Assembly (NCBI GenBank): GCA_022842625.1
Contig: JALHPG010000001.1
Location: 1 to 64,000, forward strand
Direction: 5' to 3'
Source of the DNA: Bacteroidia bacterium
Lineage (GTDB): Bacteria; Bacteroidota; Bacteroidia; B-17B0; Aurantibacillaceae
Length of the DNA stretch: 64,000 nt
Position 1 is the stretch's first letter; every line of letters begins with the position of its first letter. Positions 1 through 64,000 of the stretch are shown here, one piece after another. A program made the position numbers and the translations under genes. Below the pieces are notes generated by a model. It ran no database searches. It was not told where the DNA came from and worked only from the letters and a program-made list of their open reading frames with translations.

Positions 1-13
1 GCTCTTCCGATCT
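1..13 (+). other. Illumina TruSeq-type adapter tail (GCTCTTCCGATCT), sequencing artefact
   Basis: Exact match to the 3' end of the common Illumina adapter ...GACGCTCTTCCGATCT at the extreme contig end. Confidence 0.93.
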
Positions 14-283
14 TTATTTTACTGGGCTTTCGGGGGTTTTAGGAAAAAATTTTCGCCATAGTTGTGCAATTTGTTTCCTGAAAATAAAGCACAACATTAA
101 ATAAGGAACGGCCATAAGATACAGTATACCACTGTTTAAACTGCGAGCCATTGAATTGGGATTTGACTTTAAAGATGTTTCAGCGGCTTGTTTACACATA
201 GCACATTGAGCGTTCATATCAATACTAAAAAATAGAATGAATAGGAATATAAAAGCAATAAAATATTTTGTGTTTCTTTTCAA
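14..283 (-). CDS. small secreted/membrane protein (signal peptide, CAMC motif, TM segment)
   Basis: 89 aa ORF; hydrophobic N-terminus then AQCAMCKQAAE and one TM helix. Confidence 0.65.
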   Translation of the reverse strand: MKRNTKYFIAFIFLFILFFSIDMNAQCAMCKQAAETSLKSNPNSMARSLNSGILYLMAVPYLMLCFIFRKQIAQLWRKFFPKTPESPVK

Positions 284-361
284 TTTATTAGTATGCTACA
301 AATTTACACTACTTTTTGATTGCTTCGATGCAATTAACAGTATAATATGAGAAAAATCAGA

Positions 362-397
362 AAAAAAAAGAGCTGTTTTAAAACAGCTCTTTTTTTA
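362..397. terminator. bidirectional intrinsic terminator
   Basis: Perfect palindrome GAGCTGTTTT/AAAACAGCTC flanked by A-run and T-run. Confidence 0.85.
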
Positions 398-410
398 ATT
401 GGATATTATT

Positions 411-1199
411 TTATTCTCCTTTAAAATTTGCTTTTCTTTTTTCTAAAAAGGCACCTACGCCTTCTTTAAAGTCTTTAGTGCCAAATGATTTACCAAATTC
501 TTCGATCTCAACTTCAAAACCATTTAACTTGGTATTATAACCCGCATTAATAACCTTAATGGCAGTTTTAATTGCAGTAGGGCTTTTTGAGGCAAGTTTA
601 GCGGTTATTTCAAAACATTTATTTAATAATTCATTTTGTGTTGTTACATAATTCGCTAAACCCCATTTGTAAGCGTCTTGAGCATTGATCATATCGGCTG
701 TAACGATCATTTCAAACGCTTTTCCTTTGCCAACTAATTGCGCTAAACGTTGCGTTCCGCCGTATCCCGGAATTACACCTAAACTAACTTCCGGCAAACC
801 CATTTTTGCATTATCGCTAACCACGCGAATATGACAAGCCATGGCTAATTCTAAACCACCACCTAATGCAAATCCATTAACTGCAGCAATAACAGGCTTA
901 CTATAATTCTCAATAAAATTAAAAATCTTAAAGTGGCCAATTGAACTCAACTGTTTTCCTTGTTCAATAGAAAAATTTGCAAATTCAGCAATATCTGCTC
1001 CGGCAACAAATGCTTTTTGACCGGAACCTGTTAGAATAATTGCACGTATCTCGCTTTGATTTTCTGCTTCAACTAATGTTTCGTGAAGCTCTTCAATAGT
1101 TTGTTTGTTTAATGCGTTTAATTTATCAGGACGATTAATTGTAATAATTAATACTCCGTTTTGTATTTCGCATAATATATATTCACTTGTAGCCACCAT
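411..1199 (-). CDS. enoyl-CoA hydratase/isomerase (crotonase) family
   Basis: AFVAGADIAEF, GFALGGGLELAMACHIRV, GLPEVSLGVIPGYGGTQRL motifs. Confidence 0.92.
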   Translation of the reverse strand: MVATSEYILCEIQNGVLIITINRPDKLNALNKQTIEELHETLVEAENQSEIRAIILTGSGQKAFVAGADIAEFANFSIEQGKQLSSIGHFKIFNFIENYSKPVIAAVNGFALGGGLELAMACHIRVVSDNAKMGLPEVSLGVIPGYGGTQRLAQLVGKGKAFEMIVTADMINAQDAYKWGLANYVTTQNELLNKCFEITAKLASKSPTAIKTAIKVINAGYNTKLNGFEVEIEEFGKSFGTKDFKEGVGAFLEKRKANFKGE

Positions 1200-1340
1200 A
1201 TTTATTTTAATTATAATATGGGCAAATATAGAATAGTTAGTATTTAATTACTATAAAAGTTTTAAACTATTAAAAGGTTAATTTTATTTGGCTTTTATGC
1301 AGAATAAAAGTTAAAATTTTGATTTTAACATCTTTAAAAA

Positions 1341-2540
1341 TTAAAGATCGTTTAAATGATCAGCCAGGTATTTTCCCATGCTAAAACATGATTGAAGTAA
1401 GTAGCCCCCTGTAGGAGCGTCGTAATCGAGCATTTCGCCAATAACGAATTTATTTTTTAATTTTTTTAATTCAAAATCTTCAGAAATCTCTGTTAAGGAA
1501 ATTCCTCCAACAGAAGAAATGGCATCTTCAATTGGCCCTAAAGATGAAATAAGAAGTTCGAGGTTTTTTAAATTGTTAACAATTTTTATTGGATCCAAAA
1601 AATCACTTTTACTCATTACAGATTTAAGTAAAATTATTTGCGTTTTGTTTAAATTTAATTGTTTTACAATGTTTTCTGTATAGGATAATTTTGATCTTGA
1701 ATTAGTGATTTTTTTCAGAGCATCTTCTGAAGATAACAATGGCTTTAGATCAATATAAATTTTTGCAAGTCCAAGTTTATTGAGCTCATCTCTTATTTGT
1801 GGGCTTAACGGATATATTCCGCTGCCTTCGATACCAAATGATGTTAGCACGATCTCGCCTGCGTGAATTTTATTTCCACATTTTATTGAAATGTTTTTTA
1901 AAGGCTTGCCTTCAATTACCTTAATTAGTTCTTGTGGCCAGTTAATTTTAAGGCTACAATTACTCGCTTCAAATGGAGTTGTTTTAATTTTTTTATCCTT
2001 AAAAAAACTTAACCAATCACCTTTACTTCCAGTTACCGGCCAACTGGCGCCGCCTAAACAAAAGATCACCACATCACTTTGTATTTGCTTATTTCCGGTT
2101 GGTGTTTTAAAGATCAATTCATTATTCTCCGAAAATCCTGTCCACTCATGCTTAAAATTTATTTTTACGCTATTGCTTTTTATTTTTTCTTCTAAGCGAT
2201 TTAAAACATCAATTGGTTTTATTCCTTTTTTTGGGAATACTCTTCCGCTGGTACCTACAAATGTTTCTAGTCCTGTATTATTGAGCCATTTTATAAGATC
2301 CTTATTGGAAAAATTTTTAAAGGCTGTTTCTAAAAATTCATAGGGAGTGTATCTTAAAATGAATTTACTTTCGTCTTCAGAATGAGTAAGATTTAATCCG
2401 CCATCGCCCGCCACTAAAAATTTGCGAGCCAAAGCAGTATTTTTTTCGAAAATAGAAACAGTGTATTTTTTTGTATTTAATTCGCATCCTAAAATAAGTG
2501 CGCTGGCACCACCACCAATTATAGAGATCGTTTTTTTCAA
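1341..2540 (-). CDS. NAD(P)/FAD-dependent oxidoreductase, HI0933/YhiN (BaiN-like) family
   Basis: N-terminal IIGGGASALILG, KFLVAGDGGLNLTH, C-terminal GEMLDYDAPTGGYLLQSCFSMGK. Confidence 0.88.
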   Translation of the reverse strand: MKKTISIIGGGASALILGCELNTKKYTVSIFEKNTALARKFLVAGDGGLNLTHSEDESKFILRYTPYEFLETAFKNFSNKDLIKWLNNTGLETFVGTSGRVFPKKGIKPIDVLNRLEEKIKSNSVKINFKHEWTGFSENNELIFKTPTGNKQIQSDVVIFCLGGASWPVTGSKGDWLSFFKDKKIKTTPFEASNCSLKINWPQELIKVIEGKPLKNISIKCGNKIHAGEIVLTSFGIEGSGIYPLSPQIRDELNKLGLAKIYIDLKPLLSSEDALKKITNSRSKLSYTENIVKQLNLNKTQIILLKSVMSKSDFLDPIKIVNNLKNLELLISSLGPIEDAISSVGGISLTEISEDFELKKLKNKFVIGEMLDYDAPTGGYLLQSCFSMGKYLADHLNDL

Positions 2541-3557
2541 TTACTGTGATTTGATTTTTTCGAGGCAACTGTCTATTGCCTTAAACATTAAACTAAAAAA
2601 CTGGTAACGTTGCTTTTCGGAAACACCACTTATTAAGGTGCTTTTTTTCTCTAAATTTCTTACCCAATGCTCAGTTTCCTCACAAAACTGCGGATTGTTT
2701 GTTGTTAAAGAGTTCATTGAATTAAATGAAATATAAGAGTAAGTAGTTTCGCCCATTATCACATATATACAATTCGTACCCAAGACAACCTCGCTGTTGT
2801 ACATAAAATAAGTGTCTGTTTTGTCGCTAATGTTTTTTCTACTATTTTCTGCGTTCTTCATGATCATCTCTATCATCGATCTATACTCCGTAAGAAGTTC
2901 AATTGCATGATTTGATGAAATTATTCCGCTATCATAATAAAACTGTATTTGCTTTAAGCCTGTTTGAACGGTTTCTGATGTCCAGATCTCGGAACTTGGA
3001 ATTGTAAGATACTCGGTATAGGAAGCGTGTGCAATGTCAATTAACTTTTGAGGCACAACACCCCAATCAAATTTTCTTTGTTGATATTCAGGAACATTTA
3101 AAACGCTACGCTGCCAATAAAATAATTTAAAATCGGTTAATTTTTTCGAGAAAAAAGAATAAAAAATAGGAATCTCCTCGGCAACATAATAAATTTTTCT
3201 GTTATCGAATTTTTTTAATGTTTTAAGATGCGTTAATAATCTATTTAAATAGGCCTCAAAATTATGCTCGCTATCGGTAAGTTTGGTATATGAAAAAGTA
3301 ACCGTGTCGTTTTGATTACTAAAAACATCATCAATACTTAATGCATATTTTTTGGAGATCTTATATACCTCTTCTATCGTTAATTCGGTTTCGCCTCTAA
3401 TTCTTCTGTAAGCGCTATCCGTACTTACGTCTAAAAGATCAGCCATCTCTTCCGCCAAACCAACGCCGGAAGGTAAAACCTCTTTAAAACGATTGATAAA
3501 ATGGTTTTGAATAGGCAAATTAATTTTTGCTGTTTTTTTCTCTTTTTTAATCGGCAT
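2541..3557 (-). CDS. helix-turn-helix transcriptional regulator (XRE-like)
   Basis: N-terminal VGLAEEMADLLDVSTDSAYRRIRGETELTIEEVYKISKKY HTH. Confidence 0.75.
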   Translation of the reverse strand: MPIKKEKKTAKINLPIQNHFINRFKEVLPSGVGLAEEMADLLDVSTDSAYRRIRGETELTIEEVYKISKKYALSIDDVFSNQNDTVTFSYTKLTDSEHNFEAYLNRLLTHLKTLKKFDNRKIYYVAEEIPIFYSFFSKKLTDFKLFYWQRSVLNVPEYQQRKFDWGVVPQKLIDIAHASYTEYLTIPSSEIWTSETVQTGLKQIQFYYDSGIISSNHAIELLTEYRSMIEMIMKNAENSRKNISDKTDTYFMYNSEVVLGTNCIYVIMGETTYSYISFNSMNSLTTNNPQFCEETEHWVRNLEKKSTLISGVSEKQRYQFFSLMFKAIDSCLEKIKSQ

Positions 3558-3768
3558 AGTTTACTATTTTATTAAAGTTAAAGATACAATTTTTAGTAAA
3601 AAAAGCAAATTAACCTCTAAACATTTGCATTTATTGCAATTAAATCGAGGTTTTCAAGTTTTACAACATTTTAAATGCGCTTTATAGTGCTTTTGTAAAT
3701 CTATCCGCAAAAGGTCGTAATGCGCCGACATTTTAATGCAATAATTTTGACTAAGAAAAACTATTAAC

Positions 3769-4464
3769 ATGAAAACATTATTTTATATCTCATTTTTAAT
3801 TTTTACCCTGGCTTCAAAAGCGCAGGACAGCCTATCTGATAAATTAATTATTAAAACATCGCTTACTTCTTACCTTCCAACAATATCATTTAATACAGGC
3901 CATGCCAATATTGAGCTTGAAAAACCTTATCACAAAAACTCAATTTTACTATCTGCAGGCTATGTCTATTCTTACGGTCCAACCACTTCAGGAGGTCTTA
4001 TTTCTCCAATCACTCAAAACCATACAAGCGGATTTCAGGCAGGTGTTGAGTTCAGGCATTATTTCGGTAAAACAAAAGTATTTGAACCTCTTTGCTTATT
4101 GCTTTGGCCATTGATTTTTCAATTAAAAGGGATTAAAAAAAATAATGCTGGCCTCTACGTTTCGGGGCAGTTTGTTTATCAATATACCGATTCAAAAATT
4201 CCTAAAACTACTTTTGATGCAGTTGATCATACAGATCTTTTACAAAGGCATAATCCCGCATTTTTAGTAAAACTTGGGTATCAATCTATTAATAAATATG
4301 GTTTTATTGTGGATCAGCATATTGGTTTTGGCGCACAATATATTTATTACAAAACAAATTATGATAATGCCAGGATATTGGAATTTTTATACAATGCCGA
4401 TGGCCGTGATGGATTTTTCCCGAAACTGGTTTATTCTTTTAAAATTGGCTACGCTTTTAATTAA
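3769..4464 (+). CDS. outer-membrane beta-barrel-like secreted protein
   Basis: Signal peptide, alternating aromatic strands, terminal ...YSFKIGYAFN. Confidence 0.6.
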   Translation: MKTLFYISFLIFTLASKAQDSLSDKLIIKTSLTSYLPTISFNTGHANIELEKPYHKNSILLSAGYVYSYGPTTSGGLISPITQNHTSGFQAGVEFRHYFGKTKVFEPLCLLLWPLIFQLKGIKKNNAGLYVSGQFVYQYTDSKIPKTTFDAVDHTDLLQRHNPAFLVKLGYQSINKYGFIVDQHIGFGAQYIYYKTNYDNARILEFLYNADGRDGFFPKLVYSFKIGYAFN

Positions 4465-4521
4465 TGTCTCTTTATGAAAACAACAAGTTTATATTTCAGT
4501 AAAAATTTTTAAAAAATAATT

Positions 4522-4896
4522 ATGGAACAAAAAGAAATTTTACAGCGCTTTGACTTATTAGCTGATATTCAAAAAACAATTTTTAGTATTCCGTTTTTAA
4601 AGGATGCCGTCAATTCATTTTTATTACAACCTTACGAAGATTATATCGTAAGTAAAAAGCTTAAAATTTGTTTTGAGTTAAAAGAAAGGTGGTCGTTCAT
4701 AGAACTAAGCCTGATATATTCTGAATTAGCAAAACAAATTTTAAATGAATTGGAAATTATAAATAACGGTATAAAAGAAAGCATTAAAATGGTGTCTTTT
4801 GGTTGCGAACTAGGGATTGAGTTCTTTTCGAGGAATGACGGGCCCTTCAAAGACTCAGAAAACAGCATCTGGAACCGTTTTATCGCTAAAATTTAA
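4522..4896 (+). CDS. hypothetical protein
   Basis: 124 aa ORF with typical start context. Confidence 0.6.
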   Translation: MEQKEILQRFDLLADIQKTIFSIPFLKDAVNSFLLQPYEDYIVSKKLKICFELKERWSFIELSLIYSELAKQILNELEIINNGIKESIKMVSFGCELGIEFFSRNDGPFKDSENSIWNRFIAKI

Positions 4897-4940
4897 TTGC
4901 TACAGTTTGTTTTGTATATTTAGTGTCATTTTCAGAAGAT

Positions 4941-6383
4941 ATGCAACACATAAAAAATTATATCAACGGACAATTAACTGAGCCCGTTTCAAAAACATAT
5001 TTAGATAATTATAATCCGGCAACGGGTAAAGTTTATTCCTATATACCCGATAGCGATGAAAAAGATGTTGAATTGGCTTACGCTGCAGCAAAGGTGGCTT
5101 TTAAAGAATGGAGTATTACTTCAAAAGAAAAACGATCTGATTATCTTTTAAAAATTGCCGCTTTAATAGAAAAACATTTAGATAAATTAGCACTTGCCGA
5201 AAGTATTGATAATGGCAAACCACTTAAGCTGGCTAAAACAGTGGACATTCCAAGAGCGGCCGCTAACTTTCATTTTTACGGTACAGGTATTTTACATTAT
5301 TCTTCTAATTCTCACAGCATGGAAGAAACAGCCATCAATTACACGCTTCGTCAACCTGTTGGCGTTGCAGGTTGTATCTCGCCATGGAACTTACCTTTAT
5401 ATTTATTTAGTTGGAAAATTGCTCCGGCATTAGCTGCAGGCTGCACAGTAGTTGCAAAACCATCGGAAATAACACCAATGACCGCTTATTTACTTTCTGA
5501 AATTTGTATTGAAGCCGGCTTACCCGCAGGTGTTTTAAATATAGTACATGGTCTTGGTGCAAAAGTTGGAAATGCAATTGTTAGCCATAACGATATTCCA
5601 TTAATTTCATTTACAGGCGGAACAGCCACAGGTAAAAGTATTGCCAGCATTGCTGCACCAATGTTTAAAAAACTTTCATTAGAATTAGGCGGTAAAAATC
5701 CTAACATCATTTTTGCCGATTGCGATTATGATAAAATGTTAGCCACCACTTTAAATTCTTCCTTTGCCAATCAAGGTCAAATATGTTTATGTGGCTCACG
5801 TATTTTTGTTGAACGCAAAATTTACGATAAATTTAAAACAGACTTTGTTACTAAAACAAAAGAGTTGACTGTTGGAAATCCTCTAGATGAAAAAACAAAA
5901 GTTGGCGCCATCGTTTCAAAACCGCATCAAGAAAAAATATTAAGCTATGTTGAACTTGCCAAACAAGAAGGCGGTAAAATACTTTGTGGCGGAAATAAAA
6001 TAAATTTAAGTGGAGATCTAAGCGAAGGTTATTTTATTGAACCAACAATTATAGAAGGTTTAGCATTTGATTGCAGAACCAATCAGGAAGAAATTTTTGG
6101 TCCTGTGGTTACAATTACACCTTTTGATACAGAAGAAGAAGCGTTAATGATGGCCAACTCTACCAAATATGGCTTGGCAAGTGTGTTATGGACGCAAAAT
6201 TTAACGCGCGCACACAAAATGGCAAACAATTTACACGCAGGTATAGTTTGGATAAATTGCTGGTTATTACGCGACCTTCGCACCCCTTTTGGTGGTGTTA
6301 AAGCAAGTGGCGTTGGCAGAGAAGGCGGCTTTGAAGCTTTAGACTTTTTTACCGAACCAAAAAACGTTTGTGTAAAATTATAA
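4941..6383 (+). CDS. aldehyde dehydrogenase
   Basis: ALDH motifs SPWNLPLYL, LSLELGGKNPNI, FANQGQICLCGSR, EEIFGPVV; ATG at 4941 preferred over the GTG at 4923. Confidence 0.95.
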   Translation: MQHIKNYINGQLTEPVSKTYLDNYNPATGKVYSYIPDSDEKDVELAYAAAKVAFKEWSITSKEKRSDYLLKIAALIEKHLDKLALAESIDNGKPLKLAKTVDIPRAAANFHFYGTGILHYSSNSHSMEETAINYTLRQPVGVAGCISPWNLPLYLFSWKIAPALAAGCTVVAKPSEITPMTAYLLSEICIEAGLPAGVLNIVHGLGAKVGNAIVSHNDIPLISFTGGTATGKSIASIAAPMFKKLSLELGGKNPNIIFADCDYDKMLATTLNSSFANQGQICLCGSRIFVERKIYDKFKTDFVTKTKELTVGNPLDEKTKVGAIVSKPHQEKILSYVELAKQEGGKILCGGNKINLSGDLSEGYFIEPTIIEGLAFDCRTNQEEIFGPVVTITPFDTEEEALMMANSTKYGLASVLWTQNLTRAHKMANNLHAGIVWINCWLLRDLRTPFGGVKASGVGREGGFEALDFFTEPKNVCVKL

Positions 6384-6409
6384 CATCCTCACTAATTGTT
6401 TTTTAAGTT

Positions 6410-7324
6410 TTGGCTAATTATTACGAGATCTTAGGTTTACATTCAGGAGCAAGTTTTGCTGAAATTAAATCTGCGTTTAGAAGGTTGGCAAAAATTTATC
6501 ATCCGGATAAAAATCCCGGTGGCAAAGAACAATTCACTTTAATTTTAAAAGCCTACGAAACATTATCCAACCCTAACCTAAAAGCCTCTTACGATTACCG
6601 TTTAAATTACAACATCAGTATTTCAAAAACAAGTGCATCAAAAAGTACCGGCACAAAAAACTGGAGTTTTGAAGAAAAAGAACTTAAACGCAGGAGGTAT
6701 TACGATGAGCATATAAAAAAATATGCTAAAACAAAAGAAACCTATAAACAAACATCAGAAGGAAAAAAAACATATAACGAATTTAAATATATACTTTTTG
6801 CTACCCCAATAGCAGTTGCTCTTTTATTATTGATACTTCATTTAGCATCGCCTGAAAATTCAAATTTACCTTCTCATAAAAATGAATCCAAAACAAACGA
6901 AGTTAAAACATCAGCCTTAAAAATGGGCGACGCTCCTTATAGCGATTATTTTGGAAAAAATAAATATGACACAACAGCCAAGCTAAGTTTAACGGTGATT
7001 AATAATACAGGGAAAGAATTGATAATTTGCCTGTTTAACAAAAAACAATTTATTCGAAGTTGTTACATTGCTAAAGACTACTATGCTGAATTATTAGAAC
7101 TGCCAAAAGATCCGCTTACAATTAAATATTGTACCGGTTTATATTTTGATTATTTGAATGAATTAAAAGAAGCTAGTGTTTTAGGGGCGTTTAAAGAAAA
7201 TTTAGAATTTTTTGAAAGTAATCAACCAACAACTTTAAATTCGATTAATGAATTATCTTTGCAAAGCGGAACTAATGAAGGTTTTAAAATAGTTAGCGAA
7301 AAAGAATTTTTTAGTAAAGAATAA
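6410..7324 (+). CDS. J-domain (DnaJ-like) protein with one TM segment
   Basis: [36 protein letters not shown] incl. HPD; TTG start. Confidence 0.9.
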
Positions 7325-7325
7325 A

Positions 7326-7730
7326 ATGATAAAAAAAATAGAACACATTGGAATTGCAGTTAAAAATTTAAATAACAGTAACGATTTATTTAAAAAACTG
7401 TTTGGAAAGGATCATTACAAAGTTGAAGCTGTTGCATCTGAAGGCGTAAGCACCTCTTTTTTTATGATTGGAGAAACAAAAATCGAACTTTTAGAAGCTA
7501 CCAATGAAAATAGCGCCATTGCTAAATTTATAGAAAAAAAAGGAGAAGGCATTCACCACATTGCCTACGAAGTAGATAATTTAGATGAAGAAATGCTTCG
7601 CTTAAAAAAAGAAGGCTTTGAATTAATAAATACTACACCAAAAGACGGCGCTGATAATAAACGAATTTGTTTTTTACACCCAAAAACTACCAATGGCGTT
7701 TTAGTAGAACTTTGTGAAGAGAAAAAATAA
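7326..7730 (+). CDS. mce: methylmalonyl-CoA epimerase
   Basis: VOC fold IEHIGIAVKNL..., GEGIHHIAYEVD, HPKTTNGVLVELCE. Confidence 0.92.
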   Translation: MIKKIEHIGIAVKNLNNSNDLFKKLFGKDHYKVEAVASEGVSTSFFMIGETKIELLEATNENSAIAKFIEKKGEGIHHIAYEVDNLDEEMLRLKKEGFELINTTPKDGADNKRICFLHPKTTNGVLVELCEEKK

Positions 7731-7749
7731 AATTTAAATTTACACCATC

Positions 7750-8079
7750 ATGGCAGACATTAAAATAAATATACAAAATCCTGATAATTCAATTGATACT
7801 CTAGAAGTACCTACCGACATGGGCTTAAGCTTAATGGAAATTCTTAAAGGCAACGATTATCCTGTTTTAGCAACCTGTGGCGGCATGGCGCTTTGTGCAA
7901 CTTGCCATGTAGAAGTAATAAATGGTTTTGAAAGCCTGCATGAAATTACCGACGATGAGTATGCGATGTTAGACACGCTTCCAAACATTACGCCAACTTC
8001 TCGCTTATCTTGTCAGTTAAAACTTATTCCTGAAATGGATAATATTACTGTTAAGGTTTTAGGCGACGGCGTTGTTTAG
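7750..8079 (+). CDS. 2Fe-2S ferredoxin
   Basis: CGGMALCATCHVEV and SRLSCQLKL cysteine pattern. Confidence 0.93.
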   Translation: MADIKINIQNPDNSIDTLEVPTDMGLSLMEILKGNDYPVLATCGGMALCATCHVEVINGFESLHEITDDEYAMLDTLPNITPTSRLSCQLKLIPEMDNITVKVLGDGVV

Positions 8080-8080
8080 C

Positions 8081-8812
8081 TTAACCAAAATCTTTATAAT
8101 GATTCCAGGCAGTGGCACTAAGATTTTTGCCTAAGGTAAAGGTTATGTATGCAGTTACTCCCATATGAAAGATCAATAAATGCATAAAAGCAGCCGCTCT
8201 GTATCCACTCCAATAAGTTGCCTCCGAATCCAAGGTTATTAAGGGTGTTGGAATAACAAGCGTTACAATTAAAGTATATAACAAAACAGTTATAAATAAA
8301 TTTTCAAAATTCTTTAACGGCAAGGAAACTATTTTTCTGTGCCATTTAAATGAGCTTCCCCAGTTGTGAACAAGGTAATAATTACCATAATTTGTTGGGG
8401 CAAATAAAATTGAACCTTTGGTTAATTTCTCGTCCTTAAACGCACTTATAGGTGCAAGGATCTTAAATCCCTTAATGTTTTTATGATAATTTGTATTGAG
8501 GTGTTTAATTTTTAAAATGGCCTCATAAGGAATATCTGCTTTAAAAAACTGACTATCAATAAATTTTAATCGGTAATCAATGGCAATTTTTTTTATTTCC
8601 GAAATATTAAAAATATGTTCGCTTGGCACATCCTCTTCATCAATCAGTTCAAATAAATTATTATACTGCTTTAAATTATTTAAAATTTTCTTTTCAGAAA
8701 AAAGATCTTGTGCAAGAATACGCTTTGCCTCGTCGAAAAGATCATCCTCTTTACTTCTGCTTGTATTTTTAAGCTTTCGTAATTTATTATTTATATCTAT
8801 ATCCCTAAGCAT
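8081..8812 (-). CDS. hypothetical membrane protein
   Basis: 243 aa ORF with TM segments in the C-terminal part. Confidence 0.65.
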   Translation of the reverse strand: MLRDIDINNKLRKLKNTSRSKEDDLFDEAKRILAQDLFSEKKILNNLKQYNNLFELIDEEDVPSEHIFNISEIKKIAIDYRLKFIDSQFFKADIPYEAILKIKHLNTNYHKNIKGFKILAPISAFKDEKLTKGSILFAPTNYGNYYLVHNWGSSFKWHRKIVSLPLKNFENLFITVLLYTLIVTLVIPTPLITLDSEATYWSGYRAAAFMHLLIFHMGVTAYITFTLGKNLSATAWNHYKDFG

Positions 8813-8819
8813 CTATCAA

Positions 8820-9536
8820 TTAATAAGGTATTATAGCTATTCCAAAAGAAAGCATGTTTATGCCATTTATGCCTTTATCTTTTTGAAACACCTCACTAAT
8901 GTAATAACAAGCAGTAAAGCATATTTGTTCAACACCAATTCTAAAATTTACACCATATCTAAAATGATTTATGTTTTTTGTATTATAAACCCTCATTTTA
9001 CCATCATCATCAACCAATTTTCTAAAATCATTGATCACATACCCGGCCTTTACACCCAATTCCATTTTAAATTTTGTATCGGTTTTGCTTCTAAATCTTA
9101 ATTCTAAAGGAATTTCCAAGATCTTCTCATTATAACTATTTGTTTTGTAAGGAATTGTTTTTGGCTGAAGAACGGTAGTTACGCTTTTATTGGTACTATC
9201 TAACTTATAAATAAAATCAGCATTACTGTGATAATTAAAACTAAAAATTCCAATTCCATACCCAAAACTAAAGTTTGATTGACCAATAGGCTTATCAAAC
9301 ATAAAAGCAAAATTTAAACCAAGGCTTCTCCAATGTGGTTTTATCTCTGAAGGTGCTCCCATCCATACCGTTCGGTTAATTTCAATGATCAAACGATCTC
9401 CCGGCTCTCCTTTATATTTTTTAATATCAAACTCATCGTCAGGTTTTGGTTTGTTTGAAGTTTCCTTTTTTGGGGTTTGGGAGAAACAAAAAATGGAAAT
9501 AACTAGAAATGAAAATAAGTATAAAAATTTATTCAT
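8820..9536 (-). CDS. outer-membrane beta-barrel (PorT-like) protein
   Basis: Signal peptide and beta-barrel pattern (LELGVKAGYVINDF..., RYGVNFRIGVEQICF). Confidence 0.65.
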   Translation of the reverse strand: MNKFLYLFSFLVISIFCFSQTPKKETSNKPKPDDEFDIKKYKGEPGDRLIIEINRTVWMGAPSEIKPHWRSLGLNFAFMFDKPIGQSNFSFGYGIGIFSFNYHSNADFIYKLDSTNKSVTTVLQPKTIPYKTNSYNEKILEIPLELRFRSKTDTKFKMELGVKAGYVINDFRKLVDDDGKMRVYNTKNINHFRYGVNFRIGVEQICFTACYYISEVFQKDKGINGINMLSFGIAIIPY

Positions 9537-9746
9537 TTAATAACACGGTTTAATAAACAAATTTAAGTATAATAGGCTAACAAGCAAACAATACAAAGCT
9601 AGTAGAAAATTGAACCTTCTTAAGGCAATAAAATGATCCAATTATTAAAAAACTCAGGATTTTACTTGGGGTAAAAGAGTAAAGCTTAGGTAATTTTGAC
9701 TATATTTATTTTTTAAACATTATTATTTAATTTTTGTTATTTATAC

Positions 9747-10583
9747 ATGAAAAAACCCATCTTAGCTTTTTTATTAGTTGTTATACTATTATTTAGCACT
9801 ACTGCGTTTGTAGTAAAATCAAAATATTCAACGGGAATCGCCGGATTTACAGGCTCTCCTTCTGAAGGAACTTGTAGTTCTTGTCATGGTGGCGGATCAA
9901 GTATCGCTTCCGGCATAACAATAACTTCTCTTCCTGCATTTACCGGTAACCAATATATAGCCGGAACGACATACACAATTACTTTAAATATTTCAGCCTC
10001 CGGCTTTAATAGTTTTGGTTTTGGTTCAGAAATATTGAATAGCACAAATACTAATGCCGGATTAATGCAAAATCCAGGGCCGGGAGTGAAATTTTTAAAT
10101 TCAGGTGCCAGAAAAAATGCCGTGCATACAACGCCAAAAACCGGTACCGGGGCAGCTTCGTTTAGTTTTGAATGGGTTGCTCCTACAAGCGGAGGTGTAA
10201 CAATTTATGTTGGCGCCAATGCCGTAAATGGCACAGGCGGTACGGGCGGCGATTTTACATTTAATTCTTCGTTATCATTAACCGAATCGTTAGGTGTTGG
10301 CATAAAAGAAAATAATTTGCAATCTGTTTCAAATGTTTTAATATTTCCAAATCCTGTAACAGAATTTACAACGCTATCTTACGTCTTAAACAAAACACAA
10401 AACATACATGTTCAATTAACCGACCTTAGCGGTAAAATCGTTAAAGAAATTTATACAGAAACCCAAAACGCAGGCTACCAATCTAAAATGATCGATCTTA
10501 CTAATGTATCCTCGGGAGTATATTTTATTATAACAAACGCCGATAACCAAAAAGTATCTCAAAAATTAATTACTGTAAATTAA
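9747..10583 (+). CDS. T9SS-exported protein with CxxCH-containing anchor domain
   Basis: GSPSEGTCSSCHGGGSS motif near the N-terminus; C-terminal VLIFPNPVTEFTTLSY...GVYFIITNADNQKVSQKLITVN type-A sorting domain. Confidence 0.85.
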   Translation: MKKPILAFLLVVILLFSTTAFVVKSKYSTGIAGFTGSPSEGTCSSCHGGGSSIASGITITSLPAFTGNQYIAGTTYTITLNISASGFNSFGFGSEILNSTNTNAGLMQNPGPGVKFLNSGARKNAVHTTPKTGTGAASFSFEWVAPTSGGVTIYVGANAVNGTGGTGGDFTFNSSLSLTESLGVGIKENNLQSVSNVLIFPNPVTEFTTLSYVLNKTQNIHVQLTDLSGKIVKEIYTETQNAGYQSKMIDLTNVSSGVYFIITNADNQKVSQKLITVN

Positions 10584-10604
10584 TAAGGTATTAAATTTTA
10601 AAAA

Positions 10605-11969
10605 TTAGCTTACCATCATTAAGCATTGGGCCAAAATAGATTTTGCTTTATACTTAATTTTAGCTGGTACACTTTTGGTTTTACTATAATTAACCTCATT
10701 ATACACCCATCGTATTGCATATTGGTAAAATGCTTTTGAGTGTTTACGGGTAAAATTATTTTCTCTATCTGTAATTTTATTCCAATCGCCGTCGGTCACA
10801 ATGGTTGTGTTTACCTCATTGTATAATGGTGTGCCTTTAATTGGATAAGCTAAAGTAACCGTGTAATAGCTGGGGTCAGAGATCTTTAAATGACGGATGG
10901 TTTCTTTAATATCAGCTTTATTTTCTCCAGGATATCCTAACATAATAAAAGTACCTGCCTCAATACCATATTCTTTTGTTTTAATGATCATTTCTCTAAC
11001 CTCCTTCACATCTACCCTTCTATCCATGGCGTCAATTATTTTTTGCGAGCCACTTTCTGCTCCTATCCAAACCCTAAAACAACCTGTATCTTTTAAAATT
11101 TTAATGATGTTTTCATTTAGTCTATCGGCTCGCGTGATTATTTCATAAGGAATAAATACTTGTCGCTTTAAAACCTCATCCTTAAATTCATTCATCCATT
11201 TATGGCTTATTGTAAACACATCATCTACAAACCAAACGCGATCGGGATTATAATTTTGTTTTAAAAACTCCAATTCATCCACTACTAATTTTGCACTTCT
11301 TCTTCTGTAAGTTCCACCATAAACTGCTCTGCTGCACCATTTACAGGTATAAGGACAACCTCGCATAGTGCTTAAAGAATACATGCTGTAACCATGGTGT
11401 TTTTTCCATGCATTGCCATATAATGTAAGATCAATTTTTTGGCGGGCAGGCATTGGCAGTTCATTAATATCTTTGATGAGCGTTCTTTCCGGAGTAAAAA
11501 AAACAGTGCTATCTTTTAAATAAGCTGTTCCGGCAATTTCTGTTGGAAGTGATCTGTTATTTAAATAATACTCTGCAATTTCAAAAAAAGTTTGCTCTCC
11601 TTCGCCCACCACCAAAATATCAGCACCATTCAAAAGATAATTTTCTGCATTATATCTTATTTCCGGACCACCTAAAATAATTTTACATTCCTTAAGGTCG
11701 GGTTGTGAGTGAACAAATTCAATAATTTTTAAAACATTAACCTTGGTCATTAAATTAGTATAAATACCAATTAAACCCGGTTTCTTTTTGATCAAATTGT
11801 TCTTAAAATTTTCGAATGTAGAAAAGGTTGAATCAAAAACCTCATGAGCAATTTTTTTACTTTCAAGGTAAGCTGAAATATATAGAATGCCCAATGGAAC
11901 ATAAGGTTTCATGATCTCTAGTTCTTTTGGGTCTTCGCTTAAAAAATATCCGTGCGTTAAAAGTATCAA
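10605..11969 (-). CDS. B12-binding-domain radical SAM protein
   Basis: RGCPYTCKWC [4Fe-4S] motif with B12-binding-like N-domain; probable start is TTG 11969 overlapping the upstream stop (TTGA); track start 12020. Confidence 0.88.
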   Translation of the reverse strand: MILLTHGYFLSEDPKELEIMKPYVPLGILYISAYLESKKIAHEVFDSTFSTFENFKNNLIKKKPGLIGIYTNLMTKVNVLKIIEFVHSQPDLKECKIILGGPEIRYNAENYLLNGADILVVGEGEQTFFEIAEYYLNNRSLPTEIAGTAYLKDSTVFFTPERTLIKDINELPMPARQKIDLTLYGNAWKKHHGYSMYSLSTMRGCPYTCKWCSRAVYGGTYRRRSAKLVVDELEFLKQNYNPDRVWFVDDVFTISHKWMNEFKDEVLKRQVFIPYEIITRADRLNENIIKILKDTGCFRVWIGAESGSQKIIDAMDRRVDVKEVREMIIKTKEYGIEAGTFIMLGYPGENKADIKETIRHLKISDPSYYTVTLAYPIKGTPLYNEVNTTIVTDGDWNKITDRENNFTRKHSKAFYQYAIRWVYNEVNYSKTKSVPAKIKYKAKSILAQCLMMVS

Positions 11970-12748
11970 TTTATTTTTTTTAGATGAATGATAAAATGAT
12001 CGGCGTAATTTGCCGTCCAACTAAATTTACAAAATAGTTTATCTAAACCATTTAATAATTTTAAAAGAAATTTTTTGTTTGAAAAAAAAGGGTTTAAATA
12101 TGACGGTGGCACAAAAAGACCAACCCCTGATGTATGTACCATTTTAAATTCGGTGCCGAAAAAATTCGCTATTTCTTTAGGAGAGTAGTACCAGGTTTTA
12201 AATTCAGAGCCATTGATCAAGGTCTCCACCCCTATTGTACTATCTCTTCTATTAGCTTTTTTTTGGTCGCCTTTAAACTTAAAATACAGTCTCTCCCAAA
12301 TACATTTACGACCCATGATCACAAAAAAAAGATCGGCTTGTGTGTTTAATAATGCTTTGCATTTATCTGCAAACTCTGCAAATTCTTGTGGCGAAAGACA
12401 GTTGAGCCCGCCAAAATTTGAAAAAATAAAATTTGAATTTTTTATCTCTTCGTTTAGATCTTGAATAAGATTGACTTTAAAAGAAACATTTGCAGCGCTA
12501 TTATTTTTAGCCTTACAAAGTTCTATCATTTTTGTTGAAGCATCTGTAGCTAATACACTTAGTGTATACTTTCCAATTTCTAAGGCATCCTTTCCGGTAC
12601 CACAATTAATTTCAAGAACTCTGCTTTTATTATTTAACAAGGGCATTAGTAGGCTATATACAGCATGCCTCTGCATTAAACCCACCAGAGAGAAGGTAAA
12701 ATGATCGTCGTAATTCTTTGCGTAATTATCAAAAGAGGCTACTTGCAT
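11966..12748 (-). CDS. class I SAM-dependent methyltransferase
   Basis: VLEINCGTGKDALEIGKY motif I; ATG 12748 preferred to TTG 12757. Confidence 0.85.
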   Translation of the reverse strand: MQVASFDNYAKNYDDHFTFSLVGLMQRHAVYSLLMPLLNNKSRVLEINCGTGKDALEIGKYTLSVLATDASTKMIELCKAKNNSAANVSFKVNLIQDLNEEIKNSNFIFSNFGGLNCLSPQEFAEFADKCKALLNTQADLFFVIMGRKCIWERLYFKFKGDQKKANRRDSTIGVETLINGSEFKTWYYSPKEIANFFGTEFKMVHTSGVGLFVPPSYLNPFFSNKKFLLKLLNGLDKLFCKFSWTANYADHFIIHLKKIN

Positions 12749-14177
12749 CCGGTTCAATTGCTTGTAATTTTTTCTTTAGGTTAAGTTGTTTAAAGTAATA
12801 ATACGACCCTAACAACATGCGCTTATTAACTTGTTTATTTTTCAATAATTCTTGCGCTTGAGTTGTTCTAAATTTATAATGGACAAAACGCTGAAGATAC
12901 CGGTAAAAATCTGCTTTATAAGAACTATTAAACATTAAGTGAAGATCATCAGAATCTTTCCAGTTCTGTTTTTCTATGAGGTCCTTTTTTACAGTTTCAT
13001 AAAATTTTGTACCAGGTAAGGGGTAAGAAACAGAAATGCCAATGTCATGTGGTTTCAATTCGCTGACTAATTGCAGAGTTTTTTTTATATCTTCCATCAA
13101 CTCACCGGTGTATCCAAATTGTAAAAAGAAACAAGGTTTTATTGCATGCTTTTTTAAAAGCTGCGTTGCTTCTTTTATTTGCTCAAGTGTTGTGCCTTTA
13201 TCCATGGCATTTAAAACCTTTTGCGATCCGCTTTCTGCCCCCATCCATACTTCTTCGCAGCCGGATTGTGCCAGGTATTTTATATTTTCATCTTCCAGTA
13301 AAAGATCGGCACGACTTTGAATTTTATATTTTACCTTAACATTTAATGCTTGTATTGCTGTATTAAATTCTTTTAACCAGTTTGGCTTAAGTCCAAAAAT
13401 ATCATCTGCAAACCAAATATGGGTAAAACCAAATTTGGTCTGTAATTCTTTTATTTGTTTTGCAATACTTTGAGGCGAGTGTGAATTGTATCTGTTGCCA
13501 TAAATTGGCTTGGCACACCAGTTACATTTATACGGACAACCGCGCGTTGTTACAAAATTTATTGAAAAATAGCCATGCCCGTTTAGCCATGTTTTTTTAT
13601 AGGGCACAATATCCACCAGATCCCAGGCAGGCAATGGTAACTCATCAAGGTCTTTGATAACCATTCGTGGTGGCGTTTTTGTGATCGTATTCTCAGAAAG
13701 AAAAACTAATCCGTTTATTAACGAAACATTAGATAAATTTCCTTTTTTAATAACATTAACTAATTCTAAAAGTGTTTGTTCGGCTTCGCCAATAATAATA
13801 TAATCTGCACCATGTGAAAAATATTTCTCTAAATGATCGGTAGCATCAGATGAGGAAACAATAACCGGAATATTATATTCTTTAGCCACCTTTTGCATAT
13901 CAAACGCTGCCTCACGCATATTAGTGAGACACATTTTTGTTAAGTAATTAAATGAATCGTCGTAGATGACAAATACATCCGGCTTAAAATCATTTATGTG
14001 TTCTCTTATTTCTTCAGCGCTAGATGAAAATTGAAGGTCGGCCAATTTAACATCAAAACCATTTTCTCTTAATAAAGCCGCAGCGTATAAGGTGGCCAAT
14101 GGCGGGAATGGCGTTTTAGTTTTTAATTGTTTAGGATCAAAATTCAGGAAATACGAATGTGTAAAAAGGACTTTCAT
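12729..14177 (-). CDS. B12-binding-domain radical SAM protein
   Basis: RGCPYKCNWC motif; paralogous N-terminus HSYFLNFDPKQL..P.PPLATLYAAALL. Confidence 0.9.
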   Translation of the reverse strand: MKVLFTHSYFLNFDPKQLKTKTPFPPLATLYAAALLRENGFDVKLADLQFSSSAEEIREHINDFKPDVFVIYDDSFNYLTKMCLTNMREAAFDMQKVAKEYNIPVIVSSSDATDHLEKYFSHGADYIIIGEAEQTLLELVNVIKKGNLSNVSLINGLVFLSENTITKTPPRMVIKDLDELPLPAWDLVDIVPYKKTWLNGHGYFSINFVTTRGCPYKCNWCAKPIYGNRYNSHSPQSIAKQIKELQTKFGFTHIWFADDIFGLKPNWLKEFNTAIQALNVKVKYKIQSRADLLLEDENIKYLAQSGCEEVWMGAESGSQKVLNAMDKGTTLEQIKEATQLLKKHAIKPCFFLQFGYTGELMEDIKKTLQLVSELKPHDIGISVSYPLPGTKFYETVKKDLIEKQNWKDSDDLHLMFNSSYKADFYRYLQRFVHYKFRTTQAQELLKNKQVNKRMLLGSYYYFKQLNLKKKLQAIEPDASSLF

Positions 14178-15116
14178 TTATTGCGAAAAGGTTTTTACTT
14201 TTTCAAGTCGATTGTTTAATTCTAACAAAACTTTTTGTTGAAAGCCGCGTGGATGATGTTTAGATACATTTTTACGACTACGTAAATTAAGATCAAACTC
14301 TTCTTTACTGAAGCCGGGAAATTTTTTTTCCCAGGACGAAAGTGTTAATTCAAAACATTTTTTTTCTAGGCTTTCTCCCAACTTCCCATTAAGTAACAAT
14401 TCAACCGTTCTGAATAAATACTTTTTTTTGGGTTTTTCATTCAAAAAAGAAGCGTCGTAATTTGATCTGTTTACCAAGAAGTTATTGGTCCAATTATTGG
14501 CATTTAAAAAATTGTCAAATTGCTTTTTATTGCTAACGGGTATTAAGGTTTTAATTTCGGTGGCTACAAAAATATTTTCGTCAGGGATCTGTAGGTTGTT
14601 TGAATCAACTAAATAATTTATACAAAAATATTTTCTTGAATTTAATAAGAATACTTTTTTAAAGGCTATTAAAATAGAACGGCATAGCCATAACTTTTGA
14701 GGTGAGGTAATTATAAAATAATCAACGTCCCCATCCGCATCAAGCAATCCTTTTGAGCAGGATCCTGATATGCAAACAGATTCGACGAAGGGAAAGCGCG
14801 AAATAAAATTGGCGTACCTTTTTATAGTTTTTTGTTTTTCGAGAAACCGTTTTTCAGATCGGATGCGTTTGGTGATATGCTCAGGATTAGCATTTTCTAA
14901 ATAATAAAACCCATTTGATCCTGTAAGTAATTTCAGCTCTACTAATTCGTTTAAGATGATATTAACCTGACTTTGGTCCGTTTTAAAATTTAAAAATTCA
15001 AATACCTGTTCAGGCTTAAGCGGATAGTTAAAAACATCAAAATAGGCAATACAGCTATATACAGCAAATTGTAGTTTTGATAATGCAATATTTGCTTTGT
15101 TTTCTTTAGCTATCAT
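14178..15116 (-). CDS. pol-beta-type nucleotidyltransferase domain protein with N-terminal winged-helix-like region
   Basis: SGSCSKGLLDADGDVDYFIIT (GS...DxD) signature. Confidence 0.75.
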   Translation of the reverse strand: MIAKENKANIALSKLQFAVYSCIAYFDVFNYPLKPEQVFEFLNFKTDQSQVNIILNELVELKLLTGSNGFYYLENANPEHITKRIRSEKRFLEKQKTIKRYANFISRFPFVESVCISGSCSKGLLDADGDVDYFIITSPQKLWLCRSILIAFKKVFLLNSRKYFCINYLVDSNNLQIPDENIFVATEIKTLIPVSNKKQFDNFLNANNWTNNFLVNRSNYDASFLNEKPKKKYLFRTVELLLNGKLGESLEKKCFELTLSSWEKKFPGFSKEEFDLNLRSRKNVSKHHPRGFQQKVLLELNNRLEKVKTFSQ

Positions 15117-15790
15117 GAAGTTCTTACAATATTAAAGATAAAGTTTTTTTCCCACTTTACTTTCTTTGTATAGCATTGGGTTAACAAATAATTATTTTTT
15201 TTTGCGATAGTAGAAATTCTTTCCAAATCGCAATTATCTGCCAGAATGATAAAAATTTGCGAAGTCGGTTTGATATAATCGCCGAGCTGTTTGAATAATT
15301 TTTCGAAATACTCACCGTTTTTTCCACAATACCAGGCATAAGAGCCGGCATCGGAAGGGTCGCTGAAAAAATAGGGCGGATTGATCAATATAATATCAAA
15401 TTTGTTTTCAGGAATAGTATCAAACAGATCGGATAAATAAATATTAAAATTTTCGGTAGACTTAAAATTACTCTTTAAATTTTCTTTTAGCCCGTCTATT
15501 GCTATCGGATTAATATCAAAACTATAAACCACTGCTCCTTTTGAAAAGGCAATAAAACTTAATAGTCCGGAGCCTGCACCAATCTCACATACTTTTTTTC
15601 CGGCTAGATCAAGCTTTTGAATAAAGTCGGCAAAAACCTGCGTACTAAAAAAAAACTTTGGGTGAAAAACGCCGGGATAGATCTTTAATTTAAGTTCCTT
15701 GTAACTATAAATACTTACATTTTTTAAATAACGTTTTAAAATGGGTTGCACCAAAACATCATAAAATTTTTTATGTATAAGATCAAACAT
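15113..15790 (-). CDS. class I methyltransferase (HemK/PrmC-like NPPY)
   Basis: VCEIGAGSGLLSFIAF and DIILINPPYFFSDP motifs. Confidence 0.87.
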   Translation of the reverse strand: MFDLIHKKFYDVLVQPILKRYLKNVSIYSYKELKLKIYPGVFHPKFFFSTQVFADFIQKLDLAGKKVCEIGAGSGLLSFIAFSKGAVVYSFDINPIAIDGLKENLKSNFKSTENFNIYLSDLFDTIPENKFDIILINPPYFFSDPSDAGSYAWYCGKNGEYFEKLFKQLGDYIKPTSQIFIILADNCDLERISTIAKKNNYLLTQCYTKKVKWEKNFIFNIVRTS

Positions 15791-17292
15791 TAAAATCCTT
15801 CGGTTTCAGGCTGACGGTATTTCCATATCTTTTGAAGCGCCTTTATTTCGTATGGAAACTTATAGAAGCCGGTATGATAGCGTAATCCGCTCCAAGTTCT
15901 AATAATAGTCTTTTGCCATTTTTTAAAACGTATATCTGATTCGGTTGGAAAATAACCATTTAAAACCGTTTCAAAATTTTTGATCTTATCGATCATATAT
16001 GGTTTTAACCAAGGTGTTAAAGGATTTTTACGAAGGTCGAAATTTTCCCATGCAGGACTTACCCAATCTTCTAATGTTTCAGGAAACTTAAACCCACTTG
16101 CTAAAACATTATTATACATTTCAGAACCCTCGGTAGGCACAGGACTATACGTGTAAATAATTATTTCGGTATTTGGATTGATTGCTTTTACTTTTTTAAT
16201 AAACTCAATATCTTCATTGATCTGCTTATCAGCTTCAGCTTCTGTATCACTTGGTATTCCTAGTACAAAAGAATATTCCGGAATAATGTCAAACTTCTTT
16301 AAGCGTTCGGCAAATTTTAGGATCTGTTCTCCCGTTTGTGTTCCGCCTTTATCCATCTTTTTTAAAACAGCATCGTTTCCTGTTTCTGCACCAAAAAAGA
16401 TCATCTTACAACCGGCTTCACGAATAAGGGCAAGCGATTCATCCTTGTACTTATCCATGGTATCGATGCGGGCTTCGCCCCACCAAACCATTTTTTCGTC
16501 TTTTATCAATTTAGCAAATTCAACCGTTCGCTTTTCTGAAACAAAAAAATTATTGTCATGAAATTCAATGGCATCACCGTTATATTTTTCTTTCAAAAAT
16601 TTTATGTCGTTATAGATCCCTTGTGCCGACCTACCCTTCCAGCGGGCATTGTAAATTGGCACCACGGCACAAAACGAACAAGTAAAAGGACAACCAAAAC
16701 TACTATGATAAGCAATGGTTTTTTTTCCTAAATACGTTTTACCTAAGTATTTTTGAAGTGGATAAAATTCATTTAATTTTTCGTAGGGCAATTTTGGCAG
16801 CTTATCAAGATCTAACAATTCTTCTTTTGCAGTTTTAATAATTTGCCCTTCTTTAAGATAGATCAGATTTTTTATCCCATCAACAGATAAATTTGCTTCT
16901 ATTGCATTTAATAACTGAGGGAAGGTATTATCACCCGGACCATTAACAATGTAATCGATATAACCAGAACTTAAAACCGACTTGGGTTGATTTGAAGGAA
17001 AATAACCGCCCCAAATAGTTATTACATGTGGATATAATTCTTTAATTTTTTTTGAAATTGGTATTGCCTGTTTTAATTGCGGACCAGGCATCACAGTGCA
17101 ACCAAACACATCTATTTTTTGCTCTTTAAAATAATCCAATATTTTTTTTTGAGGATCGGATTCTAAATTGCCATCTACAAAAAAATATTCATGCCTGCCA
17201 TCAATACTCGCAGCGACCTGCAGAATACTGTTAGGTATTCTAGGTTTAGAATTGGCGCTACGGGGATTAAATAATAGTACTTTTAATGGCAT
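15790..17292 (-). CDS. B12-binding-domain radical SAM protein
   Basis: FGCPFTCSFC motif; B12-binding-like N-domain. Confidence 0.9.
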   Translation of the reverse strand: MPLKVLLFNPRSANSKPRIPNSILQVAASIDGRHEYFFVDGNLESDPQKKILDYFKEQKIDVFGCTVMPGPQLKQAIPISKKIKELYPHVITIWGGYFPSNQPKSVLSSGYIDYIVNGPGDNTFPQLLNAIEANLSVDGIKNLIYLKEGQIIKTAKEELLDLDKLPKLPYEKLNEFYPLQKYLGKTYLGKKTIAYHSSFGCPFTCSFCAVVPIYNARWKGRSAQGIYNDIKFLKEKYNGDAIEFHDNNFFVSEKRTVEFAKLIKDEKMVWWGEARIDTMDKYKDESLALIREAGCKMIFFGAETGNDAVLKKMDKGGTQTGEQILKFAERLKKFDIIPEYSFVLGIPSDTEAEADKQINEDIEFIKKVKAINPNTEIIIYTYSPVPTEGSEMYNNVLASGFKFPETLEDWVSPAWENFDLRKNPLTPWLKPYMIDKIKNFETVLNGYFPTESDIRFKKWQKTIIRTWSGLRYHTGFYKFPYEIKALQKIWKYRQPETEGF

Positions 17293-17339
17293 GAAAAATA
17301 GCTTGTATTACAAATATAAAATAAAAAGCCAATAGACAT

Positions 17340-18233
17340 CTATTTGCGAAAAAGTCTTTTATACAAGTTTATTAAGACAGGAGGAACTACAAATTTTATT
17401 TTTTGTTTTATATCACGAATTTGCGTGCTTTTAAAAAATTGTTTTTGCTCCTCTTCTGAAATAGATATCGCATTAAAAAAATTTGCAGAATTACTCATAA
17501 AGCCCAAGGCGCCAATTACTACACCCATCCTTAAGATCTTTTCTGTTTCATCTGTTCCTTCAGAATTGATGCAATAATAAGCATCGCCGCCAATTCCCCA
17601 TTTTGGCTTTTCTCCGTGCTTCCCTGTAAAATAACTTTGGTCATAATTAAATTCACAGGTGATCAATTTATAACCATGGCTATTTAAAAACTGATCTATC
17701 TGTGTAAATGTAGGCTGGTTTTGGTAAAGGGAAATAAAAGCAAATTCAGTTTTAATGACACCGATCTTTTTTTCTTTTAAACTATTTTCTGCTCCTTTTA
17801 AAATTTCTAACTCTGTGCCTTGCGTATCCAATTTCAAATAATCAATAAAATTAATTCCGCGTTCTCTAACAAAGTCATCAATGGTTATCGTTTCAACCTT
17901 CTTTTCACCTATTATGTTTAATTGTTTGCGCCATTCTTTAAACTCGTTTATGCTATTAAAATATTCGCTCAGTATTTTTTCATCGGGCTTGTAAATGGAG
18001 CTCATACTGGGATTGGCCATCAAATAAAAATTGTAGATCCCTGGTGAGGAATACAGACCCTTTTTTATCACATGAAACTCTGTGTATTCGTTTCCTTTAC
18101 CGTTAATTAACGAATCATTGTCCTGCAAGTTTGGCTCAAAACTATAAAGAGAAATAGATCTTGAAAGTGATCGAAGTTCTTTCAATCCATTTCTGGCACC
18201 AACATCAAAGCATATTAATTTTGGTATTTTCAT
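17340..18233 (-). CDS. FkbM family methyltransferase
   Basis: FDVGARNGLKEL, FIDYLKLDTQGTELEILKGAENSL. Confidence 0.88.
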   Translation of the reverse strand: MKIPKLICFDVGARNGLKELRSLSRSISLYSFEPNLQDNDSLINGKGNEYTEFHVIKKGLYSSPGIYNFYLMANPSMSSIYKPDEKILSEYFNSINEFKEWRKQLNIIGEKKVETITIDDFVRERGINFIDYLKLDTQGTELEILKGAENSLKEKKIGVIKTEFAFISLYQNQPTFTQIDQFLNSHGYKLITCEFNYDQSYFTGKHGEKPKWGIGGDAYYCINSEGTDETEKILRMGVVIGALGFMSNSANFFNAISISEEEQKQFFKSTQIRDIKQKIKFVVPPVLINLYKRLFRK

Positions 18234-18236
18234 AAT

Positions 18237-19379
18237 CTACTTTTTTAATTTAAAGAATATATATAGACTTAATAAGCCGGCAATGTTGGATAGTATAGCA
18301 CCCGTTATGCCAAAATAATTTATTAAACTAAACGAAAAAACAATATTTATTACAGCGGAAACTAACACCCCGTTCAATAGCAATTTCGACTTGTTTTGAT
18401 CGGTTTTTAAATATATCTCGAAAATGGAAACAGAATAAATAAACAAATTGCAGAAAACTAGCGCCAGCATCGCCATTGAAATATTATATTTATAAATATA
18501 GTGTGTAATGACATAAAATAATGGCAAGGCCAAGATCGACAGGGCAAATGATTTAAGCAAAAACCCTTTGTAATTGTTAGAAAAAGTTTTTCCTCCTGAA
18601 CTAAAAAGATCAACCATTTGATTGGAGAAAAAAGAAGCAATAATGATCTGAGACAAACCGATTAAGCTGCTATAAATATGGTAATTTATTATTTGGCCAG
18701 ATGGCAGGTAAAGAGAGGCGATATAAAAATCTGTTTTCGAAAGCAAAAAAGCAAAAAAAGCGATCAGGAAATAATTATATGTAGTTTTTAAAAAAGGGAA
18801 AGGGTTTATTAGTTTAAACGAAATAACCTCCCGAAACAAAATAATTCCTGCAAAAAATTTACTCAATTCTGCAATGATCATAAGCATAATTACCGTATTT
18901 AGGTTAAACCCGGAGTGAAGGCTATAATAGATAACGATAAAAATTAAAAAAAACAGATCCACTCCGGCAAAAAGACTGTTCTTGCTTTTTGCTGTAGAAA
19001 AGGCTTCAATGGTGTTATTTAAAGATTTTAAAAATGAAAAAACCAGGATGAATAAAATTATGGTTAAGTCGAGTGGAATAAAACAAATAAAAACCCCAAT
19101 TAAAATAAATAAAGTCAACCGAATGGAGAATAATTGAGAAAATATATTTTCTGTACCGCTCTCTGAAACAAATAATTTAACACTATAGTCTTTTAATCCC
19201 CAATTTACAAAACTTAACAGGAGGTTAACGCCTGTAAAAAAAATTATAAAATCTTTAAGGTCAGATGGAAGGTGGAGCGCTGTAAATCCAAAACAAACAA
19301 ACGCGTTTATCAAAGAAGAAGATACCCCTCTAATGGTATTAGAAAAAACGATTACTTTATTTGACATTAAAACATTCAA
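18237..19379 (-). CDS. polysaccharide/oligosaccharide flippase-like multi-TM protein
   Basis: About 12 hydrophobic segments; Wzx-like C-terminal VLVSAVINIVFSFSLINYFGITGAILSNIAG. Confidence 0.75.
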   Translation of the reverse strand: MNVLMSNKVIVFSNTIRGVSSSLINAFVCFGFTALHLPSDLKDFIIFFTGVNLLLSFVNWGLKDYSVKLFVSESGTENIFSQLFSIRLTLFILIGVFICFIPLDLTIILFILVFSFLKSLNNTIEAFSTAKSKNSLFAGVDLFFLIFIVIYYSLHSGFNLNTVIMLMIIAELSKFFAGIILFREVISFKLINPFPFLKTTYNYFLIAFFAFLLSKTDFYIASLYLPSGQIINYHIYSSLIGLSQIIIASFFSNQMVDLFSSGGKTFSNNYKGFLLKSFALSILALPLFYVITHYIYKYNISMAMLALVFCNLFIYSVSIFEIYLKTDQNKSKLLLNGVLVSAVINIVFSFSLINYFGITGAILSNIAGLLSLYIFFKLKK

Positions 19380-19383
19380 CTGA

Positions 19384-20505
19384 TTATTTTTTCGATCCTT
19401 CCCTTATATCAAACGGCATAACGCTGGGTATAAATGGCGCCAAATTATTGACCGAATCTCTGAAATAGATATCTCCAAAAAAAGTAAATTCCGCATGTTG
19501 GTGAGTTCTTTTGTTTTTAAGTATCTCCTTTAATTTTGGCAATGGAATATTCCACTCTTTAGAGAGTTTAATTAACGAAGGTTCCATATATCCAATATAT
19601 AATCTTTCTACAAAAGAATGATCCTGCGTTTTGGAAAAATCTATTTCGCCCTTTAAATTTTTGCGATAAAGTGAGAGTTTAAACATAAGTTCTTTTACAA
19701 GTTCCTGAAAACTTTCCTGAGAAATAAACCCGCTTATAGAATCGTTAGTTGTATATAACGGTTGAATATACAGCTCGTGACACCATAAACATTTAGCAGG
19801 CTTTCCGGCCTCACTCAGATCTTTTGGACTAGCGCTAATTAGTTTACCGTTTTGATCGTATATAGAAAATCGCAATTGCCCGTTAGCCATAATATCAAAC
19901 ACTTCAAAACCTTTTGCTTTAAATGTTCTATTTAAAAAATTCCCCTCTCCTTCTTCGGCAATAAATAACCAATCCGCAACCTGACCTTTAGTATACAACT
20001 TTAAAACACGGGTATGTTTTGAGATCAATGAATTAGTGACCGGAAAAATAATTGGCTCTTTATCCTTATACATTTTTAATTTTATCGAAAGGTCCGATTC
20101 AGCGTCGGTAATTTTATAATACAATTCGCTTGAGCCTATTAGTAAAGAAACAAATGCTCCAAGATCGATACTGTTTTTAATTGTATATTCTTGAGTATGT
20201 TTTAGTGAATCCATTATTCCTACTAGGGCATTAAGGGCTTTTGGTGAAAATCCAACTTTAGAAAGATCGAGGTTAAATTTTGTAGAATCGCGCCTAAGAA
20301 TAGCATGATCTAAGCTGTCCTTTTTTAATTCTGCGCCTAAAAAAGATAAGGTCCATAACAAACCCGTTCGTGCATTTTCCCAATTATCAATTTCGTATTG
20401 TTTGGTAAATTCAAGGTTTATAGTTTCGTCTACCGGCTTTTCATTTTTGCAGGAAAAAGCAAACAAACCGGTTATTATACCTATATATAGGACTATATCT
20501 TTCAA
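19384..20505 (-). CDS. lipoprotein with CxxCH motif, unknown function
   Basis: Lipobox-like FAFSCKNE; internal GKPAKCLWCHELY. Confidence 0.65.
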   Translation of the reverse strand: MKDIVLYIGIITGLFAFSCKNEKPVDETINLEFTKQYEIDNWENARTGLLWTLSFLGAELKKDSLDHAILRRDSTKFNLDLSKVGFSPKALNALVGIMDSLKHTQEYTIKNSIDLGAFVSLLIGSSELYYKITDAESDLSIKLKMYKDKEPIIFPVTNSLISKHTRVLKLYTKGQVADWLFIAEEGEGNFLNRTFKAKGFEVFDIMANGQLRFSIYDQNGKLISASPKDLSEAGKPAKCLWCHELYIQPLYTTNDSISGFISQESFQELVKELMFKLSLYRKNLKGEIDFSKTQDHSFVERLYIGYMEPSLIKLSKEWNIPLPKLKEILKNKRTHQHAEFTFFGDIYFRDSVNNLAPFIPSVMPFDIREGSKK

Positions 20506-21903
20506 TTACTGTTCGGACTTAAGTGTTTTTAATTTTAAATAATACATGCCTACACCATTGCAGTCATCGGCCATATAAATTAAGGTTTGTTTATTAGCCA
20601 CCACCGATTTATTTACTGGCGAAAATTTGTTGTTGGTCTTTTCTAATTTTGTTGAATCTATTGATCCGGCAACAAAATTATAATACTCGACCGAATCTCT
20701 GTTTCCTAAACAGGTATATAATTTTATTTTATCATTGAGCACATTAAAATCATACAGGATCCCAATCTTTGGTCTAATTTCGATAGAACCATCACTCACA
20801 TATTTTAAAAAAGCTAAGGATGGTAAAGCAAAAATTAATAAAGAGATCATAAAATATTTTAAGTTAAACCCCGGTTTTAACAATACTACCAATATAATAA
20901 ATATTGCCATTAACAGCCAAACTCTAGGATACTGAAGGGCTAAAGGAAACGCTGATAATTTATAAACCGGAATATTACTAATAATAAAAATCAAAATGCT
21001 AATAATAAAGATTGCTTTTGCTGGGAGATCTTTAAAAAGGAAGATAAATGGAAACAGAACAATTAAACCATAAACAGTTGAATATTTATTTAATAGAAAA
21101 AGTACCAGTATGGTTACAAAAAAAGAAATGAACGCATTTTGCCCTGAAACAATTTTTATATAACAACTAAAAACAACCGCATAAAAAAGTAATTGAACAA
21201 TAACTGCAATTATTGGGGCATTTATAATTGGAGATAGATTTAAATACGGATGTTGAACAAAGGCATTAAGCAAAAACGTATAAAAACTTTGATTAAAGAA
21301 ATAAAATGGAGCAGTAATGTCATTAGAAACCAACCGAGGTAAAACTTTTAAGTAATAGTAATTTATGGTTTCAGATCCAATTGTAAAATAACATATCAAG
21401 CCCAGCAGGGCAGAAAAAAGCATGATCCATTGAATGGCTTTCCATCCTTTTTTAACAATCAACATAATGGCAATAAATGCCGGAAAGATCTTTAATGCAA
21501 ATAGCAATGAAATTATCCATCCGATCCTCACATTTTTTTGCTTGTTAAACGCAATATAAAATTCAAACAATAAAGCAGTTACCAATAAGTACGTTTGCCC
21601 ATGATGGAAATTAGAAAAAAGGGGCTGCAAAAATATAAGTGGCAAAAAATAAAACCACACATTAAAAAACTTAAGTTCATTTATTAGTCGGTTTAATGAA
21701 AAGCAAAAAATAAAAAGACCAAAAAGATTAAACACCAATTTAGCAATTGATAGTTTTAAAAACGTAAATGGAAGGTAAAAAAGTAAGGAAAAGGGCGGGA
21801 CCGGCACATAATTCTCAAAAAAAACTCCCGATTCAAAGTGACGGATCTCGGTATTAAAAAAATGAATGTCTTGATAAAACTTTAAAGGATCTATCCCTTG
21901 CAA
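20506..21903 (-). CDS. GT87/DUF2029-like membrane glycosyltransferase (N-terminus extends beyond the TTG at 21903)
   Basis: Multi-TM; upstream in-frame sequence FIYFFFLVNCVLVFLTFNHPIGDFGNYYYGSKFFLQGIDPLKFY carries a GDF..YY..G.dP motif. Confidence 0.75.
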   Translation of the reverse strand: MQGIDPLKFYQDIHFFNTEIRHFESGVFFENYVPVPPFSLLFYLPFTFLKLSIAKLVFNLFGLFIFCFSLNRLINELKFFNVWFYFLPLIFLQPLFSNFHHGQTYLLVTALLFEFYIAFNKQKNVRIGWIISLLFALKIFPAFIAIMLIVKKGWKAIQWIMLFSALLGLICYFTIGSETINYYYLKVLPRLVSNDITAPFYFFNQSFYTFLLNAFVQHPYLNLSPIINAPIIAVIVQLLFYAVVFSCYIKIVSGQNAFISFFVTILVLFLLNKYSTVYGLIVLFPFIFLFKDLPAKAIFIISILIFIISNIPVYKLSAFPLALQYPRVWLLMAIFIILVVLLKPGFNLKYFMISLLIFALPSLAFLKYVSDGSIEIRPKIGILYDFNVLNDKIKLYTCLGNRDSVEYYNFVAGSIDSTKLEKTNNKFSPVNKSVVANKQTLIYMADDCNGVGMYYLKLKTLKSEQ

Positions 21904-22099
21904 AAAAAACTTACTGCCATAATAGTAATTACCAAAATCGCCAATTGGATGATTAAACGTTAAAAAAACAAGAACGCAATTTACAAGGAAGAAAAAATAG
22001 ATAAATTTCTTTTGAACCGAATTCTGAAATTTATTTTCAAAAAAAGCATCTAACCTTATTTTTACGGGATTTTTTATAGCGACTGGGGTTAATTCTGCT

Positions 22100-24535
22100 T
22101 TATTCGATCAACAATTTTTGGCTGTAAAGCATACTATTATCTTGCTCTATCTTTATAAAATAAGTGCCTTTTGCAAACTCACTTATATCCACAACGGTTA
22201 TTTTAGCGCTAATATCTCCATTCATTATAATTTTTCCTTCAATATCAAAAATAGTATAAGTATGTCTGATTTTTAGATCGCCTTTAAATTCAATGGTGCA
22301 TTTTTGTTTTGCAGGATTTGGGTAAACCTTCACATCAACCTTGTTACTTATATTTTTCACCAAACCAACGGTACTTGTATCGGTTGAATTTCCAAAAGTA
22401 TATTCTCCTAATTTTAAAGTATCTAACTCAATATACCCCTTACGCGTACCTGAAATAATTTTACTCATATACTTAACAGCTTTCCAATCATCTGCAGCAT
22501 TAGCTCTGTAAAACATTCGTATACTATCGCCATTAACAATGGTTAAAAGTGTATCCATGTAAGAATAAGTGCCACCAATTGTTTTATTACCATCATAATA
22601 AAAACCTACTTTCGCTCTAAAACCGGGAGATAAAATTCCCTCGATCTTCCAGAAATGTTGATTTGATAATTTATGATTTGCAGGATTATTTTTAAAACCA
22701 TCGGGCTTTACATAATTGTGAACCACGCGAACTAAACTAGAATCTAATCCTTTATTTTTAATAGACATATACACCTTTCCTAAATTCCAGGTTACATTTG
22801 TAACAGTTTTTAAGGTCTTAATTTCTGTCGAGGTTGCATCGTTGATCTTACTGTCATAATTTAATGCCTGATAAACCGGGATAAAAGGTATGTTAACAGT
22901 AAAAGTTCCAATTGCCCCGCTCATGGTTACTGTTTTAGTAACTGCCGACCAATCATTTTTAAAAAAACTCACTTCTAAGGGTACATTATTATGAAGGATA
23001 GTTGTACCAAACGTTTTTTGTTTTAACGAAATAATTGCATCGTAACTTGTTGGATTTACCTGAACATATTTAATTGAATCAATAGCAAAATGAGACCAAC
23101 CACCGGTAAAAACCCAGTTATTAAAAAAATCATTTAAGTTTTGGCTACTACTTGTTTGAAGCAGATTTTTAAATTCCACGCTATTCATACTTTTAAACGC
23201 TTTTTGTTGCATAACATATTGTGATCCATTAAAAAAAGCAGCATCTCCCATATAACCTCTTAATGTATGTGCCACATCGGCCCCCTTTTTATAAACATGG
23301 TCGCCGTAGGTTAGGCTATGCGGAATGCCGCTTATTGCTCTAAAGCCTCCTTCTTTTTTATGTAAAAATTGTAATAATTTATCGTGTTCGGCTTTTACCG
23401 CGTTTAAATATCTTGCTTTACCATATTTCCATTCTAAAAACATGTACGCGCTAAAAGTAGCCATGCCTTCATTTATCCACATATCTTCTTGTGTTTCGCA
23501 GGTAACCAAATCTCCCCACCAATGATGAGATAATTCATGCGCCATTAATTCTGATTCGTAGGCTATATTTACTAATGCTCTTGGGTAAGATATGTTTGTA
23601 GCGTGCTCCATAGCACCGCTATTAAAAGGAACTAGTGCGTATCCAAAACGATTCCAAACATATGGTCCGAAATAATTTTCAAAACCGTTTATGCAATTTT
23701 TTAAATTCACAAAACCATTTTTCATTGCTGTAGTATCGCTTGCCGCGCCAACTAAAGTAATAGGTTTAATGCCGCTTAATGTGTTAACTGTCCAATTTAC
23801 TTGACGGTATTTTGCAACAGAAACATTGGCCAGATATGTTGGAATTTCATCGTTTAAAACCCATTTTCGTGTGCGTTTATTTAATATAGATACATCAGAA
23901 ATTAATTGCCCGTTACAATATGCTGCACGAAGCGTATCGCAGGTAATATTAAATTCGTATTTACTTCTTTCTACAAAATTATCAAAGCATGGAAACCAAA
24001 CACGGCCATAATTATGTGGTTTGGCTCCAAACCCCACTCCTAAATTATATGCATACTGGTTACCGCCATGGTTGTCAAAATAAAAACCGCCCCAGCCACT
24101 TGGGTCGCCTTGTGGCAGTCCGTGATAATAAACTGTAAAAATGGAAGTATCAACGGTGTTTTTTGGTGCAACAAAATTTACTTTTAAAACAGTATCGTTA
24201 TAGGCGTAAGTTAATAAAGTAGAATTTTCTTTAACCGAATCGATGGTTAATTTTAAAAGATCAAAACGTATAAATGTTTTGTTATTTTGTTTTGGTGCAA
24301 ATCTAATTTGAGTGTTACCAATAATTTGTTTGTTTAGGGTATTACCAATTTCTAAGTTGATGGTGTATTTTAAAATATCAAAGGTATCGCTTCTAAGATT
24401 TTCGGGACTATAGTAAATAGGAACAGACGATTGAAGGTTTTTGTTGTATTGACAACCAACATGTGCGTTTTGTGCCAAAGCATTTAAGCTTAAAAAAGAA
24501 GCTAATAGGCAAACTGCTTTTAAATAAATTCTCAT
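22100..24535 (-). CDS. M1-family aminopeptidase with T9SS sorting domain
   Basis: GAMEHATNISYP, HELSHHWWGDLVTCETQEDMWINEGMATF; C-terminal VKVYPNPAKQKCTIEF...KGTYFIKIEQDNSMLYSQKLLIE. Confidence 0.95.
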   Translation of the reverse strand: MRIYLKAVCLLASFLSLNALAQNAHVGCQYNKNLQSSVPIYYSPENLRSDTFDILKYTINLEIGNTLNKQIIGNTQIRFAPKQNNKTFIRFDLLKLTIDSVKENSTLLTYAYNDTVLKVNFVAPKNTVDTSIFTVYYHGLPQGDPSGWGGFYFDNHGGNQYAYNLGVGFGAKPHNYGRVWFPCFDNFVERSKYEFNITCDTLRAAYCNGQLISDVSILNKRTRKWVLNDEIPTYLANVSVAKYRQVNWTVNTLSGIKPITLVGAASDTTAMKNGFVNLKNCINGFENYFGPYVWNRFGYALVPFNSGAMEHATNISYPRALVNIAYESELMAHELSHHWWGDLVTCETQEDMWINEGMATFSAYMFLEWKYGKARYLNAVKAEHDKLLQFLHKKEGGFRAISGIPHSLTYGDHVYKKGADVAHTLRGYMGDAAFFNGSQYVMQQKAFKSMNSVEFKNLLQTSSSQNLNDFFNNWVFTGGWSHFAIDSIKYVQVNPTSYDAIISLKQKTFGTTILHNNVPLEVSFFKNDWSAVTKTVTMSGAIGTFTVNIPFIPVYQALNYDSKINDATSTEIKTLKTVTNVTWNLGKVYMSIKNKGLDSSLVRVVHNYVKPDGFKNNPANHKLSNQHFWKIEGILSPGFRAKVGFYYDGNKTIGGTYSYMDTLLTIVNGDSIRMFYRANAADDWKAVKYMSKIISGTRKGYIELDTLKLGEYTFGNSTDTSTVGLVKNISNKVDVKVYPNPAKQKCTIEFKGDLKIRHTYTIFDIEGKIIMNGDISAKITVVDISEFAKGTYFIKIEQDNSMLYSQKLLIE

Positions 24536-24613
24536 AATCTAAATTTATGAAAAATATCTTTACGATGATCGGTAAAAATTTCTCAGAAGTTAAGGTTAAA
24601 AGATCTGATTAAA

Positions 24614-25579
24614 TCACATGTAATTTCCCTTTAATAGGTAATTAGTGACGTAATCATTAACGCCATCCTCAAGACTGGTAAATTTTTTTGAATAACCAGC
24701 ACTGATCAATTTATTCATATTAGCCTCAGTAAAATATTGGTACTTATCTCTAATATCAATAGGCGTATCAATAAACTCTATGTTAGGTTCAATATTTAAA
24801 GCTTTAAATGTAGCATTGGCAAGATCTAAAAATGTGCGTGCTTTGCCGCTACCTAAATTATAAATGCCACTTTTAATCTTAGTAGAAAATAAAAACCAAA
24901 TAACATTAACCACATCCTTTACATAAACAAAATCGCGTAATTGACCGCCATCAGTATAATTAGGATTGTGTGATCTGAACAACTTAACCTTTCCGTTAGT
25001 ATTAATTTGATGAAACGAATGAAAGATCACTGAAGCCATTCTACCTTTATGATATTCGTTGGGGCCATACACATTAAAGAATTTTAATCCATGCCAGTTT
25101 GGTGGAGCTAATTTTTGTTGAAGTGCCCAAATATCAAAATCATTTTTACTCTCCCCGTATAAATTTAACGGTTTTAATAGCGGTATTTTAGTTTCATCAT
25201 CGTCATATCCGTTTTCACCCAAACCATAAGTTGCTGCAGAAGAAGCATAAATTAATGAAATGCTGTTTTTTGCACATATGTCCCAAATTGCTTTAGTATA
25301 ATTTAAGTTTAACTCATTTAATATATTTATATCCTTTTCTGTTGTATCTGTTCTGGCGCCTATATGAATAACATCGGTTACAATATTGTAATTCTTATCA
25401 AACCATTCAATAAAATGTTTACGCTCTATCTTTTGATAAAAGGTTTTTAAAGTATAATTAGCCTGCTTGTCTGTAATAGAAAAATCATCTACAAGTATTA
25501 AATTGGTAACACCTTCCGAATTAAATTTTGAAACAAGGCAACTGCCTATAAATCCTGCTGAACCGGTAATAACTATCAT
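24614..25579 (-). CDS. hldD: ADP-L-glycero-D-manno-heptose 6-epimerase
   Basis: ITGSAGFIGSCLVSKFN, YASSAATYGLGENGY, KFFNVYGPNEYHKGRMASV. Confidence 0.93.
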   Translation of the reverse strand: MIVITGSAGFIGSCLVSKFNSEGVTNLILVDDFSITDKQANYTLKTFYQKIERKHFIEWFDKNYNIVTDVIHIGARTDTTEKDINILNELNLNYTKAIWDICAKNSISLIYASSAATYGLGENGYDDDETKIPLLKPLNLYGESKNDFDIWALQQKLAPPNWHGLKFFNVYGPNEYHKGRMASVIFHSFHQINTNGKVKLFRSHNPNYTDGGQLRDFVYVKDVVNVIWFLFSTKIKSGIYNLGSGKARTFLDLANATFKALNIEPNIEFIDTPIDIRDKYQYFTEANMNKLISAGYSKKFTSLEDGVNDYVTNYLLKGNYM

Positions 25580-25668
25580 ATCTAAATTTGAAGGATAAAG
25601 TTAATTAAAAATTGCGTTGATAATAGGATTTTGTTTTTAGATAATTTTTATAGAAATTAGAATTATAT

Positions 25669-27465
25669 ATGGAAATTAAACGTGTATTCGATATACTCGA
25701 TAATCTTAAAATTTCATCTTCAAAAAATGATATTTTAAATGCTAAAGAAAAACAGTCCGGCCAACAGGACGGCAAAAAATGGGTTAATTACAGTGTTACC
25801 GATTTTGCTTTTAGCGCCAATGCTGTAAGCTCGGCATTATTATATTTAGGTTTAAAAAGTGGAGATAGCGTTGCTATTATGGCATCAAATATGCCGCAAT
25901 GGAATTTTGTGGATTATGGTGCCCAGCAAGTAGCTATGCCAACTATTCCAATTTTTCCAACTATTAGCGGCAACGACCTAAAATATATTTTAAACCATAG
26001 CGAAGCTAAAATTATTTTTATTTCAGAAAAATCTGCTTACCAAAAACTGGTTAGCATGGAGGGTGAATTGCCGCATTTAAAATATGTGTTCAGTTTTTTT
26101 CCTGTAGCCGAGGTTAAACCTTTTTCAGAATTTTTGGAATTAGGAAATCAAAATAGTGCACTTGATACAATTGAACAAATAAAAAATGGAATTAAAGAAG
26201 AAGATCTTTTAACCATTTTATATACCTCCGGCACTACAGGGCAACCAAAGGGAGTAATGATCACCCACAAAAATATGATAAGCAATGTGTTGATCTGTAA
26301 AGACATTGCTCCATTTAGAATTGAATGGCGTGCTTTAAGTTTTTTACCGCTTAACCATGTGTATGAACGTTTTTTAAATACACTTTATCTCTATCAAAAC
26401 GTTAGTATTTATTATGCCGAAAGCATTGAAACCATTGGCGATAATTGCCGGGAGTTGCACCCGCACATTTTTGTGGCAGTGCCCAGAGTTTTAGAACGAG
26501 TTTTAGAACGAATTATTTCTGCCGGTGAAAAACTGGAAGGTTTTAAAAAGAAAATTTTTAATTGGAGTCTTTCCATAGCACAACGTTATGAATTAGATGG
26601 TGCAAACGGACCATGGTATGAATTTCAACGAAAAATTTGCGACATTTTAGTTTACAAAAAATGGCGTGCAGCAGTTGGCGGCAAAGTAGAAGTAATTGTA
26701 AGCGGCGGCGCAGCGCTTAATCCAAAAATTGAGCGCATTTTTGCCTGTGCAAATTTAAAAGTGCTGCAAGGTTATGGCTTAACCGAAACATGTGTGGTGG
26801 TTGCAGTTAATCGTTTAGGTCCGGGTAACAGTATGTTTGGTACCGTTGGAAAAGTAGTGGAAAATTCGGAAGTAAAAATTGCCGAAGAAGATAGCGAGAT
26901 ATTAATGCGCGGACCAAGTTTAATGAAAGGTTATTATAAAAACCCCGAAGCAACTGCCGAAGCAATAGATAAAGATGGTTGGTTTCATACAGGAGATATT
27001 GGAACGATAATTAATGGTAAGTTTTTAAAGATAACCGACCGCAAAAAAGAAATTTTTAAAAGCAGTGCCGGTAAATACATTTCTCCGGTAGCAATAGAAA
27101 ATAAATTAAAGGAAAGTAAATATATAGAGCACTGTATGGTAATTGGCGAAGGTCAAAAATATGCCTCGGCCTTAATTATACCATCAATTACAAACTTTAA
27201 GGAGCATTTTAATAAAAATAATATTGATTGGCCGGGTAACGATGTTTTGCATGAACATGAAGAGATCAAAAAAATAATTAATGCACATATTAAGGAGGTT
27301 AATGCCTCTCTTGCGCCTTACGAACAATTAAAACGCAGTCAACTAATTAAGGGTAACTGGACTGTTGAAACAGGAGAAATTACTCCCAAACTAAGTTTAA
27401 AGCGCAAAAACATTGCTGAGCAAAACAAGGAAATAATTATTAGGATCTTTGGTGAGGGCGAGTAA
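25669..27465 (+). CDS. long-chain fatty acid-CoA ligase / AMP-dependent synthetase
   Basis: ILYTSGTTGQPKGVMITHKN, LQGYGLTETC, GWFHTGDIG, ITDRKKEIFKSSAGKYISP. Confidence 0.95.
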   Translation: MEIKRVFDILDNLKISSSKNDILNAKEKQSGQQDGKKWVNYSVTDFAFSANAVSSALLYLGLKSGDSVAIMASNMPQWNFVDYGAQQVAMPTIPIFPTISGNDLKYILNHSEAKIIFISEKSAYQKLVSMEGELPHLKYVFSFFPVAEVKPFSEFLELGNQNSALDTIEQIKNGIKEEDLLTILYTSGTTGQPKGVMITHKNMISNVLICKDIAPFRIEWRALSFLPLNHVYERFLNTLYLYQNVSIYYAESIETIGDNCRELHPHIFVAVPRVLERVLERIISAGEKLEGFKKKIFNWSLSIAQRYELDGANGPWYEFQRKICDILVYKKWRAAVGGKVEVIVSGGAALNPKIERIFACANLKVLQGYGLTETCVVVAVNRLGPGNSMFGTVGKVVENSEVKIAEEDSEILMRGPSLMKGYYKNPEATAEAIDKDGWFHTGDIGTIINGKFLKITDRKKEIFKSSAGKYISPVAIENKLKESKYIEHCMVIGEGQKYASALIIPSITNFKEHFNKNNIDWPGNDVLHEHEEIKKIINAHIKEVNASLAPYEQLKRSQLIKGNWTVETGEITPKLSLKRKNIAEQNKEIIIRIFGEGE

Positions 27466-27478
27466 AAAAACTCTAAAG

Positions 27479-28507
27479 CTACGACCAAACTTTTGTACCC
27501 TCGGTACAATTGGTACAAATATCAATTTGGTTTCTGCTCTTTAATATAGAGCGTCTGAAATTAGTATACGGAGCAGAAAACCAAATACTCTCAAAAGTAT
27601 CGGTTTCTAAATTCCCTAATTTGTATTTGGCGTCTTTATCAAAACAACATGGCACAATTTTACCATCCCAGGTAATTACACAACCTTGCCACATACGCCA
27701 GCATTGGTTCAATAATTTGTTCTTTAATTCGTACCGATAACTATCGGTATTACCAGAATCGCTTTTTTTATAACGAGAATACAATTCATTTTCCGGAATA
27801 AGATCATGCCCGTTCTCAAAATCGTAGATCTGGGCAGTTTTTATCTTTACCTCATCAACTCCCAATTCTTTCCCTAATTTTTTTACAGCTTCAATTTGGT
27901 GCTCGTTGGTTTTAAAAACCACAAATTGCCAAACAACGTGTGGCGTGCTGCTTTTTAATAATTGTTTTTGCCTTAAAATTTCTTTGGTACCCTCAATTAC
28001 TTTGGTGTATTGTCCGCCGATTCTATATTTTTCATAAACTTCCTGAGTAATACCATCTACAGAAATAATTAGCTTATCCAATTTGCTTAAAACTGTTTGT
28101 TTAGCATTTTCTTCAGTTAAATAATGTGCATTGGTGCTTGTAATGGTAAATATGTTATTATCATTAGCAAACGAAACCATTTTTAAAAAGTCGGGGTTCA
28201 AATAAGGTTCACCTTGAAAATAAAAGGTAAGGCTATGTAGATGCTTTTTAGTTTGAAGAATGATCTTTTCGAACAATTGGTTTTGCAGCATTCCGGTTGG
28301 GCGGGTAAATTCTCTTAATCCACTTGGGCACTGCGGACAGCGTAAATTACAACTCGTGGTAGGTTCTATACTTATAAAAAAAGGCAATCCAATTTGAACG
28401 GGTTTATTAATTAATCGCGAGTAATAAAATCCAAAAGCCAATTTTAAAAAGTTAAATACTTTATAAATGGATAGTTTTTTAAATATTTTAAGATAATACT
28501 GTATCAA
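27479..28507 (-). CDS. radical SAM / SPASM domain protein
   Basis: PTTSCNLRCPQCPSG and C-terminal CWRMWQGCVITWDGKIVPCCFDKD. Confidence 0.9.
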   Translation of the reverse strand: MIQYYLKIFKKLSIYKVFNFLKLAFGFYYSRLINKPVQIGLPFFISIEPTTSCNLRCPQCPSGLREFTRPTGMLQNQLFEKIILQTKKHLHSLTFYFQGEPYLNPDFLKMVSFANDNNIFTITSTNAHYLTEENAKQTVLSKLDKLIISVDGITQEVYEKYRIGGQYTKVIEGTKEILRQKQLLKSSTPHVVWQFVVFKTNEHQIEAVKKLGKELGVDEVKIKTAQIYDFENGHDLIPENELYSRYKKSDSGNTDSYRYELKNKLLNQCWRMWQGCVITWDGKIVPCCFDKDAKYKLGNLETDTFESIWFSAPYTNFRRSILKSRNQIDICTNCTEGTKVWS

Positions 28508-28566
28508 CTGTGTTATGTAAAGATATGCTTTAATGGAATAATGTTTTACTTTTACGGTGTTAATTA

Positions 28567-30204
28567 ATGAGTAAACAGCTATTTAAAATAATTTTTCCGG
28601 CACTGGCAATTCTATTATTTGCAAAATGCGCGCAGGTTGCTCCTTTAAATGGTGGTAAACGAGATGTTGATCCGCCAAAACTGATCGAAGCTATTCCTTT
28701 AAATAGGACGATCAATTTTAACTCAGATCAGATCGTTCTAAAATTTAACGAGAATGTAAAACTTCAGGATCTGCCAAATCAATTAATAGTGTCTCCAAAA
28801 CTAAGTTTTGATCCGGATATTGAAGCTGACGGAAAAAAAATCACCATATCATTTAAAAAGCAAACACTTTTACCAAATACTACCTATCGGTTTTATTTTG
28901 GAAAAGCTGTTATAGATATGACAGAAGGAAACGCTATTCCAAATTTTGAATATGTGTTTGCTACAGGCAATAACATTGATTCTTTAAAAATAAAAGGCAC
29001 AATAATAAACGCCTTTAATAATAAGCCCGAAAGTGATGTTACAATAGGTCTTTATAACATTACCGAAGAAGTTGACAGCTTGCCTTACAAAAGATCTCCC
29101 AACTATATTACCCGAACTTCTCAAAACGGCTCATTTCAATTTACCAATTTACCCTATACTATATATAAGGTATTTGGATTTTTAGATAAAAACAAGAATT
29201 ACTTATATGACGGTGATGCTGAAAAGATTTCCTTTTACGGATCTGATCTTGATCTTAAAAGCGACACAAGCATCAAATTATCTCTGTTTAAAGAGGAGCC
29301 GGCAAAAGTTTTTATAAAAAAAATAAACTCACCCTATTTTGGCTTCACGCAAATAATATTGAATAAAAAAAGCCTTTTAAGTTTAAATACCTTAAATAAG
29401 TCCGACGAAAAAAATATTTATGAAACAAACCCGGGAATTGAAAAAGACACTTTATCCTTCTATTATAAAAACATAAAAGACACTTTGCCCCTAATTCTAA
29501 AAAATAGTTCGTTTAAAAAGATCGATACTATTAAAGTACAACTCCCAAAAACAAATGCTTTAAAAAAGAATTTCAGTTTCACCACAAATGCATCCACAGG
29601 AAAGCTGCCTCTTCAAAAGCCTCTGCAGATAAGGTTTATAAACTGGATGGACACAAACAAGCTTGCTATTTCAAAAATTAAACTAACCAGTAAAACAGAT
29701 AGTTTGATCAAAATAGAGAAACTAAACTATAAATGGTTAAACATAACAACACTTGAAATTGGTAATAAACTAAAACAAGGCATTCGTTATTCTTTAAAAG
29801 TTGATACAAATGCTTTTTTTGATGAGAATGGAATCAAAAACGATAGTTTAAAGCTGGAATTTGAAACCGAAAATGAAAATGAACTTGGAAAATTATCCTT
29901 AAAACTCCTTTTTAATAAAAAACAAGGTTATTTAATTCAGCTTATCGATCAACAAGAACAAATTGTAAAAGAGAAATTTATTTCATTCAGTTTATCAGGA
30001 AGTAACGCTACAACCATTGATTTTACTAATGTTACACCAGGAACCTATCAAATTAAAATTGTGTTTGATGATAACGAAAATAAAAAATGGGATACCGGTA
30101 ATATTATTTCTAAAATTCAACCGGAACATGTTTTTATTCATCCAAAACCAATAAAAATTTTATCTGATTGGGAAATTGAGGAAGAAATTTTAATTAAGGA
30201 GTAA
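28567..30204 (+). CDS. Ig-like domain (SbsA-type) lipoprotein
   Basis: Lipobox LLFAKCAQVAPLNGGKRDVDPPKL; FNENVKL...LLPNTTYRFYFG. Confidence 0.8.
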   Translation: MSKQLFKIIFPALAILLFAKCAQVAPLNGGKRDVDPPKLIEAIPLNRTINFNSDQIVLKFNENVKLQDLPNQLIVSPKLSFDPDIEADGKKITISFKKQTLLPNTTYRFYFGKAVIDMTEGNAIPNFEYVFATGNNIDSLKIKGTIINAFNNKPESDVTIGLYNITEEVDSLPYKRSPNYITRTSQNGSFQFTNLPYTIYKVFGFLDKNKNYLYDGDAEKISFYGSDLDLKSDTSIKLSLFKEEPAKVFIKKINSPYFGFTQIILNKKSLLSLNTLNKSDEKNIYETNPGIEKDTLSFYYKNIKDTLPLILKNSSFKKIDTIKVQLPKTNALKKNFSFTTNASTGKLPLQKPLQIRFINWMDTNKLAISKIKLTSKTDSLIKIEKLNYKWLNITTLEIGNKLKQGIRYSLKVDTNAFFDENGIKNDSLKLEFETENENELGKLSLKLLFNKKQGYLIQLIDQQEQIVKEKFISFSLSGSNATTIDFTNVTPGTYQIKIVFDDNENKKWDTGNIISKIQPEHVFIHPKPIKILSDWEIEEEILIKE

Positions 30205-30487
30205 AAAAATTAGATTTGGTTTTTTTAGCCTTTTTCTCAAAAAAAGAGTCGCATTTTTTTCATCTAAATTCATCAACCTCTTGAAACACCAATAAAATCA
30301 ATATATACAGACTGCTATGAAATTTATTTTTAATTTAAATCTCCATACTGTAGTATTTATTTTGGGTTTTAAATTCCGCTATTAACAATTTCAACAAATC
30401 AATGTTGAAAAAATAAACACTTAATAATTAGATAACATAGAAAAATTTATTTACTTCGTATCAACAAATCTCAAAAACAAAAAAACC

Positions 30488-30652
30488 ATGGCAAAAAAAG
30501 CAACAGCTAAAAAAGCTACAGCAAAAAAAGCAGCTCCTAAGAAAGCAGCAAAAAAAGCAGTAAAAAAAGCAGCTCCTAAGAAAGCAGCTAAAAAAGCAGT
30601 AAAAAAAGCAGCTCCTAAGAAAGCAGCTAAAAAAGCAGCTAAGAAAAAGTAA
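30488..30652 (+). CDS. histone H1-like Lys/Ala-rich repeat protein (54 aa), absent from the ORF track
   Basis: ATG...TAA giving MAKKATAKKATAKKAAPKKAAKKAVKKAAPKKAAKKAVKKAAPKKAAKKAAKKK, followed at once by a strong terminator. Confidence 0.88.
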   Translation: MAKKATAKKATAKKAAPKKAAKKAVKKAAPKKAAKKAVKKAAPKKAAKKAAKKK

Positions 30653-30656
30653 AAAG

Positions 30657-30684
30657 AAGCCCCGCACAAGCGGGGTTTTTTTTT
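30657..30684 (+). terminator. intrinsic terminator
   Basis: CCCCGC-ACAA-GCGGGG followed by T9. Confidence 0.9.
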
Positions 30685-30768
30685 GACCTTTTTTTTGCAT
30701 TAAACAAAATTCATCATCTAAAAATTTAATTTATATTTACAGTCATATATTAAAAAAAGAAAAACTAG

Positions 30769-31299
30769 ATGAAAAAACTAATTAATTTATTATCGGCTGC
30801 TGTTCTTGTTTCAACCATGGTTTCATGCGGCGACAAAAAAGCAGAACAAGAACCAATTGTTGCCCCACAAGGCATGAATGTTTTAGATCTTAGCAAATAC
30901 GGAAAGCCATTTGCGATATTTGTTCCGGATACAACTGCTGCAAAACTGCAAATTACCGAACAATCTTCAGGTGCTTTAGATATTAAAGTGGGAACTAATT
31001 TTGCGATCACCATTAACGAGCAAGCTGCAGACATAGAATTAAAGAAGAAGGACATTAAAGAAGATGAAGTTTTAAAATTCAAAAACTATATCGTTGAAGA
31101 ACCAACTGCAATATTTTGGGAAAGTGAGATCGTAAAACCGGAATTTCACTTTGTGATCAACCAAAAAATTGGAAATACAGATTATTGCATCGAAGACATT
31201 AAAAGCACAGACACCGAACCTTTTGATAAGGCAACAACTCAAAAAATGTTCGATAGCGCAAAAGCTATTAAAGAGATCAAAAAAGAAGAGAAATCATAA
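30769..31299 (+). CDS. hypothetical lipoprotein
   Basis: Lipobox VSTMVSCGDKK; 176 aa. Confidence 0.75.
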   Translation: MKKLINLLSAAVLVSTMVSCGDKKAEQEPIVAPQGMNVLDLSKYGKPFAIFVPDTTAAKLQITEQSSGALDIKVGTNFAITINEQAADIELKKKDIKEDEVLKFKNYIVEEPTAIFWESEIVKPEFHFVINQKIGNTDYCIEDIKSTDTEPFDKATTQKMFDSAKAIKEIKKEEKS

Positions 31300-31313
31300 T
31301 TCATTAAATTTTA

Positions 31314-31350
31314 CAAAAAAGCCGTTTCGGAATTCCGAAACGGCTTTTTT
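31314..31350. terminator. intrinsic terminator
   Basis: Perfect palindrome GCCGTTTCGGAATTCCGAAACGGC with A6 and T6 flanks. Confidence 0.9.
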
Positions 31351-31469
31351 ATTGTAGATACTTTTAATAATACCCCCTATTGTGCTATTAACAATAAAGG
31401 CAAATTATTAACACCATAGCTATCCTTAAAAAGTTTTTCCAATATTTGTCATCAGTCAAACTAATAATT

Positions 31470-31811
31470 ATGTCAGAAGAACTTGAAAAAAATGAAAGTG
31501 GAGATTTGTTCTCAAAATCCGTAAGAGCAGGAAAGCGTACTTACTTTTTTGATGTAAAGAGTACACGAGGAAATGATTATTACCTAACTATCACCGAAAG
31601 CAAGAAACGTTTTGGTACAGATGGTAAATTCAGCTATGAAAAACATAAGATCTTTTTATACAAAGAAGATTTTGAAAAATTTGTAGAAGGTTTAAACGAA
31701 GCTGTTGCGCATATTAAAGAAAACGCTCCGGAAATTGAACCAAGACAAGAATACAGTGATAACGGATCGGCAGGAACCTCTGAGGTGAGTTTCGAAGATC
31801 TGGGAAACTAA
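31470..31811 (+). CDS. PUR-alpha-like DUF3276 nucleic-acid-binding protein
   Basis: GDLFSKSVRAGKRTYFFDVKSTRGNDYYLTITESKKRF; ATG 31470 preferred to TTG 31446. Confidence 0.85.
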   Translation: MSEELEKNESGDLFSKSVRAGKRTYFFDVKSTRGNDYYLTITESKKRFGTDGKFSYEKHKIFLYKEDFEKFVEGLNEAVAHIKENAPEIEPRQEYSDNGSAGTSEVSFEDLGN

Positions 31812-31830
31812 AAAAAATAATATTTTAAAG

Positions 31831-31862
31831 AGGCGAGCTTTGGTAACAGGTTCGCCTTTTTT
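31831..31862. terminator. intrinsic terminator
   Basis: AGGCGA...TCGCCT stem followed by T-run, between convergent genes. Confidence 0.65.
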
Positions 31863-32538
31863 ATTTTAATATAATTAAGGCTTCTTTTAAAATTAACTTT
31901 TCCCACAAAGCATATTCTTTTGCAGAGGGATGAAGTCCATCTAAAGCCACCAATGAATTATCATTCTGCATGTTTTTTGACAATTCAAAAACATCCACGG
32001 TCTTAAGATTCCTTTTTTTTGCCTCCAAAACAATGATCGAATTAAATTCAGCAATTCCTTTGCCTATATCCCTTCCGTTCCCGTAATTTTTTCCTTGTGG
32101 TGTAACACCAAAATCTGGAATAGTGATCAATATCACATGTTTTTTATTCGACACGTTTTTTTCAATTTCATCTAATATAAAGATCAAATTTTTATTAAAC
32201 GTTTCCTTTGATACTCCTCTAACCCAATCATTAACACCTATTAAAACAGTTACAAAATCAGGTTTCAGTTTTTTTACCAATGGCAACTCTTGGTCAATTA
32301 GATCCTGGGTGCTAAATCCATTTCGCGCAGGATTATCTAATAATTTACAGTCAACTTTATTTTCATTTAAATGTTTTGTGAGTAAAAATGGCCATGACTC
32401 ATTTTGTTTAGCTCCTGTGCAAATTGTATATGAATCGCCAAGTGGTAAATATTTAATACTGTTTTTTGTTTGCATTTTAAAGGCAAAAAAGGTTATTGCC
32501 AGAATTAAAATTGTTGCATAAAAGTCTAATTGCTTCAT
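31861..32538 (-). CDS. SGNH/GDSL hydrolase
   Basis: YLPLGDSYTICTG, VTVLIGVNDW, LDGLHPSAKEYALW. Confidence 0.9.
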   Translation of the reverse strand: MKQLDFYATILILAITFFAFKMQTKNSIKYLPLGDSYTICTGAKQNESWPFLLTKHLNENKVDCKLLDNPARNGFSTQDLIDQELPLVKKLKPDFVTVLIGVNDWVRGVSKETFNKNLIFILDEIEKNVSNKKHVILITIPDFGVTPQGKNYGNGRDIGKGIAEFNSIIVLEAKKRNLKTVDVFELSKNMQNDNSLVALDGLHPSAKEYALWEKLILKEALIILK

Positions 32539-32626
32539 ATTCTAATTTACGATTTTATACTTTGCAACATAGTGTATAAAAATAAAATAATTTTAATGTC
32601 CCACGGCTAGTAATAGCAAGAGATAC

Positions 32627-32652
32627 AGCCGGTGATTTAATCCGGCGTTTTT
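32627..32652 (+). terminator. orphan intrinsic terminator upstream of the trp promoter region
   Basis: GCCGG-TGATTTAAT-CCGGC-GTTTTT. Confidence 0.6.
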
Positions 32653-32693
32653 AAAATTAACAAAAAAATATTTTTTTAATAAAAAAGTTTGTT

Positions 32694-32701
32694 TAGGTTT
32701 G
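32694..32701 (+). promoter_or_regulatory. TAnnTTTG -7-like promoter box upstream of trpL
   Basis: TAGGTTTG 10 nt before the leader ATG; matches the Bacteroidota -7 consensus. Confidence 0.5.
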
Positions 32702-32710
32702 TACACGAAA

Positions 32711-32773
32711 ATGAAAAATATTAATGTAAATAAAATGTGGTGGTGCTTCGCAAATGATCTTGTGAACAGCTAA
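32711..32773 (+). CDS. trpL: trp operon leader peptide MKNINVNKMWWCFANDLVNS
   Basis: 20-codon ORF with tandem TGG TGG, followed by antiterminator/terminator and trpE. Confidence 0.9.
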   Translation: MKNINVNKMWWCFANDLVNS

Positions 32774-32831
32774 ATTTATATTTATCTAAGGCATATTACA
32801 AAGCCCGCTGTTCCATTACAGCGGGCTTTTT
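32764..32831 (+). promoter_or_regulatory. trp attenuator: antiterminator GAACAGC(32764-32770)/GCTGTTC(32807-32813) versus terminator AAAGCCCGCTG(32800-32810)/CAGCGGGCTTT(32819-32829)
   Basis: Mutually exclusive stems read directly from sequence; T-run after the terminator. Confidence 0.88.
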
Positions 32832-32853
32832 TTATTTTTAAAAATTTACAACA

Positions 32854-34299
32854 ATGATAAAATTACACACATACACAAAAACCATATTATCTGACACTAA
32901 AACTCCGACCGGGATCTTTATGGCACTTAGAGATCATTTCCAAAACACACTTTTATTAGAAAGCTCCGACTATAACAGTAAACAAAATCACTATTCTTAT
33001 TTGTGTTTTAATCCGCTTGCCACGCTTGAAGTATTTGAACAAAACCTTAAAATAACAATCGGTCAGGAAACCACAATCTCCCCCTTTCCTTCATCAAACA
33101 AAACTTTAACAGATCAATTGATCAACTTTAAGGAACAGTTTGTTTATGATGACCTGGAATTTGATTTTTGTACAGGTGGGCTTTTTGGCTATTCAAGCTT
33201 TGATGCAATAGAATATTTCGAAGACATCTCATTTCGCAGGAAAAAGAACAATGATCAAATTCCGGAAATTCTTTATCATGTATATTCTCTCATCTTAGTT
33301 TTTAATCACACTAGTAATAGTTTGCACCTTATTTCGCACGCAACTGAGATTGATCTCGCCAAAGCTCAATTAGATGACCTGATCGAAAAAATCACTACCG
33401 AGCAAATTTCTCAATATAATTTTGCTGTTGATGGTGAAGAAGTAACCAATCAAAGCGACGCGGAGTTTATGGATAAAGTAGTAACTGCAAAAGATCATTG
33501 TCAAAAAGGCGATGTGTTTCAAATTGTACTGTCCCGCCAATTTTCACAAAAGTTTAAAGGCGATGATTTTAACTTGTACAGGGCGCTTAAAAACATAAAT
33601 CCAAGTCCGTATTTATTTTATTTTGACACAGGAAAATTCAGATTAATTGGTTCTTCTCCTGAAGCGCAATTAATTATTAGCAAAAACAGTGCTCAAATAA
33701 ATCCTATTGCCGGAACTTATAAGAGAACGGGGAATGATCTGGAAGATATTGAAAATGCTAAAAATTTATTACAAGATCCAAAAGAGAACGCAGAACATAT
33801 GATGTTGGTAGATCTGGCAAGAAATGATCTTAGTAAATATTGTACCGATGTTAAACCTGTATATCTAAAACAAGTTCAACTTTATTCGCATGTGATACAT
33901 TTAGTAAGTAAAATTTCAGGTGTTCTAAAACCAAACACGCATCCTTTTGAAGTTTTGGCAAACTCATCGCCCGCAGGAACATTATCCGGTGCGCCAAAAT
34001 TTAAGGCCTTGGAGCTAATTGATAAATACGAACCAACTAAACGTGGTTATTATGGTGGGTCGATCGGATTTATCTCCAATAAAAATGAGTTAAACCATGC
34101 CATCATGATACGCACTTTTTTAAGCAAGGATAATGTTCTTTATTACCAAGCCGGCGCAGGTGTTGTAAATGCAAGTGATCCTGAATCAGAAAAAAACGAG
34201 ATCTACAATAAAATAAGTGCCTTAAAAAAAGCAATTAAAGAGGCTCAAAAAATTAATAAATCCATACCTTCATACAGTCATGAAACTATTAGTGCTTGA
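32854..34299 (+). CDS. trpE: anthranilate synthase component I
   Basis: NPSPYLFYF, IGSSPEAQLII, PIAGTYKRTG, LVDLARNDL, SSPAGTLSGAPK. Confidence 0.97.
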   Translation: MIKLHTYTKTILSDTKTPTGIFMALRDHFQNTLLLESSDYNSKQNHYSYLCFNPLATLEVFEQNLKITIGQETTISPFPSSNKTLTDQLINFKEQFVYDDLEFDFCTGGLFGYSSFDAIEYFEDISFRRKKNNDQIPEILYHVYSLILVFNHTSNSLHLISHATEIDLAKAQLDDLIEKITTEQISQYNFAVDGEEVTNQSDAEFMDKVVTAKDHCQKGDVFQIVLSRQFSQKFKGDDFNLYRALKNINPSPYLFYFDTGKFRLIGSSPEAQLIISKNSAQINPIAGTYKRTGNDLEDIENAKNLLQDPKENAEHMMLVDLARNDLSKYCTDVKPVYLKQVQLYSHVIHLVSKISGVLKPNTHPFEVLANSSPAGTLSGAPKFKALELIDKYEPTKRGYYGGSIGFISNKNELNHAIMIRTFLSKDNVLYYQAGAGVVNASDPESEKNEIYNKISALKKAIKEAQKINKSIPSYSHETISA

Positions 34300-34846
34300 T
34301 AATTACGACAGTTTTACCTACAATCTGGTTCACCTTGTAGAAAAGGTGAGTAACATTTCCTTTGATGTAGTTAGGAATGATAAAATTTCTTTAGAGGAAG
34401 TAAATGCCTATTCTAAAATTTTATTATCTCCGGGGCCGGGTCTACCAAAAGATGCGGGGATAATGCCTGAGCTATTAAAGCAGTATCATAAAACAAAATC
34501 AATTTTTGGAGTTTGTTTAGGCTTGCAAGCAATTGGCGAAACGTTTGGCGCCTCGTTAATAAATTTAGAAACAGTTTACCATGGAATAGCTACCCCAATA
34601 ACGCTAATTAATGAAGACGAACTTTTTAAGGATTGTCCGAAAACTTTTAATGCAGGGCGTTACCATTCGTGGGTAATAAATAATAAAGATGTTCCTCAAG
34701 ACCTAATTATTACTGCTGTTGATGATAAAAACAATATTATGGCAGCAAAACACAGATCTTATGATGTAAGAGGAGTTCAGTTCCATCCTGAATCAATTCT
34801 TTCAGAATATGGTGAAACCATAATACGCAATTGGCTTAGCGCCTAA
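34280..34846 (+). CDS. trpG: anthranilate synthase component II (glutamine amidotransferase)
   Basis: LDNYDSFTYNL, SPGPGLPKDAG, GVCLGLQAIGE, VQFHPESI. Confidence 0.97.
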   Translation: MKLLVLDNYDSFTYNLVHLVEKVSNISFDVVRNDKISLEEVNAYSKILLSPGPGLPKDAGIMPELLKQYHKTKSIFGVCLGLQAIGETFGASLINLETVYHGIATPITLINEDELFKDCPKTFNAGRYHSWVINNKDVPQDLIITAVDDKNNIMAAKHRSYDVRGVQFHPESILSEYGETIIRNWLSA

Positions 34847-34893
34847 TTAAACTTACATACTCACCCAATTATTAATTTTTAAAATTACAACCA

Positions 34894-35871
34894 ATGTTTC
34901 AAAAACTTTGTACTGGACATATTTTGTCCGAACGGGAAGCTTATGCCTTAATGTTAGACCTAGCCGCCAAAAAATTAAACGATCATCAAATAAGTATCCT
35001 AATCGGTATATTTCAAACTCGCCATATTTCGATGCAGGAATTAAACGGCTTTAAAAATGCCTTATTAGAATTGGCAATTAAAATTGATCTGCACAAACCC
35101 TGCATAGATGTTTGCGGTACCGGAGGAGATAAAAAAAACACTTTCAACATTTCTACCTTATCGGCAATTATTTTGGCAGCTGCCGAAGTGCCTGTTGCCA
35201 AACATGGAAATTACGGTGCTTCTAGCGTTTCAGGCTCATCAGATATTTTAAACTATTTTGGCCACCGGTTTAAGAGCAACCCTGCCGAATTAAATTATGA
35301 TCTTGAAAAACATAATATCTGTTTTATTCACGCACCATTATTTCATCCTGGTTTAAAAAATGTAGCTCCCATTCGAAAAAATATTGGAGTAACAACTTTT
35401 TTTAATCTCCTTGGTCCATTGGTTAATCCTGCAAATCCAAAGTATAGGTACATAGGAACGTTTAATAGTAAAATTGCAAGAATGTATAATTATATCCTTC
35501 AGGATTCAAACCATAATTTTACCATAGTACACTCTTTTGATGGTTATGATGAGATAAGTTTAACGTCCGATGCCAAGGTCTATTCAAATTCTAAGGAAAC
35601 TATAGTTTCTAATACGAATTTTAATTTTTCAAAATTGCAACCAAAAGATATTTATGCAGGAGAAACCATTGAGGCGGCTGCCGAAATATTTGTGAACGTT
35701 TTACGTAATGAAGGTACGCAGGCTCAAAAAGAAGTTGTTATTGCAAATACAGCCTTAGCCATGAATTGTTACTATTCGAATTTAACCTTGGAAGAATGTA
35801 TTGCCAGATCAAAAGAGGCAATTGAATCAAAAAAAGCATTTCACCTATTTAAAAATATCATAGATCAATAA
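34894..35871 (+). CDS. trpD: anthranilate phosphoribosyltransferase
   Basis: DVCGTGGDKKNTFNIST, VAKHGNYGASSVSGSSD, NIGVTTFFNLLGPLVNPA. Confidence 0.97.
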   Translation: MFQKLCTGHILSEREAYALMLDLAAKKLNDHQISILIGIFQTRHISMQELNGFKNALLELAIKIDLHKPCIDVCGTGGDKKNTFNISTLSAIILAAAEVPVAKHGNYGASSVSGSSDILNYFGHRFKSNPAELNYDLEKHNICFIHAPLFHPGLKNVAPIRKNIGVTTFFNLLGPLVNPANPKYRYIGTFNSKIARMYNYILQDSNHNFTIVHSFDGYDEISLTSDAKVYSNSKETIVSNTNFNFSKLQPKDIYAGETIEAAAEIFVNVLRNEGTQAQKEVVIANTALAMNCYYSNLTLEECIARSKEAIESKKAFHLFKNIIDQ

Positions 35872-35874
35872 ACC

Positions 35875-36693
35875 ATGAACACGTTAGAAAAAATAATTGC
35901 CACTAAAAAATTAGAAGTTGAAGAAAGTAAAAAATTATATCCGATTAAACTATTAGAGCGATCGATCTATTTTAATTCAACCCCGGTTTCGCTAAACAAA
36001 TACCTTTTGCGCAAAGATAAAAGCGGGATAATTGCCGAGATCAAAAAACGATCTCCTTCAAAAGGTAGTATTAATAAATACGTAAATGTTGAAAAAACAT
36101 CTATTGGCTATATGCAAGCCGGAGCAAGCGCCATTTCGGTGTTAACGGACAAAACATTTTTTGGCGGATGCAATCAGGATCTATTAACAGCTCGCAAATT
36201 TAATTTTTGTCCCATCCTCCGAAAAGAATTTATAATTGATGAATATCAGATCATTGAAGCCAAATCTATTGGTGCGGATGCTATTTTATTGATCGCTGCT
36301 TGTTTAACAAAAAATGAAATAGAAAATTTGAGCGGCCTGGCTTCAAGTTTAGGCATGGAGGTGTTACTAGAAATTCATGATGAAACCGAAATTGAAAAAA
36401 TATCAGATAAAACAATGTTGATCGGAATTAATAACCGAGATCTTAAAACTTTAAAAATTGACCTTGAAACAAGTTTTAGGCTAATTAACAAGCTTCCAAA
36501 AGAAAAAACCAAAATAGCCGAAAGTGGAATTGAAACGGTTGATAGTATTATCCAACTAAAAGAGGCAGGGTATTCCGGTTTTTTAATTGGCTCTTATTTT
36601 ATGAAACACCCGGAGCCTTCTTTAGCATGTAAAGAATTTATTCATGCGATACAAAGCGAAACCAATAAAAGATCTGTAAGCCATGCTAGTTAA
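35875..36693 (+). CDS. trpC: indole-3-glycerol phosphate synthase
   Basis: IIAEIKKRSPSKG, ISVLTDKTFFGG, LRKEFIIDEYQI, IGINNRDLKT. Confidence 0.97.
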   Translation: MNTLEKIIATKKLEVEESKKLYPIKLLERSIYFNSTPVSLNKYLLRKDKSGIIAEIKKRSPSKGSINKYVNVEKTSIGYMQAGASAISVLTDKTFFGGCNQDLLTARKFNFCPILRKEFIIDEYQIIEAKSIGADAILLIAACLTKNEIENLSGLASSLGMEVLLEIHDETEIEKISDKTMLIGINNRDLKTLKIDLETSFRLINKLPKEKTKIAESGIETVDSIIQLKEAGYSGFLIGSYFMKHPEPSLACKEFIHAIQSETNKRSVSHAS

Positions 36694-37318
36694 GGTGTGC
36701 GGTTTAAATAACCGCGAAAATATTATGGCTGTTTCAAAACTAGAAGTGGATCTTATTGGCTTTATTTTTTATAAAGGCTCGCCTCGTTACTTTAACAAGG
36801 CATTAAGTTTTGACGAGGTAAGAGAGATCCCAAAAAGAATAAAAAAAGTGGGCGTTTTTGTAAATGAAACTATTTATAATGTCTTAAATGCAATTGCGCA
36901 TTACGATTTAGATCTTGTTCAATTGCACGGAAACGAAAATCCGGAATATTGCAAAGAATTAATGCAATACGTAAAGGTTATAAAAACCATTTCGGTAAAA
37001 GACAATACCTCACTTTTAGAAATGAAAAAATACTCCCAGGCCTGTAATTATTTATTATTCGATACCTCAAGTCCAACTTATGGCGGCACCGGCCAAACGT
37101 TTAATTGGCAACTCCTAAAGGATAAAGAAATAGATACTCCATTTTTTATAAGTGGGGGCGTATCATTAGATAGTATTCAAGAAATAAAAGATCTAAAATT
37201 TAAAAATTTAATTGGCATTGATGTCAACTCAAAATTTGAAATTAAACCCGGACAAAAAGACGTAAATAAAATACAACAATTACTTAAAGAAATAAATTAT
37301 GCAAACTCAAACAATTAA
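36683..37318 (+). CDS. trpF: phosphoribosylanthranilate isomerase
   Basis: [45 protein letters not shown]. Confidence 0.96.
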
Positions 37319-38492
37319 AGGGTATACTGTAACTGAAGAAGGATATTACGGCAACTTTGGCGGAGCCTATATTCCCGAGCTGCTTTACAAAAATGTGCAA
37401 GAACTCACTGAAAATTATTTAAAAATAACGGAGGACCATGATTTTAAAACAGAATTAAATAAGCTTTTACATGATTATGTTGGCAGACCAACGCCATTAT
37501 ATTTAGCAAAGAATCTATCAAAAAAATACAAGGCAAAAATTTATTTAAAACGGGAAGATCTAAATCACACAGGTTCGCACAAAATAAACAATGCACTTGG
37601 GCAAGCCCTGCTGGCAAAAAAATTAGGTAAACAAAAGATCATTGCCGAAACAGGCGCCGGCCAGCATGGCGTGGCAACGGCAACGGCTTGTGCACTTTTA
37701 GGATTAGACTGCACTGTTTTTATGGGTGAAGTAGATATTTTGCGTCAGGCGCCAAACGTTGCAAGAATGAAAATGTTAGGTGCCAAAATAATTCCCGCAA
37801 CTAGCGGAACTAAAACATTAAAAGATGCAACAAATGAGGCTATTCGTTATTGGATAAATAATACAGATTCGTATTACATCATTGGCTCTGTGGTTGGTCC
37901 GCACCCCTACCCCGATATGGTCACACGTTTTCAATCTATAATTAGTAAAGAAATAAAAAAACAATTAGTTAGTTTGGAAGGAAAAGAAGATCCTGATTAT
38001 ATTGTTGCTTGTATTGGCGGCGGAAGCAATGCTGCCGGAGCATTTTACAGTTTTATTGGAAACGGGGTAACAAAACTAATTGGCGTTGAGGCCGAAGGCA
38101 AGGGAATTACTAGCGGACATACCGCAGCCACTTTAAAAGTTGGTTCTACCGGAATAATCCATGGGAGCAAAACATTTCTAATGCAAACAAAAGATGGTCA
38201 AATAACTGAACCATACAGTATTTCGGCCGGCCTCGATTACCCCGGTATTGGTCCCTTACACGCCTATCTATGCGAAACTAAACAGGCAAGCTATTTATCT
38301 GCAACCGATGAAGAATCTTTAACTGCAGCTTTTGAATTAATGAAATTGGAGGGGATCATTCCTGCTTTAGAGAGCGCACATGCATTTGCAGTGTTAGATA
38401 AATTAAAGTTTAATTCAACAGATGTTATTGTTATTAATCTGTCTGGCCGCGGCGATAAAGACCTTGACACCTATTTAAAAAATTATAAATAA
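37299..38492 (+). CDS. trpB: tryptophan synthase beta chain
   Basis: [52 protein letters not shown]. Confidence 0.98.
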
Positions 38493-38498
38493 GAAATT

Positions 38499-39299
38499 AT
38501 GACAACACGATTACAACAACTATTTACAAAAAAACAAGATCATAACTTGTCACTGTTTATTACAGCCGGCTTTCCAAAAAAAGAAAGTCTGCTCGAAATT
38601 ATTCCAATCCTTGAGAGCTCAGATTGCGATATGATAGAAATTGGTATTCCTTTTTCTGACCCATTAGCTGATGGGCCAATTATACAAGAAAGCAGCACCC
38701 TTGCATTAAATAATGGAATGACCTTGGATCTAATTTTTAAGCAAGTAAAAGAATTAAGATCTAAAACATCTAAACCAATTCTTTTAATGGGTTATTTAAA
38801 TTCATTATTAAAATTTGGCTTAGAAGATTTTTATAGCGCATGTTTTGATTCAGGGGTGGATGGATTAATAATTCCCGACTTGCCATTAATTGAATTTCAA
38901 TTAAACCATGAATCCTTCGTAAAAAAATATAAGCTCGATTTTGTTTTTCTAATTACACCCGAAACCGAAAACAAAAGAGCGATCGAATTAGCGAATAATA
39001 GTTCAGGTTTTATTTATTTGGTTTCTTCCAACTCAACAACGGGCAACTCTAATAAAAATACCCATGATTTAAATAAAAAAATAAATGAGTTAAAGGAAAT
39101 GGGTTTGAAACTCCCTTTATTAATAGGGTTTGGAATAAAAAATGCCAAAGATTTTGAAAACGCTTGCGGATCCTCCAATGGCGCAATAATTGGTTCGGCA
39201 TTTATTCAACTCGTTAAAAATTCCAACGATCTAAAAAAAGACATTCCACAATTCATACAATCAATTAAAACCATAAGCTATGATCATTCAATTAAATAA
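38499..39299 (+). CDS. trpA: tryptophan synthase alpha chain
   Basis: DMIEIGIPFSDPLADGPIIQ, LLMGYLN, DGLIIPDLP. Confidence 0.97.
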   Translation: MTTRLQQLFTKKQDHNLSLFITAGFPKKESLLEIIPILESSDCDMIEIGIPFSDPLADGPIIQESSTLALNNGMTLDLIFKQVKELRSKTSKPILLMGYLNSLLKFGLEDFYSACFDSGVDGLIIPDLPLIEFQLNHESFVKKYKLDFVFLITPETENKRAIELANNSSGFIYLVSSNSTTGNSNKNTHDLNKKINELKEMGLKLPLLIGFGIKNAKDFENACGSSNGAIIGSAFIQLVKNSNDLKKDIPQFIQSIKTISYDHSIK

Positions 39300-40290
39300 T
39301 TCAGTAACAGAAAATCAGCACTCGGCATTAATAAACAAGCTGACAGAAAATAAATTTTCAATTAACGAAGTAAACACACAACTCGAAAAGTATTTAGTGT
39401 GCATAGGAAAAAACGAAATCGATATCCGCGAAATTGGTCACCTGCCGGGTATTAAAGATGTTCATATTGTTTCGGATAGTTATAAACTTGTAAGTAAAAA
39501 ATGGAAGGTAAAGGATACAAGTATTGATCTAGGCAATAATGTTATTATTGGAAAAGAAGATCCAACCATCATGGCCGGACCCTGTTCTGTTGAAAGTGAA
39601 GAGCAAATTGATAAGATCATCGAACACCTCATCGACCAGGATATTAAAATTATAAGAGGCGGTGTTTTTAAACCAAGAAGCTCTCCTTATGCCTTTAGAG
39701 GCTTAGGCATTGATGGTTTAAAAATGATGTACGAAAAATGCAAACCTCACAACATTAAAATTATTACAGAAGTAATGCAGGTTTCACAAATAGAAGAGAT
39801 GCTTCCTTTTGTAGATGTTTTTCAAGTAGGTGCCAGAAACTCACAAAACTTTAATTTACTGGATGCGTTAGGAGAAATTGATAAACCCGTGTTATTAAAA
39901 AGAGGTGTAAGTGGCACCATTGAAGAATTACTCTCATCGGCCGAATATGTATTTAGCAAAGGCAATGAAAAATTAATTTTATGTGAACGCGGCATCCGAA
40001 CGTTTGAAACGGCTTACAGAAATACCTTTGATATTAATGCTATTCAAGTATTAAAAGAAAAAACACATTTACCTGTAATTGCAGATCCTTCGCATGGCGT
40101 AGGTATTCGCTCGTTTGTTCCAAAACTTGCATTATCTGCCTTATTAAGCGGTGCTGATGGAATTATTTATGAGGTGCATGATAAACCTGAAGAGGCGTTT
40201 TCTGATGGACAACAAACTCTAAATTTTATGGAGTCGGCAAAGCTTATTGAAAAAATAAAATTACTTTATCGCTCATCTATTTTTAATTAA
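39280..40290 (+). CDS. aroF: 3-deoxy-7-phosphoheptulonate synthase with N-terminal ferredoxin-like regulatory domain
   Basis: IMAGPCSVESEEQ, GVFKPRSSPYAFRGLG, LLKRGVSGTIEE, VIADPSHGVG; overlaps trpA by 20 nt. Confidence 0.94.
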   Translation: MIIQLNNSVTENQHSALINKLTENKFSINEVNTQLEKYLVCIGKNEIDIREIGHLPGIKDVHIVSDSYKLVSKKWKVKDTSIDLGNNVIIGKEDPTIMAGPCSVESEEQIDKIIEHLIDQDIKIIRGGVFKPRSSPYAFRGLGIDGLKMMYEKCKPHNIKIITEVMQVSQIEEMLPFVDVFQVGARNSQNFNLLDALGEIDKPVLLKRGVSGTIEELLSSAEYVFSKGNEKLILCERGIRTFETAYRNTFDINAIQVLKEKTHLPVIADPSHGVGIRSFVPKLALSALLSGADGIIYEVHDKPEEAFSDGQQTLNFMESAKLIEKIKLLYRSSIFN

Positions 40291-40368
40291 CTGAAGCGTT
40301 TTAGGAAAAATTTCAAAAAATAATTCAGCAAAAAAAATAAAAAATAGTATTTGAATAAAAATAATAAT

Positions 40369-40376
40369 TACATTTG
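40369..40376 (+). promoter_or_regulatory. TAnnTTTG -7-like promoter box (TACATTTG)
   Basis: About 22 nt before the first Phe/Asn leader ATG. Confidence 0.45.
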
Positions 40377-40398
40377 CTGCACAATAAATAATTTTAAA

Positions 40399-40449
40399 AT
40401 GAAAACATTAAACAATAACTTCTTTTATTTCTTCAACAATATCAGTTGA
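40399..40449 (+). CDS. leader peptide 1: MKTLNNNFFYFFNNIS
   Basis: ATG AAA ACA TTA AAC AAT AAC TTC TTT TAT TTC TTC AAC AAT ATC AGT TGA, upstream of an intrinsic terminator and asnA/pheA. Confidence 0.88.
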   Translation: MKTLNNNFFYFFNNIS

Positions 40450-40453
40450 AGCA

Positions 40454-40510
40454 GGAAGTCTATTGTATAAAATAATTACAAAAAGCCTTCCATAACGGAA
40501 GGCTTTTTTT
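40454..40510 (+). promoter_or_regulatory. attenuator 1: antiterminator GGAAGTC(40454-40460)/GCCTTCC(40485-40491) versus terminator GCCTTCC/GGAAGGC(40497-40503)+T7
   Basis: Alternative stems read from sequence (antiterminator has one mismatch). Confidence 0.8.
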
Positions 40511-40529
40511 ATGCTTAAAAATTAAAAAT

Positions 40530-40574
40530 ATGAAAATGAATTTTAATAATAATTTTTTTTATCCCTCACCCTGA
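40530..40574 (+). CDS. leader peptide 2: MKMNFNNNFFYPSP
   Basis: ATG AAA ATG AAT TTT AAT AAT AAT TTT TTT TAT CCC TCA CCC TGA, upstream of a second intrinsic terminator. Confidence 0.83.
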   Translation: MKMNFNNNFFYPSP

Positions 40575-40630
40575 GGCATGGTCTACTATTACCCCTAGTT
40601 GAGCCCTGCCTTTTAAGCAGGGCTTTTTTT
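40575..40630 (+). promoter_or_regulatory. attenuator 2: antiterminator GGCATGGT(40575-40582)/GCCCTGCC(40603-40610) versus terminator AGCCCTGC(40602-40609)/GCAGGGCT(40617-40624)+T-run
   Basis: Alternative stems read from sequence; antiterminator has one mismatch and one G-U. Confidence 0.75.
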
Positions 40631-40669
40631 ATGCGAAAAATTAACAGAATAAATAAAAAATCAAAAAAC

Positions 40670-41710
40670 ATGAAAACAATTGAATTACAAAAAACACAGT
40701 ATCGATCCTTATTGGATGAATTAGAAACAGAAAAAGCAATTTCATTGGTGAAATCTTATTTCGAAAAAAACCTCTCAAGTAGCTTAAACTTAATAAAAGT
40801 AGAAGCTCCCTTATTGGTTAAAAAAGGTACAGGAATTAACGACGACTTAAATGGCATTGAAAATGCCGTATCAGTTAAAGTAAAAGAAATGCCGGATCAA
40901 GCAGTTGAAATAGTACATTCATTAGCAAAATGGAAACGCTCAAAACTCGCGCGGTTAAAGGCACACGCAGGAATAGGTTTATACACTAACATGAAAGCCT
41001 TAAGACCTGATGAAGATCTATCAGCCGTTCACAGTGTTTATGTTGATCAATGGGATTGGGAAAAAGTGATCTTATTAAACAACAGAAACCTTACTTATTT
41101 AGAACACATTGTAAGCGCTATTTACAAAGGTATAATTGAAACTGAAAGGTATATTGCATCTGTTTTTCCCGCAATAAAACCTTATTTGCCAAATTCAATT
41201 TCATTTATTCATTCAGAGGATCTTCAAAAATTATATCCGTCACTTAGTCCAAAAGAAAGAGAGAATGAGATATGCAAACAAAAAGGTGCAGTATTTATTA
41301 TTGGCATTGGTGGCGATCTGGCAGATGGAAAAAAGCACGATGGAAGAGCTCCGGATTATGACGATTGGATCACAGAAACATCAAGTGGAAAAAGAGGATT
41401 AAACGGTGATATTTTAGTTTGGAATAAAGTTTTAGGAAGAGCCTTTGAAATTTCCTCAATGGGAATTAGAGTTAGTGCCGAATCACTAAAAGAACAATTG
41501 TATTTAAGCGAAGCAGAAGATCGTTTGAAGTTAGATTGGCACCAACAATTAATTAACGGAGAATTACCCTACACTATTGGAGGCGGCATTGGCCAATCGA
41601 GGTTAGTAATGTTACTGCTACAAAAAAAACACATTGGCGAAGTGCAAAGTAGTATTTGGCCAAATGAATTAATTAATGATCTAAAAAAACAAAACATAAA
41701 CTTATTATAA
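40670..41710 (+). CDS. asnA: aspartate-ammonia ligase (asparagine synthetase A)
   Basis: VVHSLAKWKR-like block, GLYTNMKALRPDEDLSAVHSVYVDQWDWEKV, RAPDYDDW, LNGDILVWN, SSMGIRV, TIGGGIGQSRL. Confidence 0.96.
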   Translation: MKTIELQKTQYRSLLDELETEKAISLVKSYFEKNLSSSLNLIKVEAPLLVKKGTGINDDLNGIENAVSVKVKEMPDQAVEIVHSLAKWKRSKLARLKAHAGIGLYTNMKALRPDEDLSAVHSVYVDQWDWEKVILLNNRNLTYLEHIVSAIYKGIIETERYIASVFPAIKPYLPNSISFIHSEDLQKLYPSLSPKERENEICKQKGAVFIIGIGGDLADGKKHDGRAPDYDDWITETSSGKRGLNGDILVWNKVLGRAFEISSMGIRVSAESLKEQLYLSEAEDRLKLDWHQQLINGELPYTIGGGIGQSRLVMLLLQKKHIGEVQSSIWPNELINDLKKQNINLL

Positions 41711-41711
41711 T

Positions 41712-42581
41712 ATGAGAAACCATTTAATAGCCATCCAAGGCTCAGTAGCATCGTTTCATGATCTAGCAGCAAAAAAATATTTCGGCGAAGAAGTCTCAAC
41801 TTTAGAATGCGGTTCGTTTAAAGAAGTCTGCGATAAAATAGCCAACAATAAAGTCGACTATGGTATTATTGCAATAGAGAATAAAATTGCAGGAAGCATC
41901 TTATTAAACTATCAGTTAATAGAAACGTATGACCTAAAAATAATTGGTGAAATTTATTTACCAATTGAGTTAAAGCTCTTGGCTAAACCCGGTGCTAAAC
42001 TAAAAGATATAACTGAAATAATTTCGCATCCGATGGCCTTAGGCCAAAGTCAAGCCTTTCTTTCACAACATGAAAACATTGTTGTTACTGAATACAAAGA
42101 CACGGCATCGTGTGCAAAATTAGTGTCTGAAGACACTTCAGGAAAACTCTCAGTTATTGGAGGGCCTGCAATTGCTGGGCAATATAATTTGGAAGTGATA
42201 GTTGAAAATGTCAGTGATATAAGTCAAAACTTCACCCGTTTTTATATTTTAAGTAAAGGCGAAGATTATGTTAGCGATCCCAATAAGGCATCTGTAACCT
42301 TGCAAACAAATAACGAACCAGGGAAACTGTGTGATGTGCTAGTAATTCTAAAAAAACACAACTTAAATTTAACTAAAATTCAGAGCGTTCCCATTCCAAA
42401 TAATTCAAACGCTTATTCGTTTCATTTAGATATTGAGTTTGAGTATAAAGATCAATTTGAAAAAACTATTAATGATTTAAAAAAAGAAATTCACTATATA
42501 AAAATATTGGGCATTTATAAAACTGAAAATAAAAGAACAACTGAAAAAAATAAATTGATCCTTCAAAACCATTTAAATTAA
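41712..42581 (+). CDS. pheA: prephenate dehydratase with C-terminal ACT domain
   Basis: IQGSVASFHDLAA, DYGIIAIENKIAGSI, ISHPMALGQ, NFTRFYIL, LQTNNEPGKLCDVL. Confidence 0.93.
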   Translation: MRNHLIAIQGSVASFHDLAAKKYFGEEVSTLECGSFKEVCDKIANNKVDYGIIAIENKIAGSILLNYQLIETYDLKIIGEIYLPIELKLLAKPGAKLKDITEIISHPMALGQSQAFLSQHENIVVTEYKDTASCAKLVSEDTSGKLSVIGGPAIAGQYNLEVIVENVSDISQNFTRFYILSKGEDYVSDPNKASVTLQTNNEPGKLCDVLVILKKHNLNLTKIQSVPIPNNSNAYSFHLDIEFEYKDQFEKTINDLKKEIHYIKILGIYKTENKRTTEKNKLILQNHLN

Positions 42582-43672
42582 TGAAAACAACATTAGAAGA
42601 GATAAGAACCGAGATCGTAAATGATAATCCTTTGCTAAAAAAAGGACTAATTATTGCAGGGCCCTGCAGTGCAGAAAGTGAAGATCAACTGATCAAAACC
42701 GCAATTGAATTGGCACAATTAGGAAAAACAGATGTGTTAAGGGCCGGCATATGGAAACCAAGAACCAATCCGGGTGGCTTTGAAGGAGTTGGTACTAAAG
42801 GCTTGTCGTGGTTATTAAATGCCAAACGAATTACAAATTTAAAAACTGCTGTAGAGGTGGCAACATCCAAACACGTTGAGGATGCATTAAGTTTTGATGT
42901 AGATGTTTTATGGGTGGGGGCACGTACAACCGTTAATCCTTTTAGCGTTCAGCAAATTTCTGATGCTCTTAAAGGAACAGATCAAACTGTACTGATCAAA
43001 AACCCGGTAAATCCCGATATAAAATTATGGATAGGCGCCATTGAACGTTTACAAAAATCAGGAATAAAAAAAATAGGTCTTATCCATAGGGGCTTTTCCT
43101 CTTATGGCAATACCGAATATAGAAACACACCTATGTGGCAAATTCCTATTGAAATGAAACGCTTGTTTCCCGAGCTGCCTATGATCTGTGATCCTTCGCA
43201 TATTTGCGGCAACACACATGGATTATTAGCTGTCTCACAAAAAAGTGTCAATTTAGATTATGACGGCCTGATCATAGAAACACACTATGCTCCCGAAATA
43301 GCTTTAACCGATAAAGGTCAACAAATAACGCCACAGGAATTATCTGATCTATTAGATAAATTGATCATAAAAAAATCCAGATCCGATGAAGAAACTTTTT
43401 TAAAACCGTTAGAGAATCTGCGCGAACAAATTAATGATCTGGATGAGGAGTTAATTTCATTGATATCTAACAGAATGAAAATTGCGAAAGAAATTGGCAC
43501 GATAAAGAAAAAAAGTAATATAACGGTCTTGCAATCTTCAAGGTATAATGAAATTTTAGAACGTTTAAATAAAAAAGGAGAAAAATTAGGGTTAAGCGAG
43601 CAATTTATAAGATCTTATATGGAGGCAATTCATATAGAAAGCATTCGAACGCAAAACATAATTGGTCAATAA
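42581..43672 (+). CDS. bifunctional DAHP synthase / chorismate mutase (type II)
   Basis: LIIAGPCSAESEDQ, RAGIWKPRTNPGGFEG, CDPSHICG; C-terminal LREQINDLDEELISLISNRMKIAKEIG. Confidence 0.94.
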   Translation: MKTTLEEIRTEIVNDNPLLKKGLIIAGPCSAESEDQLIKTAIELAQLGKTDVLRAGIWKPRTNPGGFEGVGTKGLSWLLNAKRITNLKTAVEVATSKHVEDALSFDVDVLWVGARTTVNPFSVQQISDALKGTDQTVLIKNPVNPDIKLWIGAIERLQKSGIKKIGLIHRGFSSYGNTEYRNTPMWQIPIEMKRLFPELPMICDPSHICGNTHGLLAVSQKSVNLDYDGLIIETHYAPEIALTDKGQQITPQELSDLLDKLIIKKSRSDEETFLKPLENLREQINDLDEELISLISNRMKIAKEIGTIKKKSNITVLQSSRYNEILERLNKKGEKLGLSEQFIRSYMEAIHIESIRTQNIIGQ

Positions 43673-43709
43673 ATTACTTTAAATCATTTATTTTCATTTA
43701 ACTTTGGGT

Positions 43710-44771
43710 ATGTATTTAATTAAATCAAATGGCTACGATGTAGAAATTGGAATAAAAATTTTTAAATCCATTTCTTCATTAATTACTAAAAAAAAATATT
43801 CCTCGCATTTTATAATTTGCGATGAAAACACATTTCAGTTTTGTTTGCCAAATTTAATAAGCAACTGCCCTAAATTGCGCGAAGCTCATATTATAGAATT
43901 AGAAAGCGGTGAGGCAAGCAAGTCGCTTGAATTTAGTGCACATGTATGGCAAACACTTATAGAAAATAAAGCAGATAAAAATTCTTTGGTTGTTAATTTA
44001 GGTGGCGGCGTAGTAAGTGACTTAGGTGGTTTTTGCGCTTCAACCTATAAACGTGGCATTGATTTTATTAATATACCAACCACTCTGCTTTCAATGGCAG
44101 ACGCAAGCGTTGGCGGAAAAACAGGAATTGATTTTTCAGGCTTGAAAAATTCTATAGGCACTTTTACCCAGCCTAAAGGAGTATTTATTGATCCGGATTT
44201 TTTAGAAACGCTTCCTAGTCGCCACTTTCAAAACGGTTTAGCTGAGATCTTTAAAATAGCTCTTATTTGTGATAAAAAATTCTGGAACGAATTAAAAACT
44301 GCAGATGTTAAGGTTGCTGCCAAGGACATAATTGCAAAAGGAGTAGCTCTAAAAAATAAAATAGTTTCAAAAGATCCTTTTGATAATGGTATTAGAAAAA
44401 CCTTAAACTTTGGACATACCATTGGCCATGCAATAGAATCAATGCTCTTGGGAAGCAGTAATGAATTATTACACGGCGAAGCAATTGTAATTGGTATGTT
44501 GATCGAAAGTCATTTGTCCTACCAAAAAAAATTATTTTCAAAAAATGAATTAGATGAGGTATTAAATGTTTTTAAAAATGTTTTTCAACCAAATAAAATT
44601 AATGATCTTAATTTGGATTCTATTTTTGAATTGATGAAAAATGATAAAAAGTCAACAAACAATAAATTTCAATTCGCATTGATCGATAAGATCGGCTCTT
44701 GTAAATTTGATTTAGCTGTAAGCGACCTGCAAATTAAAAAAGCAATTGAATTTTATAACACCTCTTTTTAA
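43710..44771 (+). CDS. aroB: 3-dehydroquinate synthase
   Basis: LVVNLGGGVVSDLGGFCASTYKRGIDFINIPTTLLSMADASVGGKTGID; ATG 43710 preferred to TTG 43704. Confidence 0.97.
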   Translation: MYLIKSNGYDVEIGIKIFKSISSLITKKKYSSHFIICDENTFQFCLPNLISNCPKLREAHIIELESGEASKSLEFSAHVWQTLIENKADKNSLVVNLGGGVVSDLGGFCASTYKRGIDFINIPTTLLSMADASVGGKTGIDFSGLKNSIGTFTQPKGVFIDPDFLETLPSRHFQNGLAEIFKIALICDKKFWNELKTADVKVAAKDIIAKGVALKNKIVSKDPFDNGIRKTLNFGHTIGHAIESMLLGSSNELLHGEAIVIGMLIESHLSYQKKLFSKNELDEVLNVFKNVFQPNKINDLNLDSIFELMKNDKKSTNNKFQFALIDKIGSCKFDLAVSDLQIKKAIEFYNTSF

Positions 44772-46033
44772 TGTTAGTACTTTCTGCTCCCAATAAAATA
44801 GTTAATACAACCATTAAACTTACGGGCTCAAAAAGCATAAATAACCGTTTATTAGTTTTAAACGAAGTACTTGATCTTGATCTACATTTTCAAAACAGAT
44901 CAACTTCTGAAGACACCCTGCTTTTACAAAATGCACTTTTAAGTATAAAAGATAAAACAAGTGCCACTATTGATGTTCACCATGCCGGAACAGACATGCG
45001 TTTTTTAACCGCCTATTTATCTACAAAAAAAGGCGAATGGATTTTAACCGGCTCTGAACGTATGAAGGAACGTCCGATCGGAGATCTTGTTAGGGCCTTA
45101 AGATCTTTAGGCGCCGAAATTACATTTTTGGAAAAAGAAAATTTTCCGCCTCTAAAAATATCAGGTAAAACTTTAGAGGGCGGTAAAATAGAAATTGATG
45201 GAAGTGTTAGCAGTCAATTTATTTCGGCTTTATTATTAATTGCCCCTACTTTTGAAAATGGCTTAGAGCTAACTTTAAAAAACGATATAGTTTCCTGGCC
45301 ATATATTCAAATGACCTTAGATGCTTTATCTGAATTTGGATTAAATGTTTCAACCGTTTTAAATACGATCAAAATTTCAAAAGCAACTACAAAAAATGCT
45401 AAGGGTAAAAGTTTTGAGGTGGAATCAGATTGGTCATCGGCATCGTATTGGTTTAGCATTGTTGCATTAAGTAAAAATGCAGAAATAAAATTAACCGGTT
45501 TAAAAGACAGCTCCTCACAAGCAGATTCTGTTTTACCTCAACTCTACAAACAACTAGGGGTTAACACCCAATTTAAAAACAATGAGCTGGTTCTTTCAAA
45601 AAACGAAGAAAAGATCTCAGGGTTTGAATACGATTTTACAAATTGTCCGGATATAGCGCAAACTATCGCTGTTACATGTTTTGGCTTAGGAATAAAAGCA
45701 AAATTAACTGGACTAAAAACTTTAAAACTGAAAGAAAGCGATAGAATTGTTGCTTTAAAAACAGAATTAGAAAAATTTGGGGCTATTGTGGAAATAACAG
45801 ATAACTCAATTGGGATAAAAGATTCAGGATACAAGACACAAGACTCCCCAATTGAGTCTAACGACTTACTACTAGAAACCTATAACGATCACCGCATGGC
45901 CATGAGTTTTGCCCCACTGGCACTGCGTTACGAGCAACTTTTCATCCAAAACTCCGAAGTGGTTACTAAATCTTATCCTTTATTTTGGGAAGATTTGAAA
46001 TCAGTAGGTTTTAGTGTAAATTTGCAGCCATAA
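44771..46033 (+). CDS. aroA: 3-phosphoshikimate 1-carboxyvinyltransferase (EPSP synthase)
   Basis: GSKSINNRLLVL, HAGTDMRFLTAYLS, SSQFISALLL, LKESDRI, YNDHRMAMSFAPLAL. Confidence 0.96.
   Translation: MLVLSAPNKIVNTTIKLTGSKSINNRLLVLNEVLDLDLHFQNRSTSEDTLLLQNALLSIKDKTSATIDVHHAGTDMRFLTAYLSTKKGEWILTGSERMKERPIGDLVRALRSLGAEITFLEKENFPPLKISGKTLEGGKIEIDGSVSSQFISALLLIAPTFENGLELTLKNDIVSWPYIQMTLDALSEFGLNVSTVLNTIKISKATTKNAKGKSFEVESDWSSASYWFSIVALSKNAEIKLTGLKDSSSQADSVLPQLYKQLGVNTQFKNNELVLSKNEEKISGFEYDFTNCPDIAQTIAVTCFGLGIKAKLTGLKTLKLKESDRIVALKTELEKFGAIVEITDNSIGIKDSGYKTQDSPIESNDLLLETYNDHRMAMSFAPLALRYEQLFIQNSEVVTKSYPLFWEDLKSVGFSVNLQP
45804..45857. repeat. 11-bp perfect inverted repeat flanking a 32-nt insert inside aroA
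   Basis: ACTCAATTGGG (45804-45814) ... CCCAATTGAGT (45847-45857). Confidence 0.8.
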
Positions 46034-46873
46034 ATGGCATTTTTCGGTTCAGATAAAACAACACAAACAGAAGGCACCCAAATGTCTTTTCTTCAGCATT
46101 TAGAAGAATTTCGTTGGCATTTGGTTAGGAGTGCTGCTGTAATTGCACTTTTTGCGATTACTGCGTTTTGCTTAAACGATTTTGTTTTTGATACAGTTAT
46201 TTTTGGACCACTTCGTCAGGATTTTATTTCCTATAAAGTATTATGCGAGTTGGGCCATAAGATAGGTGCCGGCGATGTAATGTGCATGACCATAAAACCT
46301 GCACATCTTCAAACCTTAAGTGCATCCGAACAATTCTTTAATCACATGTGGATCTCTTTTTTATGCGGAATAATTCTTGGTTTCCCTTTTGTATTATGGG
46401 AATTCTGGAAATTTGTTCGTCCTGCATTAAAAAATAAAGAAATTGGTCCGGTAAAAATATTTGTAGTAATTGCTTCTATATTATTTTTGATAGGCATTTT
46501 TTTCGGGTACTTTTTACTGTTTCCAATGAGCTATAATTTCTTGGTTAATTATCAGGTTTCATCTAGTGGAATTGTTCAAACACAAAATACATTTGATGAT
46601 TACATCTCGTTAATTAGCACAATGACATTAGTTGCCGGAATAATTTTTGAGATGCCAATTTTGGTTTATTTTTTAACCCGAATGACATTATTAACTCCTG
46701 AGTTTATGCGCAAGTACCGTAAACATGCGGTGATAATTATTTTAATTGCTGCAGCAGTTATTACTCCCAGCCCCGATGTTACTTCACAAATGGTGGTTGC
46801 CATACCAATGTATTTGTTGTACGAATTAAGTGTATTCGTTTCGGCATGGGTAATAAAAAAACATAATTTATAG
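46034..46873 (+). CDS. tatC: twin-arginine translocase subunit TatC
   Basis: MSFLQHLEEFRWHLVRS, PFVLWEFWKFVRPALKNKE, FGYFLLFP, ITPSPDVTSQ. Confidence 0.96.
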   Translation: MAFFGSDKTTQTEGTQMSFLQHLEEFRWHLVRSAAVIALFAITAFCLNDFVFDTVIFGPLRQDFISYKVLCELGHKIGAGDVMCMTIKPAHLQTLSASEQFFNHMWISFLCGIILGFPFVLWEFWKFVRPALKNKEIGPVKIFVVIASILFLIGIFFGYFLLFPMSYNFLVNYQVSSSGIVQTQNTFDDYISLISTMTLVAGIIFEMPILVYFLTRMTLLTPEFMRKYRKHAVIIILIAAAVITPSPDVTSQMVVAIPMYLLYELSVFVSAWVIKKHNL

Positions 46874-47835
46874 TGCTAAAAAGTAAACCACTAAAATATT
46901 CGCTTATTATATTTTGGGTAGTTTATCACTCTGTATTATTTAGTAGGCCATTAAAAGAGGTTTTAAATTTTGGCTCAAATCCGGGTAATTTAAAACTGTT
47001 TTCATTTAACGATTCGTTATCAAATAAAAAGCCCATTGTGTTTGTTTTACATGGCTGCAATCAAAATGCCGATGCGATAGAGGAGTTAAGCGACTGGAAA
47101 AAACTTGCCGTAAAACATGATTTTGTGCTTTTTTATCCGCAACAAAAATTAATTAATAATCCTTCACTTTGTTTTAACTGGTTCTTAGAAAGTGATATTA
47201 ATAAGAACGGCGAGTGTTTATCTATTTATCAAATGACACGTTATGCCATTGACTCCTTAAAAGTAGATTCAACCAGATTGTTTTTTTATGGCTTATCAGC
47301 CGGAGCATGCATGACAGAGGTTTTTTGTGCCAATTATCCTTGGTTGGTAAATACTGCGGCAGTTTGTGCCGGAATACCTTACAAGGCAGTAACAGGTATT
47401 GAGGCTATAAATTTATTAGGGAAAACTAGAATAAAAACTTCAAATGAATGGGGTGATTTAGTTAGAAACCAAAATACATTATATACCGGAAAATATCCTC
47501 GCATAATAATTGCACACGGCACCGAAGATTTTATAACAGATTATGGCTACGCAAATGAAATTATAAAACAATGGACAAACGTTAATGGTATAAAGAGCAG
47601 CCCAAGCGATAGCATCCTAAAATTTGAAAATAACGATAAGGTAAAACGTTTTGTTTACAATGCCCCGAAACGCAAGGAAACAGTAGTTTTTTATGACATC
47701 CTAGGAATAAGTCATCAGTTGCCTGTTAATGTTGGTGAGGGTGAAAAACAAGGCGGGAAAGACAAATTATTCTCGGCAAACATTAATTTTTTTCTTACAT
47801 ATTACATTGCTAAAGATTTTGGTTTAATAAAATAA
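46873..47835 (+). CDS. PHB depolymerase / esterase-like alpha/beta hydrolase
   Basis: VFVLHGCNQNAD, FFYGLSAGACMTEV, IIAHGTEDFITDY; GTG start. Confidence 0.82.
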   Translation: MLKSKPLKYSLIIFWVVYHSVLFSRPLKEVLNFGSNPGNLKLFSFNDSLSNKKPIVFVLHGCNQNADAIEELSDWKKLAVKHDFVLFYPQQKLINNPSLCFNWFLESDINKNGECLSIYQMTRYAIDSLKVDSTRLFFYGLSAGACMTEVFCANYPWLVNTAAVCAGIPYKAVTGIEAINLLGKTRIKTSNEWGDLVRNQNTLYTGKYPRIIIAHGTEDFITDYGYANEIIKQWTNVNGIKSSPSDSILKFENNDKVKRFVYNAPKRKETVVFYDILGISHQLPVNVGEGEKQGGKDKLFSANINFFLTYYIAKDFGLIK

Positions 47836-47837
47836 TT

Positions 47838-48179
47838 ATGAGTAAACAAGTAGAAGAGTTTAATCACTATCGCTCTAAAATGAACGAAGTGATCTTAGAA
47901 AAAGACAATTTGGTAATAAAAAGATTGTTTAATTTAGATACGCAAACGTATTCTGAAGGCGCTTTAAACGTAAAGACAAAAGAATTGCTTGGCTTGGTTG
48001 CGAGTATGGTGTTGCGTTGTGATGATTGCATCAAATACCACCTGTTAAAATGTAAAGAGCAAAATTGCACTACCGAAGAAATTTACGAAGTGTTTGCGGT
48101 AGCAAATATTGTTGGCGGTACAATTGTTATTCCGCACACTCGCCGTGGCGCTGAGTTTTGGGAAGAATTAAATAAGTAA
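47838..48179 (+). CDS. carboxymuconolactone decarboxylase family protein (AhpD-like)
   Basis: LGLVASMVLRCDDCIKYHLLKC. Confidence 0.88.
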   Translation: MSKQVEEFNHYRSKMNEVILEKDNLVIKRLFNLDTQTYSEGALNVKTKELLGLVASMVLRCDDCIKYHLLKCKEQNCTTEEIYEVFAVANIVGGTIVIPHTRRGAEFWEELNK

Positions 48180-48185
48180 AAATTA

Positions 48186-48214
48186 AAAAGCCATTTCGTA
48201 ATGAAATGGCTTTT
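48186..48214. terminator. bidirectional intrinsic terminator
   Basis: AAAAGCCATTTC-GTAAT-GAAATGGCTTTT between convergent genes. Confidence 0.85.
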
Positions 48215-48218
48215 AAAA

Positions 48219-49109
48219 TTAATTGACCGCGTCTAATTTTTTCTTAGTTTCTGCAACTACTTTTTTCTGAGTTTCAATTTCAGATTTTTTTTTCGTCTGA
48301 TCTTCTTCGTTGGTTTTTATTTCCTTTTCTGCTTTTTTAATTTTCTTATTATAATCTTCAATATCGCCTTGCAGATTTTTCTTGTCCTTCTCAGAGTCCT
48401 TTAATTGGTCTTCCAGTTTTTCAAGTATCTTTTGTGAAGATTTTGCCTGCTCGTTTACCGCACCGGAACTGGCATCTACCACCTTTTTCTGGATCTTTAC
48501 TTCCGACTTTTTCTTTTCTATTTCAACATCTTTATCAATAATTTCTTTTTCAGCCTTGGTTATTTTCTTTTTATAATCAACTATATCTTCATTCAACTCC
48601 TTATTTTCTTTCTCAAGATCTTTTTGCTGATCTTCCAATTTTGCTTGTTGTTTTTCTGCAGATTTAACAAGTCCTGAAATTGGCTCCTTTGTCATCTTAA
48701 TAGCAAACTCTTTCACCATTTTTTCAACGAATTTAAACTTATCTCTGTCTGCCGAAGAAGTTAAATAAGTGCCGCCAAGATCAACTGCCACGCTCATTTT
48801 TAAAGTTTTTGTTTTTTTATCTTCTTCAAATTTCGCATAAAAATCTACCGGATTATTGCCCCAGTCTTTGATTAATATATTATCTCCAAAAACCTCGTTA
48901 TCACTTTCCTTTACCTTTTCGTATTTATATTCCTTAAGCACTTTTTTCCATTCGCCGATCACATCATTAGCGTTGTTTTCATAAATGGTAGTAACCACAG
49001 CGTTTTGACTGCCGGTGCTAAACTTTTCGTTGGACTCTTTAGTATTAATTGATTGAGAAAACGCGAATGCTGCAAAGCAAATTGCGGTAACTGTAAATAA
49101 TTTTTTCAT
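48219..49109 (-). CDS. secreted coiled-coil protein
   Basis: Signal peptide; repeated Lys/Glu-rich heptads (KKITKAEKEIIDKDVEIEKKKSEVKIQKKVV / KKIKKAEKEIKTNEEDQTKKKSEIETQKKVV). Confidence 0.7.
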   Translation of the reverse strand: MKKLFTVTAICFAAFAFSQSINTKESNEKFSTGSQNAVVTTIYENNANDVIGEWKKVLKEYKYEKVKESDNEVFGDNILIKDWGNNPVDFYAKFEEDKKTKTLKMSVAVDLGGTYLTSSADRDKFKFVEKMVKEFAIKMTKEPISGLVKSAEKQQAKLEDQQKDLEKENKELNEDIVDYKKKITKAEKEIIDKDVEIEKKKSEVKIQKKVVDASSGAVNEQAKSSQKILEKLEDQLKDSEKDKKNLQGDIEDYNKKIKKAEKEIKTNEEDQTKKKSEIETQKKVVAETKKKLDAVN

Positions 49110-49127
49110 TTTAAATAATTTAAAGAT

Positions 49128-49364
49128 TTATTCAATGTCCCAAACACTTTTGCGCTTGCGAGATTTGAATGGTTTAAAATAATTTTTGTGTTCCAATATA
49201 AAAGCCATAATAAAATAAATAATAATAGGGCTCCCGAAAGTAAAAAACGATAAATAGATAAAATACATACGCACATCAGTGGTTTTAATGCCAAGCAATT
49301 TGCCCCACCATTCGCAAACACCAAATGCCTGTTGCTCAAACCACTGTACTATCTTTTTTATCAT
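49128..49364 (-). CDS. PspC-domain small membrane protein
   Basis: FGVCEWWGKLLGIKTTDVRMYFIYLSFFTFGSPIIIYFIMAFILE. Confidence 0.75.
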   Translation of the reverse strand: MIKKIVQWFEQQAFGVCEWWGKLLGIKTTDVRMYFIYLSFFTFGSPIIIYFIMAFILEHKNYFKPFKSRKRKSVWDIE

Positions 49365-49470
49365 ATAGCAAAAGTATAAAAAATTAATGCCGGTATAACC
49401 TGCAACTAGGTTTTATTTTCAATAAAAGACGAATTATTTTGATAGCTTTACGCCAACCATTTATAAAATT

Positions 49471-49779
49471 ATGAAAATAAATCTCTTACTGCTGTTGTGT
49501 CCTCTACTATTATCAATTACTTCTTGCAAAAAAACCTACACTTGCAATTGTAACACCACCTATACTTTTAAAAACACCAACGGAAGTTTTTCCTCAGTGG
49601 TAATTCCAGCAAACGGCACAGCCTATAACGAGAAAATGAAGCAAAAACAAGCCTACGCTGCATGTAAACATGAACAAACTGGCATACAAACCAATTTTAC
49701 AAATGGTATTACTGATAACGGAAGATATCCGCTAGTTTCCGGTGAATCAATTGTTTCTAATTGTGTAATAACGAACTAA
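49471..49779 (+). CDS. small lipoprotein (paralog of the next gene)
   Basis: Lipobox ITSCKKTYTCNCNTT; NEKMKQKQAYAACKHE. Confidence 0.7.
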   Translation: MKINLLLLLCPLLLSITSCKKTYTCNCNTTYTFKNTNGSFSSVVIPANGTAYNEKMKQKQAYAACKHEQTGIQTNFTNGITDNGRYPLVSGESIVSNCVITN

Positions 49780-49788
49780 AACCAGAAA

Positions 49789-50076
49789 ATGAAAAAATTA
49801 ATATTTCTAATTGCCTTAACAACTATTTTTGCGTCATGCAAAAAGAAATACAATTGCAGGTGTAACACCACAATTATTTTTTCTAATGTTGGCTTTCAAT
49901 CAACTTATTTATCTAAAAATGTACCCATGAACGAAAAAATGACCAAGAAACAAGCCGTGGCTGTTTGTGCTCATGAGGCTATCAACATTAATAACACTTA
50001 CACTAACTATATTACAAATAATGGTAATTGGTCTTCAAATGGTCTTAATCCAAGCACCATTTGTTCGATTGAGTAA
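49789..50076 (+). CDS. small lipoprotein (paralog of the previous gene)
   Basis: Lipobox FASCKKKYNCRCNTT; NEKMTKKQAVAVCAHE. Confidence 0.7.
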   Translation: MKKLIFLIALTTIFASCKKKYNCRCNTTIIFSNVGFQSTYLSKNVPMNEKMTKKQAVAVCAHEAININNTYTNYITNNGNWSSNGLNPSTICSIE

Positions 50077-50089
50077 AACTTGCTTGTTT

Positions 50090-50743
50090 TTATTGAACGA
50101 TATGATACCGCAATAATTCGCGAACGCTCCTATAACCCGGTGCGATATGTAGAAATTTGATCATTCCAACATTCTTTTTCCAATAAGTTCCTGTATAGGA
50201 ATAATAATAATGATGATAATGAGCCGCATAATGTGACTCGGCTAAATAACAAAATCTAACGTTGGTAAAGACATTGTCCGAAATAGTATAAGTTGAAAGA
50301 GATTTGTTTATTGGCGCGCCATTATAGATTGGATATAATTGTTTAGTTGTATCTTCTTTAAAAACTAAAATATCCCCGGATCCTTTTGTAAGTATTATTT
50401 CGTCAGAACGCAAAGTAAACGAACTCATAACAGGGTTCCACTTAAAAGATATTTTTATCTGTTGATAAATTGCATTCGAATCTGCTGAATAATATAAGGG
50501 TGGAGAGTTACCTGATACAACAGAAACAACATAAATACTATCCTTAGCCTGCGTAACACTATCTTGCATGATCCAATAAGTTCCAACCTGAAAGAGTCCC
50601 CAGTCTTTTACGGCATTTGAAAGAGGAATGTACTTATTTGGTTTTTCAATGTTGCGGATTGTTGTTTTTGTCTCGCTCTCTTTTTTACAGAAAGAAAAAA
50701 ATACAATAACCAAACAAACAATTAATAATACCTTAGCCCGCAT
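50090..50743 (-). CDS. hypothetical lipoprotein
   Basis: Signal sequence ending FSFCKKES. Confidence 0.65.
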   Translation of the reverse strand: MRAKVLLIVCLVIVFFSFCKKESETKTTIRNIEKPNKYIPLSNAVKDWGLFQVGTYWIMQDSVTQAKDSIYVVSVVSGNSPPLYYSADSNAIYQQIKISFKWNPVMSSFTLRSDEIILTKGSGDILVFKEDTTKQLYPIYNGAPINKSLSTYTISDNVFTNVRFCYLAESHYAAHYHHYYYSYTGTYWKKNVGMIKFLHIAPGYRSVRELLRYHIVQ

Positions 50744-50787
50744 ATTATCAAATATACAAAAACTAATCTTATTTCTATGCGCAAAAT

Positions 50788-52065
50788 TTATTTAAATAAA
50801 GCCGCTGCTACACCACATTTTAAACAGGCTTTTTTACTGCAATAATTATCGTATAAATTAATCGTAGCCTGACTATCGGCAGCACTTTTTAAAACTGCTT
50901 TCTTTTCGCTAAACAATTTGGTTTTTGCATTTTGCTCAAAATCGCATTTGTTTAGTAATTCTATTGCCAAGTCACTTAATTCCTCTTTTCCGGTTTTTTT
51001 TGAATAAAAGAAATAAAACGGCGCAAAGGTATTAATGATAAGGTTTTCGATGGATGTTAAACCTAAAGTAAGATCCTTTGAGGTAACATTCCCATCCATG
51101 GAGTAATGATTTTTCCAATAACCGTCTAAATTAATTTTATGCGCCAAAATGATTTCTTCATAACCCGAAAAATTATATGGCGCAATAAATAAACCAGGGT
51201 TTGTATTTATCAGTTTTGCAAATTGTGCTAACCTGATGGTAGGAAAATTTGCCGGACGTAATTTTGAAAATTTAAAGATCGCTTTGTTTAAAGGAATTAG
51301 TCGGTATTTATTTTTTAAATAATCAAATTCGTTTTGCAATTGCTGTATATACTTATCTTCAAACTGATCTTCCAATAAGCCGGAAACTCCTAACAATAAT
51401 GCTTCCAATTGCAAAAGATTGTCCGAATGTTTTAGTAGAATTGTAATTGGCAAATTTTTTGCAAGTAATTCAAACGGTAAACTATTTACTTTAAAGCCAA
51501 AATTACGCAACAATAAAAAATAAAATGTTTGTGTGTAATCGCCGTTAACAGATCTAAAATATTCATCAATTACAGTTACTTTTCCTTCCAAACGCTCTAT
51601 TGTCATGCGCTCTAGCCAAGCAATAAACTTAAGATCATTTACATTTGCTAACTGATCGTGACAAGGGATCTTTGTTTTTGAAGTACTTAACTGAGTATAG
51701 GCCTTAAGCGTGCTATCGCTAATTAAATTTTTTAATTCCAGCACTTCAACATTGTTTGTTTTATTTTGTTGGAGATCTAAATCATGCTCATAAACTACAT
51801 GTAAAATAATGTTGTCATAATTTTTATCAGCCTCATGTTTATGTTTTAGCCAGTCGCTGGTTTTAACATGAACTTCAATATTTCCAACCAAAACAATAGT
51901 ATCAATTTTAACCTGCGCATTAAAAAAATCAGGGCCAGAATCTTTATTTAATTGGCCGTTTTTTAAAACAAAAATTTCTTTGCCGCTGGTTGTAATTAAC
52001 GGCAAAGGTTTTAAAATTTTATACTGCCATAAAAATTGTAAAAGCTCCTCATTAAACTTAAGCAT
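50788..52065 (-). CDS. DUF2851 family protein
   Basis: LNKDSGPDFFNAQVKID...GNIEVHVKTSDWLKHKHEADKNYDNIILHVVYEHD. Confidence 0.85.
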   Translation of the reverse strand: MLKFNEELLQFLWQYKILKPLPLITTSGKEIFVLKNGQLNKDSGPDFFNAQVKIDTIVLVGNIEVHVKTSDWLKHKHEADKNYDNIILHVVYEHDLDLQQNKTNNVEVLELKNLISDSTLKAYTQLSTSKTKIPCHDQLANVNDLKFIAWLERMTIERLEGKVTVIDEYFRSVNGDYTQTFYFLLLRNFGFKVNSLPFELLAKNLPITILLKHSDNLLQLEALLLGVSGLLEDQFEDKYIQQLQNEFDYLKNKYRLIPLNKAIFKFSKLRPANFPTIRLAQFAKLINTNPGLFIAPYNFSGYEEIILAHKINLDGYWKNHYSMDGNVTSKDLTLGLTSIENLIINTFAPFYFFYSKKTGKEELSDLAIELLNKCDFEQNAKTKLFSEKKAVLKSAADSQATINLYDNYCSKKACLKCGVAAALFK

Positions 52066-52825
52066 ACCCTTTTATTTTGTAAACTATAAATCCTATCCAC
52101 TCATGAAGTAACATGTGTAATGCAGATAGCGCCCCGGAATTGGGAATAAATAAATGATCAAACGTATAACGCCTAACCCCGCTCACTTTGTTAGTGATGT
52201 AAGGGGTAATGTTTTTAAACCCTGCCTTTTTAAATATTGCAACCGAACGCGGCATGTGGTAGGCAGAGGTAACCAATAAAAAATTGCCTTTCATATTTAA
52301 ACTGTCCATTAACTTTTTTGTAAAAATTGCATTTTCATAGGTATTCTTACTTTCAGATTCTATCAGCAAAGCACTATCAGGAAGGTTGATGGATTTTAAG
52401 TATTTTTTTACATACAGACCCTCTTTGTCCTTAGGGAATTCAATACTCCCGCTTCCTCCCGTAAAAATAATTTTTTTAATTTGGCCTTTATAATAAAGCG
52501 GCACAATTTGAAACAACCTATCTGCACTTCCGCCAAAATTTATTTTTTGCAAGCGTTGGTCAATAGTTCCAATTCCTCCTAAAATAATTGCGCCATCAAA
52601 TTTGGTTGTCATTAATTCATAGTCAGGGCTTACAGGCTCCCATTGTCTAAAACATTCATCCACCACAAAAGAATTACAACATAAGTATAATAAAACAACA
52701 CCTGCTATTCTTGCTTTTTTTGCCCTCGACTCAATTTTAGTTCTGAACGAATAAATAAACAAAATAAACACCCAAATGAGGGGGGAAATAACAAATCCAA
52801 GTAATTTTGAGAGGTAAAAAAACAT
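52058..52825 (-). CDS. YdcF/SanA/ElyC family membrane protein (DUF218)
   Basis: DGAIILGGIG..., IIFTGGSGS, ESKNTYENA, LLVTSAYHMPRSV. Confidence 0.88.
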   Translation of the reverse strand: MFFYLSKLLGFVISPLIWVFILFIYSFRTKIESRAKKARIAGVVLLYLCCNSFVVDECFRQWEPVSPDYELMTTKFDGAIILGGIGTIDQRLQKINFGGSADRLFQIVPLYYKGQIKKIIFTGGSGSIEFPKDKEGLYVKKYLKSINLPDSALLIESESKNTYENAIFTKKLMDSLNMKGNFLLVTSAYHMPRSVAIFKKAGFKNITPYITNKVSGVRRYTFDHLFIPNSGALSALHMLLHEWIGFIVYKIKGYA

Positions 52826-52932
52826 GAGTCTAAGATAATAACAAACTAAAACAATTATAGAATATTTTACAATATGAATATTGATTATCTTTAACCACTT
52901 ACAATTGATATTTTTTAAATACTTAAATACAC

Positions 52933-54417
52933 ATGAAAAAGATCTTAATAGCTAACCGTGGCGAAATTGCAATACGAATTATGCGTAGCGCACGAGAAAT
53001 GGGAATTAAAACTGTTGCCATTTTTTCTGAAGCAGATAGAAATGCACTTTTTGTGAGATATGCCGACGAAGCTGTTTGTGTTGGTCCGCCACCAAGTGCT
53101 CAATCCTACTTACAAGGTGATAAGATCATTGAAATTTGTAAAGAACTTGGTGTTGACGGGATTCATCCCGGATATGGTTTTTTAAGTGAGAATGCTGATT
53201 TTGCAAGAAAAGTAAAAAAAGCAGGCATTACTTTTATTGGTCCAAGTGCCGAAAGTATGGACTTAATGGGCGATAAATTAAGCGCAAAAGCAACTGCAAA
53301 AAAATATAATGTACCTATGATTCCGGGCTCAGACGGAGCTATTAGTGATTTAAAAGAAGCTGTTAAAGTTGCCAAAGAAGTAGGTTTTCCATTATTGATT
53401 AAAGCCAGTGCCGGTGGTGGTGGAAAAGGAATGCGTTTAGTTGAAAAGGAATCAGAAATTGAGGAGCAGATGAAAATGGCAATTAGCGAAGCGGTTTCTG
53501 CTTTCGGAAATGGAGCTGTTTTTATTGAAAAATATGCTTCTAGCCCTCGTCACATCGAAATTCAGCTTTTAGCCGATAATTTTGGAAATTGTGTTTATTT
53601 ATTCGAACGGGAGTGTAGCATTCAGCGTAGACATCAAAAATTGATTGAAGAAGCGCCAAGCAGTGTTTTATCTCCGGAATTACGAGCAAAAATGGGCAAA
53701 TGCGCCGTAGATGTGGCCAAAGCTTGCAATTACAGTGGCGCGGGAACAGTTGAATTTCTCTTAGATGCAGAGCATAATTTTTACTTTTTGGAAATGAATA
53801 CCCGTTTACAAGTGGAACATCCTGTTTCTGAATTAATTACAGGATTAGACTTAGTAAAGGAGCAAATTAAAGTGGCGCGTAACGAAAAATTAAGCTTTAC
53901 ACAAGACGACCTTAAAATAAACGGGCACGCCATAGAAGTAAGGGTATGTGCTGAAGACCCAATGAACAATTTTTTACCGGATGTTGGGAAACTAGTGGTG
54001 TATAAGACCCCTAGTGGCCCCGGAATTCGTGTAGATGACAGCTTTGAGGAAGGCATGGAGATCTCTATTTTTTACGACCCAATGATCTCAAAATTGATCG
54101 TGCATGGTAAAGATAGAACCGATGCTATTAAAAAAATGCTGCGAGCAATTGATGATTATAAAATAATTGGTGTTGAAACAACCTTAGATTTTTGTAAATT
54201 CGTTTTAAACCACGAGGCATTTGTTAGCGGTAATTTTGATACAGGATTTATTCCAAAATACTTTACACCGGAGGTTTTAAAGACTAACAGTGAAGAATAT
54301 TCAGAAATAGCAGCTATTGCAGGCGCCATTATATTTGATAACAGTAAAGAAAAGCATAACAATTTGCCTGAAACCGCTGTTAAAAAAAGCAAATGGAAGG
54401 CAAACCGCTTAAATTAG
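52933..54417 (+). CDS. accC: acetyl-CoA carboxylase biotin carboxylase subunit
   Basis: KKILIANRGEIAIRIMRSAREMGI, GGGGKGMR, RECSIQRRHQKLIEEAPS, EMNTRLQVEHPVSE. Confidence 0.96.
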   Translation: MKKILIANRGEIAIRIMRSAREMGIKTVAIFSEADRNALFVRYADEAVCVGPPPSAQSYLQGDKIIEICKELGVDGIHPGYGFLSENADFARKVKKAGITFIGPSAESMDLMGDKLSAKATAKKYNVPMIPGSDGAISDLKEAVKVAKEVGFPLLIKASAGGGGKGMRLVEKESEIEEQMKMAISEAVSAFGNGAVFIEKYASSPRHIEIQLLADNFGNCVYLFERECSIQRRHQKLIEEAPSSVLSPELRAKMGKCAVDVAKACNYSGAGTVEFLLDAEHNFYFLEMNTRLQVEHPVSELITGLDLVKEQIKVARNEKLSFTQDDLKINGHAIEVRVCAEDPMNNFLPDVGKLVVYKTPSGPGIRVDDSFEEGMEISIFYDPMISKLIVHGKDRTDAIKKMLRAIDDYKIIGVETTLDFCKFVLNHEAFVSGNFDTGFIPKYFTPEVLKTNSEEYSEIAAIAGAIIFDNSKEKHNNLPETAVKKSKWKANRLN

Positions 54418-54465
54418 CACGCAACTTGTGGGTTACTTTTAGCGTAGAAGATAATAAATGATCAC

Positions 54466-55113
54466 ATGAGTAATTATTTTTTAAAATATTCTTTAAGATC
54501 TGATCTTGTAAAAGTTATAACCATAGCTTTTATTGCACTAAACTCAACCATTTTTTACGCCCAAACAAATACTCAGGATTTTACCGTACCCCCTAAGGTG
54601 GGCTTTCGCTGCAGAGCAGAGATCGTAAATGGCGATACCCTACCCCTTGTTAATTTGGGAACCATTTATGTTTACACCGATTTTGTATTTAAAAACCAAC
54701 GTCAGTATGAGTTATGGACACGCACTAAACACAATGTAAAAAAAGTGTACCCGTATGCCATTCTTGCTGCTGCCAAGCTAAAAGAATACGATAAGGTGAT
54801 GGAAAAAATGACCGACGAAGATCTTAAAAAAGCCTTTTTAAAAGTATGCGAAAAAGACCTTAGAAATGAATTTGAAGATGAGTTAAAAGACCTCAGCATT
54901 TCGCAGGGTAAAATACTGATGAAGTTAATTGATCGCGAAACCGGAAAAACCACTTACGATCTTGTAAAGCAGTTAAGAGGCGGCTTTCAGGCGGCTATGT
55001 GGCAAACCGTGGCACGTATTTTCGGACATAATATGAAATCGGAATACGATGCCAATATTGAAGATATAATGATAGAACGTGCTATAAAATTAGTTGAAAA
55101 CGGACAGTTTTAA
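54466..55113 (+). CDS. DUF4294-like secreted protein
   Basis: VNLGTIYVYTDFVFKN...VKKVYPYAILAAAKLKEYDKVM. Confidence 0.75.
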   Translation: MSNYFLKYSLRSDLVKVITIAFIALNSTIFYAQTNTQDFTVPPKVGFRCRAEIVNGDTLPLVNLGTIYVYTDFVFKNQRQYELWTRTKHNVKKVYPYAILAAAKLKEYDKVMEKMTDEDLKKAFLKVCEKDLRNEFEDELKDLSISQGKILMKLIDRETGKTTYDLVKQLRGGFQAAMWQTVARIFGHNMKSEYDANIEDIMIERAIKLVENGQF

Positions 55114-55191
55114 AGATGGATATGTTTCTAACTTATCTAAAAAATTGATATAAATTTAACCAAGCTCTAAAAATTTTATTATTTTCGCTTT

Positions 55192-55968
55192 ATGTATAAA
55201 TTAGTAATTATCGCCTTGCTTTTTGTATCGTTTTCAGTTAACGGTCAAACAAAAACTAAAACACCAAAAGGAAAAACAAAAGTTGCAAAAGTAGACTCTA
55301 CAGGAGCAACCATTGAAGAAGAAAAAACACCTGAGGAGTTATTGGAGCTAACGCTTCAACCGGAAACGGAAATTGATGCAATGACCGGTAAAAAAGTTTT
55401 TTACAAAGAGAGAAAAATTAAAAATGACTCTTTAAGAAATGCTTTACGATTAGAGCAAAGAAAAACTAAAATGTCGTTTTGGGTTAAAACAAAATACCCA
55501 AACCCAAAAATTAAAACACCACAACCCCAGCAATTTCAATTATTAATAAACATTGTAAATAAGGATACTAACTTAACTTATTGTGTAAACGACTCTATCT
55601 GTAAAGATCCTGAGGTTAAAAAATTATTATATGAAAAAGCTGTTGGCGACACTACTTATATGCTGATCTTTGTTCAAGCCTTTACAAAATCTAAGTCTGA
55701 TGGAGGAATTTGTAACGCGGGTAAAGAAACAAAACTGTTTTTTGTTCGTTGGAATACAAAAACAAATACTGCTAAATGGAAAACCAAGTATATTAATTCG
55801 TGTATCAAAACGATCACTAATATGACTAAAGAAAAGATCACCGCTTGGGATAAAACCTCTGTATTAACAGTTAGCTATCACAAAGGATCAACTTTTCACG
55901 AAATTAAATTCGATCCGGAACAACCGCAATTAGGCCTTCAAAACGCCGCCGGCGCCGAAGACAAGTAA
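55192..55968 (+). CDS. hypothetical secreted protein
   Basis: Signal peptide YKLVIIALLFVSFSVNGQ; 258 aa. Confidence 0.65.
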   Translation: MYKLVIIALLFVSFSVNGQTKTKTPKGKTKVAKVDSTGATIEEEKTPEELLELTLQPETEIDAMTGKKVFYKERKIKNDSLRNALRLEQRKTKMSFWVKTKYPNPKIKTPQPQQFQLLINIVNKDTNLTYCVNDSICKDPEVKKLLYEKAVGDTTYMLIFVQAFTKSKSDGGICNAGKETKLFFVRWNTKTNTAKWKTKYINSCIKTITNMTKEKITAWDKTSVLTVSYHKGSTFHEIKFDPEQPQLGLQNAAGAEDK

Positions 55969-56029
55969 TTAGGTCGATACCTGCTCAAATATTTTAGTTT
56001 TTCAAAAAAAATAAGCATATTTAACCTGT

Positions 56030-57118
56030 TTGAATCCGGGTTTAAAAATACTGCTGCTGCCCTTTGCGTTTATTTATGGTATAATTACCTTAATAAGAAA
56101 CCGCTTATACGATACCGGCTTTTTAAAAGTTACTAAATTTGATATTCACACCATTGGCGTTGGTAACCTTTCTGTTGGTGGTGCAGGTAAAACACCTTTA
56201 GTAGAATACCTAATTAGACTATTGCGTGAAGAAGAGCCCAAATTGGCTACACTTAGTCGCGGTTACAAAAGAAAAACCTCCGGCTTTGTTTTAGCTGATG
56301 AGAACAGCACCGCCGAAGATATTGGTGACGAACCGCTAATTTATAAATACAAATACAATGTCCAGGTTGCTGTTGATGGCAATAGGGTTAATGGCGTAAA
56401 AAAATTAATTGCTTCAGAAAACAATGCTCCAAAAATTGTTTTATTAGATGACGTTTTTCAACACCGCGCTATACGTTGCGGATTAAATATTGTGGTTAGC
56501 GATTACAATAATTTATTTTTTAAAGATATCATGTTACCTGCCGGAACTTTACGCGAATTTAAAAGCGGAATTGTTAGAGCAGATCTGATCATCATTACAA
56601 AAGTGCCCGACAGAACCAGTGCGGTAGAAATAAGGAATATTCTTAAAGATGTTGACCCTAAAGCGCACCAGCAAGTGTTTTTTAGCTATTTAAAATACGG
56701 CGAATTGTATTCAATAAACAAAATCAACGAAAAAATTGATACACTAAACGATCTGTTCAGATATAGAATTATTTCTTTTGCCGGCATTGCAAACGCGCAA
56801 CCTATGGTAAATTACTTAAAGGAATATGCAGCTGATGTTAAGCATTTGCCGTTTAATGACCATCACGAATTTTCTGTAAAAGACCTTGAGGATATAGAAC
56901 GTTATTATGATAGTTTTGAAGGTGGAAATAAAATTTTAGTTACCACCGAAAAAGATTTTATGCGGTTAAAAAGTAATGCAGTTTGGGACATTGCTCAAAG
57001 AATGAATATTTATATCTTGCCGGTTGAAATTACATTTAAAGATAAAGAAGAAGAATTTAATCAAGTAATATTAAAGTATGTTAGAGCAAATCGAATTTAC
57101 CACCAAAAGTATACGTGA
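56030..57118 (+). CDS. lpxK: tetraacyldisaccharide 4'-kinase
   Basis: VGNLSVGGAGKTPLVEYL, LSRGYKRKTSGF, DDVFQHRAIR; TTG start. Confidence 0.94.
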   Translation: MNPGLKILLLPFAFIYGIITLIRNRLYDTGFLKVTKFDIHTIGVGNLSVGGAGKTPLVEYLIRLLREEEPKLATLSRGYKRKTSGFVLADENSTAEDIGDEPLIYKYKYNVQVAVDGNRVNGVKKLIASENNAPKIVLLDDVFQHRAIRCGLNIVVSDYNNLFFKDIMLPAGTLREFKSGIVRADLIIITKVPDRTSAVEIRNILKDVDPKAHQQVFFSYLKYGELYSINKINEKIDTLNDLFRYRIISFAGIANAQPMVNYLKEYAADVKHLPFNDHHEFSVKDLEDIERYYDSFEGGNKILVTTEKDFMRLKSNAVWDIAQRMNIYILPVEITFKDKEEEFNQVILKYVRANRIYHQKYT

Positions 57119-57893
57119 AAAAACAAATAATTTTTTACCGGAAGTTGGTATCATCCTTGGTACAGGTTTAGGTGGATTAGTAAAAGAAATTAGTGTTCAA
57201 TTTGCAATTCCTTATAATGAGATTCCCAACTTTCCGGTAAGCACTGTTGAAGGCCATAGCGGTAAATTAATCTTTGGCGAATTGGGTGGTAAAAAAGTAA
57301 TGGCCATGCAAGGTCGTTTTCATTATTACGAAGGCTACACCATGCAACAAGTTACTTTTCCGGTAAGAGTTATGAAAGCATTAGGCGTTAAAACAGTTTG
57401 CGTTAGTAATGCAAGCGGCGGTATGAATCCTAAGTTTGAAGTTGGCGAAATAATGATCATTAACGATCATATTAATTTATTTCCAACCAACCCATTAATT
57501 GGTAAAAATATCGAAGCACTTGGGCCACGTTTTCCGGACATGAGCGAAGCATACAAAAAAACATATGTTACCCTTGCAAAAGAAATAGCAAAAGAAAATA
57601 ATATTAAAGTTAGCGAAGGAATTTATGCCGGCTTAAGCGGGCCTTGTTTTGAAACACCTGCAGAATACCGCTATTTGTGGCGCACCGGTGCAGATGTTGT
57701 TGGTATGAGCACAGTACCCGAGGTAATCGTTGCAAAACATGGCGGTATGGATGTTTTTGGAATTAGTATTGTAACCGATCTTGGTGTTGAAGGTGTTGTG
57801 CAAAATGTGAGTCACGAAGAAGTACAACATATTGCAAAGATGCAAGAACCAAAAATGACTTTGTTGATGAAGGAATTGATCAGAAGGATTTAA
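57078..57893 (+). CDS. purine-nucleoside phosphorylase
   Basis: GIILGTGLGGLVKEI, VEGHSGKLIFGEL, GRFHYYEGYTMQQVTFPVRV, GPCFETPAEYR. Confidence 0.95.
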   Translation: MLEQIEFTTKSIREKTNNFLPEVGIILGTGLGGLVKEISVQFAIPYNEIPNFPVSTVEGHSGKLIFGELGGKKVMAMQGRFHYYEGYTMQQVTFPVRVMKALGVKTVCVSNASGGMNPKFEVGEIMIINDHINLFPTNPLIGKNIEALGPRFPDMSEAYKKTYVTLAKEIAKENNIKVSEGIYAGLSGPCFETPAEYRYLWRTGADVVGMSTVPEVIVAKHGGMDVFGISIVTDLGVEGVVQNVSHEEVQHIAKMQEPKMTLLMKELIRRI

Positions 57894-57966
57894 TTCTCCT
57901 GAATCTCATGTTCTACTTCATAATAAGCGGCTAAATCCGTATATTTATTTTAGAAAAAAAGAAACC

Positions 57967-58890
57967 ATGAGAATTAATCTAATTATAACTGCCTGCTATT
58001 TTATTATTAGTTTTACTGCTCAGTCTCAAACCTATAAACCCTTTCCAACAGATAGCGCTGTTTGGGGCTTTAATCAAACCGGTCCATCAGGCACTAGTTA
58101 TGTGAAAGAAAAAGTAAAGGGTGATACTTTATTAGGAGGAAAAAACTACCATAAAGTGTATTCTCAAACGAATTTGTTAACCGGCTTTTACAGAGAGTTT
58201 GGGAAAAAAATATATTCCAAAATAAATAGCTACGCTGATACTTCTGAAATATTAATTTATGATTTTAATTTAAACGTAGGTGATACATTTTACGACAAAC
58301 GAACTCATCCATCGCTTGGCTCATTTAAATATAAATATGTTCTCACCGCTATTACCACAACCAGTTTAACAACGGATGTAAGAAAACAATACACATTTTC
58401 TTCTGCGGGCTATCAAGGGCCAGCAAACATATATTCAAATTTAGGTTCGGCTTGCAATTTTTACTGGATAGAAGGAATAGGTTCTTTAAGTGGTATTTTT
58501 AATAACCGTGATGCCTTGATCGAAGGAACTGAGTGCTATATAGCTGCACTTATAAGCAACGCAAGTTTCTCATATCTAAAATGTTTTGAACATAAAAATG
58601 TACAATTTATGTCTCAAAGTTGCTTAATACTTAATCAAAAAGAAATTAATAATGATCTCACCTTTAAAATTTATCCAAATCCTAGTAATAGTTTTTTGAA
58701 TATTGAATTAGAAAATTTCTCAGCTCCCAAAAATTTAACTGTAAAACTTGTAAACCTTCTTGGTCAAATTGTTTTAGACTGCAAACAGGAAAAAACACTA
58801 AATATTAGCAGCTTAAAAAATGGTATTTACTTTTTACAGTTATTTGATAAAGAAAATTTAATTGCAACTGAAAAAATAATTAAAGAGTAA
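57967..58890 (+). CDS. T9SS sorting-domain secreted protein
   Basis: Signal peptide; C-terminal FKIYPNPSNSFLNIELEN...NGIYFLQLFDKENLIATEKIIKE. Confidence 0.85.
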   Translation: MRINLIITACYFIISFTAQSQTYKPFPTDSAVWGFNQTGPSGTSYVKEKVKGDTLLGGKNYHKVYSQTNLLTGFYREFGKKIYSKINSYADTSEILIYDFNLNVGDTFYDKRTHPSLGSFKYKYVLTAITTTSLTTDVRKQYTFSSAGYQGPANIYSNLGSACNFYWIEGIGSLSGIFNNRDALIEGTECYIAALISNASFSYLKCFEHKNVQFMSQSCLILNQKEINNDLTFKIYPNPSNSFLNIELENFSAPKNLTVKLVNLLGQIVLDCKQEKTLNISSLKNGIYFLQLFDKENLIATEKIIKE

Positions 58891-58899
58891 TAATTTCAA

Positions 58900-59358
58900 T
58901 TAATTTCTATAAAAGAAAACATTTTCGATTACCACTTTCTCTTCCTTTTTATTGATTATCTGAATAAGGATTTTATTTTTTTCGTAGGAAGAAGCGCCGT
59001 TAATTAAACTGATCAATTCAAACTCTTTTTTTATTTTCTTTGGCGCTTCGGCAACCTCACTGATCACAAACTGCGATTCATACTTTAACCCCTGCATGTA
59101 ATTTAATTTTACCAGACTATCATTAGTGGTTTTAATTAATTTCCCATTCTCCACATAAACTACAATGTGTTTTTTTAAAGAATCGGGAACAACTAAATAA
59201 AAAAGATCGTTTGAGTTTTTTACGATCGAATCTTTGTTTTCTCCCTTAGGAAAAAAGTAAATAAGCGTAGAGTTTTTTTGGAATTTTATTTTTTCGGGAT
59301 TTTGTGCAGATGCATTGGTGAAAACAAAAAGAAACGAAAAATAAAAAAGATATTTCAT
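58900..59358 (-). CDS. hypothetical secreted protein
   Basis: Signal peptide LFYFSFLFVFTNASAQ. Confidence 0.6.
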   Translation of the reverse strand: MKYLFYFSFLFVFTNASAQNPEKIKFQKNSTLIYFFPKGENKDSIVKNSNDLFYLVVPDSLKKHIVVYVENGKLIKTTNDSLVKLNYMQGLKYESQFVISEVAEAPKKIKKEFELISLINGASSYEKNKILIQIINKKEEKVVIENVFFYRN

Positions 59359-59394
59359 TGTTAAAGCATTTTTTAAAACCCGACAAGGGACGTT

Positions 59395-59646
59395 TTACTC
59401 TTTTTCAATTTCCTTCTTTACTTCCTGGATCTGTTCGTTAATTTGTTCGGTAATTCCTCCGGTACTATTTTGAATATCCTTCTGAATGCCATTTGTGGCA
59501 TCTTTAAATTCTCTGATCCCTTTACCTAATGTTTTTGCAATACCCGGAATACCTTTACCTCCAAACAATAATAAGATCACAAATAAAATTATTACGATCT
59601 CGCCACCGCCTAAATTTAAAAATAATATAAACTGATCTGTTCCCAT
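59395..59646 (-). CDS. tatA: twin-arginine translocase TatA/E family subunit
   Basis: GGGEIVIILFVILLLFGGKGIPGIAKTLGKGIREFKDA. Confidence 0.93.
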   Translation of the reverse strand: MGTDQFILFLNLGGGEIVIILFVILLLFGGKGIPGIAKTLGKGIREFKDATNGIQKDIQNSTGGITEQINEQIQEVKKEIEKE

Positions 59647-59647
59647 T

Positions 59648-59755
59648 TTAATTTTTTCGTTTCATGAATTTAAAAACTACAATTGCGCCACTAACTAAAA
59701 CTAAAGCCACAAAAGCCATAATTAAAATATCACCTATATCAACTGCATTTTTCAA
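59648..59755 (-). CDS. 35-aa single-TM protein upstream of tatA, absent from the ORF track
   Basis: TTG start: MKNAVDIGDILIMAFVALVLVSGAIVVFKFMKRKN. Confidence 0.5.
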   Translation of the reverse strand: MKNAVDIGDILIMAFVALVLVSGAIVVFKFMKRKN

Positions 59756-59776
59756 AGTACAAAGTTAGTTATTAAA

Positions 59777-60727
59777 TTAATCTTCTTCAATTCCTAAATG
59801 AATTAATGCATCGCCCTGGTTTACTACCGGCTGATTGTTAATTCCAACAATATAGCCTGTTTTAGGGCTAATGATCTTATCCTCAGTTTCGCCAAACGGA
59901 TTAAATATTACGCCTAATAGATCGCCTTTTCTTACATGAGCCCCATTACTGGCATTCATGTGAAATAACCCACTGCTGTGAGCTCTTACCCAGGTGTCTT
60001 TTATGATCTTTACCGATGGATGTTGCGGCAATTCAAAATCTATCATATCATACGATCGCATCAGGCGCAAACATCCATTTACACCCTCATTAATGGCCAA
60101 ATAATCAAAACGCATGCTCTCACCTCCTTCGTAAACCAAAATTGGTTTGTTCATTTTAGCGGCTTCCTTTCTAAAGGTTCCATCACGGTATGTACTATCA
60201 ATAATTAATGGTGTAGAAAATCGTTCTGCTAAAGCAACGTTGTCCGGAAAATCAAATACACAGCGCAATTGGGGGTAGTTATTGATCTTTGCTCCTCCTG
60301 TGTGAAAGTCAATGCCAAAATCTATGATGGGTAAAATATGTTTCATCATATCATACGCAATTCTGCTACCTAAAGACCCACTTTTTGAACCAGGAAAACA
60401 ACGGTTCAGATCACGTCCGTCCGGCAGATCGCGACTGCCATATAAAAACGATACCACATTAATAACGGGAATTGCAATTATGGTACCGCAATTCAAATTT
60501 TTAACTTCCTCACGTGAAATAATTTTACGAATAATTTCGATGCCATTTGTTTCCTCTCCATGCATGCCTGCACAAAAAAGAACACTAGGTCCTTTTTTCT
60601 TAGAATGAATAACATGAACCGGAATTTCGATCTTTGTTTTTGTATGGAGCTCATAAGAGTTTAAGATCACTGTTTTACTTTGACCAGGCTCTACGATCTG
60701 ATTATTTATGGTAATACTATTCTTCAC
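59777..60727 (-). CDS. succinylglutamate desuccinylase/aspartoacylase family protein
   Basis: CAGMHGEETNGIE, GRDLNRCFPG, GIDFHTGG. Confidence 0.92.
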   Translation of the reverse strand: MKNSITINNQIVEPGQSKTVILNSYELHTKTKIEIPVHVIHSKKKGPSVLFCAGMHGEETNGIEIIRKIISREEVKNLNCGTIIAIPVINVVSFLYGSRDLPDGRDLNRCFPGSKSGSLGSRIAYDMMKHILPIIDFGIDFHTGGAKINNYPQLRCVFDFPDNVALAERFSTPLIIDSTYRDGTFRKEAAKMNKPILVYEGGESMRFDYLAINEGVNGCLRLMRSYDMIDFELPQHPSVKIIKDTWVRAHSSGLFHMNASNGAHVRKGDLLGVIFNPFGETEDKIISPKTGYIVGINNQPVVNQGDALIHLGIEED

Positions 60728-60732
60728 TTAAA

Positions 60733-61629
60733 TTATTCTCCCGGCTTATTAAATTCATTACGCTCAACATACTCTATAATTTTTCCGGCAATATCAACAC
60801 CTGTTGCGCCTTCAATACCTTCGAGACCCGGAGACGAATTAACTTCCATAACTAACGGTCCGCGACTTGACTGCAAAAGGTCAACACCTGCAATGCCTAA
60901 GCCTAATTTTTTTACCGCCTTAATTGCGGTAGCGCGTTCCTCAGGAGAAAGGTCAATTACTTGAGCAGAACCGCCTCTGTGTAAATTACTTCTAAACTCG
61001 CCTTCTTTTGCCTGACGTTTCATAGAGCCAACAATCTGTCCATCTACCACAAATACACGTATATCAGCGCCACCGGCTTCCTTAATAAATTCCTGAACTA
61101 ACATGTTCGCTTTTAATTTCATAAAAGCTTCCAATACACTCTTTGCTGCTTTTTGATTTTCAGCTAAAATAACACCAATACCTTGCGTGCCTTCTAAAAG
61201 CTTCACAACACATGGTGCGCCACCAACACTCTCAATAAGATTATCTAGATCTTTATCTTTTGGTGAAGAGGCAAAAGCGGTTTTTGGAATGCCAATACCT
61301 GCACGCGCCAGAATTTGTAAACTTCTTAATTTATCACGCGAACGCACTAATGCCTGCGATTCAACCGCAGTAAATATTTTCATCATTTCAAACTGACGAA
61401 CAACAGCGGATCCGTAGAAAGTTGCAGAAGCGCCAATACGAGGTATAACCGCATTAATATCTTTCACTTCCTTGCCGTTAAAATAAATGTGTGGTCTGCC
61501 CTGCTCTATCACTAAAACACATTTCATGTGGTCTAATAATACTACTTCGTGCCCGCGTAATTCGGCAGCCTCCACTAAACGCTTTGTAGAATATAAATTC
61601 TTATTACGAGATAAGATCGCAATTTTCAT
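60733..61629 (-). CDS. rimK: RimK-type ATP-grasp (ribosomal S6 glutamate ligase-like)
   Basis: [52 protein letters not shown]. Confidence 0.95.
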
Positions 61630-61640
61630 ATTTTTATTTT

Positions 61641-62111
61641 TTAAATGTGATTTGATTTAATAATTTCTTGATCTATTTTTTTTCCACCGGTGTGAATTTG
61701 GTGAACATCAATTATGAATTTTCCTTTTACAAGTTTACGTCCAATTAAAACCGGGTAGCGCATATTTTCTCTGTCAGACAACGACACGGTTGATTTAATT
61801 TTTTTTCCGCCAATTACTATAAGCGTTTTTATGATGTAACGCTCTTCCATTTCTCCAAAAGAATTTTTTATTTTCTTTTGTGTAAACTCCTCAAAGCGTA
61901 ATGATTGTTGTGGTTGTTTATTATCAAGAGCCAGATCAAAACACAACACACGCTTATCATTTTGGTTAATAACAGAAATGTTTTTACAATGAATTGCAGA
62001 GGTGTAAGCACCGGTATCTATTTTTGCTTCTACCTTATAAACACCAAGCAAAGGAAAATCAACAAACTCGCGTCTGCCAATTAACTTTAAACTATTTTTT
62101 TTAGTGGTCAT
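61641..62111 (-). CDS. retropepsin-like putative zinc/aspartic protease (RimB/RloA family)
   Basis: [31 protein letters not shown] ... [17 protein letters not shown]. Confidence 0.88.
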
Positions 62112-63159
62112 AGTGTGAATAGAAACGATCTATATTTACATCTTTAGGTAGATCTTCTATTTTTAAGTAGAAATTTACGAACTTTTTTGCAAAATAAGGG
62201 GCTAACATAACGCCTTTTGTGCCTAAACCATTAAAAACATATAAATTAGTGTGTTTTGGGTGTAGGCCAATAATTGGTCTCCTGTCTACAGAAGAAGGTC
62301 TAACACCCGCCTCATGTTTAGTTATCGTATAATTGCAAGTAATTAGTTGCGATAATTTATCGGTTAATTCGGTTAAGCCTTTTTTGGTTGTATCTTCTGT
62401 AAGTTCTTGCCATTCATAGGTTGCTCCAACTTTAAATGTATCATTTTCAAGATCCATTAAAAAGCCATTTTTGTTCAAGATCTGATCTTTTAATTTTAAT
62501 TCAGGTGAAGATATAGTAAGTACTTCTCCTTTTGCAGGTTTTAGTGGTATCCAGTTAAACAACGGATTATTTTTTACCAAATAGCCTTCACAAAAAATAA
62601 TGTTTTTTGCTTTTATGTTTTTATATAAAACAAAATCTGAATTTATTTCTAATTTAGAATGGTCAAAGATTTCATCCACCAGGTCTTCTTTAAAAAAGAG
62701 ATCAGTTGTTCTTAAAAACTCCGGCATATTTAAATTTCCGCTTTGCTTTACAACTCCAAATTGATTGCCGATCTTACAATTTACTAACGATTGTGAATTA
62801 GGATCATAAATTGTGTCATCTAAAAATTCACCTAATTCTAAACTTGCTTTTTTTAACCACAAATTTTTTTCCTGCTCTTCGGTAAATGGTTTTAATAATT
62901 GACGTTGGGTGATCAATTTTTTATTTACGCGTTGTTCGCAACTATTATAAAACGTATTTAAAAACGGAACAATATCATCTGCCAACCAACTTTTTGTTAA
63001 GCGTTTAAAAACAATGGGGTTCCAAATTCCTGCAGCCACCTTTGAACACTTACTTAGGGTTTGATCACCAATAATTTTAAAAGAAATTTTTTCTTCATGA
63101 AGTGTATGTGCAATTACACTTGCGGCAAGACCTCTTCCAACGATAATAAAATCGATCAT
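62101..63159 (-). CDS. FAD-dependent oxidoreductase (DAO-like)
   Basis: DFIIVGRGLAASVIAHTL; C-terminal GVRPSSVDRRPIIGLHPKHTNLYVFNGLGTKGVMLAPYFAK. Confidence 0.9.
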   Translation of the reverse strand: MIDFIIVGRGLAASVIAHTLHEEKISFKIIGDQTLSKCSKVAAGIWNPIVFKRLTKSWLADDIVPFLNTFYNSCEQRVNKKLITQRQLLKPFTEEQEKNLWLKKASLELGEFLDDTIYDPNSQSLVNCKIGNQFGVVKQSGNLNMPEFLRTTDLFFKEDLVDEIFDHSKLEINSDFVLYKNIKAKNIIFCEGYLVKNNPLFNWIPLKPAKGEVLTISSPELKLKDQILNKNGFLMDLENDTFKVGATYEWQELTEDTTKKGLTELTDKLSQLITCNYTITKHEAGVRPSSVDRRPIIGLHPKHTNLYVFNGLGTKGVMLAPYFAKKFVNFYLKIEDLPKDVNIDRFYSHYDH

Positions 63160-63704
63160 TTTTTACTTTCCGATCTAACGTTAGGATTGTAATTTCGTTT
63201 AACGCCTCTGTATGCCCCCGAGAAAAATAAAAGAAGCTTAATGCCAACCACACTTTGTTTATAGTTTATTTCGGCAAAAACCTCGGCTCCTATTCCAATA
63301 TCGTAAGCGAATTTTTTTACAGCTTGAGCGCAAACATAGGCGCCAATTCCCTGATAAAATTCAGGCTTATAGGTTCCGGCAGTATCCGGCAAACCATAAA
63401 CCCCCGTAAAAAAAGTAGGTCCTCCAAAAAATGCTAAATTATAACTAACGGTTTCTTTTCTGTAACCATAACCAAAACGTATTTGTGTGTGATTGTTCTC
63501 TAAAAACTTATTGCCACTAATAGCAATGCCTGTTTGAAAATACTGACGACGAATATGAAAATGAAAATCTAAGCCAACTCCTTGTTGCCCGGCAGATCGT
63601 AGACTTGAATTAAAAAAAGAACCTCCAATAGTTAAATAATCATTGTACTTCCTGTATCGTTTACCATCATGAATGATCTCTTCCTTTCTGAAATAGGCTG
63701 GCAT
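63156..63704 (-). CDS. secreted/outer-membrane protein; coding frame continues upstream to about 63782
   Basis: In-frame upstream translation IRKYALIITLLYSLDFLAQDPILIPG is signal-peptide-like. Confidence 0.7.
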   Translation of the reverse strand: MPAYFRKEEIIHDGKRYRKYNDYLTIGGSFFNSSLRSAGQQGVGLDFHFHIRRQYFQTGIAISGNKFLENNHTQIRFGYGYRKETVSYNLAFFGGPTFFTGVYGLPDTAGTYKPEFYQGIGAYVCAQAVKKFAYDIGIGAEVFAEINYKQSVVGIKLLLFFSGAYRGVKRNYNPNVRSESKK

Positions 63705-63874
63705 TCCCGGAATAAGGATAGGGTCTTGAGCTAAAAAGTCAAGGCTATATAAAAGAGTAATTATGAGTGCGTATTTTCTGATAAGGTAAAGATAGCCAGA
63801 ATATTAATTTGGAGCTCAATTTTATGGTGTAAAACTTTGCAAAATGCGGGATATTATTGGTAACTGGTAAAATC

Positions 63875-64000
63875 TTAAACTAAAAACGGATTATTCTCTT
63901 TCTCATAACCAATTGTTGTGCTTGGACCATGACCACTAAATACTTTTACATCGCCCGGTAAACAAAATAATTTTTCTTTAATGGAATTTATAAGGGTTTG
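63875..64000 (-). CDS. MBL-fold metallo-hydrolase, C-terminal fragment running off the window
   Basis: QTLINSIKEKLFCLPGDVKVFSGHGPSTTIGYEKENNPFLV*. Confidence 0.85.
   Translation of the reverse strand, partial: QTLINSIKEKLFCLPGDVKVFSGHGPSTTIGYEKENNPFLV

Follow-up and report, generated by a model that had tools for sequence, protein, structure and literature searches.

In the window (the whole 64,000-nucleotide stretch of Bacteroidia DNA that was analyzed), the asnA-pheA-aro operon most likely has a 5′ leader with two serial ribosome-mediated transcription attenuators, each of them complete, an explanation to which we assign a probability of roughly 0.88. In each unit, a ribosome that translates the leader to its stop codon would come to lie over region 2, regions 3 and 4 would then pair, and RNA polymerase would terminate. 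When charged tRNA is low, the ribosome would instead stall at codons for Asn, Phe, or Tyr; region 2, left uncovered, could then pair with region 3, and RNA polymerase would read on. Because all three codon kinds occur in both leaders, running short of either Asn or Phe/Tyr should set both switches to readthrough, and because the switches lie in series, both would have to be passed. We infer ribosome stalling, termination in vivo, and a gain in stringency from the serial arrangement; that two attenuators in series would repress more steeply than one is what logic predicts.

Two leader units on one predicted transcript

The leader and the genes that follow it are laid out as below.

40369..40376, + strand: −7 element TACATTTG (Bacteroidota-type promoter, TTTG ... 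TAnnTTTG), located 30 nt 5′ of leader 1
40399..40449, + strand: leader ORF 1, MKTLNNNFFYFFNNIS (ATG 40399, TGA 40449)
40454..40461, + strand: region 2 of unit 1 (GGAAGTCT), putative antiterminator 5′ arm, just 3′ of the leader 1 stop codon
40480..40508, + strand: terminator 1 (regions 3 and 4), 12 bp, −16.4 kcal/mol, followed by a T-run
40530..40574, + strand: leader ORF 2, MKMNFNNNFFYPSP (ATG 40530, TGA 40574)
40575..40581, + strand: region 2 of unit 2 (GGCATGG), putative antiterminator 5′ arm, pairing with its cognate region 3
40601..40625, + strand: terminator 2 (regions 3 and 4), 9 bp, −15.5 kcal/mol, followed by a T-run
40670..41710, + strand: asnA, aspartate--ammonia ligase (TIGR00669, 467 bits)
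41712..42581, + strand: pheA, prephenate dehydratase, 1 nt after asnA
42581..43672, + strand: DAHP synthase fused to chorismate mutase
43704..44771, + strand: aroB (TIGR01357)
44771..46033, + strand: aroA (TIGR01356)

The initial annotation had called two short ORFs, at 40399-40449 and 40530-40574, each with a terminator of its own. The ORFs lie at exactly these positions, and each is followed by its own hairpin and T-run (40480-40508 and 40601-40625), so that an intrinsic terminator stands between leader ORF and first gene. Both leaders are short translatable ORFs enriched in codons for the operon's product amino acids; they have the codon kinds N, F, and Y in common, in similar number, and these follow operon content (see below). 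The antiterminator arms that had been claimed along with them are indeed present, with the reservation that each pairing contains one internal mismatch (GGAAGuCU/AGcCUUCC and GGCAuGG/CCcUGCC). Taken alone, the window antiterminators are marginal (shuffle p = 0.05 and 0.16), and their support comes from relatives.

TTTG ... TAnnTTTG is the Bacteroidota promoter consensus; a sigma-70 promoter scan of the window was uninformative, as expected for this phylum. Only 21 nt separate unit 1 from unit 2 (15-32 nt in relatives), which leaves no room for a second promoter between them. As the sequence is laid out, both units are behind one putative Bacteroidota-type promoter and would share one transcript. 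The asnA start proposed by the ORF caller, 40631, was rejected because it sits in the terminator tail and homologues keep 40670, the ATG that is invariant across the homologue alignment.

In Markov-1 simulations with the region's own composition, one leader-terminator unit arose in 8/4000 runs, two units arose in none of the 4000, and a unit with an N/F/Y-rich leader likewise arose in 0/4000. Across 195 kb of the contig, the only amino-acid-specific leader units were the window pair and a trp leader at 32711. This Trp leader (MKNINVNKMWWCFANDLVNS) and its terminator occupy 32711-32829, ahead of the upstream trp operon. The cut-off of the Rfam family Bacteroid-trp was reached nowhere in the window, the Trp leader region included.

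Conservation and covariation of the tandem

Comparison with related loci shows that the units exist as such, that they are conserved, and that their competing arms covary. Both units were found at 12 further loci, 11 of them asnA loci and one a pheA locus (positional homologues of leader 1 are at L002, L003, L005, L006, L007, L034, L035, L059, L114, L125, L126, and L151). Three relatives with asnA-pheA (G074, G066, and G061), about 70-73% identical, carry both units, with leaders that combine N and F/Y codons (for example, MQKINNNNFCFFNYKD and MRTNNFNYNFYNYPP); in G066, a contig end cuts off part of leader 1. The family searches also yielded G051 and G065, while G398 and two Bacteroidales MAGs (L059 and L114) came from wider ones; all of these have asnA alone behind both units. 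asnA followed by pheA, again with both units, was found in G359, G501, and G507. Finally, a class-wide pheA search uncovered G198, in which a pheA-DAHPS operon without asnA has the two-unit leader MQKQLNNYFFFFNAMR plus MKRQTSTVFFYFFFIQP.

Few homologues come from the window's own genus and family, most members of which have neither asnA nor pheA (each is present in 7/89 genomes of the family); the window organism is among the few exceptions, so the operon may have been kept, or acquired again, in a patchy manner. An order-wide search gave the same set of homologues as the family search, a phylum-wide asnA search added no tandems to those already found, and a DNA pattern for unit 1, applied across the class but too strict, gave one match. 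Most asnA genes across the phylum lack leaders. Among the homologues, leader 2 of L007 has no stop codon ahead of its terminator. A pheA gene 78% identical to that of the window (L150, in G250) has no leader, and asnA was not found in that genome, which we read as an apparent loss. The AsnA tree does not support one common origin of the tandem: the tandem loci are clustered without forming one clade, and well-supported branches force at least three changes, so that the cassette was likely lost, regained, or transferred together with the gene.

Across 11 representative loci, which like all comparative statistics here rest on few independent lineages (about 5-6), region 2 is predicted to pair more stably with region 3 of its own locus than with region 3 of other loci. 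This held for unit 1 (−10.9 within loci vs −8.3 kcal/mol across loci; p<2e-5, permutation) and for unit 2 (−8.8 vs −6.5 kcal/mol; p = 0.00012, permutation). We regard this swap test over representatives as the safer figure because kinship inflates counts and the region-2 arms were picked for complementarity. Counted directly, the unit 1 antiterminator has changes on both sides in 5/9 pairs (with the arm set by hand in L030, where region 2 lies far inside the ORF). Its covariation score is 0.258 vs 0.162 for shuffled controls; none of 500 shuffles scored as high, and slid registers all scored lower. The initial annotation had staked its reading on the conservation of leader codons and alternative pairings in relatives and on covariation of the alternative stems. 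Both bore it out: codons and pairings are kept and covary in several families, and the antiterminator arm covaries with the terminator arm (p≤0.00012 per unit).

Its suggestion that the shared NNNFFY core arose by duplication fared less well. Units have a mean identity of 0.64 to their positional counterparts vs 0.57 to the other unit, which speaks against a recent event, and the two units within one locus are 0.59 identical. Because positional counterparts are more alike than the two units, any duplication would predate these families. A duplication origin would be ancient at best, and on this comparison the shared codons of the two leaders reflect shared selection.

Leader codon content depends on operon content

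Comparison among loci shows that the codon content of the leaders depends on which genes the operon holds. At asnA-alone loci, Asn makes up about 35-38% of the leaders, and Phe/Tyr only 11% of leader 1 and 1% of leader 2. At asnA+pheA loci, Asn content is the same and Phe/Tyr rises to 24-28%; a Phe/Tyr difference this large between the two groups arose in only 3/792 exact locus permutations. For ordinary pheA genes of other loci in the class, where a leader was found, it is a single one, in which Phe/Tyr accounts for 36% and Asn for 9%. In G198, which has the tandem scaffold without asnA, the leaders are of the Phe/Tyr kind and leader 2 is free of Asn. L125 is an outlier: its asnA leaders are poor in Phe/Tyr, and the gap between its asnA and pheA holds promoter-like sequence and a putative Phe/Tyr attenuator. 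A third Phe/Tyr-rich leader with a terminator is present in the asnA-pheA gap of L034, L125, and L126 (MNKSITYFFYYFFNFKN, MTTTFYNTYFFIYPKYRTER, and MKLKMTTYFFEYFFKYH), so that three attenuators are possible within one gene cluster.

We consider the odds about even that the tandem scaffold is deeply conserved in Bacteroidota, that it stays serial because this makes the response to Asn shortage quantitatively different (sharper or wider), and that codon replacement re-codes it when the operon gains or loses genes, from Asn through Asn plus Phe/Tyr to Phe/Tyr. The tandem family offers a natural codon-swap series on a re-codable scaffold, in which both the contribution of the second attenuator and the evolutionary re-specification of switches could be studied.

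It is possible, though on balance unlikely, that the two leaders respond differently, whether to mild and severe shortage or to Asn and Phe/Tyr, and that the tandem would widen the range of the response without steepening it. Consistent with such a division, leader 2 nearly always ends in Pro and is usually shorter, with C-terminal Pro codons that adjoin region 2 in most homologues, and at asnA-alone loci Phe is sometimes present in unit 1 and almost absent from unit 2. The tandem attenuators of the Salmonella mgtCBR operon also respond to different signals, and additively (PMC3641672). However, the window leaders share three codon kinds in similar number, which argues against such a division.

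Predicted switching and relation to known attenuators

The behavior expected of two such same-signal switches was modeled with a co-transcriptional folding proxy, in which the RNA preceding region 4 was folded from the 3′ edge of a ribosome whose A site was placed at each leader codon. The predicted probability that region 3 is paired with upstream RNA averaged 0.87 over regulatory codons vs 0.06 at the stop codon in unit 1 (15 loci), and 0.80 vs 0.07 in unit 2 (13 loci). In 28/28 units, predicted antitermination was high with the A site on Asn/Phe/Tyr codons and dropped at the stop codon; the drop came at or just past the last N/F/Y codons and was stable for footprints of 10-16 nt. By computation and comparison, then, antiterminator and terminator would be mutually exclusive, and a ribosome that has reached the stop codon would cover the 5′ arm of the antiterminator.

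A candidate 1:2 pause/anti-antiterminator hairpin (CCTCA/TGAGG) is present in window unit 2, but folds without a ribosome favor the 2:3 antiterminator in most loci, which suggests a tendency toward readthrough when the leader is not translated. The initial annotation had invoked the ribosome-mediated logic of the trp, phe, and his leaders. Comparison supports that logic well, apart from the pause-hairpin part of the trp/his systems: window-type leaders are predicted mostly to read through when no ribosome is present, unlike the textbook trp scheme.

It is decidedly doubtful that only one attenuator works and that the other unit, kept in sequence by chance, has decayed or acts as a constitutive terminator, such as one closing the upstream trp operon. 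Terminator 1 would in that case serve the trp-DAHPS operon, which ends upstream at 40290, and L021 and L030 retain unit 1 only; however, both units keep their codons and covarying antiterminators in several families, and leader 1 is separated from the trp operon by a promoter element. It is very improbable that the peptides act as small proteins in their own right or that the region is a riboswitch for a protein or metabolite, since the conserved short ORFs are conserved in composition only, which tracks the operon, and no Rfam family reached its cut-off.

The tandem attenuators are well supported by comparison as classical ribosome-mediated attenuation in an unusual arrangement, namely same-signal, multi-amino-acid, and in series. 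The ilvGMEDA leader reads Ile, Val, and Leu, amino acids of one pathway; it resembles the window in having several amino acids per leader and differs in being a single unit for one shared pathway. Rfam searches at gathering and relaxed thresholds gave sub-threshold matches only, probably from terminator hairpins. The window element scored 35.7 against the 55-bit cut-off of Phe_leader (RF01859) and 22.7 against the 49 bits of Bacteroid-trp (RF01692), and belongs to neither family. Like the enterobacterial pheA and trp leaders (RF01859 and RF00513), it has a leader peptide rich in the amino acids under control and an antiterminator opposed to an intrinsic terminator ahead of a biosynthetic operon; unlike them, it has two serial units, three amino acids, and two pathways. 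Bacteroid-trp is a predicted Bacteroidota Trp leader (PMC2864571) that shares phylum and kind of control with the window element, but has Trp codons and a single unit. The Lactococcus Leu/phe leader RF01743, listed in the same paper (PMC2864571), also combines several amino acids in one leader, but is a single unit. Salmonella mgtCBR has, like the window, two leader ORFs in one mRNA leader and attenuation-like control, but its signals are ATP and proline, it has no intrinsic terminators, and it controls a transport/virulence operon instead of a biosynthetic one (PMC3641672). The window leaders share codon kinds and have intrinsic terminators, and so fall outside the mgtCBR type. For Flavobacterium psychrophilum, a member of the window's phylum, leader-peptide attenuation of amino acid operons has been reported generically, in a main text that includes neither asparagine nor an attenuator pair (PMC9723704). 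Theory shows that adding regulatory codons to a single leader makes attenuation more sensitive (PMC1183508); we did not find serial attenuators in that work.

In the literature searched, which included few subscription journals, we found no report of two same-signal serial leader-peptide attenuators with intrinsic terminators, nor of asparagine leaders of asnA. Bacteroidota mRNAs mostly lack Shine-Dalgarno sites. Tandem attenuation of the asnA-pheA-aro operon would imply that leader translation in Bacteroidota keeps pace with transcription closely enough for attenuation. Elsewhere in the phylum, one locus (L143, in G792) has a single, very Asn-rich leader upstream of asnA that ends in ...NANLNSNLNLNANNNAMTAGG and is followed by a terminator-like hairpin, which suggests that Asn attenuation may also occur outside the window's class.
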